A DNA stretch of 64,000 nucleotides from NCBI RefSeq assembly GCF_008729015.1, contig NZ_RKSM01000001.1, forward strand, positions 1,612,001 to 1,676,000, in the 5' to 3' direction. Made by a program: the position numbers and the translations under genes. The notes under the pieces are model-generated. The model ran no database searches and was not told the DNA's origin. It saw only the letters and a list, made by a program, of their open reading frames with translations. The DNA is from Haloarcula sp. CBA1129 (GTDB lineage: Archaea; Halobacteriota; Halobacteria; Halobacteriales; Haloarculaceae). Below, piece by piece: positions 1 to 64,000 of this stretch. Position 1 is the first letter of the stretch; each line of letters opens with the position of its first letter.

Positions 1-45
1 TCCGACGAGCGGGCCGTCTCCGAAGCGACGGTCACCGTCGAGTAG
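1..45 (+). CDS. C-terminal end of an unidentified gene (partial)
   Basis: The first 45 bases read as 14 sense codons followed by TAG in frame 1, with acidic, haloarchaeal-like codon use (the encoded end is SDERAVSEATVTVE). The gene starts outside the window and cannot be identified. It converges on ribL with no gap between the two stop codons. Confidence 0.4.
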   Translation, partial: SDERAVSEATVTVE

Positions 46-477
46 TTACTCGCCGCGTTCGTCGACAATCCGGTCGATAATTCGACCTGTCGACAGGAGC
101 CGGTCAGCCGCCTCGGCCTCTAGTGGGCTGGCCCGGCGGATGTCACAGTCGAGACCCCGAGCGGACAGCGCCGCTTCGAGTTGCTCGTCGTCGTGGTGCT
201 GGTCGTAGCCCAGCGCGATGATGTCCGGTTCGATGCGCTCAATCGGAACGAAGATGTCCTCGGGATGGCCGAGGTGTGCTTCGTCGACCGGTTTGAGCGC
301 GCTGACCATCTTCCGACGTTGCTCGTCCGGAACAATCGGTGTTTCCTTGTGCGTGACGTTGACCGATCGGGCGACGATGACGTGGAGTTCGTCACCCATC
401 TCGGCAGCGTCCTGCAGATAGTGGACGTGGCCCGGGTGCAGGATGTCGAAGGTTCCCTGCGCGACGACGCGTGTCAC
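46..477 (-). CDS. ribL: Archaeal FAD synthase (RibL), cytidylyltransferase-like
   Basis: A 143-residue nucleotidyltransferase that would transfer AMP from ATP to FMN to make FAD, the archaeal counterpart of the FMN adenylyltransferase. It shows the family core: [10 protein letters not shown] with the HxGH motif at residues 14-17, and an STGR motif near residue 130 that matches the ISSTxxR-type motif. Length agrees with the methanogen RibL. The start is GTG (complement of CAC at 475-477) and overlaps the TGA of the upstream JAMM gene, so the two are probably translated as a coupled pair. Glycerol-3-phosphate cytidylyltransferase is the related alternative, but RibL is the usual archaeal assignment. 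Confidence 0.85.
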
Positions 478-971
478 TGGTCAAACTCCTCCTCGCGGAG
501 CTCCGCGTCGATATCGGCCTGATCGAAATCGAAAAAGGACTCCTCCGGCGGCTCCACGTCGAGCACCGGGAGGTCAACGACCGAGCCGTCGCTGTCGAAG
601 GCCTTCCAGTCGTCGCGGCCGTACGGATAGCCGATGATGATATGGACATCGCCGCGGCCGAACGTGGCGAGGTCGGCGTCGCTGGGTTTGAGGACACCGT
701 TCGGGTGAGAATGGATCGACCCCGCCGCTCGCATGTCGTTTGGCACCATACTCGTCTTGACGGTCGCACTGACCGGATTCGACTCTGTTCCTGGAATGAC
801 CAGAACATCGGTCAGAACAGTACCGTCGTCGTCGAGCCCGAGCTTGCTGGCGTCATCGCCCCGGAGAAAGCCCATATACTCGTTGGGATGGGCTTCCTCG
901 GAGGCTGCGAGCGCGAACTCGAGTGCGGACTCCGCGATCCCGAGTATCCCGCTCGTTCGGAACAACCCCAT
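474..971 (-). CDS. JAMM/MPN+ metalloprotease, desampylase (HvJAMM1-like)
   Basis: A 165-residue zinc isopeptidase of the JAB1/MPN/Mov34 family. The JAMM signature is complete: Glu31, then H87-x-H89, a seven-residue spacer, Ser97 and Asp100. The spacing fits Haloferax HvJAMM1, which removes ubiquitin-like SAMP modifiers from proteins. The start at 971 was chosen because conservation begins at MGLFRTSG and a T-rich box lies about 25 bases upstream; a longer in-frame extension to 1121 would run into the divergent DHH gene. It overlaps ribL by a few bases, an odd partnership between protein demodification and flavin synthesis. Confidence 0.88.
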
Positions 972-1065
972 ACCATGCTGTCGGGTCGGACGCTTTTTAC
1001 GCGTTGTGTTCGTCCCTCCGTGGATTCCGAAGAGTACAAACGGGGGAGCACCGAAGGATTGACAA

Positions 1066-2979
1066 ATGTCTTCGCCAACTGGCACCGGTGACGGTGCGAC
1101 GGTCCCCGACGGCGGGACCATTGTCTACGATCTCGCGGACCAATGTACGTCCGATGATCTCGAAGAAGGCGCACTGTACCACGCAACTGTCAACGGCACC
1201 GTCGAATACGGTGTGTTCGTCGACCTCTCCGACGCTGTCTCCGGCCTCGTCCACGACTCTAATCTCTTGGGCCAGTACGATGTGGGCGACGAGCTTATCG
1301 TTGAACTCGGTGAGATCCGCCCCGACGGCGACCTGAGCTTCGAGGAAGTACGGGTCGCTGACTACGAGGAACAGCACGTTGCCCACGGCAAGGCGACCAC
1401 CGTCGCCGACCTCTACGACGCGACCGGTGAGACGGTCATCATCGAGGGGCAGGTCGTTCAGATAAAACAGACTGGCGGCCCGACGGTGTTTCAGGTCCGC
1501 GATGAGGCCGGCATCGTCCCCTGTGCCGCCTTCGAAGAGGCCGGTGTCCGGGCGCACCCTGACGTCGAAATCGACGACATCGTCCGCGTCTCCGGGCGCG
1601 CCGAGGAGCGCGACGACGGTCTGCAGGTCGAGGCCGAATCGCTGACGGTACTCGACGGTGAGGCGGCCGCCGACATCGAGGACGAACTCGACGCCGCGCT
1701 GGCCGAGGCCGCCGAACCGGCCGACGTAGAACCGCTTGTCGAGTGGCCTGCCTTCGAGAAACTGTGGGACGACCTCCGTGAAGTGGCGACGGAACTCCGC
1801 AAAACGGTGCTTTCGGGCCGCCCGATTCGGATGCGTCATCACGCCGACGGTGACGGGCTCTGTGCGAGCGTCCCGCTGCAGGTCGCGCTGGAATCGTTCA
1901 TCGCCTCCCAGTACGAGGACGCCAGCGCGCCCCAGCACCTCCTCAAGCGCCTGCCGAGCAAGGCCCCCTACTACGAGATGGAGGACGTGACGCGGGACCT
2001 CAACTTCGCGCTGGAGGACCGCACCCGCCACGGCCAGAAGCTCCCGATGTTGCTGATGCTCGACAACGGCTCCACCGAGGAAGACACGCCGGCCTACCGC
2101 AACCTCCGGCACTACGACATCCCGGTGGTCGTCGTCGACCACCATCATCCGGACCCGGAAGCCGTCGAGCCGCTCATCGAGCAGCACGTCAACCCCTACC
2201 TCCACGACGAGGACTATCGCATCACCACGGGCATGCTCTGTGTCGAACTCGCCCGGATGATCGACCCCGACCTCACCGATGATCTCACACACGTCCCCGC
2301 TGTCGCCGGGCTTTCGGACCGATCCGAGGCCGAGGCGATGCGGGACTACGTCGCCTTGGCGAGCGAGCAGGGCTACGACGAGAGTGACCTGCGCGACATC
2401 GGCGAAGCGCTGGACTACGCGACCCACTGGCTTCGCTACAACTCCGGTGAACAGCTCATTACCGACGTGCTGAACGTCGACTGTGACGACCGCGAGCGGC
2501 ACGAGGAAGTCGTCGAGTTCCTCGCTGAGCGCGCCGAGCGCGACGTGGCCGACCAGCTTGACGCCGCGATGAGCCACGTCGACCACGAGCGACTCGACAA
2601 CGGTGCACACCTCTACACCATCGACGTGGAGAACCACGCCCATCGCTTCACCTACCCTGCGCCCGGAAAGACGACCGGCGAAATCCACGACCGGAAGGTC
2701 GCGGAGACCGGCGACCCCGTCATCACCATCGGCTACGGTCCGGACTTCGCCGTCCTGCGCTCGGACGGCGTTCGACTGGACATCCCGCGGATGGTCACCG
2801 AACTCACCGAGGAGGTCGACGGCGGCGGCGTCTCCGGCGGCGGCCACCTCGTCGTCGGCTCCATCAAGTTCGTGAAAGGCATGCGCGAGACGGTCATCGA
2901 CGCGCTCGTCGAGAAAATGGCCGAGGCCGAAATCGACGAGGAACTCGGCAGCTCGACAGCACTGCCGGAAGAAGTGTAA
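1066..2979 (+). CDS. DHH-family phosphoesterase with S1 and OB domains (RecJ-like)
   Basis: A 637-residue protein with an S1 RNA-binding domain at about residues 33-98, an OB-fold at about 120-200 and a catalytic DHH/DHHA1 unit after 250. Visible motifs are HHADGDG (258-264), LDNGST (332-337), VVVDHHHPD with the DHH triad at 358-360, and a C-terminal GGGH of DHHA1. The family includes archaeal RecJ-like exonucleases and RNA-degrading enzymes. The S1 plus OB arrangement suggests a nucleic-acid substrate, probably single-stranded DNA or RNA. The polarity and substrate cannot be read from sequence. It is divergent from the JAMM gene. Confidence 0.88.
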   Translation: MSSPTGTGDGATVPDGGTIVYDLADQCTSDDLEEGALYHATVNGTVEYGVFVDLSDAVSGLVHDSNLLGQYDVGDELIVELGEIRPDGDLSFEEVRVADYEEQHVAHGKATTVADLYDATGETVIIEGQVVQIKQTGGPTVFQVRDEAGIVPCAAFEEAGVRAHPDVEIDDIVRVSGRAEERDDGLQVEAESLTVLDGEAAADIEDELDAALAEAAEPADVEPLVEWPAFEKLWDDLREVATELRKTVLSGRPIRMRHHADGDGLCASVPLQVALESFIASQYEDASAPQHLLKRLPSKAPYYEMEDVTRDLNFALEDRTRHGQKLPMLLMLDNGSTEEDTPAYRNLRHYDIPVVVVDHHHPDPEAVEPLIEQHVNPYLHDEDYRITTGMLCVELARMIDPDLTDDLTHVPAVAGLSDRSEAEAMRDYVALASEQGYDESDLRDIGEALDYATHWLRYNSGEQLITDVLNVDCDDRERHEEVVEFLAERAERDVADQLDAAMSHVDHERLDNGAHLYTIDVENHAHRFTYPAPGKTTGEIHDRKVAETGDPVITIGYGPDFAVLRSDGVRLDIPRMVTELTEEVDGGGVSGGGHLVVGSIKFVKGMRETVIDALVEKMAEAEIDEELGSSTALPEEV

Positions 2980-2992
2980 CGGCTCCAGACGT

Positions 2993-3000
2993 CCTTTTTA
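2993..3000 (+). terminator. T-rich stop site after the DHH gene
   Basis: A run of five T (2995-2999) lies 16 bases beyond the DHH stop codon, consistent with archaeal T-tract termination. It overlaps the stop codon of the convergent phospholipase-D gene. Evidence is the sequence only. Confidence 0.4.
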
Positions 3001-4623
3001 ACCCCCGAACGAAACTCGACGAGCGGCGAGTCCAGCGACCACGAGAAGTCCGAACAGGGCGACAACGACTCCGACCGGCGTGTCGAACCCCCCGGCTGCC
3101 CAGTCGGCGTCAAAGACAGCGCCGAAATAGTCGGCTGCGTCGCTGCCGTGCAGCACCAACAGGACTTCCCGATTCGAGGTCGCCGCTTGTTCGTTCCAGT
3201 TGAGACTGCCGACGACGACGCGCTCGTCGTCGATGACCGCGCCCTTTGCATGGATTTTCTCGTAGCGACCATCGGGGGTAGATACCTTGGCTGTCAGCGG
3301 CGCGTCGTTGCGGTCGGCCCACTCCTGAAACCGCTGTGCTGTCTGCGTGTTCTCCTCGCGGACGTACCACGCGTCACTCAGCAGTAGGCGGACCTCGACG
3401 CCGCGCGACGCGGCCCGGCGGAGCGCCCGCAGAAGTGGGCTCTCCCAGTCTCCGACTGTCGGCTGGATGACGTCGATGGAGTCGTCCGCGCCGTCTATCG
3501 TCGCAACGAGGTTACCCTGAGCGTTGTCTGGTGTTATCAAGAGATCCGTCCGCTGGACAGACACCGATTCTGCCCGGAACTCGGTCGGATACGTTCCGGT
3601 CGCTGGCTCGGCCCGCTCGAACCGTCGGCCCTCACGGTACTCTCTCCACCGCTCGCTGTCCTGCCAGCCGGTATCGGACTGGAACGTCTGATTCAGTCCG
3701 TTGACGACCCGCGGCTGTGCCGTGACCACCCCCCAGCCCCGGCTGCTGTTGCCGCCGGTGCCGGCGGGCTTCCAGTTCTCCGTCAGCACGACGGCCTGTT
3801 GGTCGGCGACGGCGTACTTCGCGTGGTGGTAGCGGTATCTGGCACGTGGTCCCGTCAGTACCTGCACGGACACGCCGGCCTCGGCTAGCCGGTCGAGCGT
3901 GCTGGCTTCTGCGGCGGTGCGGCTGCCGACCGGTTCTCCCTCAAGCAGGACGCGGACCGTCGCGCCGCGGCGCTGTGCGGCAATGAGGGCGTCGGCGACT
4001 CTGGCAGAGGAGAGCGTGTAGCCAGCCAGATACACCCGCTCAGTGGCGTTCTGTATCGGTCGAATCGGAGCAGCGGGCGAGTCCGGGAGTGCGAACGCCC
4101 GCACCTCGCCACCGGCGGCCCTGACAACTGGACGATCCGTCACACCCAGCGGCCGCCAGCGAATGACCGAGCCGTTCACAACGCCGAGTTCCCCCTCTAC
4201 GGCGTCTCTGTATCGGACGGCGTCGACAGTCTGATTGGCACGCTGAAGCCGGATTCGCTCACCGCTGTTTGCCAGCGCGAGATGTCCGTCGAGACTGACG
4301 ACTGGCCAGTCGGTGAGCTTCCGTGTCCGGTTCGGTGCTGTCGAGAGGACGACGCGCCCGCGGGCGGTGGTGTTCGGAACGGCGGCGGTGCCATCGCCGT
4401 CGGTGATGGCGTAGTTCCCGGGCTCGGCTCCGGCAGGCACGTCCAGTACGACAAACTCCCCCTCGTCGCCGCCGGCGATGGGGTCAGGGTATACCGCGTG
4501 AATTGACGGTTCTGCGGGAGTGCTGGCTGTTGTTGGGGCTGAAGTCGCCTGTCCGGTGGCGATATACGGCCCTATCGCGACAAGGACGAGCAAGCAACAG
4601 ACAAATGGAGCGAGCGACCGCAT
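2998..4623 (-). CDS. Secreted, membrane-anchored phospholipase D-fold protein with lamin-tail-like domain
   Basis: A 541-residue exported protein. A hydrophobic N-terminal signal (about residues 5-24) is followed by a Thr/Pro-rich linker, then a lamin-tail-like beta domain (about 40-135), then two HKD half-sites: H267-x-K269-x4-D274 and H458-x-K460-x4-D465. The second is followed by GSLNW, typical of PLD-superfamily phosphodiesterases. A single hydrophobic helix near the C-terminus (about 515-535) followed by ARRVSFGG looks like a membrane anchor. The pair of HKD motifs should form one active site for phosphodiester hydrolysis. Nuclease activity is as likely as lipase activity, because lamin-tail domains often accompany extracellular nucleases. 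Confidence 0.8.
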   Translation of the reverse strand: MRSLAPFVCCLLVLVAIGPYIATGQATSAPTTASTPAEPSIHAVYPDPIAGGDEGEFVVLDVPAGAEPGNYAITDGDGTAAVPNTTARGRVVLSTAPNRTRKLTDWPVVSLDGHLALANSGERIRLQRANQTVDAVRYRDAVEGELGVVNGSVIRWRPLGVTDRPVVRAAGGEVRAFALPDSPAAPIRPIQNATERVYLAGYTLSSARVADALIAAQRRGATVRVLLEGEPVGSRTAAEASTLDRLAEAGVSVQVLTGPRARYRYHHAKYAVADQQAVVLTENWKPAGTGGNSSRGWGVVTAQPRVVNGLNQTFQSDTGWQDSERWREYREGRRFERAEPATGTYPTEFRAESVSVQRTDLLITPDNAQGNLVATIDGADDSIDVIQPTVGDWESPLLRALRRAASRGVEVRLLLSDAWYVREENTQTAQRFQEWADRNDAPLTAKVSTPDGRYEKIHAKGAVIDDERVVVGSLNWNEQAATSNREVLLVLHGSDAADYFGAVFDADWAAGGFDTPVGVVVALFGLLVVAGLAARRVSFGG

Positions 4624-4665
4624 CGGGGCGTCTGGCCGCCCGTTCGTATAAAAAGGTTCTCCGAC

Positions 4666-5940
4666 TCAGGCGCTTGCCGCTTTCTCAGCTTCGGCCTGAA
4701 CGAGATACGCGCGGTCGTCGGTGTAGCGGGCGGCTTCATCGAGTGCCGCCTCGGTCCCGATCTGCCGAAGCGCCCACGCGGCTGAGGCACGCACGGAATC
4801 GCTGTCGTCGGATTTGAGGATGCCGCCAAGCGGCTCGATAGCGCGGGTGTCACCGAGCAGGCCCAGCGTTCGGGCCGCGACTGAGCGGACTTCCTCGCTG
4901 TCAGCGTCGAGCCGGTTGGCGACCGGCTGGACCGACTCCGAGCTGCCGATAGCGCCCAGCGCGCGCAGCGTGACCTTCTGGAGCGCGGGGTCGCCATCGC
5001 CATCGATGTAGTCGTGTAGCGTCTCGGTCGCACGCTCGTCGCCGATTTTCCCCAGTACCTCGATTGGCCCTTTCTCGCGTTTCTGGGCCTTCTGGTGCAT
5101 CGCATCGAAGGCCGGTTCGGCGTCGCTCCCGAGGTTGTACAGGAGGTCGACGATGTAGCCGTCGAAGAACTCCGACCCGAGCTTGTCGTAGGCGAACAGG
5201 ACCTGCTCGAAGTTTCCTGCCTCGGCGTGGAGCTTCGCGGCGTTCCACTCCGGCGGGAAGTCCTTCCGGTTCTCGTTGGTCAGCACATCGTAGAAGTCGC
5301 GGGCATCGAGTTGCTCCTGTACCGTCAGGTCGTCCCAGACCTCGGCCTCGTCGAGCCCTGTTTCCAGCGCCTCCGCTGCTTCGAGGAGTCCTTGGATAGT
5401 CTCCGTATCCTCGTCGGGGTCGAGGTTTTCGGACTCGATTGCATCAGCGACTGTTCCCAGCGCGTCCCCGGCGGCGACGAAATCCCCGCCCGTGTCGGCG
5501 TCGTGGCTGACGAACTCGGCGCTCTCGTCGAGGAACGTCTCGACGGCCTCTTGTGCCTCTCCCTCGCCGTCGTCGGTCCACTCGCTGTCGGTGACGGTGT
5601 CTTCCGCATCGGAGACGGTGGCGACCACGTCCTCGGCGTAAGGGCCACGCTGTGCGTCGAGGTCCTCGCGCAGGTCCGAGAGCTGGGATTCCAGTTCCTC
5701 GCGAGGGTCCTCGGCTTCGTCATCGTCCTCGTCGGGTTCTGGCAGGTCGGCAGCTTCGAGGTCGCTCTCGATGTCATCGAGGGACGACTCAACGTCGTCG
5801 AGGTCGGCCTCTGTCGCTGCGGCCTCAAGGCTCTCGCTGGCCTCTGTGAGACGCGATTCCAGTTCTTCGGCGGTCACGTCGATCTCGTCTGCTGCCTCGG
5901 CGTCGTCCGACGCGTCGGCATCGTCGTCCCCGTTGCTCAT
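4666..5940 (-). CDS. HEAT-repeat protein with acidic helical N-terminus
   Basis: A 424-residue soluble protein. Residues 1-110 are extremely acidic and helix-prone, with coiled-coil-like spacing (VTAEELESRLTEA and similar). The C-terminal 150 residues contain at least four HEAT/PBS-lyase-type repeats (for example ATETLHDYIDGDGDPALQK and VRSVAARTLGLLGDTRAIE). Such proteins are usually scaffolds for protein-protein contact, and no catalytic motif was found. The start at 5940 (MSNGDDDADASDD) is preferred over an upstream extension whose composition is basic and cysteine-containing. A TATA-less region separates it from the divergent permease gene. Confidence 0.75.
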   Translation of the reverse strand: MSNGDDDADASDDAEAADEIDVTAEELESRLTEASESLEAAATEADLDDVESSLDDIESDLEAADLPEPDEDDDEAEDPREELESQLSDLREDLDAQRGPYAEDVVATVSDAEDTVTDSEWTDDGEGEAQEAVETFLDESAEFVSHDADTGGDFVAAGDALGTVADAIESENLDPDEDTETIQGLLEAAEALETGLDEAEVWDDLTVQEQLDARDFYDVLTNENRKDFPPEWNAAKLHAEAGNFEQVLFAYDKLGSEFFDGYIVDLLYNLGSDAEPAFDAMHQKAQKREKGPIEVLGKIGDERATETLHDYIDGDGDPALQKVTLRALGAIGSSESVQPVANRLDADSEEVRSVAARTLGLLGDTRAIEPLGGILKSDDSDSVRASAAWALRQIGTEAALDEAARYTDDRAYLVQAEAEKAASA

Positions 5941-6074
5941 GTCCAAGACTGTGTCGGAGCGGGCCAAGAGCGTTTTCCTTTCGAGGCGGGCCCCGAACTG
6001 TCGTAGTGCTGTCGTCCGCTGGGCCAACGAGCAAAGAATATGTGTCGGGAGTTGCAGTGCCATGGGTAGCGAGC

Positions 6075-7697
6075 ATGACTGACGCGACACCACCGGATGA
6101 CGGACAAAACCCGACTACACCGGAGGAACCGGAAACCGCTGGCTTCGTCGAGTACGGCATCGACGACAAGCCGCCACGAAAGCAAGCGATACTGCTCGGC
6201 GTCCAGCACTACCTGACGATGATTGGCGCGTCCGTGGCGATCCCGCTCGGGCTCGCAGGCGCGATGGGGATGTTCGAGGCCGCGCCCAATCAGGTCGGTC
6301 GTCTCATCGGGACGTTTTTCGTCGTCTCCGGTATCGCGACGCTCGCCCAGACGACGCTCGGCAACAGATACCCGATCGTTCAGGGCGGGACGTTCTCGAT
6401 GCTCGCACCCGGGCTAGCCATCATCGGCGTGCTGGCCCAGCAGGGCGCGAACTGGCAGACCATGCTCGTCGAACTACAGGGGGCCGTCATCGTCGCCGGG
6501 CTCGTCGAGATTGTGATCGGCTATAGCGGTCTCATGGGGAAGCTGAAGCGGTACGTCGGCCCGGTCGTCATCGCGCCGGTCATCGCGCTCATCGGACTGG
6601 CGCTTTTCAACGTCCCACAGATATCGAACCCGAACTTCGGCAGCCCCGGGACCGGCCAGAACTGGTGGCTGCTCGGGCTGACAATGCTCTCGATTGTCGC
6701 GTGTTCGCAGTACCTCGACCGACGCCACCGCGCGTTCAAGCTGTTCCCCGTGCTCCTCGGAATCCTGTTCGCGTGGACCGTCGCGGCCATCCTCTCAGTG
6801 ACAGGCGTCTTCGCCGCGGGCTCGGTCAGCTACGTTTCGCTCGGGTCGGTCGCGAGCGCACCGCTGGTCCAGCCCGTCTACCCGTTCCAGTGGGGGCTTC
6901 CGCAGTTCACGCCGGGGTTCATCGTCGGGATGTTCGCCGGGATGCTCGCCTCCGTCGTCGAGAGCTTCGGCGACTACCACTCCGTGGCTCGCATCGCCGG
7001 TCGCGGCGCACCGAACAGTCATCGAATCAACGACGGCATCGGGATGGAAGGGGTTGGCAACGTGTTCGCCGGCATCATGGGAACCGGCAACGGCTGTACC
7101 TCCTACACTGAGAACGTCGGTGCAATCGCTATCACCGGCGTCGCCTCCCGCTACGTCGTCCAGATCGGTGCCGCCGTGATGATTCTGGTCGGCTACTTCG
7201 GCCCGGCGGGTCAGTTGTTCGCGACTATCCCCTCGCCCATCATCGGTGGCCTCTACATGGTCATGTTCGGACAGATCGCCGCCGTCGGTCTCTCACAGCT
7301 CAAATACGTCGACCTCGACGCCAACCGAAACGTCTTCATCGTCGGCTTCGCGCTCTTTGCCGGCCTCGCAGTGCCGGAGTACATGAGCCAGCTTGGGCAG
7401 GGAATGGAAGTCGGCGGTTCGACAGCCCTCCAGCAGGGCCTCGGAGCCGTCCCGGTCCTCGGGGGCGTCCTCGGGACCGACGTCGTCGCCACCACGCTGT
7501 TCGTCATGGGCGGTACCGGAATGGTCGTCGGCGGCATCGTCGCCTTCGTCCTCGACAACACTGTGCCGGGGACCCGCGAAGAGCGCGGTCTCGCGGCTTG
7601 GGCCGCGCTCACGGAGGACGACAGCGAGTACGTCTCGTCGCTGGACCGCATCCGCGGACGCGGCGGTGACCGGCCGCCTGCACCGAGTGACGACTGA
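6075..7697 (+). CDS. Nucleobase:cation symporter-2 family permease (xanthine/uracil type)
   Basis: A 540-residue integral membrane transporter of the NCS2/NAT family. It has about 12-14 hydrophobic segments, the QHYLTMIGASVAIPL stretch near the N-terminus typical of the family, and a signature region around GNGCTSYTENVGAIAITGVA, where the conserved Asn-rich segment forms the substrate site. It would import uracil, xanthine or another purine in symport with cations. The exact base is not predictable here. The start at 6075 removes 23 non-conserved residues and leaves an acidic cytoplasmic N-terminus. It is followed after two bases by a small membrane protein gene and then purE, so purine metabolism is a reasonable context. 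Confidence 0.85.
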   Translation: MTDATPPDDGQNPTTPEEPETAGFVEYGIDDKPPRKQAILLGVQHYLTMIGASVAIPLGLAGAMGMFEAAPNQVGRLIGTFFVVSGIATLAQTTLGNRYPIVQGGTFSMLAPGLAIIGVLAQQGANWQTMLVELQGAVIVAGLVEIVIGYSGLMGKLKRYVGPVVIAPVIALIGLALFNVPQISNPNFGSPGTGQNWWLLGLTMLSIVACSQYLDRRHRAFKLFPVLLGILFAWTVAAILSVTGVFAAGSVSYVSLGSVASAPLVQPVYPFQWGLPQFTPGFIVGMFAGMLASVVESFGDYHSVARIAGRGAPNSHRINDGIGMEGVGNVFAGIMGTGNGCTSYTENVGAIAITGVASRYVVQIGAAVMILVGYFGPAGQLFATIPSPIIGGLYMVMFGQIAAVGLSQLKYVDLDANRNVFIVGFALFAGLAVPEYMSQLGQGMEVGGSTALQQGLGAVPVLGGVLGTDVVATTLFVMGGTGMVVGGIVAFVLDNTVPGTREERGLAAWAALTEDDSEYVSSLDRIRGRGGDRPPAPSDD

Positions 7698-7699
7698 CC

Positions 7700-8122
7700 G
7701 TGGACGACGACAACAGTGGCACGGTTGCAGACCACGGGTCGCCTGTCAGTACCGAGCGGTACGCCGGCAGCCTCCGAACTGGCGGCACTGTCGTCCTCGG
7801 TGCCGACCGGCTTGTAGTCGACCGCGGCGACAGTCCGGTGGTAATCGACCTCGACGACGTAGTCGAGGTCAGTCTGCAGGACATCGACTGGTTTCTTGCA
7901 GTGATGAGCGCTGCACTGGTCGGGTTCGGTCTGCTATCACTCGATCAGTCTATCCCCCTCGGCGGAGCCTTCGTTGTCGCCGGTGCCGTCAGCCTCGCGC
8001 TCACGTACCGCAAGCGGAACGCACTCAGGATACAGGTCGCTGGCCGGACTGACCCGCTCAAGTGTTTCCCCGCGGACCCACAGTCGCTCCTTGCCGAACT
8101 GGAAGCAGCGCTGGCCGACTGA
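7700..8122 (+). CDS. Small two-helix membrane protein, conserved type unknown
   Basis: A 140-residue protein starting with GTG two bases after the permease stop codon, so probably co-transcribed. Residues 1-55 form an acidic soluble part with a repeated beta-like pattern (VVLGADRLVVDRGDSPVVIDL). Two hydrophobic helices follow (about 60-78 and 84-100), then a short cytoplasmic tail ending in LLAELEAALAD. The layout resembles a PH-like domain next to two helices. I do not recognise a named family. Confidence 0.6.
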   Translation: MDDDNSGTVADHGSPVSTERYAGSLRTGGTVVLGADRLVVDRGDSPVVIDLDDVVEVSLQDIDWFLAVMSAALVGFGLLSLDQSIPLGGAFVVAGAVSLALTYRKRNALRIQVAGRTDPLKCFPADPQSLLAELEAALAD

Positions 8123-8168
8123 CCGGAAACCGCCTACACTTACGCCGGTCCCGGTCGCAGTCGGTCGT

Positions 8169-8819
8169 ATGCCCGCAGACAGCGTCCAGTCGCTCATCGA
8201 TCAGTTGCACGAAGAGGCCGAGATGGACCGACCGAACGACCTGACGCCCGATGTCGGTATCATCATGGGGTCGGATTCGGACCTGCCGACGATGGCCGGT
8301 GGACAGGGCAAGCGGCCCGGGGCGTACGCGGCGCTCGCCGATGAACTCGGCTTCGAGGAACAGACCGACTACACGGACGCGCCCGAGAGCCGCTTCACGT
8401 TCGAGACGTTTGTCTGCTCGGCCCATCGGACCCCCGACCTGATGTACGCGTACGCTGAGACGGCCGAAGACCGCGGCATCGACGTGATTATTGCCGGCGC
8501 TGGCGGGAAATCTGCGGACCTGCCCAACATGACAGCCAGCATCGCCTATCCGCTGCCGGTCATCGGCGTTCCTGTTCAGGAGAAGTCCGTCGACTCGGTC
8601 ATCGGGATGCCACAGGGCGCGCCGCTCACCGCAGTCGATGCAGGGAAGTCTTTCAACGCCGCTCTCTCAGCAGCACAGATTCTCGCACGGCAGTACGACG
8701 AACTCCATGGCCGCCTTGTCTCGTATCACGAGGGCCTCCAGACCGACGTCGGCGAGGTGTCGCGCGACCTTCACGAGCTCGGGACACCCGGATTCAAACG
8801 CGAGTACTGGGACGAGTGA
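8169..8819 (+). CDS. purE: N5-carboxyaminoimidazole ribonucleotide mutase (PurE)
   Basis: A 216-residue purine biosynthesis enzyme that interconverts N5-CAIR and CAIR. The conserved GSDSDLPTM, SAHRTPDLM (catalytic His) and AGAGGKSADLPNMTAS stretches are all present, followed by PVIGVPV. It is longer than bacterial PurE (about 160) because of an N-terminal extension of about 30 residues and an insertion of about 35 residues between GSDSDLPTM and the SAHRTP motif. The start at 8169 was taken at the first in-frame ATG after the upstream gene; a later Met (MDRPNDL) is possible. No purK is adjacent. Confidence 0.9.
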   Translation: MPADSVQSLIDQLHEEAEMDRPNDLTPDVGIIMGSDSDLPTMAGGQGKRPGAYAALADELGFEEQTDYTDAPESRFTFETFVCSAHRTPDLMYAYAETAEDRGIDVIIAGAGGKSADLPNMTASIAYPLPVIGVPVQEKSVDSVIGMPQGAPLTAVDAGKSFNAALSAAQILARQYDELHGRLVSYHEGLQTDVGEVSRDLHELGTPGFKREYWDE

Positions 8820-8926
8820 GCAGCGAGGCGCGTCACACTCTAGAAGGCGCGGCGGATACAGGTCACTTTTCCTCTGAGACCGCGTCGGCTCTTAAAGACC
8901 CACAGGGCCGAAAAACCGAACAATGA

Positions 8927-8968
8927 ACCCTTATATGCGAGTACTTCTAACCGGCAGACGATAGGAGA
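8927..8968 (+). promoter_or_regulatory. Promoter and ribosome-binding site of the complex I operon
   Basis: TTATATG at 8931-8937 is a good archaeal TATA box with an AC-rich BRE-like stretch before it. Transcription would begin near 8960. GGAG at 8964-8967 lies 8 bases before the nuoA ATG at 8976, so this transcript seems to carry a short leader with a Shine-Dalgarno site rather than being leaderless. Position is inferred from spacing. Confidence 0.6.
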
Positions 8969-8975
8969 TACCGGA

Positions 8976-9389
8976 ATGAGTAATCCATGGATCGCCATCG
9001 GCGCGCTCGCGGTCGTGGCACTAGCCATCCCACTGACGATGATGGCAGTTTCGAGCCTCTTGCGGCCTAGCGTGCCGGAACAAGGCAAACGCACCACCTA
9101 CGAGTCCGGTGAAGTGCCGACTGGCAGCAGTCGACAGATCAAGTTTAATATCCAGTACTACATGGTCGCGCTGCTGTTCGTCGTCTTCGACATCGAGACC
9201 GTCTTCATCTTCCCGTGGACGGTCATCTACAGCGATGCCGTCGCTGAAGTCGGGATGCCAACGGCACTGCTACCGATGGTCGTATTCATCGGGATTCTCG
9301 CCATCGGACTCGGTTGGGCCTGGCGTAACGGCGCAGTTCAGTGGGTGCGCAGTCCGCGCGCCACGAAGGGGGCAGACACATATGAGTAG
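8976..9389 (+). CDS. nuoA: Complex I subunit A (NuoA)
   Basis: A 137-residue membrane subunit with three hydrophobic segments (about 6-28, 59-82, 92-112). The family hallmark loop is visible: YESGEVPTGSSR, which carries the conserved E/G/P pattern near the quinone chamber, followed by FNIQYYMVALLFVVFDIETVF. It belongs to the membrane arm of the proton-pumping NADH/F420H2-type quinone oxidoreductase. It is the first gene of the operon, and its stop codon overlaps nuoB by 8 bases. Confidence 0.93.
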   Translation: MSNPWIAIGALAVVALAIPLTMMAVSSLLRPSVPEQGKRTTYESGEVPTGSSRQIKFNIQYYMVALLFVVFDIETVFIFPWTVIYSDAVAEVGMPTALLPMVVFIGILAIGLGWAWRNGAVQWVRSPRATKGADTYE

Positions 9390-10074
9390 TGACCAGACAC
9401 CACCGGCCGTCGAAGACGTATCGACACAGGAGGCCCGCATGGGTGACGGGGCCGACGACCGCTTCAACTCGACGCTACGCGAGGCGTTCGGGTCGACGCC
9501 GTTCATCCTGACCAAGTTCGACAAGTTCATGAACTGGGTCCGGGGCTCCTCGATGTTCATGCTGCAGTTCGGAATCGCCTGCTGCAGCATCGAGATGATC
9601 CACACCTACGCGATCAAGCACGACCTCGACCGCTTCGGGTCAGGGGTGCCACGCGCGTCTCCACGGCAGGCGGACGTCATCATCGTTCCGGGCACCATCG
9701 TCTCGAAGTTCGCGCCGCGGATGAAACGCGTCTACGACCAGATGCCCGAGCCGAAGTTCGTCGTCTCGATGGGATCCTGTACCATCTCCGGCGGCCCGTT
9801 CCAAGAAGGGTACAACGTCATCAAGGGCGCGGAGGAGGTCATCCCGGTCGACATCCACGTCCCGGGCTGTCCGCCACGCCCCGAGGCACTCATCTACGGC
9901 GTCGCCAAGCTCCAAGAGCGCATCGCCGAGGGCGAGTCCTCGCCGGTGACAGTCAAACCCTACGAACTGGAGCAGTTCGGCGACCTCGAACAGGACGAGC
10001 TCGTGGACAAACTCGCCAGCGAAATCGACGAGGAGGATCTCGTCATGCGGTACAACTGGAACGACTCCCCATAA
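9382..10074 (+). CDS. nuoB: Complex I subunit B (NuoB), carries cluster N2
   Basis: A 230-residue hydrophilic subunit that holds the last [4Fe-4S] cluster (N2) and passes electrons to the quinone. The four ligands are visible: tandem Cys67-Cys68 in GIACCSIEM, Cys133 in MGSCTISGG and Cys163 in VPGCPPRPE. The first 35 residues are an acidic haloarchaeal extension. It begins inside the end of nuoA (8-base overlap), which supports coupled translation. Confidence 0.95.
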   Translation: MSSDQTPPAVEDVSTQEARMGDGADDRFNSTLREAFGSTPFILTKFDKFMNWVRGSSMFMLQFGIACCSIEMIHTYAIKHDLDRFGSGVPRASPRQADVIIVPGTIVSKFAPRMKRVYDQMPEPKFVVSMGSCTISGGPFQEGYNVIKGAEEVIPVDIHVPGCPPRPEALIYGVAKLQERIAEGESSPVTVKPYELEQFGDLEQDELVDKLASEIDEEDLVMRYNWNDSP

Positions 10075-10080
10075 CCTGCC

Positions 10081-11763
10081 ATGAGTTTAGAAAAACCATC
10101 ACGCGATACGGCTCTCGACGTCGGCGTTACGGAGGATGGCCTCGATTACGACGCGCTCGCGGACCTTCTCGGAGGCCATGTCCTCGACCGCGAACAGCAC
10201 CTCAACGCCGAGGGGTTCGTCATCCGTCCCGACGAGGTTCAGGAAGTCCTCTCGACGCTGAAAGAGGAGGCTGGGTTCGACCACTGCGCCTGTGTCACGG
10301 CACAGGAGTACGACGACCGGTACGAATCAATCTACCATCTACGGAAGTACAACGACCCGACACAGGAGCTGTCGATTGTCGTCCCGTCGCCGAAAGACGA
10401 CCCGCACAACGAGTCGGCCGCTCGCGTTTACGATACCGCTGACTGGCACGAGCGGGAAGCCTACGACTTGGTCGGCATCGACTACGACGACCACCCGGAC
10501 CTGCGTCGCATCCTCTTGCCCGAGACGTGGCAGGGCCATCCGCTGAGCAAGGACTACAACCAAGACCAGCCACAGATCGTCTCGCTGCGCGAGCACGCGA
10601 ACCCGCTTGAGGACGACAAGCGAAGCGAGGACGACCCGGACACGATGTTCGTCAACATCGGTCCCCACCACCCGGCAACCCACGGCGTGCTCCACGTCGA
10701 AACGGTGCTTGATGGCGAGCAGATCGCCGACCTCGAGCCCGATATCGGGTACCTGCACCGCTGTGAGGAGCAGATGTGCCAGCAGGGCACCTACCGCCAC
10801 CAGATCATGCCGTACCCCGACCGGTGGGACTACATTTCCGCTGGTATCCTCAACGAGTGGGCGTACGCGCGCGCTGCCGAGGACCTCGCGGATATCGAGG
10901 TCCCAGAGTACGCACAGGTCATCCGGACGATGTCCGCGGAGATGTGCCGGATCGCCTCACACGAGCTCGCGCTGGCGACGTTCGCGCTGGACGTGTTCGG
11001 CGACTTCACCGCCGTCTTCCAGTACGGCATCCGCGACCGCGAGATCGTTCAGAACCTGCTTGAAGACCTGACCGGCCAGCGGCTGATGTTCAACTACCTC
11101 CGACTGGGTGGCGTTGCTTGGGACCTGCCCGAACCCCGCGAGGAGTACTTCGAGAAGATCCGCGACTTCCTCGACGACCTCCCGCACAAGCTCGAGGAGA
11201 TCCACGATCTCGTTACTGGCAACGAGATCTTCCAGATGCGGTGTGTCGACACCGGTGTCCTCTCGAAAGAACAGGTCAAGCAGTACGGTGCAACCGGTCC
11301 CGTGGCACGCGGTTCGGGCGTCGACTACGATATCCGGCGCGACGATCCGTACGGCTACTACGACGAACTCGACTGGAACGTCGTCACCGAACAGGGCGGC
11401 GACAACTTCAGTCGCGTCCTCGTCCGCCTCCGCGAAGTCGAGGAATCGGCCCGCATCATCGAACAGTGTGTCGACCTGCTGGAGCAGTGGCCGGAAGACG
11501 ACCGCGAGATTCAGGCCAACGTCCCGCGGACGCTTCGGCCGGACCCCGACAAGGAGATCTACCGCTCCGTCGAGGGCGCGAAGGGCGAACTCGGTATCTA
11601 CATCCGCTCGGATGGGACGGACAAGCCGGCACGGTTCAAGATCCGCAGCCCGTGCTTCTCGAACCTGCAGACGCTGCCGGAGATGTCTCAAGGCGAGTAC
11701 ATCCCTGACATGATCGCTTCGCTCGGGAGCCTCGACATCGTCCTCGGGGAGGTGGACCGGTAA
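10081..11763 (+). CDS. nuoCD: Fused complex I subunits C and D (NuoCD)
   Basis: A 560-residue fusion. The first 190 residues match NuoC (DLRRILLPETWQGHPLSKDY at its end). The remainder matches the 49-kDa/NuoD subunit, beginning with NIGPHHPATHGVLH, the stretch whose His contacts the quinone. A typical NuoD C-terminus (RSPCFSNLQTLPEM and GSLDIVLGEVDR) closes the protein. NuoD and NuoB together form the quinone-reducing site. Fusion of C and D also occurs in some bacteria. The stop codon shares one base with the nuoH start. Confidence 0.95.
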   Translation: MSLEKPSRDTALDVGVTEDGLDYDALADLLGGHVLDREQHLNAEGFVIRPDEVQEVLSTLKEEAGFDHCACVTAQEYDDRYESIYHLRKYNDPTQELSIVVPSPKDDPHNESAARVYDTADWHEREAYDLVGIDYDDHPDLRRILLPETWQGHPLSKDYNQDQPQIVSLREHANPLEDDKRSEDDPDTMFVNIGPHHPATHGVLHVETVLDGEQIADLEPDIGYLHRCEEQMCQQGTYRHQIMPYPDRWDYISAGILNEWAYARAAEDLADIEVPEYAQVIRTMSAEMCRIASHELALATFALDVFGDFTAVFQYGIRDREIVQNLLEDLTGQRLMFNYLRLGGVAWDLPEPREEYFEKIRDFLDDLPHKLEEIHDLVTGNEIFQMRCVDTGVLSKEQVKQYGATGPVARGSGVDYDIRRDDPYGYYDELDWNVVTEQGGDNFSRVLVRLREVEESARIIEQCVDLLEQWPEDDREIQANVPRTLRPDPDKEIYRSVEGAKGELGIYIRSDGTDKPARFKIRSPCFSNLQTLPEMSQGEYIPDMIASLGSLDIVLGEVDR

Positions 11764-12803
11764 TGCAGTCGGCGCCGTTGCCCGAGACACTCGCGAACCT
11801 GCTTGGACTCGACCCCAACAGCACGGCCGTGATGATCGTCATGAGTCTCATCGGCGCGGGGCTCATCGGGACGCTCATGATGACGAACACGGCGCTTGCC
11901 GGCCCGTGGGCAAAGCGGAAGATCACCGCTGCGTTCACTGACCGCATCGCCGTCGACCGGATCGGCCCGTACGGGCTGTTCATTATCGTGGCTGACGCCG
12001 TTCGCCTGCTGTCGAAGGAACTCATCGTTCCCGAGGGCGTCGACCGACCGGCATGGGACCTCGCACCGCTCATTATTGCGAGCACCGCACTGCTTGGCTT
12101 TGCCGTGATCCCGATGGGGAACGGCATCCAGCTCGCCGATCCCGAGGTCGGTCTGGCATACGTGTTTGCGACAGCCTCCATGGCTTCCGTCGGTCTCGTG
12201 ATGGCCGGGTACGCGTCGAACAACAAGTACTCGTTCCTCGGCGGCCTGCGTGCGGTCGCACAGAACCTCGCCTACGAGATTCCGCTCATCCTGACGGGCG
12301 CGTCGGTGGTCATCTTCGCCGGCTCGCTCCAGATGAGCGAGATCGTCGCGGCCCAGCAGCAGTCCCTCATCGGCCCGCTGCCGTCGTGGTATGCCTTCGT
12401 GAACCCGTTCGCGTTCGTCCTCTTTATGATCGCGAATCTCGCGGAGGTCGGCCGGAACCCGTTCGATATTCCGGAAGCGCCAACTGAGATTGTCGCTGGG
12501 TACCAGACCGAGTACTCCTCGGTGTACTTCGTCCTCGTCTATCTCGGGGAGTTCATTCACATCTTCCTCGGCGGGGCGATCATCGCCACGATCTTCCTCG
12601 GTGGGCCGGCCGGTCCGGTCCTCCCGGGCATCGTCTGGTTCCTCATCAAGATCTGGGGCGTCTTCCTGTTCACGCAGTGGGCCCGTTCTGCGGTGCCCCG
12701 CGTCCGGATCGACCAGCTTATCGAGATCGGCTGGAAGGGAATGCTGGTGCTGTCGCTGGCGAACCTACTGCTGACCGCGGTTATCGTCGGGGTGACCGTC
12801 TGA
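11763..12803 (+). CDS. nuoH: Complex I subunit H (NuoH)
   Basis: A 346-residue membrane subunit with eight or nine hydrophobic helices that connects the quinone site to the proton-pumping arm. Diagnostic stretches are AVDRIGPYGLF-type sequence after the first helix, AYEIPLIL in the middle, EVGRNPFDIPEAPTEIVAGY, and EYSSVYFVLVYLGEF. The start codon overlaps the nuoCD stop by one base (TAATG), so translation is probably coupled. Confidence 0.95.
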   Translation: MQSAPLPETLANLLGLDPNSTAVMIVMSLIGAGLIGTLMMTNTALAGPWAKRKITAAFTDRIAVDRIGPYGLFIIVADAVRLLSKELIVPEGVDRPAWDLAPLIIASTALLGFAVIPMGNGIQLADPEVGLAYVFATASMASVGLVMAGYASNNKYSFLGGLRAVAQNLAYEIPLILTGASVVIFAGSLQMSEIVAAQQQSLIGPLPSWYAFVNPFAFVLFMIANLAEVGRNPFDIPEAPTEIVAGYQTEYSSVYFVLVYLGEFIHIFLGGAIIATIFLGGPAGPVLPGIVWFLIKIWGVFLFTQWARSAVPRVRIDQLIEIGWKGMLVLSLANLLLTAVIVGVTV

Positions 12804-12853
12804 TGACGGTCACGCGAACCGACCCACGAGCGACCGGAGGTGACCTGTCATGA
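12803..12853 (+). CDS. 16-codon open reading frame bridging nuoH and nuoI
   Basis: An ATG at 12803 overlaps the nuoH stop codon (TGATG), and its own TGA at 12851-12853 overlaps the ATG of nuoI (ATGA). It encodes MTVTRTDPRATGGDLS, which matches no family known to me. Its 3' half contains the perfect Shine-Dalgarno sequence for nuoI (GGAGGTGA, 12836-12843, six bases before the ATG). It may be a leader peptide that keeps ribosomes moving between the two genes, or a chance frame. Confidence 0.3.
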   Translation: MTVTRTDPRATGGDLS

Positions 12854-13311
12854 TCGGAATCCTGAAATCAATGGCGACGACGATGAAACACGCCCTCGAC
12901 GGGGAGACGTTCACGGTGGAGTACCCGGACGTCGCTCCCGAGGTGAGCCCCCGCTTCCGTGGCGTCCACAAGTGGAGCCAAGAGCGGTGTATCTGGTGTC
13001 GGCAGTGTGAGAACGTCTGCCCGAACAACACGATCCAGATCGTGATGGACGAGCAGCGCAACGGCGAGCAGTACAACCTCCACATCGGCCAGTGTATCTA
13101 CTGCCGGCTGTGTGAGGAAGTCTGTCCGACCGACGCCATCCTGCTGACCCAGAACTTCGAGTTCACCGCGGACACGAAAGACGAGTTCGCCTACGACAAG
13201 GAACAGCTCAAGAACGTGCCGTGGTACAAGGACATTGACCCGCTTGAGTCACGCGAGCCCGACCGGGGCGCGTGGATCGGCGAGGGCGACGGCGAAGTGG
13301 ATTACCAGTAA
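12850..13311 (+). CDS. nuoI: Complex I subunit I (NuoI), 8Fe ferredoxin-like
   Basis: A 153-residue iron-sulphur subunit carrying two [4Fe-4S] clusters (N6a and N6b) in the peripheral arm. Two ferredoxin motifs are visible, CxxCxxCxxxC at Cys47-57 and again at Cys82-92, each followed by Pro. These clusters feed electrons to NuoB. As the operon lacks NuoE, F and G, this subunit is the likely docking point for the unknown electron donor. Shine-Dalgarno GGAGGTGA sits six bases upstream of the start. Confidence 0.94.
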   Translation: MIGILKSMATTMKHALDGETFTVEYPDVAPEVSPRFRGVHKWSQERCIWCRQCENVCPNNTIQIVMDEQRNGEQYNLHIGQCIYCRLCEEVCPTDAILLTQNFEFTADTKDEFAYDKEQLKNVPWYKDIDPLESREPDRGAWIGEGDGEVDYQ

Positions 13312-13597
13312 CTCTTCTGGACGGCTTTCAACGATTCTCTGCCGGGACAAGCGTCGCGACTGTCCTGTGTTCGTGTTGATGTGACTCGCCGAAATGGCCG
13401 CCCGCTCAGTGAGACCTTCCACTCTCCCCCGAAGTAGCGCAACGGTCTCCACCACGAGAACCTCCCCAACCAGTGATAGGTGTTCGCCAACAGGCGGGAG
13501 TGGCCCGAAATATGGGGGTCATACCGGAAAACAGTGGCTTAGTGGCGAGACGAAAGAGGAATCTTCAAAGGGACGCCGCAAAGACTCTCCAAGTAAG
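13312..13597 (+). other. 286-base gap inside the complex I operon
   Basis: The operon genes elsewhere overlap or abut, but nuoI and nuoJ1 are separated by 286 bases. An open frame from 13394 continues into nuoJ1, but its Ser/Arg-rich translation does not look haloarchaeal. No clear TATA box was found; the AT-richer stretch at 13506-13518 is a weak candidate. The gap may hold an internal promoter or an RNA processing site. Confidence 0.3.
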
Positions 13598-13867
13598 ATG
13601 GCACTGGCAGAGTCAATTGCGTTCGCGCTGTTCGCTATGGTAACGGTGAGCAGCGCTGCGGGCGTCGTGTTAGTCCGGGACGTCTGGCACTCGGCGCTGT
13701 TACTGGGCGTGTCACTCGTCAGCGTCGCAGTGTTCTACGTCATGAACCAGGCGGCGTTCGTCGCAACCATGCAGATCCTGGTATACGTCGGCGGCGTCCT
13801 TGTCCTCATCACCTTCGCGGTGATGCTGACCCGCGAGGACGAGTCGGTGATCGAGGTGACACCATGA
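13598..13867 (+). CDS. nuoJ1: Complex I subunit J, N-terminal part (NuoJ1)
   Basis: An 89-residue membrane protein with three helices, corresponding to the first half of a normal NuoJ. VWHSALLLGVSLVSVAVFYVM followed by FVATMQILVYVGGVLVL is the characteristic NuoJ core with the pi-bulge helix. The second half is the next gene. The stop overlaps the start of nuoJ2 (ATGA at 13864-13867). The 68-residue upstream extension in frame was rejected because its composition is unlike a NuoJ N-terminus. Confidence 0.88.
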   Translation: MALAESIAFALFAMVTVSSAAGVVLVRDVWHSALLLGVSLVSVAVFYVMNQAAFVATMQILVYVGGVLVLITFAVMLTREDESVIEVTP

Positions 13868-14262
13868 CTACAAAGCCCGAACTACAGACCGAGGGGAGTT
13901 TCGTCGCGGGACTAGCCGCTGTTGCCCTGTTTGTCGTCCTCGGGGCTGTGTTTATGGGTGTCTCGTTTCCCACGCCAGCAGGCTTCGGTGAGGGAGCGGC
14001 GATAACCAAGAGCCTCGGCGCGGCAATGTTCGATATCGCCCCGAGCGCGATTATGGACGAGGGTGAGACGGCTGTTCCCGGTGAAGGGTTCCTCGTCGCC
14101 TTCGAGGTCATCGACATCGTGCTGGTGGCCGCACTCGTCGGGGCCGTCATGCTCGCCCGACGGGAAGTCGCTGGCGAGTCAGTAACGCTCGGTGTCGAAA
14201 CCACGGAAGACGACGACATGGCCGTTGCCGCTGACGGTGGTCCGGGAGGTGACGACTCGTGA
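13864..14262 (+). CDS. nuoJ2: Complex I subunit J, C-terminal part (NuoJ2)
   Basis: A 132-residue protein with two hydrophobic helices (about 15-36 and 80-100) joined by a loop, the C-terminal half of NuoJ. The last helix, AFEVIDIVLVAALVGAVMLARRE, matches the NuoJ end. A hydrophilic acidic tail follows. The split of NuoJ into two overlapping genes is a fixed arrangement here (ATGA overlaps on both sides) rather than a fresh frameshift. Confidence 0.85.
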   Translation: MTTKPELQTEGSFVAGLAAVALFVVLGAVFMGVSFPTPAGFGEGAAITKSLGAAMFDIAPSAIMDEGETAVPGEGFLVAFEVIDIVLVAALVGAVMLARREVAGESVTLGVETTEDDDMAVAADGGPGGDDS

Positions 14263-14561
14263 TTCCGGCTGAGACGTATCTCCTCCTGTCGGCGGCGATA
14301 TTCTGTATCGGCCTGTTCGGCATCCTCACGCGACGGAATGCGCTTATATTCCTGATGTCCGTCGAGCTAATGCTGAACGCTGCGAACATCAACCTCGTCG
14401 CGTTCTCGCTGCAACACGGGAACCTCACCGGTCAGGTGTTCAGCCTGTTCACGATGGCACTCGCCGCCGCGGAGGTCGCCATCGGGATCGGTATCATCCT
14501 AGTCCTGTACCGCAACTTCTCAGACGTGGACGTGACGAAGGCGACGACGATGAGGTGGTAA
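14259..14561 (+). CDS. nuoK: Complex I subunit K (NuoK)
   Basis: A 100-residue membrane subunit with three helices, homologous to MrpC. It has the conserved glutamates of the family: SVELMLNAANINLVAF and AAAEVAIGIGIILVLYRN, which lie in the membrane proton path. It starts with GTG overlapping the nuoJ2 stop codon, preceded by GGAGGTGA (14245-14252) six bases away, which decides this start. Confidence 0.94.
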   Translation: MIPAETYLLLSAAIFCIGLFGILTRRNALIFLMSVELMLNAANINLVAFSLQHGNLTGQVFSLFTMALAAAEVAIGIGIILVLYRNFSDVDVTKATTMRW

Positions 14562-14564
14562 CAG

Positions 14565-16658
14565 ATGGCTGCATTCACATACGCTCCGGCGATTGTCCTG
14601 CTGCCGTTCGTATCGTTCCTCGTCGCGCTGTTTGCCGGCGACCGCATGCCGAAAGGCGGCGCGCTCGCTGGCATCACCGCGACGGGTGGATCGCTCCTGC
14701 TGTCAATCTGGGTCGCGCTGACAGTGGCCGGCGGTGAGGTCCACAACGAGATACTGTATCAGTGGACCACGAGCGTCGAGTCACTCCAGCTCAATTTCGG
14801 ACTCCTGTTGGATCCGCTGTCGGCGCTCATGCTGCTTATCGTCTGTCTCATCTCGTTCCTCGTTCACATCTTCTCGCTGGGTTATATGAACGACGAGGGC
14901 GAGACTGGCCTCCCGCGCTATTACGCCGGGCTCGGCCTGTTCACGGCGAGTATGCTCGGGTTCGTCGTCGCCAACAACCTCCTGATGGCGTTCATGTTCT
15001 TCGAGCTGGTGGGCCTGTGTTCGTACCTGCTCATCGGCTTCTGGTTCCGCGACGACGGGCCGCCGAGCGCCGCGAAGAAAGCATTCTTGGTCACCCGCTT
15101 CGGTGACTACTTCTTCCTCATCGGCGTCGTCGGCATCTTCGCCACCTTCGGGACCGGCCTGTTCGCCCCCATCACACAGGGTGGCGAAGTGGTCGCCGAG
15201 AGCTTCCCGATGCTTGCCGAACACGCTATCGTCGACGGTGAGGTTGCGGGCATCGCAATGCTTGAAACGGTCGGCATGGGGCCACAGCAATGGTTTACCG
15301 TGCTGGGTCTCCTCGTGCTGGGCGGCGTTGTCGGTAAGTCCGCGCAGTTCCCACTGCATACGTGGCTGCCCGACGCGATGGAAGGTCCGACGCCGGTCTC
15401 GGCACTGATTCACGCGGCGACGATGGTCGCAGCCGGTGTGTACCTCGTCGCGCGTATGTACGGTTTCTACGCCCTCTCGCCGACGGCGCTGGCCGTTATC
15501 GCCCTCATCGGCGGCTTCACCGCGCTGTTTGCGGCAACGATGGGGCTGGTCAAACAGGAAATCAAGCAGGTGCTCGCGTACTCCACTATCTCCCAGTACG
15601 GGTATATGATGCTCGCGCTGGGCTCGGGTGGCTACATCGCCGCGGTCTTCCACCTGACGACCCACGCCGTGTTCAAGGCGCTCCTGTTCCTCGGCGCGGG
15701 GTCGGTCATCATCGCCATGCACCACAACGAGAACATGTGGGACATGGGCGGTCTGAAACAGCGGATGCCGGTGACGTACTGGACGTTCCTCGCCGGCTCG
15801 CTCGCGCTGGCCGGCATCGTTCCGTTCGCTGGCTTCTGGTCGAAAGACGAGGTGCTGTACGAGGCGCTTATCCACGGCTTCGGCACTGAAGGCGGCCTCG
15901 GAACAGCCTACCTCATTGCGTACGCGATGGGGCTATTGGCCGTGTTCTTCACCGGCTTCTACACCTTCCGGATGGTGTATCTGACCTTCCACGGTGACGC
16001 GCGCTCGGACACCGCTCGTGATCCCGAACCGGTTCGCTGGAACGTTAAGGGCCCGCTGACGGTGCTTGGCATCCTCGCGACAACGATCGGGTTCATCAAC
16101 ATGGCCCCGGTCGCGAAGCTCACCGGCGCTCATATCGACTTCCTGCATAAGTGGCTGACTGGCCCCGATGAGGGTGGCTGGCCTGCGGCGCTCAACACTG
16201 GACTGCACCACTACGAAGGCCTCCTGCACGATGTTGCGCACGTCACGAAAGGCCACCCGCTCGGTGAGACGACGACGCTGCTCGCTTCCGCAGGTGTCTC
16301 GCTCGGGCTGGCCCTCGCCGGTGTGCTCGTCGCTCGGAGCCTCTATGCCGGTGCCGATCCGGTCGAGCATACGGACAAGCTTGGCGGTCTGAAGACGCTA
16401 CTCATGCACAACTACTATCAGGACGAATATCAGGTGTGGCTCGCGACGGGTGTCACCTACCCGCTCGCCCGTGTGATGAACAAGTTCGACCAAGGTGTCG
16501 TCGACGGTGTCGTCAACGGCATCTCCAGCGTGAGCCTGTTCGGCGGCAGCCGCATCCGACGCATCCAGTCCGGCGTCGTCAGCAACTACGCGACGCTGCT
16601 GACGTTGGGGCTCGTGCTCTTGCTTGCCGCCTTCGGCGTCATGGGAGGGTGGTTCTAG
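14565..16658 (+). CDS. nuoL: Complex I subunit L (NuoL), antiporter-like
   Basis: A 697-residue antiporter-like subunit, the distal proton pump of the membrane arm. N-terminal LLLDPLSALMLLIVCLISF and the core GKSAQFPLHTWLPDAMEGPT followed by VSALIHAATMVAAGVY are diagnostic, including the conserved Lys and His of the proton channel. The C-terminal extension after about residue 500 contains the amphipathic lateral helix region and an additional membrane helix, as in bacterial NuoL. It begins three bases after nuoK. Confidence 0.95.
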   Translation: MAAFTYAPAIVLLPFVSFLVALFAGDRMPKGGALAGITATGGSLLLSIWVALTVAGGEVHNEILYQWTTSVESLQLNFGLLLDPLSALMLLIVCLISFLVHIFSLGYMNDEGETGLPRYYAGLGLFTASMLGFVVANNLLMAFMFFELVGLCSYLLIGFWFRDDGPPSAAKKAFLVTRFGDYFFLIGVVGIFATFGTGLFAPITQGGEVVAESFPMLAEHAIVDGEVAGIAMLETVGMGPQQWFTVLGLLVLGGVVGKSAQFPLHTWLPDAMEGPTPVSALIHAATMVAAGVYLVARMYGFYALSPTALAVIALIGGFTALFAATMGLVKQEIKQVLAYSTISQYGYMMLALGSGGYIAAVFHLTTHAVFKALLFLGAGSVIIAMHHNENMWDMGGLKQRMPVTYWTFLAGSLALAGIVPFAGFWSKDEVLYEALIHGFGTEGGLGTAYLIAYAMGLLAVFFTGFYTFRMVYLTFHGDARSDTARDPEPVRWNVKGPLTVLGILATTIGFINMAPVAKLTGAHIDFLHKWLTGPDEGGWPAALNTGLHHYEGLLHDVAHVTKGHPLGETTTLLASAGVSLGLALAGVLVARSLYAGADPVEHTDKLGGLKTLLMHNYYQDEYQVWLATGVTYPLARVMNKFDQGVVDGVVNGISSVSLFGGSRIRRIQSGVVSNYATLLTLGLVLLLAAFGVMGGWF

Positions 16659-18194
16659 ATGTGGGTCGCTGCACTCTTGCTCGTGACCCTGCTCGGGACC
16701 GGCCTCGTGTTCCTCTCGCCTGACCGGTACGCCGGCAAGCTCGCCGCCGCCGTCAGTGCGGTGCCGGCGCTTGGCAGCATCTACATGTACTGGGTGTACC
16801 TCACGCAGTACGGTGGCACGGGTAACGCGTTGCTGTCACCCGCCGACATCGCCTTCGGCCAGCAGATCCCTTGGATCACGCTGGGTGAGCTTGAGGTGTC
16901 GTACTACGTCGGCCTCGATGGCATCAGTATGCCACTGCTCGCGCTGACGACGGTGCTGACGACGCTGGCCATCGTCTCGGCGTGGACGCCAATCGACGAG
17001 CGCCAGTCCCAGTTCTACGGGCTGATGCTGTTCATGGAAGTGAGCCTCATCGGCGTGTTCTCCGCGCTCGATTTCTTCCTCTGGTTCGTCTTCTGGGAGG
17101 GCGTCCTCATCCCGATGTACCTGCTCATCGGCGTGTGGGGCGGCCCGCGCCGGAAGTATGCCGCTATCAAGTTCTTCGTGTACACGAACGTGGCGTCGCT
17201 GGTCATGTTCGCGGGCCTGTTCGCGCTCGTGTTCAGCACTGACCTCACGTCGCTGTCCCTGCCCGCGATGGCCGAGGCGTTCCGCACCGCGAGCGGGTTG
17301 CCGACCATCGCCGGCGTGAACCTGATGACGATTTCGTTTATCCTGATGTTCTTCGGGTTCGCAGTGAAGGTGCCCGTCTTCCCGCTGCACACGTGGCTGC
17401 CAGACGCACACGTCGAGGCCCCGACGCCGGTGTCGGTCATGCTGGCCGGCGTCCTCCTGAAGATGGGGACCTACGCACTGCTGCGGTTCAACTTCACAAT
17501 GCTCGCTGACACGGCGCGCCAGCTCGCGGTACCGCTGGCCATCATCGGCGTCGTCAGCGTCATCTACGGCGCGATGCTCGCGCTGGCACAGCGCGATCTC
17601 AAGCGCATCGTCGCCTACTCCTCGATCTCGTCGATGGGCTATGTCATCTTGGGCTTAGTTGCGTTCACGCCCTACGGCATGGGCGGGGCGACCTTCCAGA
17701 TGATCGCCCACGGCCTCATCTCGGGGCTGATGTTCATGTGCGTCGGTGTCATCTACAACACGACCCACACGCGCATGGTCGGCGACATGTCCGGCCTCGC
17801 GGACCGCATGCCATGGACGGTCGGCATCTTCGTCGCCGCCGCCTTCGGCTACATGGGCCTGCCGCTGATGGCTGGCTTCGCCGGAGAGTACTTCATCTTC
17901 CAAGGGTCGTTCAACGCGCCGACGCTGGGCGGGGCCGCGCCGGTGCTCACGTCGCTGGCGATGTTCGGTATCGTCATCGTCGCCGGCTACCTGCTGTGGG
18001 CCATGCAGCGCACGCTGTTCGGAGCCTTCAGTCTGGAGACGGACTACGAGGTCAGCCCAGCCGCGTTCCACGATGTCGCGCCGCTGGCTGTGTTGCTCCT
18101 GCTGGTCATCGCACTCGGTGTCGCGCCGGATCTCTCCTTTGCCATGATACAGGACTCGATTTCACCGGTCCTCGAAATCGGAGGTGGTGCATAG
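16659..18194 (+). CDS. nuoM: Complex I subunit M (NuoM), antiporter-like
   Basis: A 511-residue proton-pumping subunit with about 14 helices. Diagnostic segments are YYVGLDGISMPLLALT, the glutamate-containing FFLWFVFWEGVLIPMYLLIG, KVPVFPLHTWLPDAHVEAPT and SVMLAGVLLKMGTYALLRF. The ATG follows the nuoL TAG directly, and the gene abuts nuoN. Confidence 0.95.
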   Translation: MWVAALLLVTLLGTGLVFLSPDRYAGKLAAAVSAVPALGSIYMYWVYLTQYGGTGNALLSPADIAFGQQIPWITLGELEVSYYVGLDGISMPLLALTTVLTTLAIVSAWTPIDERQSQFYGLMLFMEVSLIGVFSALDFFLWFVFWEGVLIPMYLLIGVWGGPRRKYAAIKFFVYTNVASLVMFAGLFALVFSTDLTSLSLPAMAEAFRTASGLPTIAGVNLMTISFILMFFGFAVKVPVFPLHTWLPDAHVEAPTPVSVMLAGVLLKMGTYALLRFNFTMLADTARQLAVPLAIIGVVSVIYGAMLALAQRDLKRIVAYSSISSMGYVILGLVAFTPYGMGGATFQMIAHGLISGLMFMCVGVIYNTTHTRMVGDMSGLADRMPWTVGIFVAAAFGYMGLPLMAGFAGEYFIFQGSFNAPTLGGAAPVLTSLAMFGIVIVAGYLLWAMQRTLFGAFSLETDYEVSPAAFHDVAPLAVLLLLVIALGVAPDLSFAMIQDSISPVLEIGGGA

Positions 18195-19745
18195 ATGGCC
18201 GCACTCCCTAACTGGATGGCGCTCGCCCCGGCACTTTCGCTGGGTATCGCCTCTCTAGTGTTGCTAGTAGCGGACTCAATTAACCCGGAGACGACGAACA
18301 CGGGACTGCTAGCCGGTATCTCTGTGCTTGGCTCCCTGTTTTCCTTCGGGTTCGCTGGTTGGTTCATTACCGCCGGCACCGGAATGGCAAACAACACCGG
18401 CGTTGCGCTGTTCAACAGTCAACTCGTCGTCGACCAGATGGCGCTGTTCTTCATGGCCATCGTCGGCAGCGTCACAACGCTGGTTGTACTTGCGAGCTAC
18501 GATTACGTCGCCGAACACAGCTACCAAGCTGAGTTCTTCTCACTGGTCCTGCTGTCTGCGACCGGGATGAGCCTCCTGAGCGCGGCCAACAGTCTGGCGA
18601 CGGCCTTCGTCGCGCTCGAACTGGTTTCCCTGCCGTCCTATGCACTCGTCGCCTTCCTCAAGGAGAACAAAGGCAGCGTCGAGGCAGGATTGAAGTACTT
18701 CCTCATCGGTGCGGTGTCTTCGGCAGTGCTGGCCTATGGCATCTCACTGGTGTACGCCGCAACGGGTGTTCTCCGGTTCGACGGTGTCGCAACGGCTATT
18801 TCCAGTGGCACGGTCCAGACCATCGTCGACGGGGCGGTCCAAGCCCAGTCCGGCGAGCCCGCGGTGCCGATGTCGATTCTCGGCGTCGGGATCCTGATGA
18901 TTATCGGCGGCGTCGCGTTCAAGACCGCGTCCGTGCCCTTCCACTTCTGGGCCCCCGAGGCGTACGAGGGCGCACCGGCACCGATCTCGGCGTTCCTCTC
19001 CTCGGCATCGAAGGCCGCTGGCTTCGTGCTGGCGTTCCGCGCCTTCGCTGTTGCCTTCCCAATCGGTGACCTGCTCGCCGCCGGCGGCGCGATCAACTGG
19101 GTGATGGCGTTCCAGATCCTCGCCATCGCGACGATGTTTATCGGAAACTTCGCCGCGGCGACCCAAGAGACGGTCAAACGGATGCTGGCCTACTCCAGTG
19201 TCGGCCACGCCGGCTATGTCCTCATCGGGCTCGCCGCCGTGTCCAGTTCCGGCGAGGGACTGAGCCTCAGTATGAGCGCCGGCATGTCCCACCTGCTCGT
19301 CTACGGCTTCATGAACACGGGCGCGTTCCTGTTCATCGCGCTCGCCGAGTACTGGGGCGTCGGCCGTCGCTTCGAGGACTACAACGGCCTCGGCAAGGAA
19401 GCGCCGGTCGCCTGCGCGGCGATGACGGTGTTCCTGTTCAGCCTCGCTGGCCTGCCGATCGGCGGCGGGTTCTTCTCGAAGTTCTACCTGTTCCAGGCGA
19501 CACTCAACGTCAGCGCCTGGTCGCTGGCCGCCGCGCTTATCATCAACAGCGCGCTCAGCCTGTTCTACTACACTCGTGTCGTCAAGGCGATGTGGATCGA
19601 GGAACCGACCGGCAACCGCACCATCGAATCCTATCCGATGGGGCTGTACACCGCCGTTGTCGGTGCCGCTATCGTGACAGTGCTACTGCTTCCCGGCTTC
19701 AACCGCGTCTCCGAAATCGCATTCCAGGCCGCACAGTTGCTGTAG
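18195..19745 (+). CDS. nuoN: Complex I subunit N (NuoN), antiporter-like
   Basis: A 516-residue antiporter-like subunit and the last gene of the operon. FVALELVSLPSYALVAF carries the conserved Glu, and KTASVPFHFWAPEAYEGAPA the channel Lys and His region, with SSASKAAGFVLAFR following. The order L-M-N matches bacterial operons. A T-rich site follows the stop codon after about 23 bases. Confidence 0.95.
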   Translation: MAALPNWMALAPALSLGIASLVLLVADSINPETTNTGLLAGISVLGSLFSFGFAGWFITAGTGMANNTGVALFNSQLVVDQMALFFMAIVGSVTTLVVLASYDYVAEHSYQAEFFSLVLLSATGMSLLSAANSLATAFVALELVSLPSYALVAFLKENKGSVEAGLKYFLIGAVSSAVLAYGISLVYAATGVLRFDGVATAISSGTVQTIVDGAVQAQSGEPAVPMSILGVGILMIIGGVAFKTASVPFHFWAPEAYEGAPAPISAFLSSASKAAGFVLAFRAFAVAFPIGDLLAAGGAINWVMAFQILAIATMFIGNFAAATQETVKRMLAYSSVGHAGYVLIGLAAVSSSGEGLSLSMSAGMSHLLVYGFMNTGAFLFIALAEYWGVGRRFEDYNGLGKEAPVACAAMTVFLFSLAGLPIGGGFFSKFYLFQATLNVSAWSLAAALIINSALSLFYYTRVVKAMWIEEPTGNRTIESYPMGLYTAVVGAAIVTVLLLPGFNRVSEIAFQAAQLL

Positions 19746-19765
19746 CGGTGGACTGACTCACCTGC

Positions 19766-19773
19766 TGTTTTCT
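19766..19773 (+). terminator. T-rich stop site after the complex I operon
   Basis: TTTT at 19768-19771, in the context CTGCTGTTTTC, lies just after the nuoN stop codon and before the convergent MBL hydrolase gene. No strong hairpin is present, as expected for archaeal termination. Weak evidence. Confidence 0.35.
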
Positions 19774-19803
19774 CGCTCGCTCAAGAACAGTCCAGATACC
19801 GGC

Positions 19804-20751
19804 CTACGCCGACTCGTAAACGAACACGCCGCCACTTTCGCGTTTCTCAACGCGGTCCCTGACTTCGAGCACGTCCAGATGCCCGACAGCCTCACTCATC
19901 CCGGCGAAGTACTCCGTAGCCGGCAAGTCGCCGAACAGCGCTGTCATCACGTCGCTTGGCGTCGTCGCTCCGCCAGAGACGATGTCGGCGACTTCCGCGG
20001 TGCGCTGGTCGTGTTCCGCGAGGATGTCGTCGATCCGCTCCTGTGGTGACTCGACGGGCTCGCGGTGGCCGGTGAGAAACCGGTCGTGACCCTGCTCGCG
20101 GAGCCACCGGAGTGAGTCGTTGAACGCCGGCAGCACCTTCGGGCGCGTCCCGCTCTCGTCAGGCACCTGAAGGAACGGGTTGGGTGTGATATCGCCCAGT
20201 ACGTTGTCGCCGACGACCGCTTCATGGCGACCCTGAAAGTCGTACGAGAAGATAATTTCGCCCGCAGAGTGACCCTGTACGGTATCGACGGTGAGCTCGG
20301 TATCATCGACAGTAACGATATCACCGGCTGTGAGCGTGCGGTTGGTGTCGACACTCTGGGCGTAGGGCAGAAACGCTTCCGGTAGCTGTGTAACCGTCTC
20401 GGCAGTCTCACGTGAGACGCCACACCGCTCGAAGAAATCCGCGAAATAGGACTGCTCGGTGTGCAGTTGCGCCGCGAAATCGCGCATGATGTCCGCCGCC
20501 GGTTCGCTGGCGAGGACGCGCGCCCCCCGCTCGGCAAACCGGTTCGCCATACCGAAATGGTCCGGATGCGGGTGTGTGACAAGCACCTGCTCGATGTCAT
20601 CGGGAGACAGCTCGCGTGCTTCAAGTGTCTGGACCAGACGCGACCACGCTTCCTCGCTGTCGGGTCCCGGATCGACGATAGTTCGTCGTGTGATGTATGC
20701 ATTGACTGGTCCGACCTGAAACGGCGTCGGAATCGACACCCGTGTGAACAT
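19804..20751 (-). CDS. Metallo-beta-lactamase-fold hydrolase
   Basis: A 315-residue member of the MBL hydrolase superfamily with the metal motif H60-x-H62-x-D64-H65 (THPHPDHFGM), a GHSAGE loop that supplies the next His, GDNVLGD with the bridging Asp, and TGHREP near residue 240. The C-terminal quarter is a helical winged-helix-like domain. Such proteins act on thioesters, phosphodiesters or glutathione adducts; the substrate is open. The start at 20751 was chosen because the conserved strand begins at MFTRVSIPTPFQVGP. It converges with nuoN. Confidence 0.85.
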   Translation of the reverse strand: MFTRVSIPTPFQVGPVNAYITRRTIVDPGPDSEEAWSRLVQTLEARELSPDDIEQVLVTHPHPDHFGMANRFAERGARVLASEPAADIMRDFAAQLHTEQSYFADFFERCGVSRETAETVTQLPEAFLPYAQSVDTNRTLTAGDIVTVDDTELTVDTVQGHSAGEIIFSYDFQGRHEAVVGDNVLGDITPNPFLQVPDESGTRPKVLPAFNDSLRWLREQGHDRFLTGHREPVESPQERIDDILAEHDQRTAEVADIVSGGATTPSDVMTALFGDLPATEYFAGMSEAVGHLDVLEVRDRVEKRESGGVFVYESA

Positions 20752-20898
20752 AACTCCCCGTTGCAGGTGGTGGCGCAAAACAGTTCGTACCCGCACGACA
20801 CGTTTATGACTGTGGGCGCTCGCCATCCCTCGATCAGTCGTGCGCTTCAGTGTTTTTCGGGCACAAGAGATATATCTGTCCTTCGCGTAGGGACAGAT

Positions 20899-21168
20899 AT
20901 GAACAGGCACTTCGAAGATGCCCGATATTACCTGAAACGCGCCGGCAAGACCGCCACCAAAGGCGTCAAGGAGGAACTCGAACCGGTCGAAGAGCGGTTC
21001 CGCGAACTCACTGGGAAGGAAGCAGAGCCAGAGCCCGGCCGACTAGAAGCCGTCAAAGCTGACCTGAAAGAACTGCAGGGGAAAGCCGAGGGCGAAGCAG
21101 AGGAAGCGATTGCCGACGCTCGCGAAAAAATCGGTGAGTACCGCGGCAAAAGCGAGACGGAAGCGTAG
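20899..21168 (+). CDS. Small charged coiled-coil protein, haloarchaeal
   Basis: An 89-residue highly charged helical protein (about 45% Glu, Lys, Arg and Asp), beginning MNRHFEDARYYLKRAGKT. The heptad-like spacing suggests a coiled coil or a helical hairpin. There is no Cys and no membrane segment. Proteins starting with the same HFEDARYYLKRA pattern are widespread in haloarchaea under a DUF name (DUF7553, from memory). It has its own promoter region, divergent from the MBL gene. Confidence 0.65.
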   Translation: MNRHFEDARYYLKRAGKTATKGVKEELEPVEERFRELTGKEAEPEPGRLEAVKADLKELQGKAEGEAEEAIADAREKIGEYRGKSETEA

Positions 21169-21178
21169 GCGGAAAGCA

Positions 21179-21189
21179 ATTCTTAAGGG
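21179..21189 (+). promoter_or_regulatory. Likely promoter of tRNA-Val
   Basis: TTCTTAAGG at 21180-21188 is an AT-rich box about 33 bases before the mature 5' end of the tRNA, a fitting distance for an archaeal TATA element with a short 5' leader. Confidence 0.4.
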
Positions 21190-21216
21190 ATGCGCTCGAA
21201 TAGAACCGAGTGCACC

Positions 21217-21291
21217 GGGTTGGTGATCTAGTTCGGTTATGATACCTCCTTCACACGGAGGAAGTCGGCGGTTCGAATCCGCCCCAACCCA
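21217..21291 (+). tRNA. tRNA-Val (anticodon CAC)
   Basis: A full cloverleaf folds. The acceptor is GGGTTGG (21217-21223) with CCAACCC (21284-21290) and discriminator A at 21291. The anticodon stem is CCTCC/GGAGG with loop TTCACAC, anticodon CAC at 21252-21254. The T arm is GGCGG-TTCGAAT-CCGCC. CCA is not encoded. It decodes GUG. The last 19 bases of the gene and flank recur 123 bases downstream, a pattern seen where integrases have used a tRNA 3' end. Confidence 0.96.
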
Positions 21292-21416
21292 TTTCTGATT
21301 TCTCGCAACGACGAGCGAAGCGAGAAGTCCGTGAAATCGAAATGAGCCGGCGGATTCGGACCCTGAAAGACGAGCGCAGCGAGTCTTTCTTCGGTGAGAG
21401 TCCGCCCCAACCCATT
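21275..21416 (+). repeat. Duplicated tRNA-Val 3'-end fragment
   Basis: TCCGCCCCAACCCATT occurs at 21278-21293 (end of the tRNA) and again at 21401-21416, identical over 16 bases and 18 of 19 when extended leftward. A third fragment, GGCGGATTCGG (21349-21359), resembles the T arm. Between the copies are two near-identical GACGAGCG(A/C)AGCGAG motifs (21310-21324, 21369-21383), each embedded in an inverted repeat (TTCTCGC/GCGAGAA and AAAGAC/GTCTTT). This looks like a scar of past integration or tandem tRNA duplication. No integrase gene remains. Confidence 0.7.
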
Positions 21417-21599
21417 CCTCGCTTCACGAGCTTGAAGGACAACGTACACCGTCTGAGACAGTTCTCGTAGCGACGCCTAGTGACACGGATAAGCCCGTGA
21501 ACCATACGGGGCCTACTTCTGTTCGATTGTCACAAATCTGCCAACAAACACTGTCAGCGACGTTGAACTGCGGATAGAGTTCAGGCGTATCCGACCGTT
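21292..21599. other. Non-coding stretch after tRNA-Val
   Basis: About 300 bases without a believable gene. The first 125 bases hold the duplicated tRNA fragments and two small hairpins described above. The rest (21417-21599) shows no tRNA, no repeat and no codon-like composition; its end supplies the pirin promoter. Confidence 0.5.
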
Positions 21600-21615
21600 T
21601 TTACCGCTCGGTAAA
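21600..21615. promoter_or_regulatory. Palindromic operator at the pirin start
   Basis: TTTACC and GGTAAA form a perfect inverted repeat with a four-base spacer (GCTC), ending 11 bases before the pirin ATG at 21627. In a leaderless gene it would lie between the TATA region and the start site, a repressor-type location. The same palindrome, with longer arms, precedes the FAD protein gene at 22423. Confidence 0.6.
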
Positions 21616-21626
21616 CAAAGAGATGC

Positions 21627-22376
21627 ATGACCGAGAGCGACTCGCAGATGCCGGCTGACAGGCCGATATCCGGAGAGACGGTTCGCCACGGGACGGGCGT
21701 GAATTCGAACCGAGCGTTTCCGACGGACGGCTATCCGCACAACCTTGACCCGTTCGTCCTGTTCGAGCAGTTCTACATCGACCCCGAGAAGGGGTTCCCG
21801 ATGCATCCCCACCGCGGGTTCGAGATAGTCTCGTACATGATCGAGGGCGGCATGGAACACGAGGATTCACTCGGCGTCACGAACACGGCATACGAATGCG
21901 ATGTGATGCGAATTACGGCTGGGAGCGGGATACGTCACTCCGAGTTCCCTGCAGATGGGCGGGCCTGTACCGGGCTGCAGCTCTGGGTGAATCTGCCGCA
22001 GGCGGCGAAGGACGCTGACCCGGACTACGTCGACGCGACAGCTACTGAACTGCCGACAGAAGATCTGAACGGCGCGACAGTTACGACAGTTATCGGCGAC
22101 GGGTCGCCGATAAGCCTCTATACGCCGATGGAGTATCTGGACGTGTCCGTGACCGACGCGTGGACGTGGTCGGTTCCGGAGGAGTGGTCCGGATTTCTCT
22201 ACGGTGTTGACGGCGACGGGTCAGTCGGGGGACAGTCGTTCACTGCCGGTGATGTCCTACCGGTCACTGACGCCCAGTCAGTAACACTTCGGAGCAAGGA
22301 GTCGCTTCGTATCGTCGCCGTTTCGGGTCGTCCACACGGGGAGCCGATTCGACAGCGCGGACCGTACGTTCTGTAA
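21627..22376 (+). CDS. Pirin-family cupin protein
   Basis: A 249-residue bicupin of the pirin family. The N-terminal cupin carries the metal ligands His60, His62 (FPMHPHRGFE), His104 and Glu106 (GIRHSEF). Family members bind iron; some are quercetin dioxygenases and others are redox-sensing cofactors, so the role here is open. A C-terminal cupin (about 130-230) lacks the metal residues, as usual. The gene shares a palindromic operator with the FAD protein gene downstream and sits in a redox cluster with it, DoxX and a TetR regulator. Confidence 0.88.
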   Translation: MTESDSQMPADRPISGETVRHGTGVNSNRAFPTDGYPHNLDPFVLFEQFYIDPEKGFPMHPHRGFEIVSYMIEGGMEHEDSLGVTNTAYECDVMRITAGSGIRHSEFPADGRACTGLQLWVNLPQAAKDADPDYVDATATELPTEDLNGATVTTVIGDGSPISLYTPMEYLDVSVTDAWTWSVPEEWSGFLYGVDGDGSVGGQSFTAGDVLPVTDAQSVTLRSKESLRIVAVSGRPHGEPIRQRGPYVL

Positions 22377-22422
22377 TTGGGTGGCAGTACCTGACTGGGG
22401 GCCATATGTGAGCGCCCAGCCG

Positions 22423-22444
22423 AGTTTTACCAGATGGTAAAACT
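22423..22444. promoter_or_regulatory. 22-base palindromic operator before the FAD protein gene
   Basis: AGTTTTACC (22423-22431) and GGTAAAACT (22436-22444) are perfect inverted repeats around AGAT, ending 28 bases before the ATG at 22473, over the expected BRE/TATA position. The inner TTTACC-N4-GGTAAA core is identical to the site before the pirin gene. A dimeric regulator, perhaps the TetR protein encoded at 23564, is the likely ligand. Confidence 0.7.
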
Positions 22445-22472
22445 CTTTTACTGGCAGCCCTTGCCGTGAGAC

Positions 22473-23033
22473 ATGGCAGATGTAGCAGTTGTCGGCGGTG
22501 GCCCCGCCGGACTGAGTGCGGCACAGTACGCAGCGAAAAACGACCTCGAAACGATTGTCTTCGACACGGACGAGTCGTGGATGCACAAGGCCCACCTGTT
22601 CAACTACCCCGGTGTGCGGAGCATCAGCGGCGATGAGTTCCTCACAATTGCTCGCGGCCAGACCCGCGACCGTGGCGCAACACTGCACGAGACAGAGGTC
22701 ACGGATATCGAACAGACTGACGACGGCTTCGTCCTGACGACCGACGACGACGAGTACACCGCGGCGTACGTCGTCCTCGCGACTGGTGGCGACCGGAGCC
22801 TCGCTGCGGACCTTGGCTGTGCGTTCACCGATGAAGATGTCGTCGACGTGACCGTCGACATGGAAACGTCCGTCGAGAACGTGTACGCGACCGGTGCGAT
22901 GGGTCGAGCGGAGAAGTGGCAGGCGGTCATCGCAGCCGGTGACGGCGCGGCCGCCGTCCTCGACATTCTCTCGAAGGAGAAAGGCGAGTACTACCACGAC
23001 TTCGACATGCCGTCGGACGTACCGGAGCTCTAA
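22473..23033 (+). CDS. Half-size FAD-binding protein related to thioredoxin reductase
   Basis: A 186-residue flavoprotein. The dinucleotide fold VAVVGGGPAGLSAAQYA is at residues 4-20, followed by FNYPGV and later by ENVYATGAM, the second FAD motif of the thioredoxin reductase family. Normal TrxR has about 310 residues with an NADPH domain and a CxxC pair between the two halves. Here the chain passes from VVLATGG almost directly to the second FAD half, so both the NADPH domain and CxxC are absent. It probably binds FAD but needs another partner as electron donor or acceptor. It is controlled by a palindromic operator. Confidence 0.85.
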   Translation: MADVAVVGGGPAGLSAAQYAAKNDLETIVFDTDESWMHKAHLFNYPGVRSISGDEFLTIARGQTRDRGATLHETEVTDIEQTDDGFVLTTDDDEYTAAYVVLATGGDRSLAADLGCAFTDEDVVDVTVDMETSVENVYATGAMGRAEKWQAVIAAGDGAAAVLDILSKEKGEYYHDFDMPSDVPEL

Positions 23034-23127
23034 CGATGCGGACAGGATCTACGCCCACAATGAGCCACGATACTATTTCGAGTCGTACCGTTGAAAGCTA
23101 CCGTGCAGCCCCGGTGGTGAGCGCCTG

Positions 23128-23541
23128 ATGGCACCCGAACTCGACGTCGTGTTGCTCGTCGTCGGACGTGTCCTCTTCGGTGGCGTGCTCGCCTTCACCG
23201 GCCTGAGCCACTTCACGCAGACCGAGCAGATGGCCGGCTACGCCGAGTACAAGGGCCTTCCAGCGCCGAAGTTCTCCGTCCTCGCGTCCGGCGGCCTCCT
23301 CATCCTCGGTGGAATCGGCGTGACCGTGGGCATCTTCCCCGTCGTCGCGGCAGTCGCGCTCGCAGCGTTCCTGATCGTCTCGGCTGTTGCGATGCACGAC
23401 TTCTGGGCCGTGCCGGACGAGGACCGACAGGACGAACTGAACAGTTTCCTGAAGAACGTGACGCTCGCGGGCGGTGCACTTGTCGTCGCGGCGTCTGCAA
23501 CCGGAACGTGGGCGCTCAGCGTCGGTATCAGCCCCGTCTAG
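23128..23541 (+). CDS. DoxX-family membrane protein
   Basis: A 137-residue integral membrane protein with four hydrophobic helices and the DoxX hallmark VGRVLFGGVLAFTGLSHF followed by a short cytoplasmic KGLPAPK loop. DoxX-type proteins accompany quinone- or thiol-linked redox enzymes; the biochemical role is unsettled. It lies 94 bases after the FAD protein gene and is convergent with the TetR regulator gene (22 bases between stop codons), which suggests a common redox or stress function. Confidence 0.82.
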   Translation: MAPELDVVLLVVGRVLFGGVLAFTGLSHFTQTEQMAGYAEYKGLPAPKFSVLASGGLLILGGIGVTVGIFPVVAAVALAAFLIVSAVAMHDFWAVPDEDRQDELNSFLKNVTLAGGALVVAASATGTWALSVGISPV

Positions 23542-23563
23542 GCTGTCTTGTTACGGCCGTCCG

Positions 23564-24178
23564 TTACTGCGGCGGGTACAGCGAGTCGAGAATGAAGTCA
23601 TCAACGGCACGCTTGGCTTCGGCAGGGGCGTCGTCGTGGCCGAGAGCGATTCGCCGACCTCGGGCCGCGTGAATTACGTCGGTGATGAGTTGGCCCATCA
23701 GGTCAGCATCGACATCGCGAAACGTGCCCTGCTCGATCCCGTCTTCGATGACCGTCGAGATGCTTTCGCGAAGGCGGTCGTAGTGCTCGTTGAACAGCGC
23801 TCGATGCTCGTCGTCGTTTTGCGCGTAGGCGTACAGTTCGTGGTACACCTTCATGCGGTCCCAGTGCGAGAAGTCGTCGAACTCCGGGCCGAACAGGCAC
23901 CGGTCGATACGTACATCGAGCTCTGTTCGGGGGTCGGTCTCGTCGTCGACCTCGACACTGCCCTCGTACTGGTCGATAACGTACTCCAGAAACGAAGAGA
24001 TCAGGTCGTACTTGCCGTCGAAATGATAGTGAATCACCTGCCGAGACATGTCCATCTCCTCGCCGATGTCCCGGACCCGCAAGTCCTTGTAGCCGTGCTT
24101 GCTCAGCGCCCGAAAGGTGGCCTCCATAATGACCTCACGGGTGTCTTGTGGCGTGCTCTGCCCGTCCGATTCACTCAT
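23564..24178 (-). CDS. TetR/AcrR-family transcriptional regulator
   Basis: A 204-residue regulator. Residues about 14-60 form the TetR helix-turn-helix (IMEATFRALSKHGYKDLRVR, then MSRQVIHYHFDGKYDL). The rest is an all-helical ligand-binding and dimer domain with TetR_C-like spacing. The start at 24178 (MSESDGQSTP) excludes a short upstream extension. It is a candidate binder of the TTTACC-N4-GGTAAA palindromes upstream of the nearby pirin and FAD genes. Its own promoter lacks that palindrome, so the link is only positional. Confidence 0.88.
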   Translation of the reverse strand: MSESDGQSTPQDTREVIMEATFRALSKHGYKDLRVRDIGEEMDMSRQVIHYHFDGKYDLISSFLEYVIDQYEGSVEVDDETDPRTELDVRIDRCLFGPEFDDFSHWDRMKVYHELYAYAQNDDEHRALFNEHYDRLRESISTVIEDGIEQGTFRDVDADLMGQLITDVIHAARGRRIALGHDDAPAEAKRAVDDFILDSLYPPQ

Positions 24179-24284
24179 GGCTACTGTCTTGGCATGGTGG
24201 ACACATATCGGTTTCTCACTCCGCACCGGGGCCGGCGGGCCGCCATGCGGTGTGTCTCGGTGCCCGGCTGTGGCCGCGTCTCAC

Positions 24285-24632
24285 TCACGCGCGCTCGACG
24301 AAGCGGGCGTCGGCGGAGGTGTGGTCGCGGTTGAACGACAACACCTTCGCCCGGACCACGTCTCCGACCGATACCGACGACGGCACGTCCTCGGTGAACA
24401 GGACAAACCCCTCGACTTTCCCGACAGCGACGCGGTCGCCTGAGTGGTGGTCGGTAAATTCAGTGATGCCGAACTCGTAGGTTTCGCCGAGTTCGACCGG
24501 CGGTTCGCGCTCCTGTGCGGCCTCGTGGGCGCGTTTCGATGCACTGCTCGATGAGCGGCGAGTAATCGCGAACGCCAGTACGAGGCCCACGGCGAGGGCG
24601 GCCCCGCCGGCGGCGAGCCAGATCGATTCCAT
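24285..24632 (-). CDS. Membrane-anchored TRAM-domain protein
   Basis: A 115-residue protein with one N-terminal hydrophobic helix (about 4-24), an Arg/Ser linker, and a TRAM domain at about 47-115 (YEFGITEFTDHHSGDRVAVG, then VGDVVRAKVLSFNRDHTSAD). TRAM is a small RNA-binding beta barrel; archaeal free-standing TRAM proteins are cold-shock-like RNA chaperones. A membrane-anchored version would place RNA binding at the membrane. The helix is clear, its orientation is not. Confidence 0.8.
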   Translation of the reverse strand: MESIWLAAGGAALAVGLVLAFAITRRSSSSASKRAHEAAQEREPPVELGETYEFGITEFTDHHSGDRVAVGKVEGFVLFTEDVPSSVSVGDVVRAKVLSFNRDHTSADARFVERA

Positions 24633-24686
24633 ACCAAGAGTTGCAGGACGAACGGATTAATAGCTTTCAGGGTCCGACAACTGTGC

Positions 24687-25064
24687 TTACAGCCCGAGGC
24701 GGTCCCGAAGGCCGCCACCGGAGTCCGAATCACCGTCATCGGCGTCCCATTCCGTCGGTAGCTCGGCCGCGAGCGATGTGACCTCGTCGTCGCTGTACCG
24801 CGAGTCTGTCGTCGCGTCGTCGAGCCAGTCCGCCCACTCCTCTGGGGTCATCTGACCTTCTGAATCGGCCTCCCACTGATCGACGAGCGCCTCCCGATCC
24901 TGAAACGGGATATCCATACCGCTGTCACCCCAGTACAGTGGGGAGAGCGCAAATTCGTGGGTGTCGCTCTCCAGCCAGACGAGTCGGTACGGATAGTCGT
25001 TGTAGCAGAACACGTCGTCCGGCGAGACGACATCCCCGTTGGGGAGTTCCAGAGTTCGGACCAT
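24687..25064 (-). CDS. Acidic haloarchaeal protein of unknown function
   Basis: A 125-residue acidic protein without a membrane segment. The N-terminal part is rich in Tyr and Trp (VFCYNDYPYRLVWLESDTHE), then MTPEEWADWLDD, and the end is a Gly/Asp-rich tail finishing in LRDRLGL. I do not recognise the family. The start at 25064 (MVRTLELPNGDVVSP) is favoured over an upstream Met because the extra eight residues are not haloarchaeal in composition. Confidence 0.6.
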   Translation of the reverse strand: MVRTLELPNGDVVSPDDVFCYNDYPYRLVWLESDTHEFALSPLYWGDSGMDIPFQDREALVDQWEADSEGQMTPEEWADWLDDATTDSRYSDDEVTSLAAELPTEWDADDGDSDSGGGLRDRLGL

Positions 25065-25139
25065 TGCGCGACTGTAGGGGCTACCCACGTTTCAGCATTG
25101 TGCGTCGGTAGCACGACGGGATCAACCAGTTCAGCGCCG

Positions 25140-26381
25140 CTACACGAGCGGGTCACACAGCGCCCACTCGTCCGTCTCAGGGTCGAGGTTCGAGGGTTCC
25201 GCGCCACGGTCTGTCACAATGCCGGCATGGTAGTAGATCGCCTTCAGTTGGAAGACGGTGGGCGAGTGATAGACACTGCCGTCAGTGAGTTCCGAGCGGC
25301 GGAGCTCGCCGTCGCCGGTCAGTACGCGCTGGCGAACGGCTTCGTCGCCCCGGAGGAACAGTTCGACGGTGAACTCCGGGTGGAGCGCGTGGAGGTACTC
25401 GACGAACTCGACGAGCGACGGGGCGTCGTAGCCGTCCCGGTGGCAGGCGTAGAGGCCGTCGGTGAGCAGCTCCGTGGCCGGGTAGTCCGAGACGACGCGA
25501 CGGACGAGCTGACCCCACCGTGGCGCGATGTCGATGAACCGCTTGCGGGAGCGTTGCCAGTCCTCGAACCGCCGGATTGCGGCGTCGAGGTCGCCGACCG
25601 TCCGGAGCGCGAAGCGGACAACTTCCCGACCCAGCGGTGTCAGCGTGAGCGAACCCTCGCCGATGTCGATCAGCTGCAGGAACTCCGCCCCGGCGATAGC
25701 GCCGTCGACGGCCCCGACGACGTGAGAGGCAAGCAGGTCCCGTGCGTCGCCGTCGTGATGGACGGCCAGCGGCACCGCGACGTAGTTCTTGGGATGGTTG
25801 AGCCCGAAGTTCTGGTCGGCGACGCCCTGAGCGCTGGCTTGGAACCGGATGGCCGACGCGGCGTCCATCGACCCGTGGCCGACCACACGTGGCTGTTCCA
25901 GAATGGAGACCGAGCCGTCGCGTTCGACGCCCAGCACGCCGACGTTGAGCTCTCGGGCCATCGTCCGCGCAGCGGTGGAGATGCCGCTTCGGGGTGCAGT
26001 CAGGAAGGCGACGTTCGCCTCGTTGAGCCGGTCATAGGCTTGTACGACGCCGCGCTCGGCGTCAACGGCACCGGTGCCGGTGTAGCCTTTCGCCTCGACG
26101 GCGATCAGCGGCGGCCGGTCCCCGAGCCGGTCAACGGACAACAGGTCCGTCGAGAGCGTCTGCACGCCGACGAGATCGGGATAGCCCGTTCCGACCTGCA
26201 CGTGGTTGAACGGCGCGAGCGTCGCCTGTACCGACGCCTCGATGGGCGTATCGTCCAGCCAGCGCCGCTGTGCGAACTGCGTGTCCGCGACGACGTAGGC
26301 GTCTTCGCGCTCCGCGAACATCCGGTCTTTCGTCCGGGCGAGTACCTGTGGCTCGGAGAGCCCCGACGCCGCTGTGGCCAT
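25140..26381 (-). CDS. Haloarchaeal protein with a PD-(D/E)xK nuclease-like core
   Basis: A 413-residue soluble protein. Its N-terminal third shows the pattern of a restriction-endonuclease-like fold: Pro68-Asp69 in GTGYPDLVGV and Glu96-x-Lys98 in LIAVEAKGYTG at the usual spacing, followed by an alternating strand-helix pattern (AVDAERGVVQAYDRLNEAN). Residues about 225-260 resemble a winged helix (DIGEGSLTLTPLGREVVRFA). The active-site triad is therefore plausible but not proven. It has no obvious toxin, methylase or helicase neighbour. A restriction or repair role would be inference. Confidence 0.55.
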   Translation of the reverse strand: MATAASGLSEPQVLARTKDRMFAEREDAYVVADTQFAQRRWLDDTPIEASVQATLAPFNHVQVGTGYPDLVGVQTLSTDLLSVDRLGDRPPLIAVEAKGYTGTGAVDAERGVVQAYDRLNEANVAFLTAPRSGISTAARTMARELNVGVLGVERDGSVSILEQPRVVGHGSMDAASAIRFQASAQGVADQNFGLNHPKNYVAVPLAVHHDGDARDLLASHVVGAVDGAIAGAEFLQLIDIGEGSLTLTPLGREVVRFALRTVGDLDAAIRRFEDWQRSRKRFIDIAPRWGQLVRRVVSDYPATELLTDGLYACHRDGYDAPSLVEFVEYLHALHPEFTVELFLRGDEAVRQRVLTGDGELRRSELTDGSVYHSPTVFQLKAIYYHAGIVTDRGAEPSNLDPETDEWALCDPLV

Positions 26382-26500
26382 AGGCGGCGTTCACACAGGG
26401 CAGACATGAGTGTTCTGTCCCCGGACGAGCAGATCGAGGCTTCTGTTTTGGGTCGCGCCACCGGCGGTAGTGTTATTATCTGACACGATGTGGCGGGCAT

Positions 26501-26944
26501 ATGACAACACCACTGCCGGACAGCGTGCAGGACTGGTTCTGGGCCCGGCATTCGAACCCCAAGAGCGGCTGGTCGCGGGTGCCGACCGGGGCAGTCATCG
26601 TGTACGCGGTGTATCAGCGTCGCTGGCGGCTCCTGACGGCTTCCCTCCTGTGGACGGTTATCAACCCAATTCTGTTCGCGCCGCCGGACACCGAGGATGC
26701 TTGGATGACTCGCGCCGTGTTAGCAGAGCGGTGGTGGCTCAGGCAGCAGGAGAACGGAACGATGGGACTCGACCGTCCGAACGCCTACAACACCGGCGGC
26801 GCACTAGCATCGGTCGTCGCACTGTACGCTGCTTGGCGTCGCCGGCCAGCCATCGCGACGGCCGGCACACTGGCGATGGTCGGACTGAAGCTCTGGTGGC
26901 TCAGGGAAATAGTTCAGCGGTACGACGCGAGCGGCTCGGAGTGA
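26501..26944 (+). CDS. Conserved membrane protein (possibly DUF6653)
   Basis: A 147-residue protein with three hydrophobic segments (about 28-55, 95-108, 116-131), preceded by a polar FWARHSNPKSGWSRVP motif with His, Asn and Trp residues that look conserved. It also has a PPDTEDAWMTRAVLAER loop. Proteins with the HxNPxSxWxR pattern carry the DUF6653 label from memory. No function is known. It lies divergent from the nuclease-like gene. Confidence 0.6.
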   Translation: MTTPLPDSVQDWFWARHSNPKSGWSRVPTGAVIVYAVYQRRWRLLTASLLWTVINPILFAPPDTEDAWMTRAVLAERWWLRQQENGTMGLDRPNAYNTGGALASVVALYAAWRRRPAIATAGTLAMVGLKLWWLREIVQRYDASGSE

Positions 26945-27035
26945 CCGGCGATTGCGGAGCCGGTCGCCAGTCCGTTCGTGAGTGCGAGACTCCGTCCACG
27001 GCCGAACACAAAAGAGGGAATGTCTCTCTCAGTTG

Positions 27036-28091
27036 TCAGTACTCGTGGAGGGGCTGCTGGCGGATTTTAGCCCGTAGCTCCCCGATAGAGGGGTCGCCCT
27101 CGCCGCCAAACTGCTGTGTCACGGAGTGGACCTCCTCGCGGGAGATCTTGACGTTCCCCTGTTCGATAACGTCGGCGGGCCGCTCGCGGAGTTCACGAAT
27201 CGTCCCGACGGCCAGCAGGAACGGAATCGCCCACGCGGAGAGTGTGTTGCCGCGGGTCTCCGGCATTGCTTCGAGCCACGCTTGCGCGTCGTCGAGGTAG
27301 CCCTCCGCCCGCTCGGTGACCTGCTCGATGACGGGGACCAGCGAGTCGACGTTGTCGGTATCACTCACGTCGCTGTGGTCGAGCCCCTGCTCGTGGAGCA
27401 GTTCCAGCGGGAGATAGACGTTGTTCTCCTCTTCCATGTCCGTCGCGGCGTCCTTGGCGACGTTGACGAGTTGGAGCAGCAGGGCAAACGAGCGGGCGTT
27501 TTCCTCCATCTGGGCGATCTGCTCGTCGGTGGCTTCGTGCGAGACCAGCCCGGTCACCAGCGTGCCGACGGTGCCGGCGGCGTACCAGCAGTACTCTTCG
27601 AGTTCGTCGAGCGTCTTGATTCGCAGGCCGCCGGCATCGGCGTAGCGGTCGACGAACATCGCCATCCCGTCGACGAGTTCCCGGACCGGCCCGCGGATGG
27701 TCTGTGTGGAGTGGTCATCGAGCGTGTGAAACACGTCGACGATGCGCCCCGCGTTCTCGACGACTTCCCAGTCCGCGTTCGTCGTCGTGGGAATCCACTC
27801 TTCGACGGCGTCGTGGAACGATGAGACAGTTGTCGCGCTAGATGGTTCGAGCGAGCGGCTGTACGTCTGCAGGAGTTCGGTCTGTACCGCTGGAGGGAGG
27901 TGACCAGCGTCCTCGATCGTGTCAGCCACACGGCAGAGAAGATAGCCCAGACAGATGTCCCGGGCCATCGGTTCGTTGAGTTCCGAAATTGTGAGACTAA
28001 ACGTCCGCGACACACGATGGACGGCATCGTAGCACCACTCGATGTCTTCCGAAGACGACCGGTCTGTGTGGTTCTGAGACATTCCCGACAT
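27036..28091 (-). CDS. Squalene/phytoene synthase family, squalene synthase type
   Basis: A 351-residue trans-isoprenyl diphosphate synthase of the head-to-head class. Aspartate-rich motifs are visible: D57TIED61 in LLCRVADTIED and D214AATD218 in NVAKDAATD. The flanking sequences (RVSRTFSLTISEL, EYCWYAAGTVG) resemble squalene synthase more than CrtB, so farnesyl diphosphate to squalene is the likely reaction, feeding menaquinone-associated isoprenoids of the membrane. The phosphomevalonate decarboxylase gene at 37939 supplies the same pathway but is not adjacent. Confidence 0.85.
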   Translation of the reverse strand: MSGMSQNHTDRSSSEDIEWCYDAVHRVSRTFSLTISELNEPMARDICLGYLLCRVADTIEDAGHLPPAVQTELLQTYSRSLEPSSATTVSSFHDAVEEWIPTTTNADWEVVENAGRIVDVFHTLDDHSTQTIRGPVRELVDGMAMFVDRYADAGGLRIKTLDELEEYCWYAAGTVGTLVTGLVSHEATDEQIAQMEENARSFALLLQLVNVAKDAATDMEEENNVYLPLELLHEQGLDHSDVSDTDNVDSLVPVIEQVTERAEGYLDDAQAWLEAMPETRGNTLSAWAIPFLLAVGTIRELRERPADVIEQGNVKISREEVHSVTQQFGGEGDPSIGELRAKIRQQPLHEY

Positions 28092-28197
28092 CCGGGGTAG
28101 GGCATACGATGATAAAAATGGGACGGCTACGGCGTCAGTTCTGTACCGGTCACGGTCCCATATTCCGACAGACTCACCAGTATCCGACTCTAACTAG

Positions 28198-28461
28198 ATG
28201 TATGAACGGCACGGCGACGGGGAGGCTGCAACCGTGAACAGTCAGGACACAGTGGTGTTGACGCTGACGGTCGTCGCTGCAATCATCCTTCCGGGCCTCG
28301 CAAACTGGGGGTTCAGTACGCTCGGTTACCCTTGGGTCGGGAGCACGGTCTGGGCGCTGGGGTACGGTCTCGGCGTCGTCTTCATCTGGTACGAGTGGGT
28401 TCGGCCGCTCGATATCACCGGACCTGAGGGTGTCAGCCGAAGCGAGGACTCAAGCGACTAA
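28198..28461 (+). CDS. Small two-helix membrane protein
   Basis: An 87-residue protein with two hydrophobic helices (about 19-40 and 46-64) and an acidic C-terminal tail. It may begin 12 codons later at a GTG (28234), which has GGGGAGG eight bases upstream; the ATG at 28198 has no such site but could be leaderless. There is no recognised family. It is divergent from the squalene synthase gene. Confidence 0.55.
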   Translation: MYERHGDGEAATVNSQDTVVLTLTVVAAIILPGLANWGFSTLGYPWVGSTVWALGYGLGVVFIWYEWVRPLDITGPEGVSRSEDSSD

Positions 28462-28465
28462 CGCG

Positions 28466-28500
28466 CTGTTTTCCCTTGACTGCCAGCTAGCAGTTTTCTC
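28466..28500 (+). terminator. T-rich stop site with small hairpin
   Basis: Two short T runs (TTTT after CTG, and TTTT after AGCAG) flank a possible CTGC/GCAG hairpin just after the stop codon of the small membrane protein gene. It separates that gene from the GH68 promoter. Confidence 0.35.
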
Positions 28501-28570
28501 TGCCAGTCCTCTCCCGGGAACATACGTATTGCATATATTTCATACAACACCCGTAGTACCCTCCTGACAA

Positions 28571-28580
28571 GCTTTATAGC
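28571..28580 (+). promoter_or_regulatory. TATA box of the GH68 gene
   Basis: TTTATAG at 28573-28579 is centred 27 bases before the ATG at 28603, the spacing of a leaderless archaeal gene. A second AT-rich block (GCATATATTTCATAC, 28531-28545) lies farther upstream and might bind a regulator. Confidence 0.6.
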
Positions 28581-28602
28581 CGTGGTCGGCCCAATGTGAG
28601 TT

Positions 28603-29937
28603 ATGACAACTGAAGGGCTCGGCGAGGGCAGCCCCGGAACGGGGGCCCGCGCCGGTTGGACACGCGAGCAGGCGGAGCGGATCAAGCGGACCGGCGACAC
28701 CGTCGCTCCCATCGTCTACCCGCCCGCGACCGAACAGATCCCGGAGGTTCACATCTGGGACACTTGGTTTCTCCGCAACCGCGACGGCACGCTGGCGACG
28801 GTCGACGGCTACCGGGTCTGTTTCTCTCTGACCGCTCCGTCGGACCTGCTCCCGGGCAAGCGCCACGACGTGGCGACTATCCGCTGTTTCTACTCCGAGG
28901 ACGGCCGCAACTGGCACAACGCCGGCCCGGTGTTCGAGGACGCCCTTGGCCAGCGCCAGTGGGCCGGGTCCGCACTGTACGACGACGGCAGCATCTATCT
29001 GTTCTACACCGCGGCCGGCGAGGAGGGGGCCGACGACCTGACCTACACACAGCGAATCGTCGGGGCCGGCGGCGGCAGCATCGACACGGCCGACGGGTTC
29101 GCTCTCTCGGGGCCGTGGACCCATCACGAACTGCTGACGCCGGACGGCGAGCGCTACGAGCGTGAAGATCAGTCCCGCGAAATGATATACACCTTCCGCG
29201 ACCCGTGGTTCTTCGAGGACCCCGAGACGGGCGAGACGTGGCTCCTGTTCGAGGCGAATACGCCGGTACCCGAAGGGAGCGACGTCTGTGGCGGCGACGG
29301 CGCATTGCAGGAGTTCAACGGCAGCGTGGGCATCGCCCGCTCGCCGACGGGCGACCCGCTGGCGTGGGAGCTCGAAGACCCGCTGCTTGACGCCGTCGGC
29401 GTCAATCAGGAACTCGAACGGCCCCATATCGTGTACCGCGACGGGCTGTACTACCTGTTTATTTCCAGCCATCTCCACACGTTCGCGCCGGGGCTGGAGG
29501 GCTTCGACGCGCTGTACGGCTTCGTCGCCGAGGACCTCCGGGGCGACTACGTCCCGCTGAACGAGTCCGGCCTCGTCGCCACGAACCCCGCGAACGCGCC
29601 GTTCCAGTCGTACTCGTGGATGGCGTTTCCCCACGACGACGAGGTGCTGGTCCAGAGTTTCTTCAACTACTACGACTTCGACGGCGAGACGCTGGACGAA
29701 ATCGCCCATCTGTCTGAGTCCGAGCAGATGCGCCGGTTCGGCGGCTCGCTCGGCCCGACGCTTCGGCTCGATGTCGAAGGGAGCCGGACACAGATCACTG
29801 GGACGCTCGGGCACTGGCACATCCCACTGGACGGCGAGACGCTCCCGCCGACGGACCGTGAACTGATCCGGCGCGGGAAAAGCAACGTTTCCGGCTCCAG
29901 CAACTACGGCGCGCGAACCGGGACGCAATCGGAGTAA
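28603..29937 (+). CDS. Glycoside hydrolase family 68 (levansucrase/fructosyltransferase type)
   Basis: A 444-residue GH68 enzyme acting on sucrose or fructans. The catalytic set is visible: nucleophile Asp53 in HIWDTWFL, transition-state Asp200 in TFRDPW, and the acid/base Glu272 in NQELERPHIV, with Arg199 before Asp200 matching the levansucrase sucrose-binding Arg. No signal peptide or Tat motif was found, so it would be cytoplasmic, unlike most bacterial levansucrases. It converges with the GH32 gene, which suggests one fructan or sucrose module. Whether it makes levan or only hydrolyses sucrose cannot be read from sequence. Confidence 0.9.
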   Translation: MTTEGLGEGSPGTGARAGWTREQAERIKRTGDTVAPIVYPPATEQIPEVHIWDTWFLRNRDGTLATVDGYRVCFSLTAPSDLLPGKRHDVATIRCFYSEDGRNWHNAGPVFEDALGQRQWAGSALYDDGSIYLFYTAAGEEGADDLTYTQRIVGAGGGSIDTADGFALSGPWTHHELLTPDGERYEREDQSREMIYTFRDPWFFEDPETGETWLLFEANTPVPEGSDVCGGDGALQEFNGSVGIARSPTGDPLAWELEDPLLDAVGVNQELERPHIVYRDGLYYLFISSHLHTFAPGLEGFDALYGFVAEDLRGDYVPLNESGLVATNPANAPFQSYSWMAFPHDDEVLVQSFFNYYDFDGETLDEIAHLSESEQMRRFGGSLGPTLRLDVEGSRTQITGTLGHWHIPLDGETLPPTDRELIRRGKSNVSGSSNYGARTGTQSE

Positions 29938-29975
29938 GAGGTACTGAGACGACCTTTTCGCGGGAATACAGCCAC

Positions 29976-32222
<2,247 letters not shown>

Positions 32223-32328
32223 TCAGCAAGAGTCAGTGACGGTGGAGAGAGAGACAGCAAGGACGCAGTCAATAGCTAGAGCGATGGCTGAAAAGGGTAG
32301 ACTATCGGTGAAAAGCAGGCGGGACCGG

Positions 32329-32463
32329 TCAGTGAACCCGGGCGTTGCGGGCCTCGGCCTTCCAGTCGATGACGGTTTCGTGACAACTGGGACAGACGAA
32401 CTCAGTGAGTTTTGTCGTCTGATCGTTGTATGACATCCGCGTGCCACAGTTGGTGCAATCCAT
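32329..32463 (-). CDS. Tiny zinc-ribbon protein
   Basis: A 44-residue protein with two CxxC knuckles (CTNC near the start, CPSC near residue 25) and an acidic helix after the second pair. It resembles many short haloarchaeal zinc ribbons of unknown function. The start at 32463 (MDCTNCGTRM) lies 30 bases downstream of a TTTATA box at 32491-32496 on the minus strand, which supports expression. Confidence 0.7.
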   Translation of the reverse strand: MDCTNCGTRMSYNDQTTKLTEFVCPSCHETVIDWKAEARNARVH

Positions 32464-32488
32464 TATAATTGTATATATTCCACTAAAG

Positions 32489-32498
32489 GATATAAATT
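32489..32498 (-). promoter_or_regulatory. TATA box of the zinc-ribbon gene
   Basis: Minus-strand TTTATATCC (complement of 32489-32496) lies about 30 bases before the ATG at 32463, in an AT-rich patch that contrasts with the surrounding GC-rich DNA. Confidence 0.6.
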
Positions 32499-32511
32499 TT
32501 CTCCTGACCAT

Positions 32512-32913
32512 AGTCGGTCTGGGCGGAAGACAGGCTGTAACAGCTATCTAGTGGCAGTACATCTCATGAGGAGTGGTAAACAGTCTCAATCAGTAACACG
32601 AGCGGACAGTTCACCGCAGGGGTAGAACGGGGATGGGTGAGGATACAGTCGTACTAGCCCGTTCCGCGTCCGTCAGCCGGCAGACGACTGTCTGACTTGG
32701 CTTTAGGTATCATGTCGACATAGTCGATCACATGCCACGTACCCGTCTCGGCGGGGGTTCGTCCCGGGATCGACAAGGTGGTGCTCTCTCGGCCGACACG
32801 CCCCGCCTCGGAATCGATACCGACGTGTTCGAACTCCTTTCGATCGATCAAGGGCACGAGATGGCACAGCCTGAACCCAGAATCGAACGGTGGCTGAACT
32901 GCTGGCGAAATCC
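32512..32913. other. 402-base stretch without a clear gene
   Basis: No RNA gene or repeat array was found. A minus-strand frame at 32654-32857 (67 codons, GTG start, begins MPLIDRKEFEHVG) has moderately haloarchaeal codon use, lies 56 bases after the actin-like gene and could be its co-transcribed partner or a decayed gene, but it matches nothing I know. ATGTCGACAT (32712-32721) is a ten-base palindrome. Confidence 0.4.
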
Positions 32914-34008
32914 CTAGTTGGTCTCGACGAGACGCGCCGCGATCCGCTGTGCGCCGATGGTCGGCGCGATGTCCGGCTCGTCGGCAGCAATGACATCGAT
33001 GTCGCGGTTCAGTTCCGCGCTGAGTCGCTTCTCGAACTCGTCGACGATACCGGGGATACAGGCCATGCCACCGGTGATGGCAATCGGCCGGTCCAGCGCC
33101 AGCTGATACACCTTCATGTAGTCGTTCGCCAGCTCCGGCAGGAACGTGTTCGCCAGTTCGTCGACAGCGTCGTCGAGGTACTCGTTGACCGCGTCCATCA
33201 CCGAGCGCTCGATGGTGAACTCGTGTGAGCCGCCGCCGGGCTGCTGGATGATGTCAGTAAAGGGCTCGAAATCGACGAAGTCGGCGTGTTCCTCCTTGTA
33301 CTCGCGGGCAGTCTGATTGTCGATATTGACACGGCCCTGCGTTTCCTCCTCGACGTAGTTGGCGATCATCCGGTCGACTTCGTTCCCGGTCACTGCTCCC
33401 GTCGTGAAAGGAGACAGCTGTTCGCCCCGTCGGTACGCGGAGGCTTCGAGGTTCGTCGACCCCATGTTGACCGCGACGAAGATTTCGTCGATAGCTTCGA
33501 GGTCGTCGCCGAAGGCCGGGATGGAGCCACACAGCGACTCCGGATAGCTCTCGACGAGTTCCAGCCCGATAGAGGAGTTTTCGATGACGTTCTGCAGGTT
33601 CTCCAGCCCAGTCGGATTGTCGATGGTCGGGATAGCGTACACGACACCGCTGTTTGCCGGGATATCGTGCTCGTCGATGATCGCCTCGAAGAAGGTTTTG
33701 GTCATCTCGGCCCGGTCAGCGTCCTCGGGGAGCCCCGACCGAAGCATATACTCGACGCGGTCCGGATACTCGCGGGCCGCTTCCTCGCCGTAGAGGATTT
33801 TCTCTTCGCCGGTCAGGGCGTCCTCGTACGTTGCCATGCACGTCAGTGTCTTGATGATTCGGTTCTCCGTGCCGTGTTCGCCCGGCAGGGCAATGACAGT
33901 CCGGGTGCTCCCGAGCTTGACCCCGACCGGAACAGCGGCAACGCCGTCTGACGACACACCGGCGTCCGATTCGGACCCGGTGTCGTCGTCCGCATCCTCG
34001 TCACTCAT
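32914..34008 (-). CDS. Actin-like ATPase, salactin type
   Basis: A 364-residue protein with an acidic 24-residue tail and then an actin/MreB/ParM-type fold. Recognisable elements are the phosphate-1 stretch PVGVKLGSTRTVIAL, the connect/phosphate-2 region IDEIFVAVNMGSTNLEAS, and the adenosine motif RPIAITGGMACIPGIVDEF. Together they resemble salactin of Halobacterium, a dynamically unstable filament linked to cell division or DNA positioning at low phosphate. The start at 34008 fits a TATA box at 34034-34043. A gene with an archaellum ArlD/E domain precedes it on the same strand, and a ParA-CheW pair stands divergent. Function in this organism is inference. Confidence 0.82.
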   Translation of the reverse strand: MSDEDADDDTGSESDAGVSSDGVAAVPVGVKLGSTRTVIALPGEHGTENRIIKTLTCMATYEDALTGEEKILYGEEAAREYPDRVEYMLRSGLPEDADRAEMTKTFFEAIIDEHDIPANSGVVYAIPTIDNPTGLENLQNVIENSSIGLELVESYPESLCGSIPAFGDDLEAIDEIFVAVNMGSTNLEASAYRRGEQLSPFTTGAVTGNEVDRMIANYVEEETQGRVNIDNQTAREYKEEHADFVDFEPFTDIIQQPGGGSHEFTIERSVMDAVNEYLDDAVDELANTFLPELANDYMKVYQLALDRPIAITGGMACIPGIVDEFEKRLSAELNRDIDVIAADEPDIAPTIGAQRIAARLVETN

Positions 34009-34033
34009 ATGCGGTCGTCCTTGTCGACCGCCC

Positions 34034-34043
34034 GATATATATC
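34034..34043 (-). promoter_or_regulatory. TATA box of the actin-like gene
   Basis: GATATATATC at 34034-34043 lies about 30 bases upstream of the ATG at 34008, so the gene has its own promoter despite following the ArlD/E-domain gene on the same strand. Confidence 0.6.
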
Positions 34044-34148
34044 CTCTCCCTAGTATTCAGGACTGATAGCTGTCCTCTCAGGTAGCTGATACTGAACGCC
34101 TATCGGCATCAGGGATTTCCAGCGGAGAATTGGTGCTGAAAACAAAGC

Positions 34149-34634
34149 TTACGTCATCTGGGTGAGCTTTGCGACGTAGACGAGGCTCAGCATATGGTCA
34201 TCGACGCTGAGCTCGTTGTCGTCGTTGGTCGCGGACTCGTCGATGCCAAGCAGGTAATCCGAGAGATCGTCCTGTACGTCTTCGGTTATCCAGTCGATGG
34301 AGCGGTAGTAATCGAGCGCTTCGTCGGCCCCCTGATACCCGGAATGCATCAGCAGGAACTCGAGCCACTCGAAGACGACGAACTCCGCGGCGTAGGTCTC
34401 GGGCAGTGCTTCGAGATAGGGTTTCTCCTGAGCGTCGCCACCGAGGAACGGCAGCAGTTCGCGGTACAGCCCGGAGCGGAACGAACTCCCCGCAAGCACC
34501 TCTTCATCGGAGTCGTCGAGCCCCATGTCGAGGTCCGTCGGGTCGGGGACGTCCTCGTCGCTCATCCCGTTCCCCCGCTGACGAGCCATCTTCCGTAACT
34601 CGTCGAGGTCGTAATCGCGCGGGTTGATGGTCAT
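34149..34634 (-). CDS. Archaellum ArlD/E (FlaD/E)-domain protein, stand-alone
   Basis: A 161-residue soluble protein. It begins with the DYDLDELRKMARQR motif that haloarchaeal archaellum accessory proteins share, then an acidic linker, then the ArlD/E domain from about residue 65 (LEALPETYAAEFVVFEWLEF, YRSIDWITEDVQDDLSDYL). In the archaellum locus these domains link the motor to the chemotaxis adaptor CheF. Here no arl operon is nearby; instead actin-like and ParA-CheW genes surround it. The start at 34634 has an ATTTATG box about 30 bases upstream. Confidence 0.78.
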   Translation of the reverse strand: MTINPRDYDLDELRKMARQRGNGMSDEDVPDPTDLDMGLDDSDEEVLAGSSFRSGLYRELLPFLGGDAQEKPYLEALPETYAAEFVVFEWLEFLLMHSGYQGADEALDYYRSIDWITEDVQDDLSDYLLGIDESATNDDNELSVDDHMLSLVYVAKLTQMT

Positions 34635-34660
34635 GATACTGACCCTTCAATCTACACAAT

Positions 34661-34667
34661 CATAAAT
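34661..34667 (-). promoter_or_regulatory. TATA box of the ArlD/E-domain gene
   Basis: Minus-strand ATTTATG (complement of CATAAAT, 34661-34667) lies about 30 bases before the ATG at 34634, consistent with a leaderless transcript. Confidence 0.5.
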
Positions 34668-34766
34668 CTTGCACACCGTCAGACAGCCGTCATGCACACG
34701 CTCGCGGGTGTTTCCGTCTCGTCCGCGTTCCGTCCCCCAGTTGCGACGTTGATAATCGGGACCACA

Positions 34767-34774
34767 TTTTTATA
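34767..34774 (+). promoter_or_regulatory. TATA box of the parA-cheW operon
   Basis: TTTTTATA at 34767-34774 is followed by the parA ATG at 34805, giving a leader of only a few bases. It is divergent from the ArlD/E-domain gene promoter, the two sharing the 170-base intergenic region. Confidence 0.6.
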
Positions 34775-34804
34775 GTGGCTCGGAGTCGACCTGTGGATAC
34801 TTAG

Positions 34805-35710
34805 ATGATGAACCGGCAATCAGAAACCGGTCCAGCCCGCTTCTGTGTAACCAACGCGAAAGGTGGGACCGGAAAGACGACAGTTGCTATCAACGTAGCC
34901 GGTGCACTGAACGACCGCGGCCGGGACGTCCTCTTTATCGACCTCGACCCACAGGGCAACGCCACGGAAGGCGTCGGCCTCGTCGAGGCGTACGACGCCG
35001 ACCCGCCGACGCTGTTCGATGCACTGACCGGCGACCCATCGGTGCTGGGTGAGCTAATCTGTGAGGGCGAGGAGATGGACGTGATCCCCTCCAGCATCGA
35101 CATGCTTCAGGCCGAGCACGAACTGACCATCGCGGACCTCATCGCCCGGGTCAACACCCAAGGCGGGGATATCGATCAGGCCGCGCTGGCCTCGTTCGCG
35201 ATCAACGTCACGCCGGAGATGGTCACGGGGGCACACGCGCTCGATACGCTCGACCGGGCGCTGTCGACGCTCGATGCCGAGTACGACTACGTTATCATCG
35301 ACTGCCCGCCGTTCTACGGGAAGCTGACTGACACCGGGATGTACGCCGCACAGAACGTCCTCATTCCCGCACTGACAGAAGCCACCTCCGAGCGGGCCAT
35401 CGAACTGCTGATGGACCAGATGGCCGCGATGGAGCGCCAGACCGACGCGTCGATCAACACGCTCGGCGTCGTCGCCAACCGCGTCGAGACCACGTCCGAA
35501 GACAAGACGATGCTTGAATGGTTCAACATGGCGTTCCCGGACAGCCCCGTCTGGGAGGTCCGCAAACGAGTGGCGCTTCAGCGCGCGTTCAGCGCCGGCC
35601 GGTCTATTTTCGCGACCGAGGAATCGTGTGACATGGCGGCTGTCTTCGAGGACATCGCCGCTGAACTCGACGAGCAGTTCGGCTTTACCGACACAGAGGT
35701 ACCAGCATGA
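34805..35710 (+). CDS. parA: ParA/Soj-family partitioning ATPase
   Basis: A 301-residue deviant-Walker ATPase. The P-loop KGGTGKTT (Lys19, Lys24) carries the signature lysine of ParA/MinD, followed by LFIDLDPQGN (Walker A') and DYVIIDCPPF (Walker B). It would dimerise on ATP and bind DNA non-specifically to move cargo. The next gene overlaps it by four bases (ATGA) and encodes a CheW-domain protein, an unusual partner in place of ParB, which suggests a chemosensory cargo. A second ATG follows immediately (34808). Confidence 0.9.
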   Translation: MMNRQSETGPARFCVTNAKGGTGKTTVAINVAGALNDRGRDVLFIDLDPQGNATEGVGLVEAYDADPPTLFDALTGDPSVLGELICEGEEMDVIPSSIDMLQAEHELTIADLIARVNTQGGDIDQAALASFAINVTPEMVTGAHALDTLDRALSTLDAEYDYVIIDCPPFYGKLTDTGMYAAQNVLIPALTEATSERAIELLMDQMAAMERQTDASINTLGVVANRVETTSEDKTMLEWFNMAFPDSPVWEVRKRVALQRAFSAGRSIFATEESCDMAAVFEDIAAELDEQFGFTDTEVPA

Positions 35711-36693
35711 GTGACGACGAACGTATGGACAGGGCGGAGCGCATCCGACAGATGCGCGAGGGGAACAAGGCAGAAACCACCGACGACACCGAGGAAGCCG
35801 ACGACGCCTCCGCGGACGGGTCCGATGAGCAATCCACAGAGACGGGCGAAATCGAGGAGACAGCAACCGAGGCAGCCGCTGTGGAGTCAGCGGCCACCGA
35901 CAGCGATGACGCGGCTGACGAAGCGACCGCTGCTGCTGGACAGGCCGCCAACGACGGCGGTAGCGATACTGACTCCGACGGCAAAGCCGCTGACCAGAGT
36001 AACACCGACGCGGTGGCTGCCGCACAGCGAGCGGCAGAGGCCTCCGAACAGGTAACCACTGAGAACGTCAACGACGGTGTTGCTGACCAGTCGATGGATG
36101 ACCCTTCGGCGTCGGCCAACCCGATGCAGGGTCCGACGGGCGTCGAGTTGCCGGATCAGGAACTCATCGAGGAGGCGATGGCGTCGGACAACACCGCCAC
36201 GACCGAAGGTGGCGCTCGCGCCGCAGCTATCGACGACGAGTCATCACAGACCGAGGAGATGGTCCGGGTGCTTGAATTCGCGCTCGGCGACGAGTACTAC
36301 TGTCTCGACATCGACTACGTCGAGGAGATCGTCAAACGCGAGACGGTCACCCGCGTCCCGAACACCGACGACTACGTCGAGGGCGTCGTCGACCTCCGGG
36401 GACAGATTACGACGATTCTCAACCCCAAGGCGATGATGGACATCGACAGCGACGGGACGGAGAACCTCATCGTCGTCTTCGACGCGGGTGTGTTCGAGGA
36501 ACAGGGCGCGATGGGCTGGATCGTCGACGAGGTCCGGCAGGTCGTCCCCGTCGCCGAATCCGAAGTGAACACCGCGCCGGTCGACGGCGAGTACATCAAC
36601 GGCGTCGTCGACCGCGACGGCGAAGACGAGTTCGTCATCTGGATCGAGCCCGACGACGTGCTCGGGAACGCGACGGCAGAGAACGAGGACTGA
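35707..36693 (+). CDS. CheW-domain protein with a long acidic tail, probable ParA partner
   Basis: A 328-residue protein. Residues 1-20 carry an arginine-rich helix (DRAERIRQMREGNK). Residues about 20-185 are a disordered Asp/Glu/Ala/Thr chain, and a CheW domain occupies about 188-318 (VRVLEFALGDEYYCLDI, VTRVPNTDDYVEGVVDLRGQ). CheW couples receptors to CheA. The basic N-terminal peptide is of the type that stimulates ParA ATPase in ParB, TlpT and ParP-like adaptors. The four-base overlap with parA supports a functional pair that positions chemosensory arrays. No other che gene lies in the window. Confidence 0.82.
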   Translation: MSDDERMDRAERIRQMREGNKAETTDDTEEADDASADGSDEQSTETGEIEETATEAAAVESAATDSDDAADEATAAAGQAANDGGSDTDSDGKAADQSNTDAVAAAQRAAEASEQVTTENVNDGVADQSMDDPSASANPMQGPTGVELPDQELIEEAMASDNTATTEGGARAAAIDDESSQTEEMVRVLEFALGDEYYCLDIDYVEEIVKRETVTRVPNTDDYVEGVVDLRGQITTILNPKAMMDIDSDGTENLIVVFDAGVFEEQGAMGWIVDEVRQVVPVAESEVNTAPVDGEYINGVVDRDGEDEFVIWIEPDDVLGNATAENED

Positions 36694-36722
36694 CGCGCCG
36701 CTCTACAGTTGTCACAGTATTT

Positions 36723-37865
36723 TCACTCGTTCTCTACTTCGTCGTGGAGGTCCAGTTCCTCACTGACGAGGTCGACCGCGTTCTCGACGGCTCCCACCGT
36801 GCCCAGATAGCCCGCGCCGACGGTCGTCTTGAGCGCCAGCGCGGCCCGCCCGGTGAGGATCGAGGGGCCGACCTTCGCCACGGCGTCGTCGCCGACCGAG
36901 ACGAGCCACCCCGGCACGTCGAACTGATACTGGGTGAGCCGGGGCTTGAAATCGCCGGAGCCGTTCTGCCTGTGGTCGACGAGTGTTGCGATGTTGTCGG
37001 CGGCGACGCGAGCCTCGCGGATGGCTGCCGATGCGCTTGCGGGCACGGCCTCGCCGTCGCTGTCGACCACTTTGGCCGCGTCACCGACGGCGAACGTCGA
37101 CTCGCCGAGTCGGAGGTCCGCCCGGACGACGGGGCGGTCGGCGTTGAGCGCCGGCGACCCCTCGATACCGCCGGTCCAGACGAACTGGTCCATCGCCAGG
37201 TCCGAGCCGTCTTCGAGGGTGAGCGAGTCGGCGTCGGCTTCGGCCACACCGGTCCCTGTCCTGACGGTGACGCCGACATCGACCAGCGCATCGTGGACCG
37301 CCGACTGGAACGACGCCGGGAACGACGGTGCCACGTCGTCCTCCTGTTCGAGCAGTAGGACCTCGATATCGCGCCCCTCGCGCATCTCGGTCAGTTCGCC
37401 GGCCACCTGCACGCCCGACAGGCCAGCGCCGCCGACGACCACGCGGTCGCCGTCACTGAGGTCGTGGAACCGCTCGCGTATCTCGCGGGCGTCGTCGAGG
37501 CGCTTCAGCGGCGTCGCGTGCTCGCGCACGCCCGGAAGGTCGTAGAAGGCCGTTCGCGCGCCGAGACACACCGCGCCCACGTCGTAGGACAGCGTCTCGG
37601 AGCCAGAAAGCGTCGCAACGCCGGCATCCGGGTCAACATCGGTGACCGTCGCTTGTCGGATTTCGCAGTCGAGAACGGCGTCGAGATCGACTGTGATCTC
37701 CTCGGCCAGCGACGGCCGCCGGACGACCCGGTGAAGTTCGTGCTGGACGAGGTGTTCCGTTTGCTCGTCGACGACGACCAGTGAGGTGCTATCAGGGAGC
37801 GTCTGTTCGAGCTTTCTGGCGAGCGTGAGACCGGCGTATCCGGCTCCGAAAACGGCGACGCGCAT
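36723..37865 (-). CDS. NDH-2-like NAD(P)/FAD-dependent oxidoreductase
   Basis: A 380-residue two-dinucleotide flavoprotein. VAVFGAGYAGLTLA binds FAD, VVVGGAGLSGVQVAGEL binds NAD(P)H, and STFAVGDAAKV is the second FAD motif. The C-terminal helix (AGYLGTVGAVENAVDLV) fits membrane association of type II NADH dehydrogenases, which pass electrons to menaquinone without pumping protons. It fits the absence of the NADH module in this organism's complex I. Sulphide:quinone reductase is a related alternative, but the Cys pair expected for it is missing. Confidence 0.8.
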   Translation of the reverse strand: MRVAVFGAGYAGLTLARKLEQTLPDSTSLVVVDEQTEHLVQHELHRVVRRPSLAEEITVDLDAVLDCEIRQATVTDVDPDAGVATLSGSETLSYDVGAVCLGARTAFYDLPGVREHATPLKRLDDAREIRERFHDLSDGDRVVVGGAGLSGVQVAGELTEMREGRDIEVLLLEQEDDVAPSFPASFQSAVHDALVDVGVTVRTGTGVAEADADSLTLEDGSDLAMDQFVWTGGIEGSPALNADRPVVRADLRLGESTFAVGDAAKVVDSDGEAVPASASAAIREARVAADNIATLVDHRQNGSGDFKPRLTQYQFDVPGWLVSVGDDAVAKVGPSILTGRAALALKTTVGAGYLGTVGAVENAVDLVSEELDLHDEVENE

Positions 37866-37938
37866 TATATCGCCGTGTTAGGGTGGCGGGCGGTTAACCC
37901 TGTGCACAGCCGTGGTCGCCGACCGGCCGCTGGGCCGC

Positions 37939-38913
37939 TCAGAACAGCGCCTTGTCCTCGCTGAGAACCTGCGCTGGACCGCCGACATCCCAGACGCGGG
38001 TATCGACGCCGCAGTCGGCGACCGTCTCCTCGACGCGGCCGACGTACTCTTCGGTCGTGTTGATGTAGACGCTCGCACCGGTGTCGACGGAGAAGTACAC
38101 TGGCACGTCCTCGCTGTTGCGGAGCTCCCGGACGGCGTTGAATATCTCGATGGTGCGTGGCTGCCAGTACACCCAGCCGGCGGGGCCGGTCATCGTCGCG
38201 GCGGCCAGCGACAGCGAGTCCTTCTCGGCGAGGTCGAAGACGGCGTCGAAATCGCCCTCGTACAGCGCGTCGCGCATGTCCGAGATCTGGCCGTGGATGT
38301 GGGCCATCCGGGACTCGAACATGTGGCTCTCGGCGGCCTCTTTGTGCGCTTCCTCGGTTTCCTTGTAGGATGGAACCATCCCAGCGACGATGCGCAGGTC
38401 GTCTTCGAGGTCCGTCTCGATGCGCTCGCTCCGGCAGTCTTTGTCGTTCATGCCCGTCCGGAGGTGGGAGAACGCACCCGTCACCGCGCGGGCGGCCGAG
38501 GAGGAGCCACGGCGCGCGACAGTCGAGATCTCGGGTCGGGTCATGTCGAGTCCGGCGGCTTCAACGAGGGCCATCGCCGCGGCGGCAAAGCCCGACGACG
38601 AGGAGCCAAAGCCGATGTTTGTCGGGAAGTTGTTCGCCGACTCGAAGCGGACGCCGTGGTCGATACCCGCGAGGTCGCGGACGTGGTCCACGACGGCGTC
38701 GATACGCTCGGCCCCGCGGCCGGTGACTTCCTCGCCGTCGATGACGTACACGTCGTCCTCGCGGTCCGGTTCGAAGGCGGCCGTCGTCTTCGAGTGGCTC
38801 GGCGCGGTACAGACGGAGATGCTGTCGTGGTACGGCAATCGCAGTTCCTCGTCGCGCATCCCGTGGTACTTGACCAGCCCCTGAATCGGATGTGCCTTCG
38901 CGGTCGCTTTCAT
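37939..38913 (-). CDS. mvaD: Phosphomevalonate decarboxylase (archaeal mevalonate pathway)
   Basis: A 324-residue GHMP-kinase-fold decarboxylase. The family start KATAKAHPIQGLVKYHGMRD, the Ser-rich ATP loop NFPTNIGFGSSSSGFAAAA and the end VWDVGGPAQVLSEDKALF match the haloarchaeal enzyme that turns phosphomevalonate into isopentenyl phosphate, in the modified mevalonate route to archaeal lipids. Annotation databases often call it diphosphomevalonate decarboxylase; the phosphomevalonate assignment follows work on Haloferax. Confidence 0.88.
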   Translation of the reverse strand: MKATAKAHPIQGLVKYHGMRDEELRLPYHDSISVCTAPSHSKTTAAFEPDREDDVYVIDGEEVTGRGAERIDAVVDHVRDLAGIDHGVRFESANNFPTNIGFGSSSSGFAAAAMALVEAAGLDMTRPEISTVARRGSSSAARAVTGAFSHLRTGMNDKDCRSERIETDLEDDLRIVAGMVPSYKETEEAHKEAAESHMFESRMAHIHGQISDMRDALYEGDFDAVFDLAEKDSLSLAAATMTGPAGWVYWQPRTIEIFNAVRELRNSEDVPVYFSVDTGASVYINTTEEYVGRVEETVADCGVDTRVWDVGGPAQVLSEDKALF

Positions 38914-39012
38914 ACCTCACCCTTCCGGGCCGGTCACTTTGCTATTGCGAACCGCCGGCGCTGGTGTGGTGCCGAGTTTCTGACGACTCCCGCCGAGCAA
39001 AATCCGACAGCG

Positions 39013-39549
39013 TCAGTACTCGGGGTTCTCCTCGCGGACGCCCTCGCGCTTGTTGACGAGACGAGCGAGCGTGAACAGGGCGTCTGAGAGGCGATTCAGA
39101 TAGATGATGGCCGTCTCGTTGACGCCGGCTTCCTCGGCGGCGAAGGAGACACAGCGGCGTTCGGCGCGGCGACAGACCGCGCGGGCGTGATGGAGCTTCG
39201 CTCCCGGCTCCGACCCTGAAGGGAGAATGAACGACTCCAGCGGGTCCAGTTCCGCGTCGGCCTCGTCGATGAGGTCTTCAAGCGTTTCGACGTGTGATTC
39301 CTGTATCTGTGGGTCGTCCTCGTCAGGGCTAGGGTTGGCGAAGTCGGCCTGAACGATGTGGAGGTGGTTCTGGATGACACGGAGCTTCTCGTCGATATCG
39401 TCGTGGCCGGTTGGCCTGACGACACCGACCAGTGCGTTCACCTCGTCGACAGTGCCGTATGCCTCGATGCGGCGACTGTCTTTCGAGACCCGCTCCATGT
39501 TCCGGAGGTCGGTCTGGCCCTGATCACCGCGACCGGTATAGATAGTCAT
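39013..39549 (-). CDS. pduO: Cob(I)alamin adenosyltransferase, PduO type
   Basis: A 178-residue ATP:cob(I)alamin adenosyltransferase. N-terminal TIYTGRGDQGQTDL is the ATP-binding hallmark. Further in are RRIEAYGTVDEVNAL, FILPSGSEPGAKLHHARAVCRRAERR and YLNRLSDALFTLAR, all typical of PduO. It completes adenosylcobalamin, the cofactor of ribonucleotide reductase and methylmalonyl-CoA mutase in haloarchaea. The start at 39549 skips a five-residue extension. No cobalamin riboswitch or cob gene was seen nearby. Confidence 0.92.
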   Translation of the reverse strand: MTIYTGRGDQGQTDLRNMERVSKDSRRIEAYGTVDEVNALVGVVRPTGHDDIDEKLRVIQNHLHIVQADFANPSPDEDDPQIQESHVETLEDLIDEADAELDPLESFILPSGSEPGAKLHHARAVCRRAERRCVSFAAEEAGVNETAIIYLNRLSDALFTLARLVNKREGVREENPEY

Positions 39550-39650
39550 AGCTGAATCTGGCACTGCCAGCGTCTTATAGCCGTGGGCGAATCGTTGGGG
39601 AGCGTAGGCGGCCCCGAGACTCGTCCGACTGTGGACCGTCAGCGCCGTGT

Positions 39651-40319
39651 TCAGAGCCGGCGGCGGACCTCAGAGAGCGCGGCCGGTGAGAGGTCCAGCT
39701 TGGCAAACAGCGCCTCGCGTTCGTCGTCATCCCCGTGGCCGGCGACGAAGCCGTTGAGCCGCGCGGCGACCGTGGAGTCGACGAACGCGTCGCCGTAGCT
39801 GTCTTCGAGTTCGTCGGCGACTACCGGCGTCGACCGGAGTTCGTATTTCTGGTGGTACTCCTCCGCCAAGTAGAACCGGTCGAGGGCTTCGATTGGCGTC
39901 TCAACGGATGTCCCCGTCCGCGATTCGAGGTCCTCGCGTGTCCGCTGGGCGACCTCGCGCTGCCGGTCGTCGTGGACCAGCACGACGCCACGGTACTGGC
40001 GCTTGTGCGGGGCCGAGAACGGGTCGTGGTTCGCCCAGACCACGTCCAGAAGCTCCCGGTAGCTCACCGCGTCGGGGTCGTACTCGACCTGAACGACCTC
40101 GGTGTGGTCGCCCAGCGAGTAGTAACTGGGGTCCGGTTCGGTCCCGCCAGCATAGCCGACTCGCGTCCTGACCACACCCGGTATCGCGCCGAAGCGGGCG
40201 TCCGGTCCCCAGAAACAGCCCATGCCGAACGTCGCTGTTGCTGTCGCCGACGGTGGCGGAGCCTCGGCATCGACGGCCAGTTCTGCGGGATGAGTCGGCT
40301 CGTACGCGCTTGGAGTCAT
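39651..40319 (-). CDS. msrA: Peptide methionine sulfoxide reductase MsrA, one-cysteine form
   Basis: A 222-residue MsrA. The catalytic Cys35 is in GMGCFWGPDARF, followed by GYAGGTEPDPSYYSLGDHTE and QYRGVVLVH, all diagnostic. Two oddities show: the acid residue of GCFWGxE is Asp instead of Glu, and there is no second Cys in the chain, so no resolving disulphide can form within the protein. Reduction must use a thiol from outside, such as gamma-glutamylcysteine. An alternative GTG start lies two codons upstream (40325). Confidence 0.9.
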   Translation of the reverse strand: MTPSAYEPTHPAELAVDAEAPPPSATATATFGMGCFWGPDARFGAIPGVVRTRVGYAGGTEPDPSYYSLGDHTEVVQVEYDPDAVSYRELLDVVWANHDPFSAPHKRQYRGVVLVHDDRQREVAQRTREDLESRTGTSVETPIEALDRFYLAEEYHQKYELRSTPVVADELEDSYGDAFVDSTVAARLNGFVAGHGDDDEREALFAKLDLSPAALSEVRRRL

Positions 40320-40410
40320 ACCCACACACAGGGGTTCGAGGGGTTTGCCTGCTTCGACCCCCCAAGTGGAACCGGGAAATTCAACTGTACCCCCACGGAA
40401 ACTACGCGGT

Positions 40411-40581
40411 ATGAGCCTCGAACTCGAACACTACTGCCCGGAATGCGAAGAGTACCGCGATTTCTGGAAGGTCGCGAGCACGACGATGCATCTGGGGACC
40501 AAGGTCAAGTGGCACTGCCCGGAGTGTGATTATGGGTTCGTCCGCATCGACGGCGAAGTCGATACCGGACAGGCGGCATAG
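40411..40581 (+). CDS. Small zinc-ribbon protein
   Basis: A 56-residue protein with two CxxC pairs (CPEC near residue 9 and CPEC near residue 36), a minimal zinc ribbon with an aromatic stretch between them. Many haloarchaeal genomes hold such proteins of unknown role. The start at 40411 is set by the first conserved ATG before HYCPECEEY. Confidence 0.7.
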   Translation: MSLELEHYCPECEEYRDFWKVASTTMHLGTKVKWHCPECDYGFVRIDGEVDTGQAA

Positions 40582-40649
40582 CTCTCCGGAGCGGTATAGA
40601 GACCTCTTAGCAGCCGTTTTACACTGCCCCTGAGAGACGTCTATTACCG

Positions 40650-40853
40650 ATGAGTCTCGACCCGGACGGTGCAGGGAGCGCGACCGCCGAGCGAGCCCAA
40701 GCTCCGCACGACCTGTCGATGACCGTGGTTGAGTACACCGGTGAGCCGGACCGCTGTACCGTGTCGCCGCGGGGGCTCTCCGGCGTCGCCAAGCTGTCGA
40801 CATGGATCACCGTGGACAAGGCGGTCGTCGTCGATCTGGCTGCGATGCGGTGA
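40650..40853 (+). CDS. Short haloarchaeal protein (DUF7511-like)
   Basis: A 67-residue soluble protein ending GLSGVAKLSTWITVDKAVVVDLAAMR, a pattern I recall as DUF7511, found beside regulatory genes in haloarchaea. No catalytic residues are evident. It lies 38 bases before the response regulator, which has its own TATA box. Confidence 0.6.
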   Translation: MSLDPDGAGSATAERAQAPHDLSMTVVEYTGEPDRCTVSPRGLSGVAKLSTWITVDKAVVVDLAAMR

Positions 40854-40860
40854 CCGAGAG

Positions 40861-40868
40861 TTTTTATC
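40861..40868 (+). promoter_or_regulatory. TATA box of the response regulator gene
   Basis: TTTTTATC at 40861-40868 is centred about 27 bases before the ATG at 40892, typical of a leaderless haloarchaeal gene. Confidence 0.6.
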
Positions 40869-40891
40869 GGGGAACCACAGACCTAGAACCG

Positions 40892-41260
40892 ATGAGTATC
40901 GAGGTCCTACTGGTAGACGAGGACGTAGACGTTCTGGAAATCGTCGGGACGTTTCTGGGACAGGAAGACGGGTTCGAGATAACAACAGAGGCCGACCCAG
41001 AGGCGGCACTGGACCTGGCAACTGACGGCGATTTCGACGCGGTCGTCAGTGACTACAAGATGCCCCGGCTTGACGGGATGGAGCTATGTGCCGCGCTCCG
41101 GGAGAACGGCGTTGACATCCCGTTCTTGTTGTTTACGGCGCGCGAGCACGACGATGTCGCAGACGCCGCCACGGAACACGGCGTCACTGCCGTGGTCCAG
41201 AAAGGGACGGGTACGGAGCAGTACGGAGTGCTCGCCGACCGGATTCGCGACACGATCTAG
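40892..41260 (+). CDS. Stand-alone response regulator receiver protein
   Basis: A 122-residue CheY-like receiver without output domain. The acidic pocket LLVDEDVDV, the phosphoacceptor Asp54 in VVSDYKMP, the Thr in LLFTAREHDD and the Lys in VVQKG are all present. Its stop codon overlaps by four bases with the stop codon of the convergent multisensor kinase gene, an obvious partner candidate. Confidence 0.88.
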   Translation: MSIEVLLVDEDVDVLEIVGTFLGQEDGFEITTEADPEAALDLATDGDFDAVVSDYKMPRLDGMELCAALRENGVDIPFLLFTAREHDDVADAATEHGVTAVVQKGTGTEQYGVLADRIRDTI

Positions 41261-44200
41261 GCGTCGATCCGGGGCAGTTCCAGCGTGACGACTGTGCCGC
41301 CGTCCGGACCGCTCCCGAAGTCAACTGTGCCGCCGTAGGTTTCGGTTACCCAGACGACCAGCCACAGGCCGAGCCCGGTCCCGTGATGCAGTTGCGTGAT
41401 CGGTTCGTCGCCGGTCACGACATCGAGTTCGTGCTGTGGAATCCCAGGGCCGTCGTCGGCGACAGTGATTGAGACGATTCGCTGGTCGGCCGCCACATCG
41501 ATGCGGACAGACGGTTCGTCGCCGCCGTGTTCGAGGCTGTTCTCGAGAAGTTCACCGATAACGCGGTGTAATCGCCCGTCACCCGCTGTAACTGGCGTAT
41601 CCGGGAGGTCTGTTTCGATCTTGCCGGCGTGCTCGTCGCGATACGAGGACACGATATCCCGGACAGCCGCGGGCACGTTGACCGGGTCCGTGCCGAACTG
41701 GTCGCGCCGGACGGAGCGCTCCATGTCGCGTGCACGCTCGCTCAACGACGCCATCTCCTCGGCCTTTCGCTGGAGTCTGTGGAGGATGGAGCGGTGGTGT
41801 TCGTTGTCGATTCGCTCGTCTAACGCGTCAGCCATCCCGAGGACGACAGTCAGGTCGTTCCGGAGATTGTGCCGAAGCACGCGGTTGAGCAGTTTCAGCC
41901 GGCGCTCGCGCTCGCGTTGCTCAGTGATGTCAGTGTAGATACCGAAGCCGCGGATGCTGTCACCGTCCCGGCTGTACGGCACGCCCCGGAAGAGGAAGTC
42001 ACGGAACCCCGTCTCAGTCATCAATCGGAGTTCAGTCTGGAAGGGGTCGCCGTTTGCCTGTCGGTCGTCGAATCGGGGCAGGTCATCGTGAGTGGTATCC
42101 GGAAGCCGGAGGAGGTCCGAAAGGGGACTGTCGACGGCCGTGTCCTGACCGTACCCGAACACGTCAGAGAACGCGGGGTTGACCGACCTGACGACCGACT
42201 CGTCCGCCACAGTCTCCGTTTCGATGACAGCGTCGGGGAGCGTGTTGAACAGGTACGAGAACCGGTCACGCTCGTCTTTCAGCTCTGCCCGCGCCTGCTT
42301 GAGTTCGGTCAGGTCCCGGACGACGCCAACGGTGCCGCGGAACTGGTCCGCGTCGATCAACGACACCTCGATTTCCGCCGGACGCTTCTCTCCGCTGGCC
42401 GTTTCCAGCGCCGTTTCCAGCTGGACCGCGCCGGTGCCGCCCTGCTGGCAGAGGTCACCGATACGGCAGGCGAACTCGTCGATAGCGTTCTGGTCGAGCA
42501 CAATGCGCGGGTGCTGGCCAAGAAGCGTCGCCCGCTCGTAGCCGAGCCACTCCGCGAGCGGTTCGGTGACCAGCTGAAATCTCCCCTCGTCGTCGAGGAC
42601 GTACATCATGTCACGGACGTTCTCGACCACGGACTCGTACAGTAACAGGCTCCGTTCACGCTCGACCCGGTCGAAGGCGGCGGCCGCGTTGGATGCGAGA
42701 ATCTTTCCAACAGAGACGTCCGATTCGGTGAACTCGTGGCCCCGCTGTGCACCGATACTCACGACCCCGTGGTCACCCATCGGAAGGTACATCACCGCTG
42801 TCAGAACGTCGGAGTCGTAGTTATCGACCCGCTCGAACTCGTCAACGACTAGCGGGTCGCCGCGCTGGAACGCGTCGCCGGGGAACCCCTCGTCAGCGTC
42901 GTACACCGGTCGTTCCGGGACTTTGTCGCTGGCGGCGGCCGGCCGGAGTGTGTCCGTCTCCGCGTCGTACAGCCTGACGAGCGAGTGGTCGAACCCGAGG
43001 TCCGACTCGGTCGCCTGAATAACTGTTTCGGCGACCTCCTGAGCCGTCTGGGCTTGCATGAGCGACCGGCTCGTATCCAACAGCCCGGACAGGGCCTCGT
43101 CGCGCTGTTTCTGCTCAGTAATATCCCGAATGACGCCTGCAGTCCCGTCGAATCGGCCGTCATCGTCGTACAGCAGCGTCATGTGGTCCTGTGCGGGGAA
43201 CGAGTTCCCCGACGCCTGCTGAATCTCCAGCTCGAACGTTTCCTCGTCGTCTCGGTCCTCGAATATCATCTCCTGAACGATGGATTCGGCGCGCTCGACG
43301 ACGCCGTCGTTCTTGATGAAGCCGGTGTAGGAGCCAAGCAGTTCCGACTCGGAGTAGCCTGTAAGGTCAGTCATCGCCTGATTGACGAACTCGAAATACC
43401 CCTCCGAGTCAAGCGCGTACACGCCATCGTCGACCGCTTCGATGATGTTCTCGTAGCGTTGGAGTTCGTCCTCGCGGTGGCGGCGTTCGAGTTCGTGGTT
43501 CACCCACTCCACGAGGACTTTCATGAACGCCTCCTCGCTCTCGGAGAACGACTCCGACCGCGGCCGCTCATCGCCGAAACAGAGCGTTCCGTACGGCTCG
43601 CCACCGACCGTGATAAGGCCACCGGCGTAGCACGCGACGCCGCTTTTCCGGTACACGTCAGCCGCGTGTCCATCCTCGGTGGTGGCATCGGTAATTGCGT
43701 AGAGGTCACCGGATTCGAGCACTTGCTGGCAGTACGTGTCTTCAAGCGGCGTCTGTGTCCCGGATTCGAGAGGGGTGTTCCCGGTGACCATCTGGATTTC
43801 GTGGACCCCGTCGTCGATACGGCTCAGATAGCCAAACGCCATGTCGAGTCGGTCCAGCCCGATTTCGATGACTCGGCCGACGGTTTCAGTTTCACTAAGT
43901 TCGTTACCGGTGGCGAGCTGTGTCAGGGCCTGCAGCGAGTCGTTGTTGGCATGCAGCGTCTGTTCGCGCTCCTTTCGCTCCGTGACGTCGGTGACAATGG
44001 CGACGAGGCGCGGGGCCTGTGCATCACGGTCCTCGACGACGCCGCTCGTCCGGAGCCATCGCGTCTCCCCGTCGACGACGGCCCGAAACTCGGCTTCGAG
44101 CCCCTCGTTGCTCTCTGCCACTCGCTCGAAGCGACCTTCGAGCGACGGGCGGTCGTCGGGATGGACGTACTCGTGGAACGCCGAGACGGTGCCCGCAAAG

Positions 44201-45156
44201 GCGTCCGGCGTTGTCCCGAAGAGGTCCGCAGTCGCTTCGTCCCAGCTCATCTCGTCGGTCGCTAAGTTCCACTCGTAGACGCCGGTGTTCGTTCCGTCGA
44301 GCGCGAGGTCGAGCCGACGGTTCGTCTCTTCGAGCGCTCGCTCCCGTTCCTTCCGATCGGAGATGTCCCTGAGAACGCCGGTACAGAACCACTGCCCGTC
44401 ACGCTCGAAATCGCCGAACGAAACCGCGACGGTTAGCTGGTCTCCGGTAGCAGTCACGAGCGGCAGTTCGAGGTAGTCCCAGTCGACGTTCCGGTCGCCG
44501 GTCCGGCGGTACCGGTCCACTCCCTCGAAGTGAGAGTCTCGCAGATGTTCGGGAATCACTTTCGCGAAATCGTCACCGACCAGCTCCGCGCGGTCATAGC
44601 CCGTCAGCTCAGCGACCTCGTCGTTGGCGTACACGACTTCGCTGTCGGCGTCAATTGTGACGACGGCATCCGAAATACTCCCGGCAATAGCGTCGAACGA
44701 ATCCGAGACCTCCGGCGGTAGCATCGTCTCTGAGGTCACTGGATCGGCGTCGTCTTCCTCTGTTGGGCCGGGGTCGGCGGCGGAGTTCGGGTCCACGCGC
44801 CGCTGGGTCACGATGTCGTACACCCGGTCGGTCAGCGCTCCTTCGCTACGAGGGACGTACTCTGTCACGTTGAGCCGTGTCGCATGGGCGGCGACCACGC
44901 CGTCGGGTTCCGTCGTACAGAGAACGACCGGGAGCGTGTCGTATTGCTCGCGTATCGACGCCAGCACGTCCAGACCGGTCTCCGCTCCCGGAAGATCATG
45001 TTCACAGATGACGGCGTCGTAGGCGCGGTCGGCCAGTTCCGACAGGGCGCCTGCCGCGGTGGTAACTGTCGTGACCGAACCTAATGCGTCAGATATGGCT
45101 GTGTCCGCGTCATCATCGGCAGGACCAACGTACAACAGATGCGGCGTGTCGGACAT
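41257..45156 (-). CDS. Large PAS/GAF multisensor histidine kinase
   Basis: A 1299-residue soluble sensor kinase. Domain order: receiver-like (1-115), PAS, PAS, GAF, PAS, GAF, PAS, PAS, then HisKA (LLNRVLRHNLRNDLTVV) and HATPase_c (ELLENSLEHG, DDGPGIP, GTGLGLW). The receiver-like part reads VICEHDLP where the phosphoacceptor Asp is expected, so Glu may replace it. No membrane segments were seen, so it senses internal signals (redox, light or oxygen through PAS/GAF cofactors). The kinase core is intact. Partner: the adjacent convergent receiver protein. Confidence 0.88.
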   Translation of the reverse strand: MSDTPHLLYVGPADDDADTAISDALGSVTTVTTAAGALSELADRAYDAVICEHDLPGAETGLDVLASIREQYDTLPVVLCTTEPDGVVAAHATRLNVTEYVPRSEGALTDRVYDIVTQRRVDPNSAADPGPTEEDDADPVTSETMLPPEVSDSFDAIAGSISDAVVTIDADSEVVYANDEVAELTGYDRAELVGDDFAKVIPEHLRDSHFEGVDRYRRTGDRNVDWDYLELPLVTATGDQLTVAVSFGDFERDGQWFCTGVLRDISDRKERERALEETNRRLDLALDGTNTGVYEWNLATDEMSWDEATADLFGTTPDAFAGTVSAFHEYVHPDDRPSLEGRFERVAESNEGLEAEFRAVVDGETRWLRTSGVVEDRDAQAPRLVAIVTDVTERKEREQTLHANNDSLQALTQLATGNELSETETVGRVIEIGLDRLDMAFGYLSRIDDGVHEIQMVTGNTPLESGTQTPLEDTYCQQVLESGDLYAITDATTEDGHAADVYRKSGVACYAGGLITVGGEPYGTLCFGDERPRSESFSESEEAFMKVLVEWVNHELERRHREDELQRYENIIEAVDDGVYALDSEGYFEFVNQAMTDLTGYSESELLGSYTGFIKNDGVVERAESIVQEMIFEDRDDEETFELEIQQASGNSFPAQDHMTLLYDDDGRFDGTAGVIRDITEQKQRDEALSGLLDTSRSLMQAQTAQEVAETVIQATESDLGFDHSLVRLYDAETDTLRPAAASDKVPERPVYDADEGFPGDAFQRGDPLVVDEFERVDNYDSDVLTAVMYLPMGDHGVVSIGAQRGHEFTESDVSVGKILASNAAAAFDRVERERSLLLYESVVENVRDMMYVLDDEGRFQLVTEPLAEWLGYERATLLGQHPRIVLDQNAIDEFACRIGDLCQQGGTGAVQLETALETASGEKRPAEIEVSLIDADQFRGTVGVVRDLTELKQARAELKDERDRFSYLFNTLPDAVIETETVADESVVRSVNPAFSDVFGYGQDTAVDSPLSDLLRLPDTTHDDLPRFDDRQANGDPFQTELRLMTETGFRDFLFRGVPYSRDGDSIRGFGIYTDITEQRERERRLKLLNRVLRHNLRNDLTVVLGMADALDERIDNEHHRSILHRLQRKAEEMASLSERARDMERSVRRDQFGTDPVNVPAAVRDIVSSYRDEHAGKIETDLPDTPVTAGDGRLHRVIGELLENSLEHGGDEPSVRIDVAADQRIVSITVADDGPGIPQHELDVVTGDEPITQLHHGTGLGLWLVVWVTETYGGTVDFGSGPDGGTVVTLELPRIDA

Positions 45157-45232
45157 AGCGGTGCGTTATAACTCCTATACCGTGGGGTGGCATATACGCT
45201 CTGGCGGAAGTATCAAATGTCGAAACGTCGGG

Positions 45233-46654
45233 TTACGTGTCGTCGAGCGCCTGCCAAGAGAGCTGTGGGTCCCGGGCCGCAGTGACTTGGTCGATGCGTT
45301 TCGCTGCCGGCCGCGACGGCGCGTCGGCCAGCTCGGCGTCCGAGTCACCGGCCACGGCGTTGAACGCGGCCGCGAGCTGGTCGAGCGAGCGTTTGGTTTC
45401 GCTCTCCGTGGGCTCGGTCATCAGCGCCTCGTCGACGATTTCGGGCCACTTCGTCGTCGGCGGGTGGACGCCGTAGTCGAGCATCCGCTTGGCCGCGTCG
45501 GCGGCGTCCTGCTCGCCCGCGCTGGCGACGAACTCGTGGTGGAACGGGCCGAACGGCACGTCGTACTCGATTTGCTCAGCGAGGTAGTTCGCGTTCAGCA
45601 CGGCCTTCGCGCTGGCGTCCCGCAGGCCCTCGTCGCCGAGTCTGGCGATATAGGCGAAGGTTTTGAGCAGTACCGGCCAGTTGCCATAGAAGCCATGGAC
45701 CTTCCCAATCGAGTTGTCCGGCTCGTAGTGTTCGTAGTTACCGCCCCGTTCTCTGACGTGTGGGTTCGGGAGGAACTGGGCCAGTTCCTCGCGGACGCCG
45801 ACCGGGCCGGCCCCGGGGCCGCCGCCCCCATGGGGCGTCGCAAACGTCTTGTGGACGTTGTAGTGCATCACGTCAAAGCCCATATCGCCGGGGCGAGCGC
45901 GCCCCAACAGTGCGTTGAGGTTCGCGCCGTCGTAGTACAGGAGACCGCCGGCGTCGTGGACGATATCAGCGACGTGCTCGATATCGCGCTCGAACAGTCC
46001 CAGCGTGTTGGGGTTCGTAAGCATGAGCGCGGCAGTGTCGTCGCCGACAGCCGCCTCCAGCGCCTCGATGTCGACGCGACCGTCGTCGCCACTGGGTAGT
46101 TCCACGACCTCGTAGCCGGCCATCGCCGCCGTCGCGAAGTTCGTGCCGTGGGCGGAATCCGGGATGACGACTTCGGAGCGGTCGTCGTCGTTGTGTTCGT
46201 GGTAGGCCTTCGCTATCTGGATGCCGGTGAACTCGCCGGCCGCACCGGCGGGTGGCTGCAGCGTCACCGCGTCCATCCCACCGATACGGCCGAGGTAGTC
46301 CTGCAGGCGGTGACACAGCGCCAGCGTCCCCTGAACGGTCGAATCGGGCCGAGCCGGGTGGATGGCGGCGTCGGCCCGTGCGGCCACGTCCTCGGTGAAG
46401 GAGGGGTTGTACTTCATCGTACACGAGCCAAGCGGGAACGGCCCGCTCTCGACGCCGTAGTTCATCTGCGAGAGGCGCGTGTAATGCCGGGCCAGTTCGG
46501 GCTCGGCAGGGTCGGGCAAGGAAAGCGAGTCCCGCGTCAGGTCCTCGGGCAGCGGTGAGTCCTCGATGTCGACCGTTTCGTTCGCCTTCTCCGAGAGCAG
46601 CGGCTCGTACCGGTCGTCGCTGTCGTCGGTCCAGCGGGCTTGGTCGTACTTCAC
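45233..46654 (-). CDS. gcvPB: Glycine dehydrogenase (decarboxylating) subunit 2
   Basis: A 473-residue PLP subunit of the glycine cleavage P-protein. GPFPLGSCTMKYNP, DSAHGTNFATAAMAGY and the PLP-lysine stretch DVMHYNVHKTFATPHGGGGPG are diagnostic. It works with GcvPA and the lipoyl H protein to release CO2 from glycine. The start is a GTG at 46654, decided by GGAGGTG on the minus strand about six bases upstream; the longer open frame has non-haloarchaeal composition. It is last in the operon gcvT-gcvH-gcvPA-gcvPB. Confidence 0.93.
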   Translation of the reverse strand: MKYDQARWTDDSDDRYEPLLSEKANETVDIEDSPLPEDLTRDSLSLPDPAEPELARHYTRLSQMNYGVESGPFPLGSCTMKYNPSFTEDVAARADAAIHPARPDSTVQGTLALCHRLQDYLGRIGGMDAVTLQPPAGAAGEFTGIQIAKAYHEHNDDDRSEVVIPDSAHGTNFATAAMAGYEVVELPSGDDGRVDIEALEAAVGDDTAALMLTNPNTLGLFERDIEHVADIVHDAGGLLYYDGANLNALLGRARPGDMGFDVMHYNVHKTFATPHGGGGPGAGPVGVREELAQFLPNPHVRERGGNYEHYEPDNSIGKVHGFYGNWPVLLKTFAYIARLGDEGLRDASAKAVLNANYLAEQIEYDVPFGPFHHEFVASAGEQDAADAAKRMLDYGVHPPTTKWPEIVDEALMTEPTESETKRSLDQLAAAFNAVAGDSDAELADAPSRPAAKRIDQVTAARDPQLSWQALDDT

Positions 46655-46736
46655 GCGAGACACCTCCGTGTCGAGCGTGCAGCTCGTGGGACGTGGTTTG
46701 TCCCACGGTGGTTCGCCGAGCGCAGTGAGGCGAGTG

Positions 46737-48080
46737 TCATTTCGCAACCTCCCGGAACGCCGCGACAAACTCGTCTTCGGCCTCGGCGGTGGTCTCGGTC
46801 GCACACACCTGCACGAGGTGGTCATCGACCGCGTGGACCGCATACCCCTCGCTTGCGAGGTCGGAAACTATTGCACTGGCCGGCTGGTCCGTGCGGGCGA
46901 GGAACTCCCGGAAGTGGTGGCGGCCGTGGACCGGGGCTTTCACCCCGACGACATCGTCGAGACGGTCGGCGAGGTCACGGGCGCGGGTGACGCAGTCCTC
47001 GGCGAGGTCGACCAGCCCGTCCGGGCCGAGCCACGCGGCGTGCATCGCGGTCCGGAGCGCGACCCACGCCTGATTCGTACAGATGTTGGAAGTCGCCCGC
47101 TCCTTCCGGATGTGCTGCTCTCGGGTCTGGAGTGTCAGCGTGTACGCGCGACGGCCGGCGGCGTCCTCGCTGGCCCCGACCAGCCGGCCGGGGACCTGCC
47201 GCAGATACTCCTCGCGCGTGACGAACATACCGAGGCCGAAGCCGTATGCGGTGCCGGTCCCAAGGGACGCAGCGTCGCCGACGACCACGTCGGCCCCGAC
47301 ATCGGCTGGCCGCTCCAGCAGGGACAGCGCTATCGGGTCCGAGCCGAGACAGAACAGCGCCTCGTGGTCGTGAGCCAAGTCACCGATAGCCCCGAGGCGT
47401 TCCTCGATAACGCCCCGGACCGTCGGCGACTCGGCGTACACCATCGCGGTGTCCTCGCCGATCTGGTCGGACAGCGCCGCCACGTCGACGACGCCATCGG
47501 CCATCGGGTAGGACTCGACCGTGAGGTCCGGTCCATCGGCGTAGTTCGACAGAACGGCGCGTTTGCCGTCCCGAAGATGCTCCGGTACCAGAATCCGGTC
47601 GCCGGACACCGACCGGACTCGCTGAGAGAGCGTCGCTGCCTCGCCCAGCGCCGTCGCATCGTCGTACATCGAACAGTTGGCAACGCCGAGCCCCGTGAGT
47701 TCCACCAGCATCGACTGGAACTCGAAAAGCGCCTGAAGGAATCCCTGTGCGACCTCGGGCTGGTACTGCGTGTAGGATGTCAGGAACTCCGAGCGGCTGG
47801 CGAGGTCGTCGACGACGCTCGGGACGTAGTGGTTGTAGTGGCCGCGACCGAGGAATTCAGTAAGGTCGGCGTTGCGGCCCAGAAGGCCGGCGACTTCCCG
47901 GCGCGTCGCCCGCTCACTCCGGGCATCGATACCGAACTCGCCGTCGAAGGCGATAGCCTCGGGGACGTCGAACAGCGATTCGAGGGCATCGGCCCCGACT
48001 GCATCGAGCATCGCCGCGGTCTCTGCGGCCGTCTGCGGTGCGTACGGACTGCCTGTGGCGTGTGAATCACTATCGCTCAT
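46737..48080 (-). CDS. gcvPA: Glycine dehydrogenase (decarboxylating) subunit 1
   Basis: A 447-residue partner of Gcv[17 protein letters not shown] and [20 protein letters not shown] at the N-terminus, followed by [19 protein letters not shown], define the family. The split of P protein into two subunits is usual in archaea and Gram-positives. The start at 48080 ([10 protein letters not shown]) follows the operon spacing. The ATG is about 105 bases downstream of gcvH. Confidence 0.92.
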
Positions 48081-48185
48081 TGGAGAACCACCCAGTAGCG
48101 CCGGGGTGACATGATATCCGCAGCTAACGACCGTGTCCACATTAGGTTACTCCTTTCACCCCCGCGGGACCGCTGCCACCGGGGG

Positions 48186-48569
48186 TTACTCGATCTGGTC
48201 GCGGTACGCGGCGGGTGAGAGCAGGTCGTCGATGTCGCTCTCTTCGTCAAGTTCAACCTCAAGCATCCAGCCGTCACCGAACGGGTCCTCGTTAAGCAGT
48301 TCTGGCTCGTCACGGAGCTGATCGTTGACTGCTGTGACAGTGCCTGAGACGGGGGCGTACACGTCGGACACAGCCTTGATAGACTCCACCACGCCGAAGT
48401 CCTCGCCTGCAGTCAGTTCCGCTCCCTCGTCCGGCAGTTCGACGAACACCACGTCGCCGAGTTCGTCCTGTGCGAACTCAGTGATGCCGATCTCGGCGGT
48501 GTCGCCGGAGATGCGTACCCATTCGTGTGACTCCAGATATCGCAGGTCGTCGGGAACGTCGAAGCTCAT
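48186..48569 (-). CDS. gcvH: Glycine cleavage H protein
   Basis: A 127-residue lipoyl carrier. The lipoylated Lys lies in [17 protein letters not shown], and [19 protein letters not shown] is the family hallmark. It shuttles the aminomethyl group between P and T proteins. Its start overlaps the gcvT stop by four bases. Confidence 0.95.
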
Positions 48570-49660
48570 CTATCGAGGAATGGCGTGCTCCTGGTACGTG
48601 CTTTCTTCGGTTCGCCGCGGACGAGGACGCGAACGGATTTGTCCGGTTGGGCGTACGCTGCCGGGACGTAAGCGAGCGCTATCGGCGACCCCAGCGTCGG
48701 ACTCATCGTCCCGCTCGTGACGTGCCCGATAGTCTCGCCGTCTGGCGTTGTCACGTCGTACCCATGACGCGGGACGCCGCGGTCGATGAGTTCGATGCCG
48801 ATGAGTTTCTCTTCAGGACCGTCGGCAGCGACGCCTTCCAGTGCGTCCCGACCGACGAACTCCGTATCGAGTTCGACAGTCCAGCCGATCCCGGCCTCAT
48901 AGGGCGTTCTGGGCTCATCGACCGGATGGAACTCCTGACCGGAGAGCAGAAAGCCCATTTCTAGGCGGAGGGTGTCACGCGCGCCGAGCCCACAGGGCTG
49001 GCACTCAAGCGCGCCCCAGACCGCCTCGGCATTGTCGGGCGGACAGAGGATTTCGAAGCCGGGTTCGCCCGTGTAGCCCGTCCGGGCGATTAGCGAGTCC
49101 ACGCCGGCAACAGTCCCGTCAGCCACCTCAAACCGGGACAGGGCAGAGAGCGTGACGCCCTCCGTCTCGGCCGCCAGCAGATCCGGTGCGTCAGGCCCCT
49201 GAACGGCGAGCATCGCATACTCCTCGGTCCGGTTCGTCACCGTCGCATCCAGACCTCGTTCGTCCCGCTCAGAGAGCCACCGTTCGGTCATCTCCCCATC
49301 GTGACCGGCGTTCGGGATGAACAGGAACTCATCGGCCGCGCCTTCCGGGAGCCGGTAGACGACGGTGTCGTCCAGCATGATCCCGTCTTCACCTGTGATG
49401 GCCCCGTACTGGGCCTCTCCCGGATCCAGCACGGTCACGTCGTTGGTGGTCAGTCGCTGTGTCAGCGTCGCTGCGTCCGGACCAGCCACGGTTATCTGTC
49501 CCATGTGCGAAACGTCGAACTTCCCGGCTTCGCTCCGGACTGCCTCGTGTTCTGTACGGATCGACTCGAACTCGACCGGCATCTCCCACCCGCCGAAGTC
49601 AGTGAACGAAGCGTCGGCTCGCTGGTGAACCGCAGAGAGCGGTGGTGCCCGCAGTGTCAT
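48566..49660 (-). CDS. gcvT: Glycine cleavage aminomethyltransferase (T protein)
   Basis: A 364-residue folate-binding enzyme that transfers the aminomethyl carbon to tetrahydrofolate and frees ammonia. [23 protein letters not shown], and [13 protein letters not shown] (with Glu contacting folate) are present; the C-terminal barrel includes [16 protein letters not shown]. The start at 49660 ([10 protein letters not shown]) is preferred over a 15-residue extension. It is the first gene of the gcv operon. An AT-rich candidate promoter is near 49725-49740, which would leave a leader of several tens of bases. Confidence 0.93.
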
Positions 49661-49807
49661 ACGCGGATATCTCGTACCGCGTGGTCTTACCGTTTGGCCC
49701 TTCACTGCCTGCGGACCGCTGATAAATCATATACGACGATATCAAATCGGCGGCTGCACTGAATGGAGCGACAGAACCGGGACAGAGAATGCAGTTGTCG
49801 GCCTTCG

Positions 49808-51604
49808 TTACTCACTTCGCGCCAATGGGAACGCCAGTTCGACTCGCGTTCCGCCGTCGAGGTCTTCATCAAGCGTCACAGACCCGCCAAGACGTCGGAC
49901 CAGCCACGTAACCGCCCACAACCCGAGACCACGGCTATGTGCTATCGGACCCTCCGTCTCCGAAGACAGGACTCTGCGCTCTATGTCAGGGATATCAGAC
50001 TTGTCGGTATCGACTCGAACTGTTGCCTGACCCGCCGGCGTTTCTTCTGCTGTAAGTGCAACGGTTGGGTCGGACACGTCGCTGTATTCCAGTGCATTCT
50101 CGAGAAGAATCTCTAGTATCAGGTCGATAGCCATCCTATCGCCCGATACCTCCGCCTCGGTGGATGCGACTTCAATGGTGAGTTCGGGATGCTGTTCTGT
50201 GAGGGCCTCCTGAACATCGGTGAGGACTTGCCGGAGATGGACTGTCCCACTTCGGAGGTCTCGCTCGATGACTCGGTCAAACGACCGTGCTCGCTCGGCC
50301 AACGAATCGAGCTCTTTCGAGGCGTTTTCGATTCTGTCGATGTGTCCTCTAGCGGCGTCAACAGAGGAATCGGACGAGGCGAGCTCTTCTTTGAGGAGTC
50401 TCGAATTGCCCCGTATCACGGTCAATTTGTTCCGGATATTGTGCCGGAGAATTCGACTCATGACCATTATCCGCTGCTCTCGCTCCTTATCTTGGGTGAT
50501 ATCGCGAACGATGCCTCGAAGCTTCGGTGTCCCGTCTTGAACGGTCTTTTCTGCCCGGAGTCGGAACCAGCGCTCAGTTTCCCCCGCAGTCTTGCGGCGT
50601 GCTTCTAGTTCGATTGGTTCGCCGGTTTCACGGCAGGTCTCGATAGCATCCCGAAGGGCCGCTCTATCATTTGGGTGGTACTGCTCAATGGCCTCATCGA
50701 GCGTCGGATTGTACTGTGATGTTCCATATAGACGCTTCATCCCGGTGGTTCCCTCTATCAGATCTGTTTCCAGATCGAGTTCCCACCCACCGATGTCGGC
50801 CAAGGTTTCGGTCCCGACAAGCCACTCCAGTTGCTCCTCCCGCTGTTTCATGCTCGTTGCGTCGTCTAGACCCACGATGACACGCTCGATAGTCCCGTCA
50901 TCGCCCAGTATCGGCGCAGCGTTGCTCGAAAGCCACCGCTCGGTCCCATCGGCTAGCTCTATCCAGTGCTCGAATCCGAACACCGGGTCGCCGGATTCGA
51001 GCACCCGCGTAACCGGATGTTCCGAGTCGGGGATCGGGGTCCCGTCTTCGTAGAAGATATTCCACTCCGGTTGATCGTACCGCCTCTCAGTGATGGTATT
51101 GTGTTCGAGGCCGAGCAGGTCTTCGGCCCGGTCATTCGCTCGCGATATCTTGCCGGACGGCTCAACGATGACGAGACCGACCGGGCTGATTTCGAACACC
51201 CGCTCGATGAGTGCCTGCTTCTCCTCGCGCCGCTTTCGCTGCGTGATATCCTCGGCCAGCCATAGCACTCGGTCCGTGTTGCCACTGCCAACCGGCGCGA
51301 CGCGCGCCTCGAAGTGCCGAACCCCGCTGTCAAGCGTTAGCTGATACTCGATTTGCTGCTGTTTGCCTGCCTGCAGAGCGTCCTCGATGACTGTGTAGAA
51401 CTGATCGGCCTGTGCTGTAGAGAAGATATCCCAGAGGTCCGTCCCCAACAGTGTTTCCGGCTGTTTGAAGAACAATGCGCCGTTGTGAGCGTTATGAATG
51501 ACGTCGACAAAGACGCCATCAGCATCTAGTACGACTGCTGGATCGGAAATTATCTCGCAAAGACTGTTTAGAACGTCTCGATTGTGAAGAGATTCATTAC
51601 TCAT
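49808..51604 (-). CDS. PAS-domain histidine kinase with a degenerate ATP-binding G1 box
   Basis: A 598-residue soluble sensor with three PAS/PAC units (about 10-120, 130-250, 262-375), HisKA with His388 in SRILRHNIRNKL, and an HATPase_c domain. The N box (LLENALEYS, Asn503) and G2 (SRGLGLW) are present, but the G1 box, normally DxGxG, reads TDKSDIP at 533-539, with both glycines lost. ATP binding may be impaired, so it could be a pseudokinase or work as phosphatase or sensor only. No response regulator is adjacent. It lies beside the gcv operon by position only. Confidence 0.85.
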   Translation of the reverse strand: MSNESLHNRDVLNSLCEIISDPAVVLDADGVFVDVIHNAHNGALFFKQPETLLGTDLWDIFSTAQADQFYTVIEDALQAGKQQQIEYQLTLDSGVRHFEARVAPVGSGNTDRVLWLAEDITQRKRREEKQALIERVFEISPVGLVIVEPSGKISRANDRAEDLLGLEHNTITERRYDQPEWNIFYEDGTPIPDSEHPVTRVLESGDPVFGFEHWIELADGTERWLSSNAAPILGDDGTIERVIVGLDDATSMKQREEQLEWLVGTETLADIGGWELDLETDLIEGTTGMKRLYGTSQYNPTLDEAIEQYHPNDRAALRDAIETCRETGEPIELEARRKTAGETERWFRLRAEKTVQDGTPKLRGIVRDITQDKEREQRIMVMSRILRHNIRNKLTVIRGNSRLLKEELASSDSSVDAARGHIDRIENASKELDSLAERARSFDRVIERDLRSGTVHLRQVLTDVQEALTEQHPELTIEVASTEAEVSGDRMAIDLILEILLENALEYSDVSDPTVALTAEETPAGQATVRVDTDKSDIPDIERRVLSSETEGPIAHSRGLGLWAVTWLVRRLGGSVTLDEDLDGGTRVELAFPLARSE

Positions 51605-51770
51605 GGTCCCGGATGTCGAACAGTGTTGACAGTCGCTTCTATCTGGAAATGCTATCTGTAGACTGAGGTGTGTACCCTCCTAAGTGTTGTGCAGCCGCGT
51701 TTAATATAGCGAATACTGATTTATAACGTGAAACGGCACGCATAAACGGGCTGGGCAGGGAAAGGGGCGC

Positions 51771-52217
51771 ATGGAGCTGTTTCGTCGGATATTCGGGGAG
51801 AAAGACTCGCGCCGTCGCGTCGGACTGTTCGTTGACGGACCGAACGTGCTCAGGTCCGAGTTCGATGTCGACCTTGACGAGGTCCGCGACATTGCAGTCG
51901 AATACGGCCCGCTAGCGTTGACCCGCCTCTACGTCGACCAGAACGCCTCTCCGGGGCTCATTCAGGCTGCCGAGGCTCGCGGGTTCGAGGTCGTGACGAC
52001 CAGTGGCGACGTAGACGTCCGTATGGCTGTCGACGCAACAGACGCCGTCGTTTCGGGACAGGTCGACGTGCTGGTCGTCGCCTCGCGGGACACGGATTTC
52101 AAGCCGGCGCTGGAAGTAGCCGCACGGGAAGGGGTCAAAACAGTCGCTATCGCACCGGGTGAGTACGGCCGCTCCGACGCGTTACGCAACGCGGCGGAAG
52201 ACGCAGTGACGCTCTGA
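51771..52217 (+). CDS. NYN-domain RNase-like protein
   Basis: A 148-residue PIN-like NYN-domain protein. The acidic residues typical of the metal site are visible: GLFVDGPNVLR (Asp), SGDVDVRMAVDAT (Asp and Asp) and VVASRDTDFKPAL (Asp and Asp). NYN domains cut RNA and occur in RNA processing or decay. A basic N-terminal helix (RRIFGEKDSRRR) could contact RNA. The start follows an AT-rich patch (51741-51748). It is divergent from the kinase gene. Confidence 0.85.
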   Translation: MELFRRIFGEKDSRRRVGLFVDGPNVLRSEFDVDLDEVRDIAVEYGPLALTRLYVDQNASPGLIQAAEARGFEVVTTSGDVDVRMAVDATDAVVSGQVDVLVVASRDTDFKPALEVAAREGVKTVAIAPGEYGRSDALRNAAEDAVTL

Positions 52218-52271
52218 GACGGCTGACGCCGTGACGCCAACTGTTTTTTCGACCAGTGCCATTGGCCACAT

Positions 52272-53117
52272 ATGGATATCGACGATACGCCAGTACTGGA
52301 CAACCACCTCCATCTCGACCCGGTCAACGGCCGGAACGTCGCAGCGGCCGAGGAATTCGCGTCTCAGGGCGGAACACACCTGCTAGTGCTCAACAAACCG
52401 TCTTGGCACCTCGTCGAGAGGGCGACTGACGCGGCGACGTTCCGCGAGGTGTTCGACCTCACTATCGAGGCTGCCACCGCCGCGACGGAGGTGCTGGATG
52501 GACGTGCCTGGCCTGTCCTCGGGGTCCATCCGGCGCTGATTTCGAAGCTCGTCGAGGACGGCTACACACCGCCGGAGGCGCGGGACCTCATGCAGACCGG
52601 CCTCGATGTGGCAGCGGAGTACGTCGATACCGGCGACGCGCTTGCGCTGAAATCCGGGCGACCGCACTACGACGTGGACGATGCGGTCTGGGCGGCGTCA
52701 AACGAAGTGATGTGCCATGGGTTCGAACGTGCTGCCGACGTAGGCTGTGCGATACAGCTCCACACTGAGGGCGGCGAAGACTTCGAAGAAGTGGCTGGCT
52801 GGGCCGAAGACCGTGGCCTCGACCGAACGCAGGTCGTCAAACACTACTCCGGCGGTCGACTCCGTGGCCCAGTCAAGTCCGTACTTGCAGACAAGGACGA
52901 ACTTGAAATCGCCGTCGAGTCCGACGCGCCGTTCCTGATGGAGACGGACTACATCGACGACCCGGACCGCCCCGGCGCGGTGTTAGGGCCGAAAACCGTG
53001 CCGCGGCGCGTCCGCTGGCTGCTCGAAAATGGACATGAAGACGCAGTCAGAACTGCCCATGTCGAGACGCCGGCAGACGTGTACGGCATCGACACCGAGG
53101 CGACGCTGGAGCGGTAA
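52272..53117 (+). CDS. TatD-type metal-dependent hydrolase
   Basis: A 281-residue TIM-barrel hydrolase of the TatD/amidohydrolase type. VLDNHLHLDP is the first metal motif, VLGVHPAL and ALKSGRPHY follow, then IQLHTEGGED, VVKHYSGG and the terminal FLMETDYIDDP Asp. TatD members are DNases or work in DNA repair; haloarchaeal forms are not characterised. It is 54 bases after the NYN gene, so the two may share a transcript. The C-terminus is convergent with pstB. Confidence 0.82.
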   Translation: MDIDDTPVLDNHLHLDPVNGRNVAAAEEFASQGGTHLLVLNKPSWHLVERATDAATFREVFDLTIEAATAATEVLDGRAWPVLGVHPALISKLVEDGYTPPEARDLMQTGLDVAAEYVDTGDALALKSGRPHYDVDDAVWAASNEVMCHGFERAADVGCAIQLHTEGGEDFEEVAGWAEDRGLDRTQVVKHYSGGRLRGPVKSVLADKDELEIAVESDAPFLMETDYIDDPDRPGAVLGPKTVPRRVRWLLENGHEDAVRTAHVETPADVYGIDTEATLER

Positions 53118-53142
53118 CGGCGACGGCAAAAGCGAGGAGACG

Positions 53143-54021
53143 CTATCCGAACTTGCCGGTGATGTAGTCCTCGACGCGCTGGCTGTCGGGATTCTCGAAT
53201 ATCTTGTCGGTGTCGTCGAACTCGACGAGTTCGCCGCCGGTGAGGAAGACGGCCGTCTTGTCAGAGATACGGGCGGCCTGTTGCATGTTGTGAGTGACGA
53301 TGACGACCGTGTACTCTTCAGCCAGTTCCTCGATGAGGTCCTCGATTTGAGAGGTCGCGATGGGATCAAGCGCCGAGGCCGGCTCGTCCATCAGAATGAC
53401 TTCGGGGTCGACGGCGATGGCGCGGGCGATACAGAGACGCTGTTGCTGGCCGCCCGAAAGGTCCAGCGCCGATCCATCAAGGCGGTCCTTGACCTCGTCC
53501 CACAGCGCCGCTTTCTTCAGGGACTGCTCGACCACCTCGTCGATGTTGTCCGTCTTGTCCTGAATACGGAGGCCGTAGGCGACGTTGTCGTAGATGCTCT
53601 TCGGGAAGGGGTTCGGATGCTGGAACACCATCCCGATCCGGCGGCGCAGGGCGACCGGGTCGACATCGGCGTCGTAGACGTTTTTCCCCTTGAAGGTGAG
53701 TTCACCATCGACGCGGGCGATGTCGATGAGATCGTTCATGCGGTTGATACACCGCAGGAACGTCGACTTGCCACAGCCCGACGGGCCGATCATGGCGGTC
53801 ACCTGATTCTCCGGAATGGCCAAATCGATGTTCTGCAGGGCTTGCGTCTCGCCGTAGAATACGTCGAGACCGCGGGACTCGATGACGGTCCCCGACCCAG
53901 TCTGCTCGACCGAGCCCCGTTCGGCGTTTTCATCGAGGCCGCCCTTTCCGGGGTCAGTCGTCACGAGGGAGTCGTCGTCAGTCTCAACGTCGGTGTCACT
54001 GGCCATGTCCTGTGAAGTCAT
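53143..54021 (-). CDS. pstB: Phosphate ABC transporter ATP-binding protein (PstB)
   Basis: A 292-residue ABC ATPase. Walker [10 protein letters not shown], the PstB-specific [12 protein letters not shown]-loop [14 protein letters not shown], signature LSGGQQQRL and Walker [15 protein letters not shown] are all visible. An acidic tail of about 45 residues precedes the fold. It powers high-affinity phosphate import with PstS, C and A and is the last gene of the operon; its ATG follows the pstA stop codon directly. A shorter start (MASDTD, 54006) is possible. Confidence 0.95.
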
Positions 54022-55665
54022 TTAGTTTGCCTCCTGTTGATATTTGTTGCGCACGAGAATCGCGACGGAGTTCATCGTCAGCATGACGATAAGCAGCGTC
54101 ACGACGCCGGCTGCGACGACGCCGTACCGGAACTCGTCGCTCGGTTCGAATGCCCAAGCAAAGATCTGCATCGGCATCGCCGTGAGCTTGCCGAACAGCC
54201 CACTCGGTGGGGAAAACTTCGTCGTCGCCGCACCGATCATGATAAGCGGTGCGGTCTCGCCGATAGCTCGCCCGAGCGCGAGAATCGTCCCGGTCAGAAT
54301 GCCCGGCAGCGAGCGCGGGAGGACGACGTTCCGGATCGTCTGCCACCGGGTCGCGCCCATCCCGTAGGACGCCTGCCGCAGCGAGTCCGGCACGGACCTG
54401 ATCGCCTCCTGTGCGGAGATGATGACAATCGGGAGGATGAGCAGAGAGAGCGTCATCGCGGCAGTAAGCACCGTCCCGACACCGAACCCGGCGTAGGTGA
54501 ACGGACCGATCTGAGACTCGATGTTCACGAAGATGCCTAGGCCCAGCAGACCGTACACCACCGACGGAACGCCGGCGAGGTTCGAGATATTCACCTTGAT
54601 GACCCGCGTGACGCTCGCAATCGGGCCGGTCCCCGGCGCGTACTCTTCGAGGTAGATGGCCGCGCCGACGCCGAAGACGAACGTGAACACGCTCACCAGC
54701 ACGATGAGGAATATCGAGCCGATAATAGCGGGGTACAGTCCAGCTTCCGCCGCGGTCTGGGACGGGCCGCTGGTGACGTACTGCCAGTCGAGCCACGGCG
54801 TCGGCGTCGTCGCGCCGATAGCGGCGACGACGGCTTCGCCCGCGAGGACCCCGAGACCGAGAATAGCGGGGAACGCGAACGCAGGCCACCGGTCACGGGT
54901 CCGGACCGTGTTTGCGACCGTGAACCCGACTGGGAGGCCAAACAGCACGAGACCGATAAGCCAGACCGACCGTGAAATGGCCGGGACGGTGTCGACGAGC
55001 GGGACCGCGACGATTGCCAGAACTGGCAGGCCGACGCCGATGCCCAGACTCCGTCGCCGGGAGAACTCAAGCCGTTCCGCCGACAGATACGCGGCGACGG
55101 CGGCCGCGGGGACGACGAGCGAGAGGAAGTAGACTCCGGGCGAACCCAGCAGGGCACCGATTGTGGTCAACACGCTCAGCCCCAGCGTCCCGACGACCGG
55201 GCCAATGAGCAATATCCCAAGCATCGCCAAGCCGACCCAAGTCGCCTCGCGGTTGTACTGGCCGTACACGTACAGACCGACAATCGGCCCAACAACGGTG
55301 AGGAAGTACGCAAACCACACTGGCGGACTGGCGATGATCGAGAGGATAATGACGCCCGCACCGGTCAGCAGGACGCCGGCCAGCGTCATACTGAACAGTT
55401 CGAACGCCCCCGCGATGACCTCTGGGCGGGTCCGAGCGTAGACGAAGAACGCGAGCAACGGCACGAGGAGTGTCCCCGTGTACGCGAGATACCACCGGGT
55501 ACCAGCGGTCTCCAGCCCGAGCGCGTCCCAGAACACGTACGCGAGCAACACGCCGAGCGCCAGTATGCCGATAATCGAGGCGACAAACGAGATGTACTTG
55601 AAAACGATGCCCTTGATTCGGCTGACTTCGCCGAAATCAGTTTCTGTCGGTGATGTCGTGGCCAT
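54022..55665 (-). CDS. pstA: Phosphate ABC transporter permease PstA, with membrane N-terminal extension
   Basis: A 547-residue permease. The C-terminal half (about 300-545) is a normal Pst[33 protein letters not shown], and the EAA loop [20 protein letters not shown] with [14 protein letters not shown]. The first 290 residues add about eight hydrophobic helices that ordinary PstA (about 300 residues) lacks. Their role is unknown. It abuts pstC and pstB without gaps. Confidence 0.92.
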
Positions 55666-56676
55666 TTACTCGTAGACCTCCCGATAGCGACTCGCCACGA
55701 GGTCGCTGACGACGTTCATCGCCAGCGTGATGACGAACAGCGTGAGTCCGATAGCAAAGAGCGACTGGTAGGCGGTCGACCCGCCGGAGATGTCCCCCTG
55801 AGCGATGTTGACCATCGCGACGGTCATCGTCGCGGAACTCTCGGTAAACAGTCCGATCACGTCCGCTGGGGCCACATACGGGATACCGAAGGCCTGCTGG
55901 ACCGGCGGAATGTCCGGCGGCTGGGACCCTGCGGCCAGCACGACGGCCATTGTCTCACCGATAGCCCGCGAGATAGCGAGGATGAACGACGACGCGATGC
56001 CAGAGACCGCCGCTGGAACGACGATGGTCAGTGAGACGTTGAACTTCGTCGCTCCGAGGCCGTAGCCGGCTTGGCGAAGCGAGTCCGGAACAGAACTCAT
56101 CGCGTCCTCGCTGATAGAGGAGACCATCGGGATAATCATGATCCCGACGACGATAGACGCCGAAAGCCCGTTGAACAGGCCCAGTGTCCCGAATTCAGTC
56201 CCCAGTAGGCCGTTGAGTCCGGTAATCACAGTGTTCAACGCGGGCGTGACATAGACGATAGCGAAGTAGCCATACACCACAGTAGGGACGCCGGCAAGCA
56301 CTTCGAGCATCGGTTTCAGTATCGACCGCGTTCGGTCGCTCGCGTACTCACTGAGGTATATTGCAGTCAGGACGCCGGTCGGGAGCGCGAGTACGCCCGC
56401 ACCGATAGTAATGAGAACCGTTCCGAGAATGAGGGGCAACACGCCGAACGAAACCGGTTCGAGGTTCGGGCTGAAAGTCGTTCCAGTCAGGAACTCGAGC
56501 ACTGGAACCTCGGCGAAAAACGCCGCGGCGTCCAAGACGAGCACCCCGATGATACTCACCGTCGTCAGCACCGACAGGACAGCACAGCCCGCCAGCGCGT
56601 ATTTATATGCCGACTCACGGACCGACCTGAATCCTCGATTTCCCGTTAAGTCCGGTGCCTGTCCTTCGTTGCTCAT
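55666..56676 (-). CDS. pstC: Phosphate ABC transporter permease PstC
   Basis: A 336-residue membrane permease with six helices. VLPLILGTVLITIGAGVLALP and the EAA loop LRQAGYGLGATKFNVSLTIV, followed by RAIGETMAVVLAAG, identify PstC. It pairs with PstA to form the channel. The gene starts 82 bases after the pstS stop codon; the stop codon touches the pstA start. Confidence 0.94.
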   Translation of the reverse strand: MSNEGQAPDLTGNRGFRSVRESAYKYALAGCAVLSVLTTVSIIGVLVLDAAAFFAEVPVLEFLTGTTFSPNLEPVSFGVLPLILGTVLITIGAGVLALPTGVLTAIYLSEYASDRTRSILKPMLEVLAGVPTVVYGYFAIVYVTPALNTVITGLNGLLGTEFGTLGLFNGLSASIVVGIMIIPMVSSISEDAMSSVPDSLRQAGYGLGATKFNVSLTIVVPAAVSGIASSFILAISRAIGETMAVVLAAGSQPPDIPPVQQAFGIPYVAPADVIGLFTESSATMTVAMVNIAQGDISGGSTAYQSLFAIGLTLFVITLAMNVVSDLVASRYREVYE

Positions 56677-56758
56677 CGGTGTTGTTCACTCATTCTGTAT
56701 AGTCGGGAAAGCGTACTTCGGTTGTCTCTGTAGCCCTCTACCTCTGTCTGTCGGCCCG

Positions 56759-57778
56759 CTACTGGACCTCGTCGATGACGCTGTTGAGAGCGTCGAGCTC
56801 CGACTGCATCGCCTCCTCCGTTCGTGGGACGTAACCGATTTCCTCGGAGACGAGTTCGGTGTTGGCGCTCTGCTCGATAAAGTACCGAGCGAACTCGGCG
56901 ACGTGCTCCTCGGCGAGTGCGCTCTTTTGGGGATACGTGAACAGCGGGCGCGAAAGCGGCCGGTAGTCGCCGGCCTTGGCCGTCTCCAGCGAGGGTTCGA
57001 CGCAGCCGTCGCCGTTGTCGATGCTGAGTGCCTTGACCGCGTCCGTGTTGCTCTGGTAGTAGGCGAAGCCGAAGTAGCCGATAGCGTACTGGTCCTGCTG
57101 GACGCCCTGCAGGATGAGGTTGTCCTGTTCAGTGGCTTCGTAGTTGCTGGTGTGATTTGCTTCCTCGCCGAGAATCGCCTCGTTGAAGTAATCGAACGTC
57201 CCGGACGTGTCGGCGGCACCGAACCGGTTGATCTGCTCGTCAGGCCAGTCGGCGTTCACGTCGGCCCAAGTAGATGCGCCGTCGGCTTCCCAGATCTGTC
57301 TGAGTTGGTCGGGGGTCACGCAGTCGACCCAATCGTTCTCGGGGTTGACGATGACGGTCACTGCGTCCGTCGCGACCTGAATCTCGTGGTACTCGATATC
57401 GTTGTCGGCACAGAGTTGCTCCTCTTCGCTGGAAATCGGTCGAGAAGCATTGTTGAAATCGGAGTTTCCGACACAGAAGTGGTTGCTGAAACCGCCACCG
57501 GACCCGGTCGAGGAGAGGCTGATGTTGACCTGACCGTGTTGCTTCTGGAACTCGTTTGCGACAGCCGTCGCAAGGGGGAACACCGTACTGCTCCCCGTAA
57601 TCGTGATATCACCGGACAGCTGGCTGCCACCACTGCCATCGGTGCTGCCACCGTTGTCGGCACCCCCGTCACTACCCCCCGATGACTGTTCGGTACAGCC
57701 AGCCAGCGCCAGTGCCCCAATCGCACCGGAACTTGTCAGGAAACGACGGCGTGAGAGACCGCTCGGTGAATCTGTCAT
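56759..57778 (-). CDS. pstS: Phosphate-binding lipoprotein PstS (Tat-exported)
   Basis: A 339-residue substrate-binding protein. SRRRFLTSSGAIGALALAGC is a Tat signal with the twin arginines and a lipobox whose Cys would be lipid-anchored, then a Gly/Ser linker and the binding domain (ITITGSSTVFPLATAVANEF with the phosphate-binding Ser-Ser-Thr). It captures phosphate at the cell surface. The ATG at 57778 is preferred over a TTG one codon upstream. It is first in the operon, next to a regulatory region of palindromes. Confidence 0.94.
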   Translation of the reverse strand: MTDSPSGLSRRRFLTSSGAIGALALAGCTEQSSGGSDGGADNGGSTDGSGGSQLSGDITITGSSTVFPLATAVANEFQKQHGQVNISLSSTGSGGGFSNHFCVGNSDFNNASRPISSEEEQLCADNDIEYHEIQVATDAVTVIVNPENDWVDCVTPDQLRQIWEADGASTWADVNADWPDEQINRFGAADTSGTFDYFNEAILGEEANHTSNYEATEQDNLILQGVQQDQYAIGYFGFAYYQSNTDAVKALSIDNGDGCVEPSLETAKAGDYRPLSRPLFTYPQKSALAEEHVAEFARYFIEQSANTELVSEEIGYVPRTEEAMQSELDALNSVIDEVQ

Positions 57779-58084
57779 CAACTGTTGGAAGATGAAGAGC
57801 GGATAAGTACCCTACTATTAGCCCTATATCCGGATATAAATACTATATACTCCTATATATTGTTGTGAGTCGCTACCAGGTTACCGATAAACCGACGCAA
57901 TAGGTGGCAGAAAGCGATGAAACGCTGATTGAGGGCTGAAATGCCGGAACAATAGTGATGAATAGTCACATTTGTTAATCAGTTATGGCGTTGAGAAGTG
58001 TCATAACAGCACAGGTCAGATATCTGGTCAGTAATATATAGCCACAACATATTTTATAAATCTACAGCGCGTATTCGTAGTACT
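57779..58084. promoter_or_regulatory. Divergent pst / phoU regulatory region
   Basis: An AT-rich 306-base region. For pst, minus-strand ACTTATC (57802-57808) is 27 bases before the start, and the perfect palindrome TATATCCGGATATA (57825-57838) lies at the activator position behind it. CTATAT recurs at 57824, 57843 and 57853. For phoU, ATTTTATAAA (58051-58060) is about 30 bases before its ATG, with palindrome CAGATATCTG at 58017-58026. Phosphate-responsive control is expected for such a locus, but which motif is the phosphate box is not settled by sequence. Confidence 0.6.
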
Positions 58085-59083
58085 ATGGAGACGCGCAAAG
58101 TACAGTTGACCGGCGGGTCCACGTACACTGTCTCGTTACCGAAGGAGTGGGCGACGGAGAACAACGTCGAGAGCGGCAGTATCGTCGAGTTTTACGCCGA
58201 AGACGACCTGTTACTGGTCTCGCCACAGCACGGCGACGACCACGTCGAGGGAACGCTGGACGTGACCGGCCTCGAAAACAGGCACGAGCTCACGCGAGCA
58301 GTGATGACAATGTACGTCAGTGGCTTCGACATCATCCGTCTGGAGGCCGCTCGGATCACGGCCGAGCAGCGACGTATCATCCGCGATGCGACACAGGGGC
58401 TGGTCGGTCTGGAGATGATCGAAGAAACAGCTGACCGGGTCGTTCTGCAGGACCTGCTCGACTCCTCGGAACTATCGGTCCTCAACGCTATTACCCGTAT
58501 GCGACTGGTCTCGTTGACGATGCTCTCCGATGCTGTCGAGGCGCTCATCGAGGACGACAACGACCTTGCAGAAGACGTGATGCAACGCGACGACGATGTG
58601 GACCGCCTCTGGTACATGGTTTCACGCGTGTTCCGCACCGTCCTTCGCAATCCGACGGCTGCCAACGAGATCGGCTTCCCGCGTGAGACAGTGTTCGACT
58701 ACCAGTCAAGCGCCCGCCAGCTCGAGCGCATTGCCGACCACGCGACCAAGATAGCCAGCCTCTCACAGGAGATCGGTGAAATAACCGGTGAAACTGCCGA
58801 CCTCCTCGACCAACTGGAAACCGAGGCTATTGCCGTCCCCGAAACCGCGATGGATGCGCTGTTAGCTGACGACAGTGACGAGGCTGTCGAACTAGCAAAC
58901 GAGGCCCGTTCCCGGATCCCTGAGGTCGACGAAACGGCCCGTGAAGTCGACGGGAAGGTCAGGGAGCTGGATCCACAGAGCGCACAGTTGCTTGGCCGCG
59001 TCGTCGACTCACTGTCACGGACCGCCGACTACGGCGGCAATATCGCTGAAAGCGCACTCCAGAAGGCTGCCCCGCGGCCATAG
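58085..59083 (+). CDS. phoU: PhoU-domain regulator with N-terminal AbrB/SpoVT domain
   Basis: A 332-residue protein. Residues 1-48 form an AbrB/SpoVT swapped-hairpin DNA-binding domain (TRKVQLTGGSTYTVSLPKEW). The rest is a PhoU-like helical repeat (about 85-330) with acidic metal-binding patches (RQLERIADHATKIASL, SRTADYGGNIAESA). PhoU represses phosphate uptake in bacteria; the archaeal AbrB-PhoU fusion can bind DNA directly. It is divergent from pstS and shares its control region, so direct feedback on pst is likely. Confidence 0.9.
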   Translation: METRKVQLTGGSTYTVSLPKEWATENNVESGSIVEFYAEDDLLLVSPQHGDDHVEGTLDVTGLENRHELTRAVMTMYVSGFDIIRLEAARITAEQRRIIRDATQGLVGLEMIEETADRVVLQDLLDSSELSVLNAITRMRLVSLTMLSDAVEALIEDDNDLAEDVMQRDDDVDRLWYMVSRVFRTVLRNPTAANEIGFPRETVFDYQSSARQLERIADHATKIASLSQEIGEITGETADLLDQLETEAIAVPETAMDALLADDSDEAVELANEARSRIPEVDETAREVDGKVRELDPQSAQLLGRVVDSLSRTADYGGNIAESALQKAAPRP

Positions 59084-59128
59084 CTGCCGCTCCGTGTCCG
59101 TGGACAGCTGAAAAAGCTGCGTGCCGGA

Positions 59129-59500
59129 TTACTCGACCAGCACGGCGTTGACCTGACCGTGCTGTCCGGGGCGGGAGGTCACGCGGGCCTGTCCCTCGGT
59201 GGTTTCGAGGATTGCGCCTTTCGTGATGATGTTCCGCCGGGCGTAGTTCGGGTTCGATGGGTTCTCAACGACGTTCTCGATAGTTGCTTCGATGGTCTCC
59301 GCACCGTCGGCGATGCTCGCGACATCTGTCTTGACTGCACGGACCTTCTGGGTGTTGCCGCGGGAGTCGACAGTCTTCAGTCGCTGCTCGCCGACCTGCG
59401 TCTCGACGGTGTCCTTCCCGAGCTCGTGTTTCTTCTTCTTGTGGTTCGGTCGTCGGCGTCCGCCGGTCCGCTTGCGAGGGGAGCGTCCCTGGTCTTTCAT
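59129..59500 (-). CDS. rps8e: 30S ribosomal protein S8e
   Basis: A 123-residue protein of the archaeal/eukaryotic small subunit. The basic N-terminus KDQGRSPRKRTGGRRRPNHK, then KKKKHELGKDTVETQVG and NPNYARRNIITKGAILET, are diagnostic. It binds 16S rRNA. It stands alone here, convergent with phoU. Confidence 0.95.
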   Translation of the reverse strand: MKDQGRSPRKRTGGRRRPNHKKKKHELGKDTVETQVGEQRLKTVDSRGNTQKVRAVKTDVASIADGAETIEATIENVVENPSNPNYARRNIITKGAILETTEGQARVTSRPGQHGQVNAVLVE

Positions 59501-59590
59501 ACGGGAAGGAAGACCCAGCGACTACTTGAACCGTTCGATGCTGACTCGTTATCGCAATCGTTACCCCCGCGCCGGCCGGTTGCTCTGACG

Positions 59591-60031
59591 ATGAGTCTGA
59601 AGACGGCCGTCGCCGCGCCGTTCCGCCAGCGTGGCACCGACCGGATGGCGGAAAGCGAGTTCGTCGTCGCGCTCTCGCTAGATCGGAACTGGTTCTCGCC
59701 CGATCAGGCCAAGACGCTGGTCGACGTGGCCGCGAGCGAGGGACTGGTCGAGCGAGACGATGACGACCTCGTTGTCGCTTTCGACGCGACACACACTGCG
59801 ATTCCGGACGGGTTCATGCCGGGCGAGGAAATCCTGCAGTCTCGCTCGACGTTCGAGCGGGTGCTCGATGCAGTCGTCGAGGCCGGCATCGAGAAACAGA
59901 CTGCTGTCGCTGGCATCAACACGCTCCAGTCCGACATCGGTGTCACGCTGGAGGCCGCAGCCGTGGTGTACGCGCGCAGTGAAGGTGTCGACGTCGAAGC
60001 TATCGCTGCGGACGTTCGGGAGGAGCTCTAA
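59591..60031 (+). CDS. Haloarchaeal DUF2240 protein
   Basis: A 146-residue soluble acidic protein. It has a helical N-terminal part (SLKTAVAAPFRQRGTDRMAES) and a winged-helix-like middle (VVALSLDRNWFSPDQAKTLV). From memory it belongs to DUF2240, whose function is unknown. The stop overlaps the next start by one base, and rps8e is divergent. Confidence 0.7.
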   Translation: MSLKTAVAAPFRQRGTDRMAESEFVVALSLDRNWFSPDQAKTLVDVAASEGLVERDDDDLVVAFDATHTAIPDGFMPGEEILQSRSTFERVLDAVVEAGIEKQTAVAGINTLQSDIGVTLEAAAVVYARSEGVDVEAIAADVREEL

Positions 60032-60375
60032 TGGTCAAAGACAGGATTGCTGACGGCCGACGGATCGGACAGTTACTCGCCTCGGAACTGACTGGCCTCC
60101 AGCGCGGGCCGCTCTCAGACGTTGCTGTCGTCGATGCGGACAGAGACGTGGACCCGACGCCCGAGGGGGCTTTCGCCTACCGCGTGACTGCTGACGACAC
60201 CGACGTAGCAGTCGTCGAAGTAACGCCGACGACGGCTCAGTTGGTCCTAGAGCAGGAGCCCGGAACCGTGCCGGAGCGTGATGATCTCACTGTCGAGGGG
60301 ACAACCATCGTTGTTCACAGCGGCGCGGCGGTGAAAGCCGCAGTCGACGGACTGGAGCGAGCCCTCTCGGGGTAG
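60031..60375 (+). CDS. Small acidic protein of unknown function
   Basis: A 114-residue soluble protein with a beta-rich middle (FAYRVTADDTDVAVVEVTPT) and a C-terminal helix. It is translationally coupled to the DUF2240 gene (TAATG). No family is recognised. The pairing with DUF2240 is likely conserved among haloarchaea, which would need a genome comparison. Confidence 0.6.
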   Translation: MVKDRIADGRRIGQLLASELTGLQRGPLSDVAVVDADRDVDPTPEGAFAYRVTADDTDVAVVEVTPTTAQLVLEQEPGTVPERDDLTVEGTTIVVHSGAAVKAAVDGLERALSG

Positions 60376-60388
60376 ACGGTTTTTCCGG
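60376..60388 (+). terminator. T-rich stop site
   Basis: A run of five T (60380-60384) follows the stop codon of the preceding gene after four bases, a probable archaeal termination site. Confidence 0.4.
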
Positions 60389-60426
60389 GGACAGAAACGA
60401 TTGGACAGCGGCTAAAATACCTGCAA

Positions 60427-60909
60427 TCAGTGGCGACTCGGCTCAGCAATAGCCGCAGACATCCACGCGACGAAGCCGGTGAGGATGAGCACGGAACCGA
60501 TTATCGCCGTCGCGGCAGCGATAGCAAGCACCAGCGTCGGGAGGCCAAGCGGCGTTCCGACAGCGATGACAATCGGCGTCACGGTGATACAGAGCGAGCC
60601 AAGCGCGACGGCCCGACGCTGTGTCGTCGTCAGTTCGATACCGAGGTGGAACAGCGACCCGGGCTCCGGGTCGGGAGCGGCGAGGCCGAGACACAGCAGC
60701 GGGACGCCGATGAACACGAGCGTTGCGGCGACAGCGTACGACCAGAACAGCCACTGCCCGGACGTGGGCGCGAGCGATAGCAGCGCACCGACGGCCACGA
60801 GCACGACACCACCAACGAGTCCAAATTGCCGCAGCCGTGGGTCGTCCAGAGCTTCGCTCAGGTCTGGGAGCGTCTCGGCCACATGGCCGACATCCATGAA
60901 ACGGTCCAT
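60427..60909 (-). CDS. Four-helix membrane protein, unknown
   Basis: A 160-residue protein with four hydrophobic helices (about 30-50, 57-78, 104-118, 123-150) and an acidic amphipathic N-terminal segment (VGHVAETLPDLSEALDDPRL). No catalytic motif or family was recognised. The start is taken at MDRFMDVGH (60909) because an upstream extension would begin with an unusual FDIFSPWLF segment. It is divergent from pyrF. Confidence 0.6.
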   Translation of the reverse strand: MDRFMDVGHVAETLPDLSEALDDPRLRQFGLVGGVVLVAVGALLSLAPTSGQWLFWSYAVAATLVFIGVPLLCLGLAAPDPEPGSLFHLGIELTTTQRRAVALGSLCITVTPIVIAVGTPLGLPTLVLAIAAATAIIGSVLILTGFVAWMSAAIAEPSRH

Positions 60910-61031
60910 AAACAGGATTCTGCCTGCGGTAGCAAATAGCCACGGGGAGAAAATATCAAATCTGATTCCACCCAAGCGGGGAGCGGTGCGAGAAGGAAAC
61001 GCTTGTATCGCTGCCAGCCGCCGCGATATCT

Positions 61032-61865
61032 ATGCACTTCTTCGACCGCCTCGCGGACCGCATCGCGACCGCCGACAGCGTGGTGTCGGTGGGCCTCGAC
61101 CCGGACCCTGACCGTCTCCCCGACAGCGTGCTGGACGCTGACCTGCCACGGTGGCAGTTCAACCGCCGCATCATCGACGCGACCCACGAACACGCCGCCT
61201 GCTACAAGCCCAACGCCGCCTTCTACGAGGACCACGACGGCTGGCGCGCACTGGAAGAAACCATCGCCTACGCCCACGGGAAAGACGTGCCAGTCCTGCT
61301 GGACGCCAAGCGGGGCGACATCGGCAACACCGCGCGGCAGTACGCCCAGATACTCGACGACGAGGAGGGACCCGCCGCCGACGCCATCACGGTCAATCCT
61401 TTCCTCGGCCGGGACTCGCTGGAGCCGTTCCTCCAGCGCGCGGACAAGGGGGTGTTCGTCCTCGGGCGCACCTCGAACCCCGGCGGCGAGGACCTCCAAG
61501 ACCTCGAACTGGCCTCCGGCGAGAAACTGTACGAGCGTGTGGTCCACCTTGCGGACCTCTGGAACGGGAACGGCAACGTCGGCCTTGTCGTCGGCGCGAC
61601 CAACCCTGACGAGCTCGAAGAAATCCGCGAACTGGTCCCGGACATCCCGTTCCTCGTCCCCGGTGTCGGCGCACAGGGCGGCGACGCCGAAGCGGCCGTC
61701 GAACACGGCCTCGCTGACGGCGTCGGCCTCGTCAACTCCTCGCGGGGCATTATCTTCGCCGGCGAAGACGCTGATACGCGGCGTGACGACACAGGTGATG
61801 CGTTCTTCAAGGCCGCCGGACAGTCCGCCAAACAACTCAAACAGCGTCTGAACCAGTTCCGATAG
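61032..61865 (+). CDS. pyrF: Orotidine 5'-phosphate decarboxylase (PyrF, type 2)
   Basis: A 277-residue TIM-barrel enzyme that decarboxylates OMP to UMP. The catalytic LLDAKRGDIGNTARQYA motif, with its Asp-Lys-Asp set, and the phosphate-binding region LVNSSRGIIFAG identify it. The longer type 2 form is usual in haloarchaea. It converges with the zinc-finger gene, with their stop codons adjacent. Confidence 0.95.
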   Translation: MHFFDRLADRIATADSVVSVGLDPDPDRLPDSVLDADLPRWQFNRRIIDATHEHAACYKPNAAFYEDHDGWRALEETIAYAHGKDVPVLLDAKRGDIGNTARQYAQILDDEEGPAADAITVNPFLGRDSLEPFLQRADKGVFVLGRTSNPGGEDLQDLELASGEKLYERVVHLADLWNGNGNVGLVVGATNPDELEEIRELVPDIPFLVPGVGAQGGDAEAAVEHGLADGVGLVNSSRGIIFAGEDADTRRDDTGDAFFKAAGQSAKQLKQRLNQFR

Positions 61866-62066
61866 CTAGAACCGATACGTGTCGACGCCGTCAGGCATGT
61901 TCTCCGACGGGACATGGTCGCTCGGCTGGCCGACCTCCGCACCGCACTCGACACACATCCCGGTGTCGTCGTCCCAGTGGCGGTCACAGACGAGCCGTCC
62001 ACATCTGTCACAGGAGTGGTCCACGTCAGGGCGCTCACAGAGTTCACACAGTCCGGCGACGCTCAT
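61866..62066 (-). CDS. Small zinc-finger protein (HVO_2901-like)
   Basis: A 66-residue protein with a CxxC at LCELCERP, CDRCGR, then VCDRHW and CVECG, giving a two-zinc cross-brace pattern of Cys and His. It resembles the HVO_2901 family of small haloarchaeal zinc fingers; that name is from memory. The start at 62066 (MSVAGLCELC) is preferred over a five-residue extension. Confidence 0.7.
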   Translation of the reverse strand: MSVAGLCELCERPDVDHSCDRCGRLVCDRHWDDDTGMCVECGAEVGQPSDHVPSENMPDGVDTYRF

Positions 62067-62200
62067 GCCAGTAGTTAGCACGCCGATGTGTTTGAATCTT
62101 TGGCGACACGATTTCGGCGTGTTTCGTCGACCGATGAACGGGTCACAGCTCGACCGAAACAGCCACGAAGTATTTCCCCGTGGACATTCCTCTCTCTAGT

Positions 62201-62386
62201 ATGTTACCACTCCTCCAACTCGGCTCACTCTCACCGCCAGCGATACTCGTCGGCTTGCTGGCTATCGCCGTGGTGCTGCTGGTCGGGCGACTCGTGATGA
62301 AGGTAGCGTGGCGGCTCGTCATCATCGCCATCATCGCGGTCGCCGTCCTTTGGATCCTCGGAGTCCTCGGCTTTCAGGTCATCTAA
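62201..62386 (+). CDS. Very small membrane protein
   Basis: A 61-residue protein that is almost entirely hydrophobic, with two helices (about 14-33 and 38-58) separated by a basic MKVAWR turn. Its stop codon overlaps by four bases with the trpG stop on the opposite strand. No family is recognised, but the composition is that of a real membrane peptide. Confidence 0.55.
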   Translation: MLPLLQLGSLSPPAILVGLLAIAVVLLVGRLVMKVAWRLVIIAIIAVAVLWILGVLGFQVI

Positions 62387-63006
62387 AGCCCGGAGAGGAA
62401 ATTCCGGATCACGTCGTGGCCGACCGCGGTCAGGACCGACTCCGGATGGAACTGGACGGCTTCGATGGGATACTCGCGGTGGCGGACGCCCATCACCAGT
62501 TCGGTGCCGTCCTCGGTCTCCGTGGTCGCGCTGACGACGAACTCGTCGGGGACGTCCTCGGCGACCAGCGAGTGATAGCGGCCGCCTTGGAACCCCTGTT
62601 CGAGACCCGCGAAGACGCCTTTCCCATCGTGGTTGATGGGGAACGCCTTTCCGTGAATGGGCTCCGGCGCTCGGCCGATGGTGCCGCCGTAGGCGTACAC
62701 CGCCGATTCGAGGCCGAGACAGACGCCGAGTGTCGGCACGTCGGGGCTGACCTCACGGAGCACGTCGAGCGTGACGCCGACGTCCCGTTCGTTCTTCGGG
62801 TGGCCCGGACCCGGGGAAAGGATGATAGCGTCGGGGTCGAACGCCGTGACGTCGTCGAGCGTCGCGGTGTTGCGGACGACTTCCGTTTCAGCGTGTTCGG
62901 ACACGTACTCGACGAGGTTGTACGTGAACGAATCGAAGTTGTCCACGAACAGCACCCGCAGGTCGTCCCTGACAGCGTCCTCGCCGGCCGGCTGTGCCGC
63001 GCTCAT
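62383..63006 (-). CDS. trpG: Anthranilate synthase glutamine amidotransferase (TrpG)
   Basis: A 207-residue class I glutaminase. VLFVDNFDSFTYNLVEY, the nucleophile Cys in LGVCLGLES (usually GVCLGHQ; here Leu-Glu follows), and the catalytic His-Pro-Glu of AVQFHPESVL are visible. It supplies ammonia to TrpE for anthranilate. The start overlaps the trpE stop by four bases (63003-63006), a coupled pair. Confidence 0.93.
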   Translation of the reverse strand: MSAAQPAGEDAVRDDLRVLFVDNFDSFTYNLVEYVSEHAETEVVRNTATLDDVTAFDPDAIILSPGPGHPKNERDVGVTLDVLREVSPDVPTLGVCLGLESAVYAYGGTIGRAPEPIHGKAFPINHDGKGVFAGLEQGFQGGRYHSLVAEDVPDEFVVSATTETEDGTELVMGVRHREYPIEAVQFHPESVLTAVGHDVIRNFLSGL

Positions 63007-64000
63007 CTGGTCACCTCCTCGGGGCTATCGGCACGCTCCGCCGAGTCGGTCGGTTCCCCTTCGATTTCCGCAAGCGCTGTCAGCACGCCGTCCATCTTCT
63101 GTTCAGTCTCGACGTACTCGCTTTCGGGGTCCGAATCCGCGACGATGCCGGCCCCGGCCTGCACGGTGATACGGTCCCGGTCGCCCTCGTCTTCGACCGT
63201 CGCCGAGCGGATGACGATGGCGAAGTCGGTGTCGCCGTCCCAGTCGAAGTAGCCGACGCCGCCGCCGTAGGGACCCCGCGGCGAGCGTTCGAGTTCGTCG
63301 ATTATCTCCATGGCGCGGATCTTCGGCGCGCCCGAGAGCGTCCCCGCCGGGAACGTCGCACGGGCGGCGTCGAAGGCGTCCTTGTCTTCGGCGAGTCGGC
63401 CCGTCACCGTGGACTCGATGTGCTGGACGTGGCTGTACTTGAGGACGTTCATGAACTCCGGGACCCGGACGCTGCCGGCTTCGGCGACGCGGCGCACGTC
63501 GTTGCGCGCGAGGTCGACGAGCATCGTGTGCTCGGCCCGCTCCTTGCCGTCGGCGAGCATCTCGCCAGCGAGGCGTCGGTCCTCGACGGGGGAGTTCCCG
63601 CGCGGGCACGTCCCCGCGATGGGGTTCGAGACGACGTGGTCGCCCGCGACAGAGACCAGCGTCTCCGGACTCGCCCCGACGATGGTCAGGTCGTCGTAAC
63701 CCAGCAGGTACATGTACGGCGACGGGTTCACCGCCCGGAGCGCCTCGTAGAAGCCCAGTGGGTCGACTTCGCCGTGCAGTTCGCGGGTCCGCGAGATGAC
63801 GCCCTGATAGATGTCGCCCGAGAGGACGTACTCCTTGGCGCGTTCGACAGCGTCTTCGTACTCGTCCTGTGGACCGGCGACCTCGTCATCGCGGCGGAAG
63901 CCACCGGTCTCCAGTGGTGACAGGTCCGAGAGGACATCCTCGACCCGCTCGGCCTCGGCGGCCAGTTCGTCGTAGCGCTCGCCGGCGTCCTCGTCCTGCC
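63003..64000 (-). CDS. trpE: Anthranilate synthase component I (TrpE), 5' end beyond the window
   Basis: The C-terminal 330 or so residues of TrpE; the gene continues past position 64000. Reading from the window edge, SGDIYQGVISRTRELHGEVD, then AVNPSPYMYLLGYDDLTIVGASPETLV, PIAGTCPRGN and MLVDLARNDVRRVAEAGSV are diagnostic chorismate-binding motifs. TFPAGTLSGAPKIRAMEIID holds the catalytic region. It forms the trpE-trpG pair. The start codon is not seen. Confidence 0.94.
   Translation of the reverse strand, partial: QDEDAGERYDELAAEAERVEDVLSDLSPLETGGFRRDDEVAGPQDEYEDAVERAKEYVLSGDIYQGVISRTRELHGEVDPLGFYEALRAVNPSPYMYLLGYDDLTIVGASPETLVSVAGDHVVSNPIAGTCPRGNSPVEDRRLAGEMLADGKERAEHTMLVDLARNDVRRVAEAGSVRVPEFMNVLKYSHVQHIESTVTGRLAEDKDAFDAARATFPAGTLSGAPKIRAMEIIDELERSPRGPYGGGVGYFDWDGDTDFAIVIRSATVEDEGDRDRITVQAGAGIVADSDPESEYVETEQKMDGVLTALAEIEGEPTDSAERADSPEEVTR

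Follow-up and report, generated by a model that had tools for sequence, protein, structure and literature searches.

A candidate TetR-controlled module around a short, FAD-only relative of thioredoxin reductase in Haloarcula

Results and Discussion

In Haloarcula sp. CBA1129, a flavoprotein related to thioredoxin reductase (TrxR) but reduced to its FAD-binding half is encoded next to a pirin, and the promoters of the two genes have a palindrome in common. This common control is what is new here. Together with an adjacent TetR-type regulator, the shared operator is the strongest evidence on the function of the flavoprotein, and it was absent from the original prediction made for this gene. Our best explanation, to which we give an even chance, is a TetR-controlled module against quinol or redox-cycling stress, built around a stand-alone FAD domain of the type of the Thermus thermophilus protein TTHA0370. 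The genes lie within a stretch of 64,000 nucleotides (hereafter, the window), with the following features:

21600-21615 (+): putative pirin operator, palindrome TTTACCGCTCGGTAAA, ending in front of the pirin ATG at a distance of 27 nt from its first base
21627-22376 (+): pirin-family bicupin, 249 aa (Pfam E 1.2e-22; PDB pirins E 1.7e-39)
22426-22441 (+): putative flavoprotein operator, palindrome TTTACCAGATGGTAAA, 47 nt upstream of the flavoprotein ATG
22473-23033 (+): short FAD-only TrxR-related protein, 186 aa, ATG start (ORF, Pfam, PDB match)
23128-23541 (+): DoxX-family membrane protein, 137 aa (Pfam E 1.6e-10), downstream of the flavoprotein gene and without an operator of its own
23564-24226 (-): TetR-type regulator, 220 aa as called (PF00440, TetR_N, E 8.4e-10)

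The Pfam matches confirm that a pirin and a DoxX gene flank the flavoprotein gene, as originally predicted. Elsewhere in the window, a squalene/phytoene synthase gene (27036-28091) lies beside a gene for a glycoside hydrolase family 68 protein (28603-29937; levansucrase or invertase, E 4.5e-72), and a 413-aa ORF at 25140-26381 (-) has no Pfam match at 0.001.

Anatomy of the flavoprotein

The flavoprotein matches Pfam Pyr_redox_2 (E 1.5e-18), and reaches 98 bits against the NCBIfam thioredoxin-disulfide reductase model TIGR01292, whose cut-off is 343. When aligned with a full-length TrxR (5j60, 320 aa), its residues 3-112 fall on 10-123 and its residues 126-164 on 265-303; approximately 140 residues, corresponding to the NADPH domain, are therefore missing, and the two FAD half-domains are directly joined, with the CxxC redox pair gone. 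C116 is the only cysteine of the protein, and it is near-invariant across the flavoprotein alignment (48 of 50 rows). The ORF and the alignment thus agree with the original description of a 186-residue protein left with two FAD half-domains, lacking both the NADPH domain and CxxC. Judging from this anatomy, the claim that it would be unable to work as a normal NADPH-thioredoxin reductase can also be upheld, and canonical TrxRs with CATC and HRRE motifs are encoded elsewhere in the genome (L038 and L039).

The GxGxxG and ATG motifs are retained, while the AGD motif found near the C-terminus of canonical reductases reads ATGAM, which makes FAD binding uncertain. Moreover, the W36-Y45 stretch replaces the GGQLTLTxxVENxxG stretch of two canonical reductases; we take this stretch and the ATGAM position to be flavin contacts. 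Eight residues (W36, M37, H38, K39, H41, Y45, C116 and W149) are each conserved in at least 90% of the 50 flavoprotein rows.

Structure prediction, proposed as a check with the original prediction, gave an AlphaFold2 model of middling confidence (mean pLDDT 70.8; 48-52 for the other four models), in which loops 38-48 and 142-146, where the flavin is expected, are of low confidence. The best fold match of this model is TTHA0370, a FAD-only protein of 180 aa, with Foldseek TM scores of 0.85 and 0.88, and a VIA-align Z of 25.8 (rmsd 1.9, 175 aligned residues). In the next VIA-align rows (Z 21.6-24.4), the model matches the FAD domains of longer TrxR-type proteins. TTHA0370 (2cvj, 2ywl) is likewise the best solved match of the sequence, end-to-end, with an E of 1.5e-17.

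A genuine gene and its family

The loss of domains, as read in this one genome, could also come from a decayed or mis-assembled TrxR gene, and a sequencing deletion or a lack of homologues of such length elsewhere had been named as reasons to abandon the original prediction. Neither holds. The window protein and its 17 close relatives are all 186-188 aa long (18/18 rows), 31 of 32 distant rows measure 183-196 aa (the exception, L028, being a match in two frames), a homologue of 180 aa has been solved from Thermus, and the dN/dS of the window gene against the 17 relatives is 0.06-0.23. Decay or mis-assembly is thereby refuted, with practically no probability left to it: the flavoprotein is a conserved short protein under purifying selection, and not a sequencing error or a relic. 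Queries with the NADPH domains from two canonical TrxRs of the host found no match in the window at E<=1; a split reductase with its NADPH half nearby is thus ruled out. In other loci, these queries gave weak matches that mostly fell on the flavoprotein gene's own start, with one elsewhere in L002 (E 0.76).

Matches to the flavoprotein at E<=1e-50 were found in 276 of 292 Halobacteria genomes (best match per genome). Among the matches listed (to ~1.7e-73), each spans the query in 528-594 bases, too few to include an NADPH domain; one stop codon is present in three of them. Considering this distribution and the solved structure of TTHA0370, the short FAD-only form represents an already known type of protein, for which our literature searches found no function; they also retrieved nothing on the NADPH-binding domain of haloarchaeal thioredoxin reductase. 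Outside the class, 16 genomes of a 120-genome phylum sample matched at 1e-13, a threshold that weaker short forms would escape. As all these matches are confined to residues 1-112, and sit in open frames of 304-330 aa (except one of 166 aa), they represent ordinary reductases. Plasmids searched with the Thermus TTHA0370 sequence gave no match at 1e-15.

Within Halobacteria, a close group of 18 rows forms one clade (support 100/97), next to a second, broader and near-universal set at 60-70% identity. To look at the neighbours of this distant form, 35 loci were compared (L015-L029, L061-L080), and no common operon was revealed; a single recurrent gene family, present in 8 of these loci, mostly adjoins the flavoprotein gene, and its member in L018 is an SRPBCC (polyketide-cyclase) protein. 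The host's own copy of the distant form (C3:219680-221306; L033, L035) is split by an insertion with a DDE transposase (PF01609). In agreement with this, the other 15 genus genomes with the close form have two matches at E<=1e-50 and the host genome one, so that the window gene is the host's only intact copy at that level. Two further relatives were observed: one on C3 (L037), and one that is approximately 35% identical (L034:1483-2223; around 246 aa, extended at the C-terminus) and adjoins a gene for a 404-aa AAA ATPase, which we take to resemble proteasome-activating nucleotidase.

Neighbouring genes

We then focused our attention on the neighbours of the flavoprotein gene. The pirin gene adjoins it in 15 of 17 close loci, and is absent from L015 and L016 (flanks of ~5 kb, less in L017). 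In the genus, the close flavoprotein occurs in 16 of 32 genomes, and the pirin in the same 16. The aligned pirin rows keep the pattern MHxH...HSE, presumably the metal ligands. Therefore, of the two partners for which co-occurrence had been suggested as a check, the pirin is borne out. DoxX, which lies beside 6 of the 17 close relatives, all Haloarcula, with one additional weak match at 35%, was rejected as a core partner. Likening DoxX to MhqP was dropped as well, as MhqP is called an azoreductase in the literature text at hand.

The regulator has a TetR DNA-binding domain and probably starts at codon 17. One cysteine, placed before LxGP, is invariant in 17/17 rows. The gene is found in 16 of the 17 close loci (L015 has none within flanks of ~5 kb). 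In the genus, every one of the 16 genomes that have the close flavoprotein encodes the protein, as does 1 of the 16 that lack it (G294). Owing to the relatedness of these genomes, and to a completeness under 81% in three of those lacking the close flavoprotein, the genus counts do not represent independent trials. Literature joining pirin, DoxX and quinone, or Haloferax thioredoxin reductase and pirin, was not found; searches for TetR, Haloarcula and pirin returned exopolysaccharide work only, and 'pirin', 'DoxX' and 'FAD-dependent' do not appear in the consulted portions of two Haloferax stress papers.

A palindrome shared by the pirin and flavoprotein promoters

The exact palindrome TTTACC-N4-GGTAAA occurs twice in the 4.05 Mb genome, before the pirin and the flavoprotein genes. 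Allowing one mismatch adds one further site genome-wide, and a reversed-pattern control likewise gives one. With up to two mismatches, the window contains the same two sites only, against 0.35 expected, and two or more sites were obtained in 3 of 100 shuffles of the window. No site within two mismatches precedes the TetR gene of the window. In the close relatives, the site of the flavoprotein promoter is present in 17/17, with at most one mismatch, 47 nt upstream in 16 of them and 48 nt in L005, while no site within two mismatches is present in the distant loci L018-L029 (n=12). Two additional close loci, from Halopiger and Halarchaeum, have variant sites, with two mismatches and one mismatch respectively, 47 nt before the start. 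Moreover, a scan of the 32 genus genomes found 15 with exact sites, 24 in total and without exception at the pirin-flavoprotein locus, which means that no catabolic operon in the genus has an exact site. A palindrome at the putative target promoters and a TetR gene hence go together, and we propose, on sequence grounds, that the TetR-type protein binds the two palindromes.

Variant and separated loci were also observed. In G227, which has the flavoprotein and no exact site, variants with one and two mismatches lie at the pirin and the flavoprotein, respectively, and the TetR gene, on another contig, has a one-mismatch site just before it. G294, which lacks the pirin and a close flavoprotein, has one-mismatch sites between the TetR gene and a divergent amidohydrolase gene, and close to where a TatD-type hydrolase gene begins. 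G274 and G160, which belong to another genus, encode flavoproteins that are 83 and 82% identical; their pirin relatives (55 and 57%) are encoded 86 and 362 kb away, and an exact site again lies at the start of each pirin gene. Thus, the association of operator and pirin persists where pirin and flavoprotein genes are separated. L065 has a two-mismatch palindrome 48 nt before its flavoprotein gene. Finally, Halopiger and Halarchaeum have a superoxide dismutase (SOD) gene that adjoins the pirin-flavoprotein pair and is divergent from the pirin gene, and in Haladaptatus a SOD gene adjoins a distant flavoprotein gene.

The proposed operator across Halobacteria

In a class-wide scan, exact sites were found in 76 of 292 genomes, against 3 genomes for the reversed-pattern control. 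Subsequently, 17 chosen stretches were read (L084-L099 being left out), 16 of which contain a site within one mismatch, and 10 a TetR relative (64-78% identical). L115, chosen for its flavoprotein, has no site within one mismatch, and in L113 and L107 the site is present with no known partner tied to it. Genes at or beside the sites encode a CoA-transferase III, a thiolase, a 451-aa amidohydrolase and an FAA-hydrolase. In L100, L101, L102 and L104, from other haloarchaeal genera, the palindrome accompanies CoA-transferase III, thiolase (L101), amidohydrolase and FAA-hydrolase genes, with a TetR relative beside such a set in L100, L101 and L104, and this set may constitute a second regulon, of a catabolic kind.

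G249 and G255 each have a single cluster, which runs from the gene of the TetR orthologue through a site, the FAA-hydrolase gene, two more sites, the dioxygenase gene, the TatD-type hydrolase gene and a variant site to the short flavoprotein gene. The variant site lies 28 nt before the flavoprotein start; in G255, a pirin gene adjoins the TetR gene of the cluster. The best solved matches of the dioxygenase are MhqO (3oaj, 1.6e-56) and 2,6-dichloro-p-hydroquinone 1,2-dioxygenase (4huz, 4.4e-43). On a Halocatena plasmid, a TetR gene is followed by an MhqO-like gene that shares 77% identity with its G249 counterpart and has a two-mismatch palindrome 29 nt upstream. A pirin or a ring-cleaving dioxygenase, as looked for in a quinol response, is thus found under the operator in the window (pirin) and in G249, G255 and Halocatena (MhqO-like). 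No ring-cleaving dioxygenase was seen in the studied part of the window (~16.6-30 kb), and the host's MhqO-like protein (46%; C1:3269588) is encoded without the operator.

As the flavoproteins of G249 and G255 belong to the distant set, the operator has reached the flavoprotein at least twice, on well-supported branches, although the one-clade arrangement with all labelled rows together was rejected no more than borderline (p-AU 0.052, L065 unlabelled). Across 31 distant loci, amounting to 276 kb with L071 excluded, the relaxed pattern TTTAC-N6-GTAAA does not occur.

Proposed mechanism and alternative explanations

In the explanation that we prefer, a quinol or redox-cycling stress module, the adjacent TetR-type protein would bind TTTACC-N4-GGTAAA and repress the pirin and flavoprotein genes until an inducer arrives, and DoxX, where present downstream, would fall under the same repression; the conserved sites and their co-occurrence with the regulator give both steps good support. 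With moderate support, inducer and substrates would be quinols, quinones or related aromatic electrophiles that redox-cycle. A quinol-type response fits because a hydroquinone dioxygenase, an FAA-hydrolase, a pirin and sometimes a SOD lie under or beside one operator. More tentatively, loss of the NADPH domain might leave one flavin face open to electrons from a partner protein, most likely ferredoxin, or directly from a quinol; the flavin might then pass electrons to or from a quinone, with the pirin, as a cupin oxygenase, perhaps removing the aromatic compound. The original prediction had offered quinones, ferredoxin or a small thiol as electron sources; the wider regulon, as read from sequence, points to quinol-type substrates, and nothing in it singles out a thiol.

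The module could also answer general oxidant or hypohalous acid stress instead of quinols, with TetR sensing oxidation via its lone conserved cysteine, and flavoprotein and pirin acting in redox repair. We regard this as possible though doubtful. The invariance of that cysteine (17/17 rows) and the SOD genes adjoining the locus in Halopiger, Halarchaeum and, with the distant form, Haladaptatus are in its favor, as is the listing, in the consulted part of PMC5587910, of a Haloferax pirin among MsrA-dependent SAMP conjugates of DMSO-grown cells. However, the dioxygenase, FAA-hydrolase and CoA-transferase genes linked to the operator have catabolic functions, and the Halopiger SOD, used as a query, has no match in the 17 close loci (L001-L017). 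The CoA-transferase III, FAA-hydrolase, thiolase and amidohydrolase genes at or beside sites in other genera would suit a regulon for the use of an organic acid or aromatic compound as food, in which the flavoprotein would carry out a single step of catabolism, as a dehydrogenase acting on a CoA ester or a quinol, and would not be a stress protein; since all 24 exact genus sites are at the pirin-flavoprotein locus, we find this unlikely.

Still more improbable is that the flavoprotein works through pirin or TetR as a flavin-bound or apo sensor or scaffold, without electron transfer. The loss of the NADPH domain, the CxxC and the AGD aspartate speaks for such a role, but the conservation of aromatic and basic residues at the expected flavin site (W36, M37, H38, K39, H41 and W149, at least 90%) suggests an active site. 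As for the quinol-type module itself, its ligand may be another organic compound, as the operator and TetR relatives also occur with CoA-transferase III, thiolase and amidohydrolase genes, and the basic role of the family need not be a quinol response, as the operator is missing from most of the near-universal distant forms that were read. A broader view, in which the FAD half of TrxR alone gave rise to a nicotinamide-independent quinone/quinol oxidoreductase, near-universal in Halobacteria and recruited at least twice into a TetR hydroquinone-detoxification regulon, is speculative, and in its entirety we consider it rather unlikely. The shared operator offers a handle on the role of one branch of the family, naming a regulator, a partner (the pirin) and a class of candidate inducers.

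Comparison with known systems

TTHA0370 resembles the window flavoprotein in consisting of FAD half-domains only, without an NADPH domain. The window protein has the features of this type, namely a length of ~180-190 aa, FAD half-domains joined directly and a full-length match. The two are approximately 34% identical, and TTHA0370 lacks the WMHKAHLFNY motif and C116; the literature naming TTHA0370, in the portions available, gives no function for it. NADPH-thioredoxin reductase (TrxB) is homologous in the FAD domain, although the flavoprotein scores far under the TrxB model cut-off, and has the NADPH domain, CxxC and AGD that are missing from the flavoprotein. The ferredoxin-dependent flavin thioredoxin reductase (FFTR) has the same FAD-domain fold (Z ~24), but keeps a second domain with CxxC, which the flavoprotein lacks. 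According to the consulted part of PMC12796991, the TrxR-type flavin of FFTR can be reduced by ferredoxin without NADPH, and for this reason ferredoxin is our first guess for the donor, held with low confidence.

The closest parallels to the proposed control are MhqR of Bacillus subtilis and YhaJ of E. coli, both quinol-responsive regulators with a dedicated operator and with ring-cleaving dioxygenases or pirins as targets (PMC6798810 and PMC5031710, as far as their text was available). In the available text of PMC5031710, the E. coli pirin genes yhaK (strongly) and yhhW (weakly) are induced by hydroquinone via YhaJ, with quinol degradation as the proposed role of YhaK; in that of PMC6798810, the B. 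subtilis MhqR set comprises ring-cleaving dioxygenases and quinone reductases behind a conserved inverted repeat. No literature combining at least three of mhqO, mhqP, DoxX and hydroquinone was found. MhqR is of the MarR type and YhaJ of the LysR type, whereas the regulator in the window is a TetR, and the reductases of the Bacillus set are nitroreductases and azoreductases, unlike the window flavoprotein. Judged by its position among the other genes, the short flavoprotein would be the counterpart of a quinone reductase of the MhqR set. If true, the module would represent an archaeal parallel, assembled from different parts, to the bacterial quinone-response regulons.
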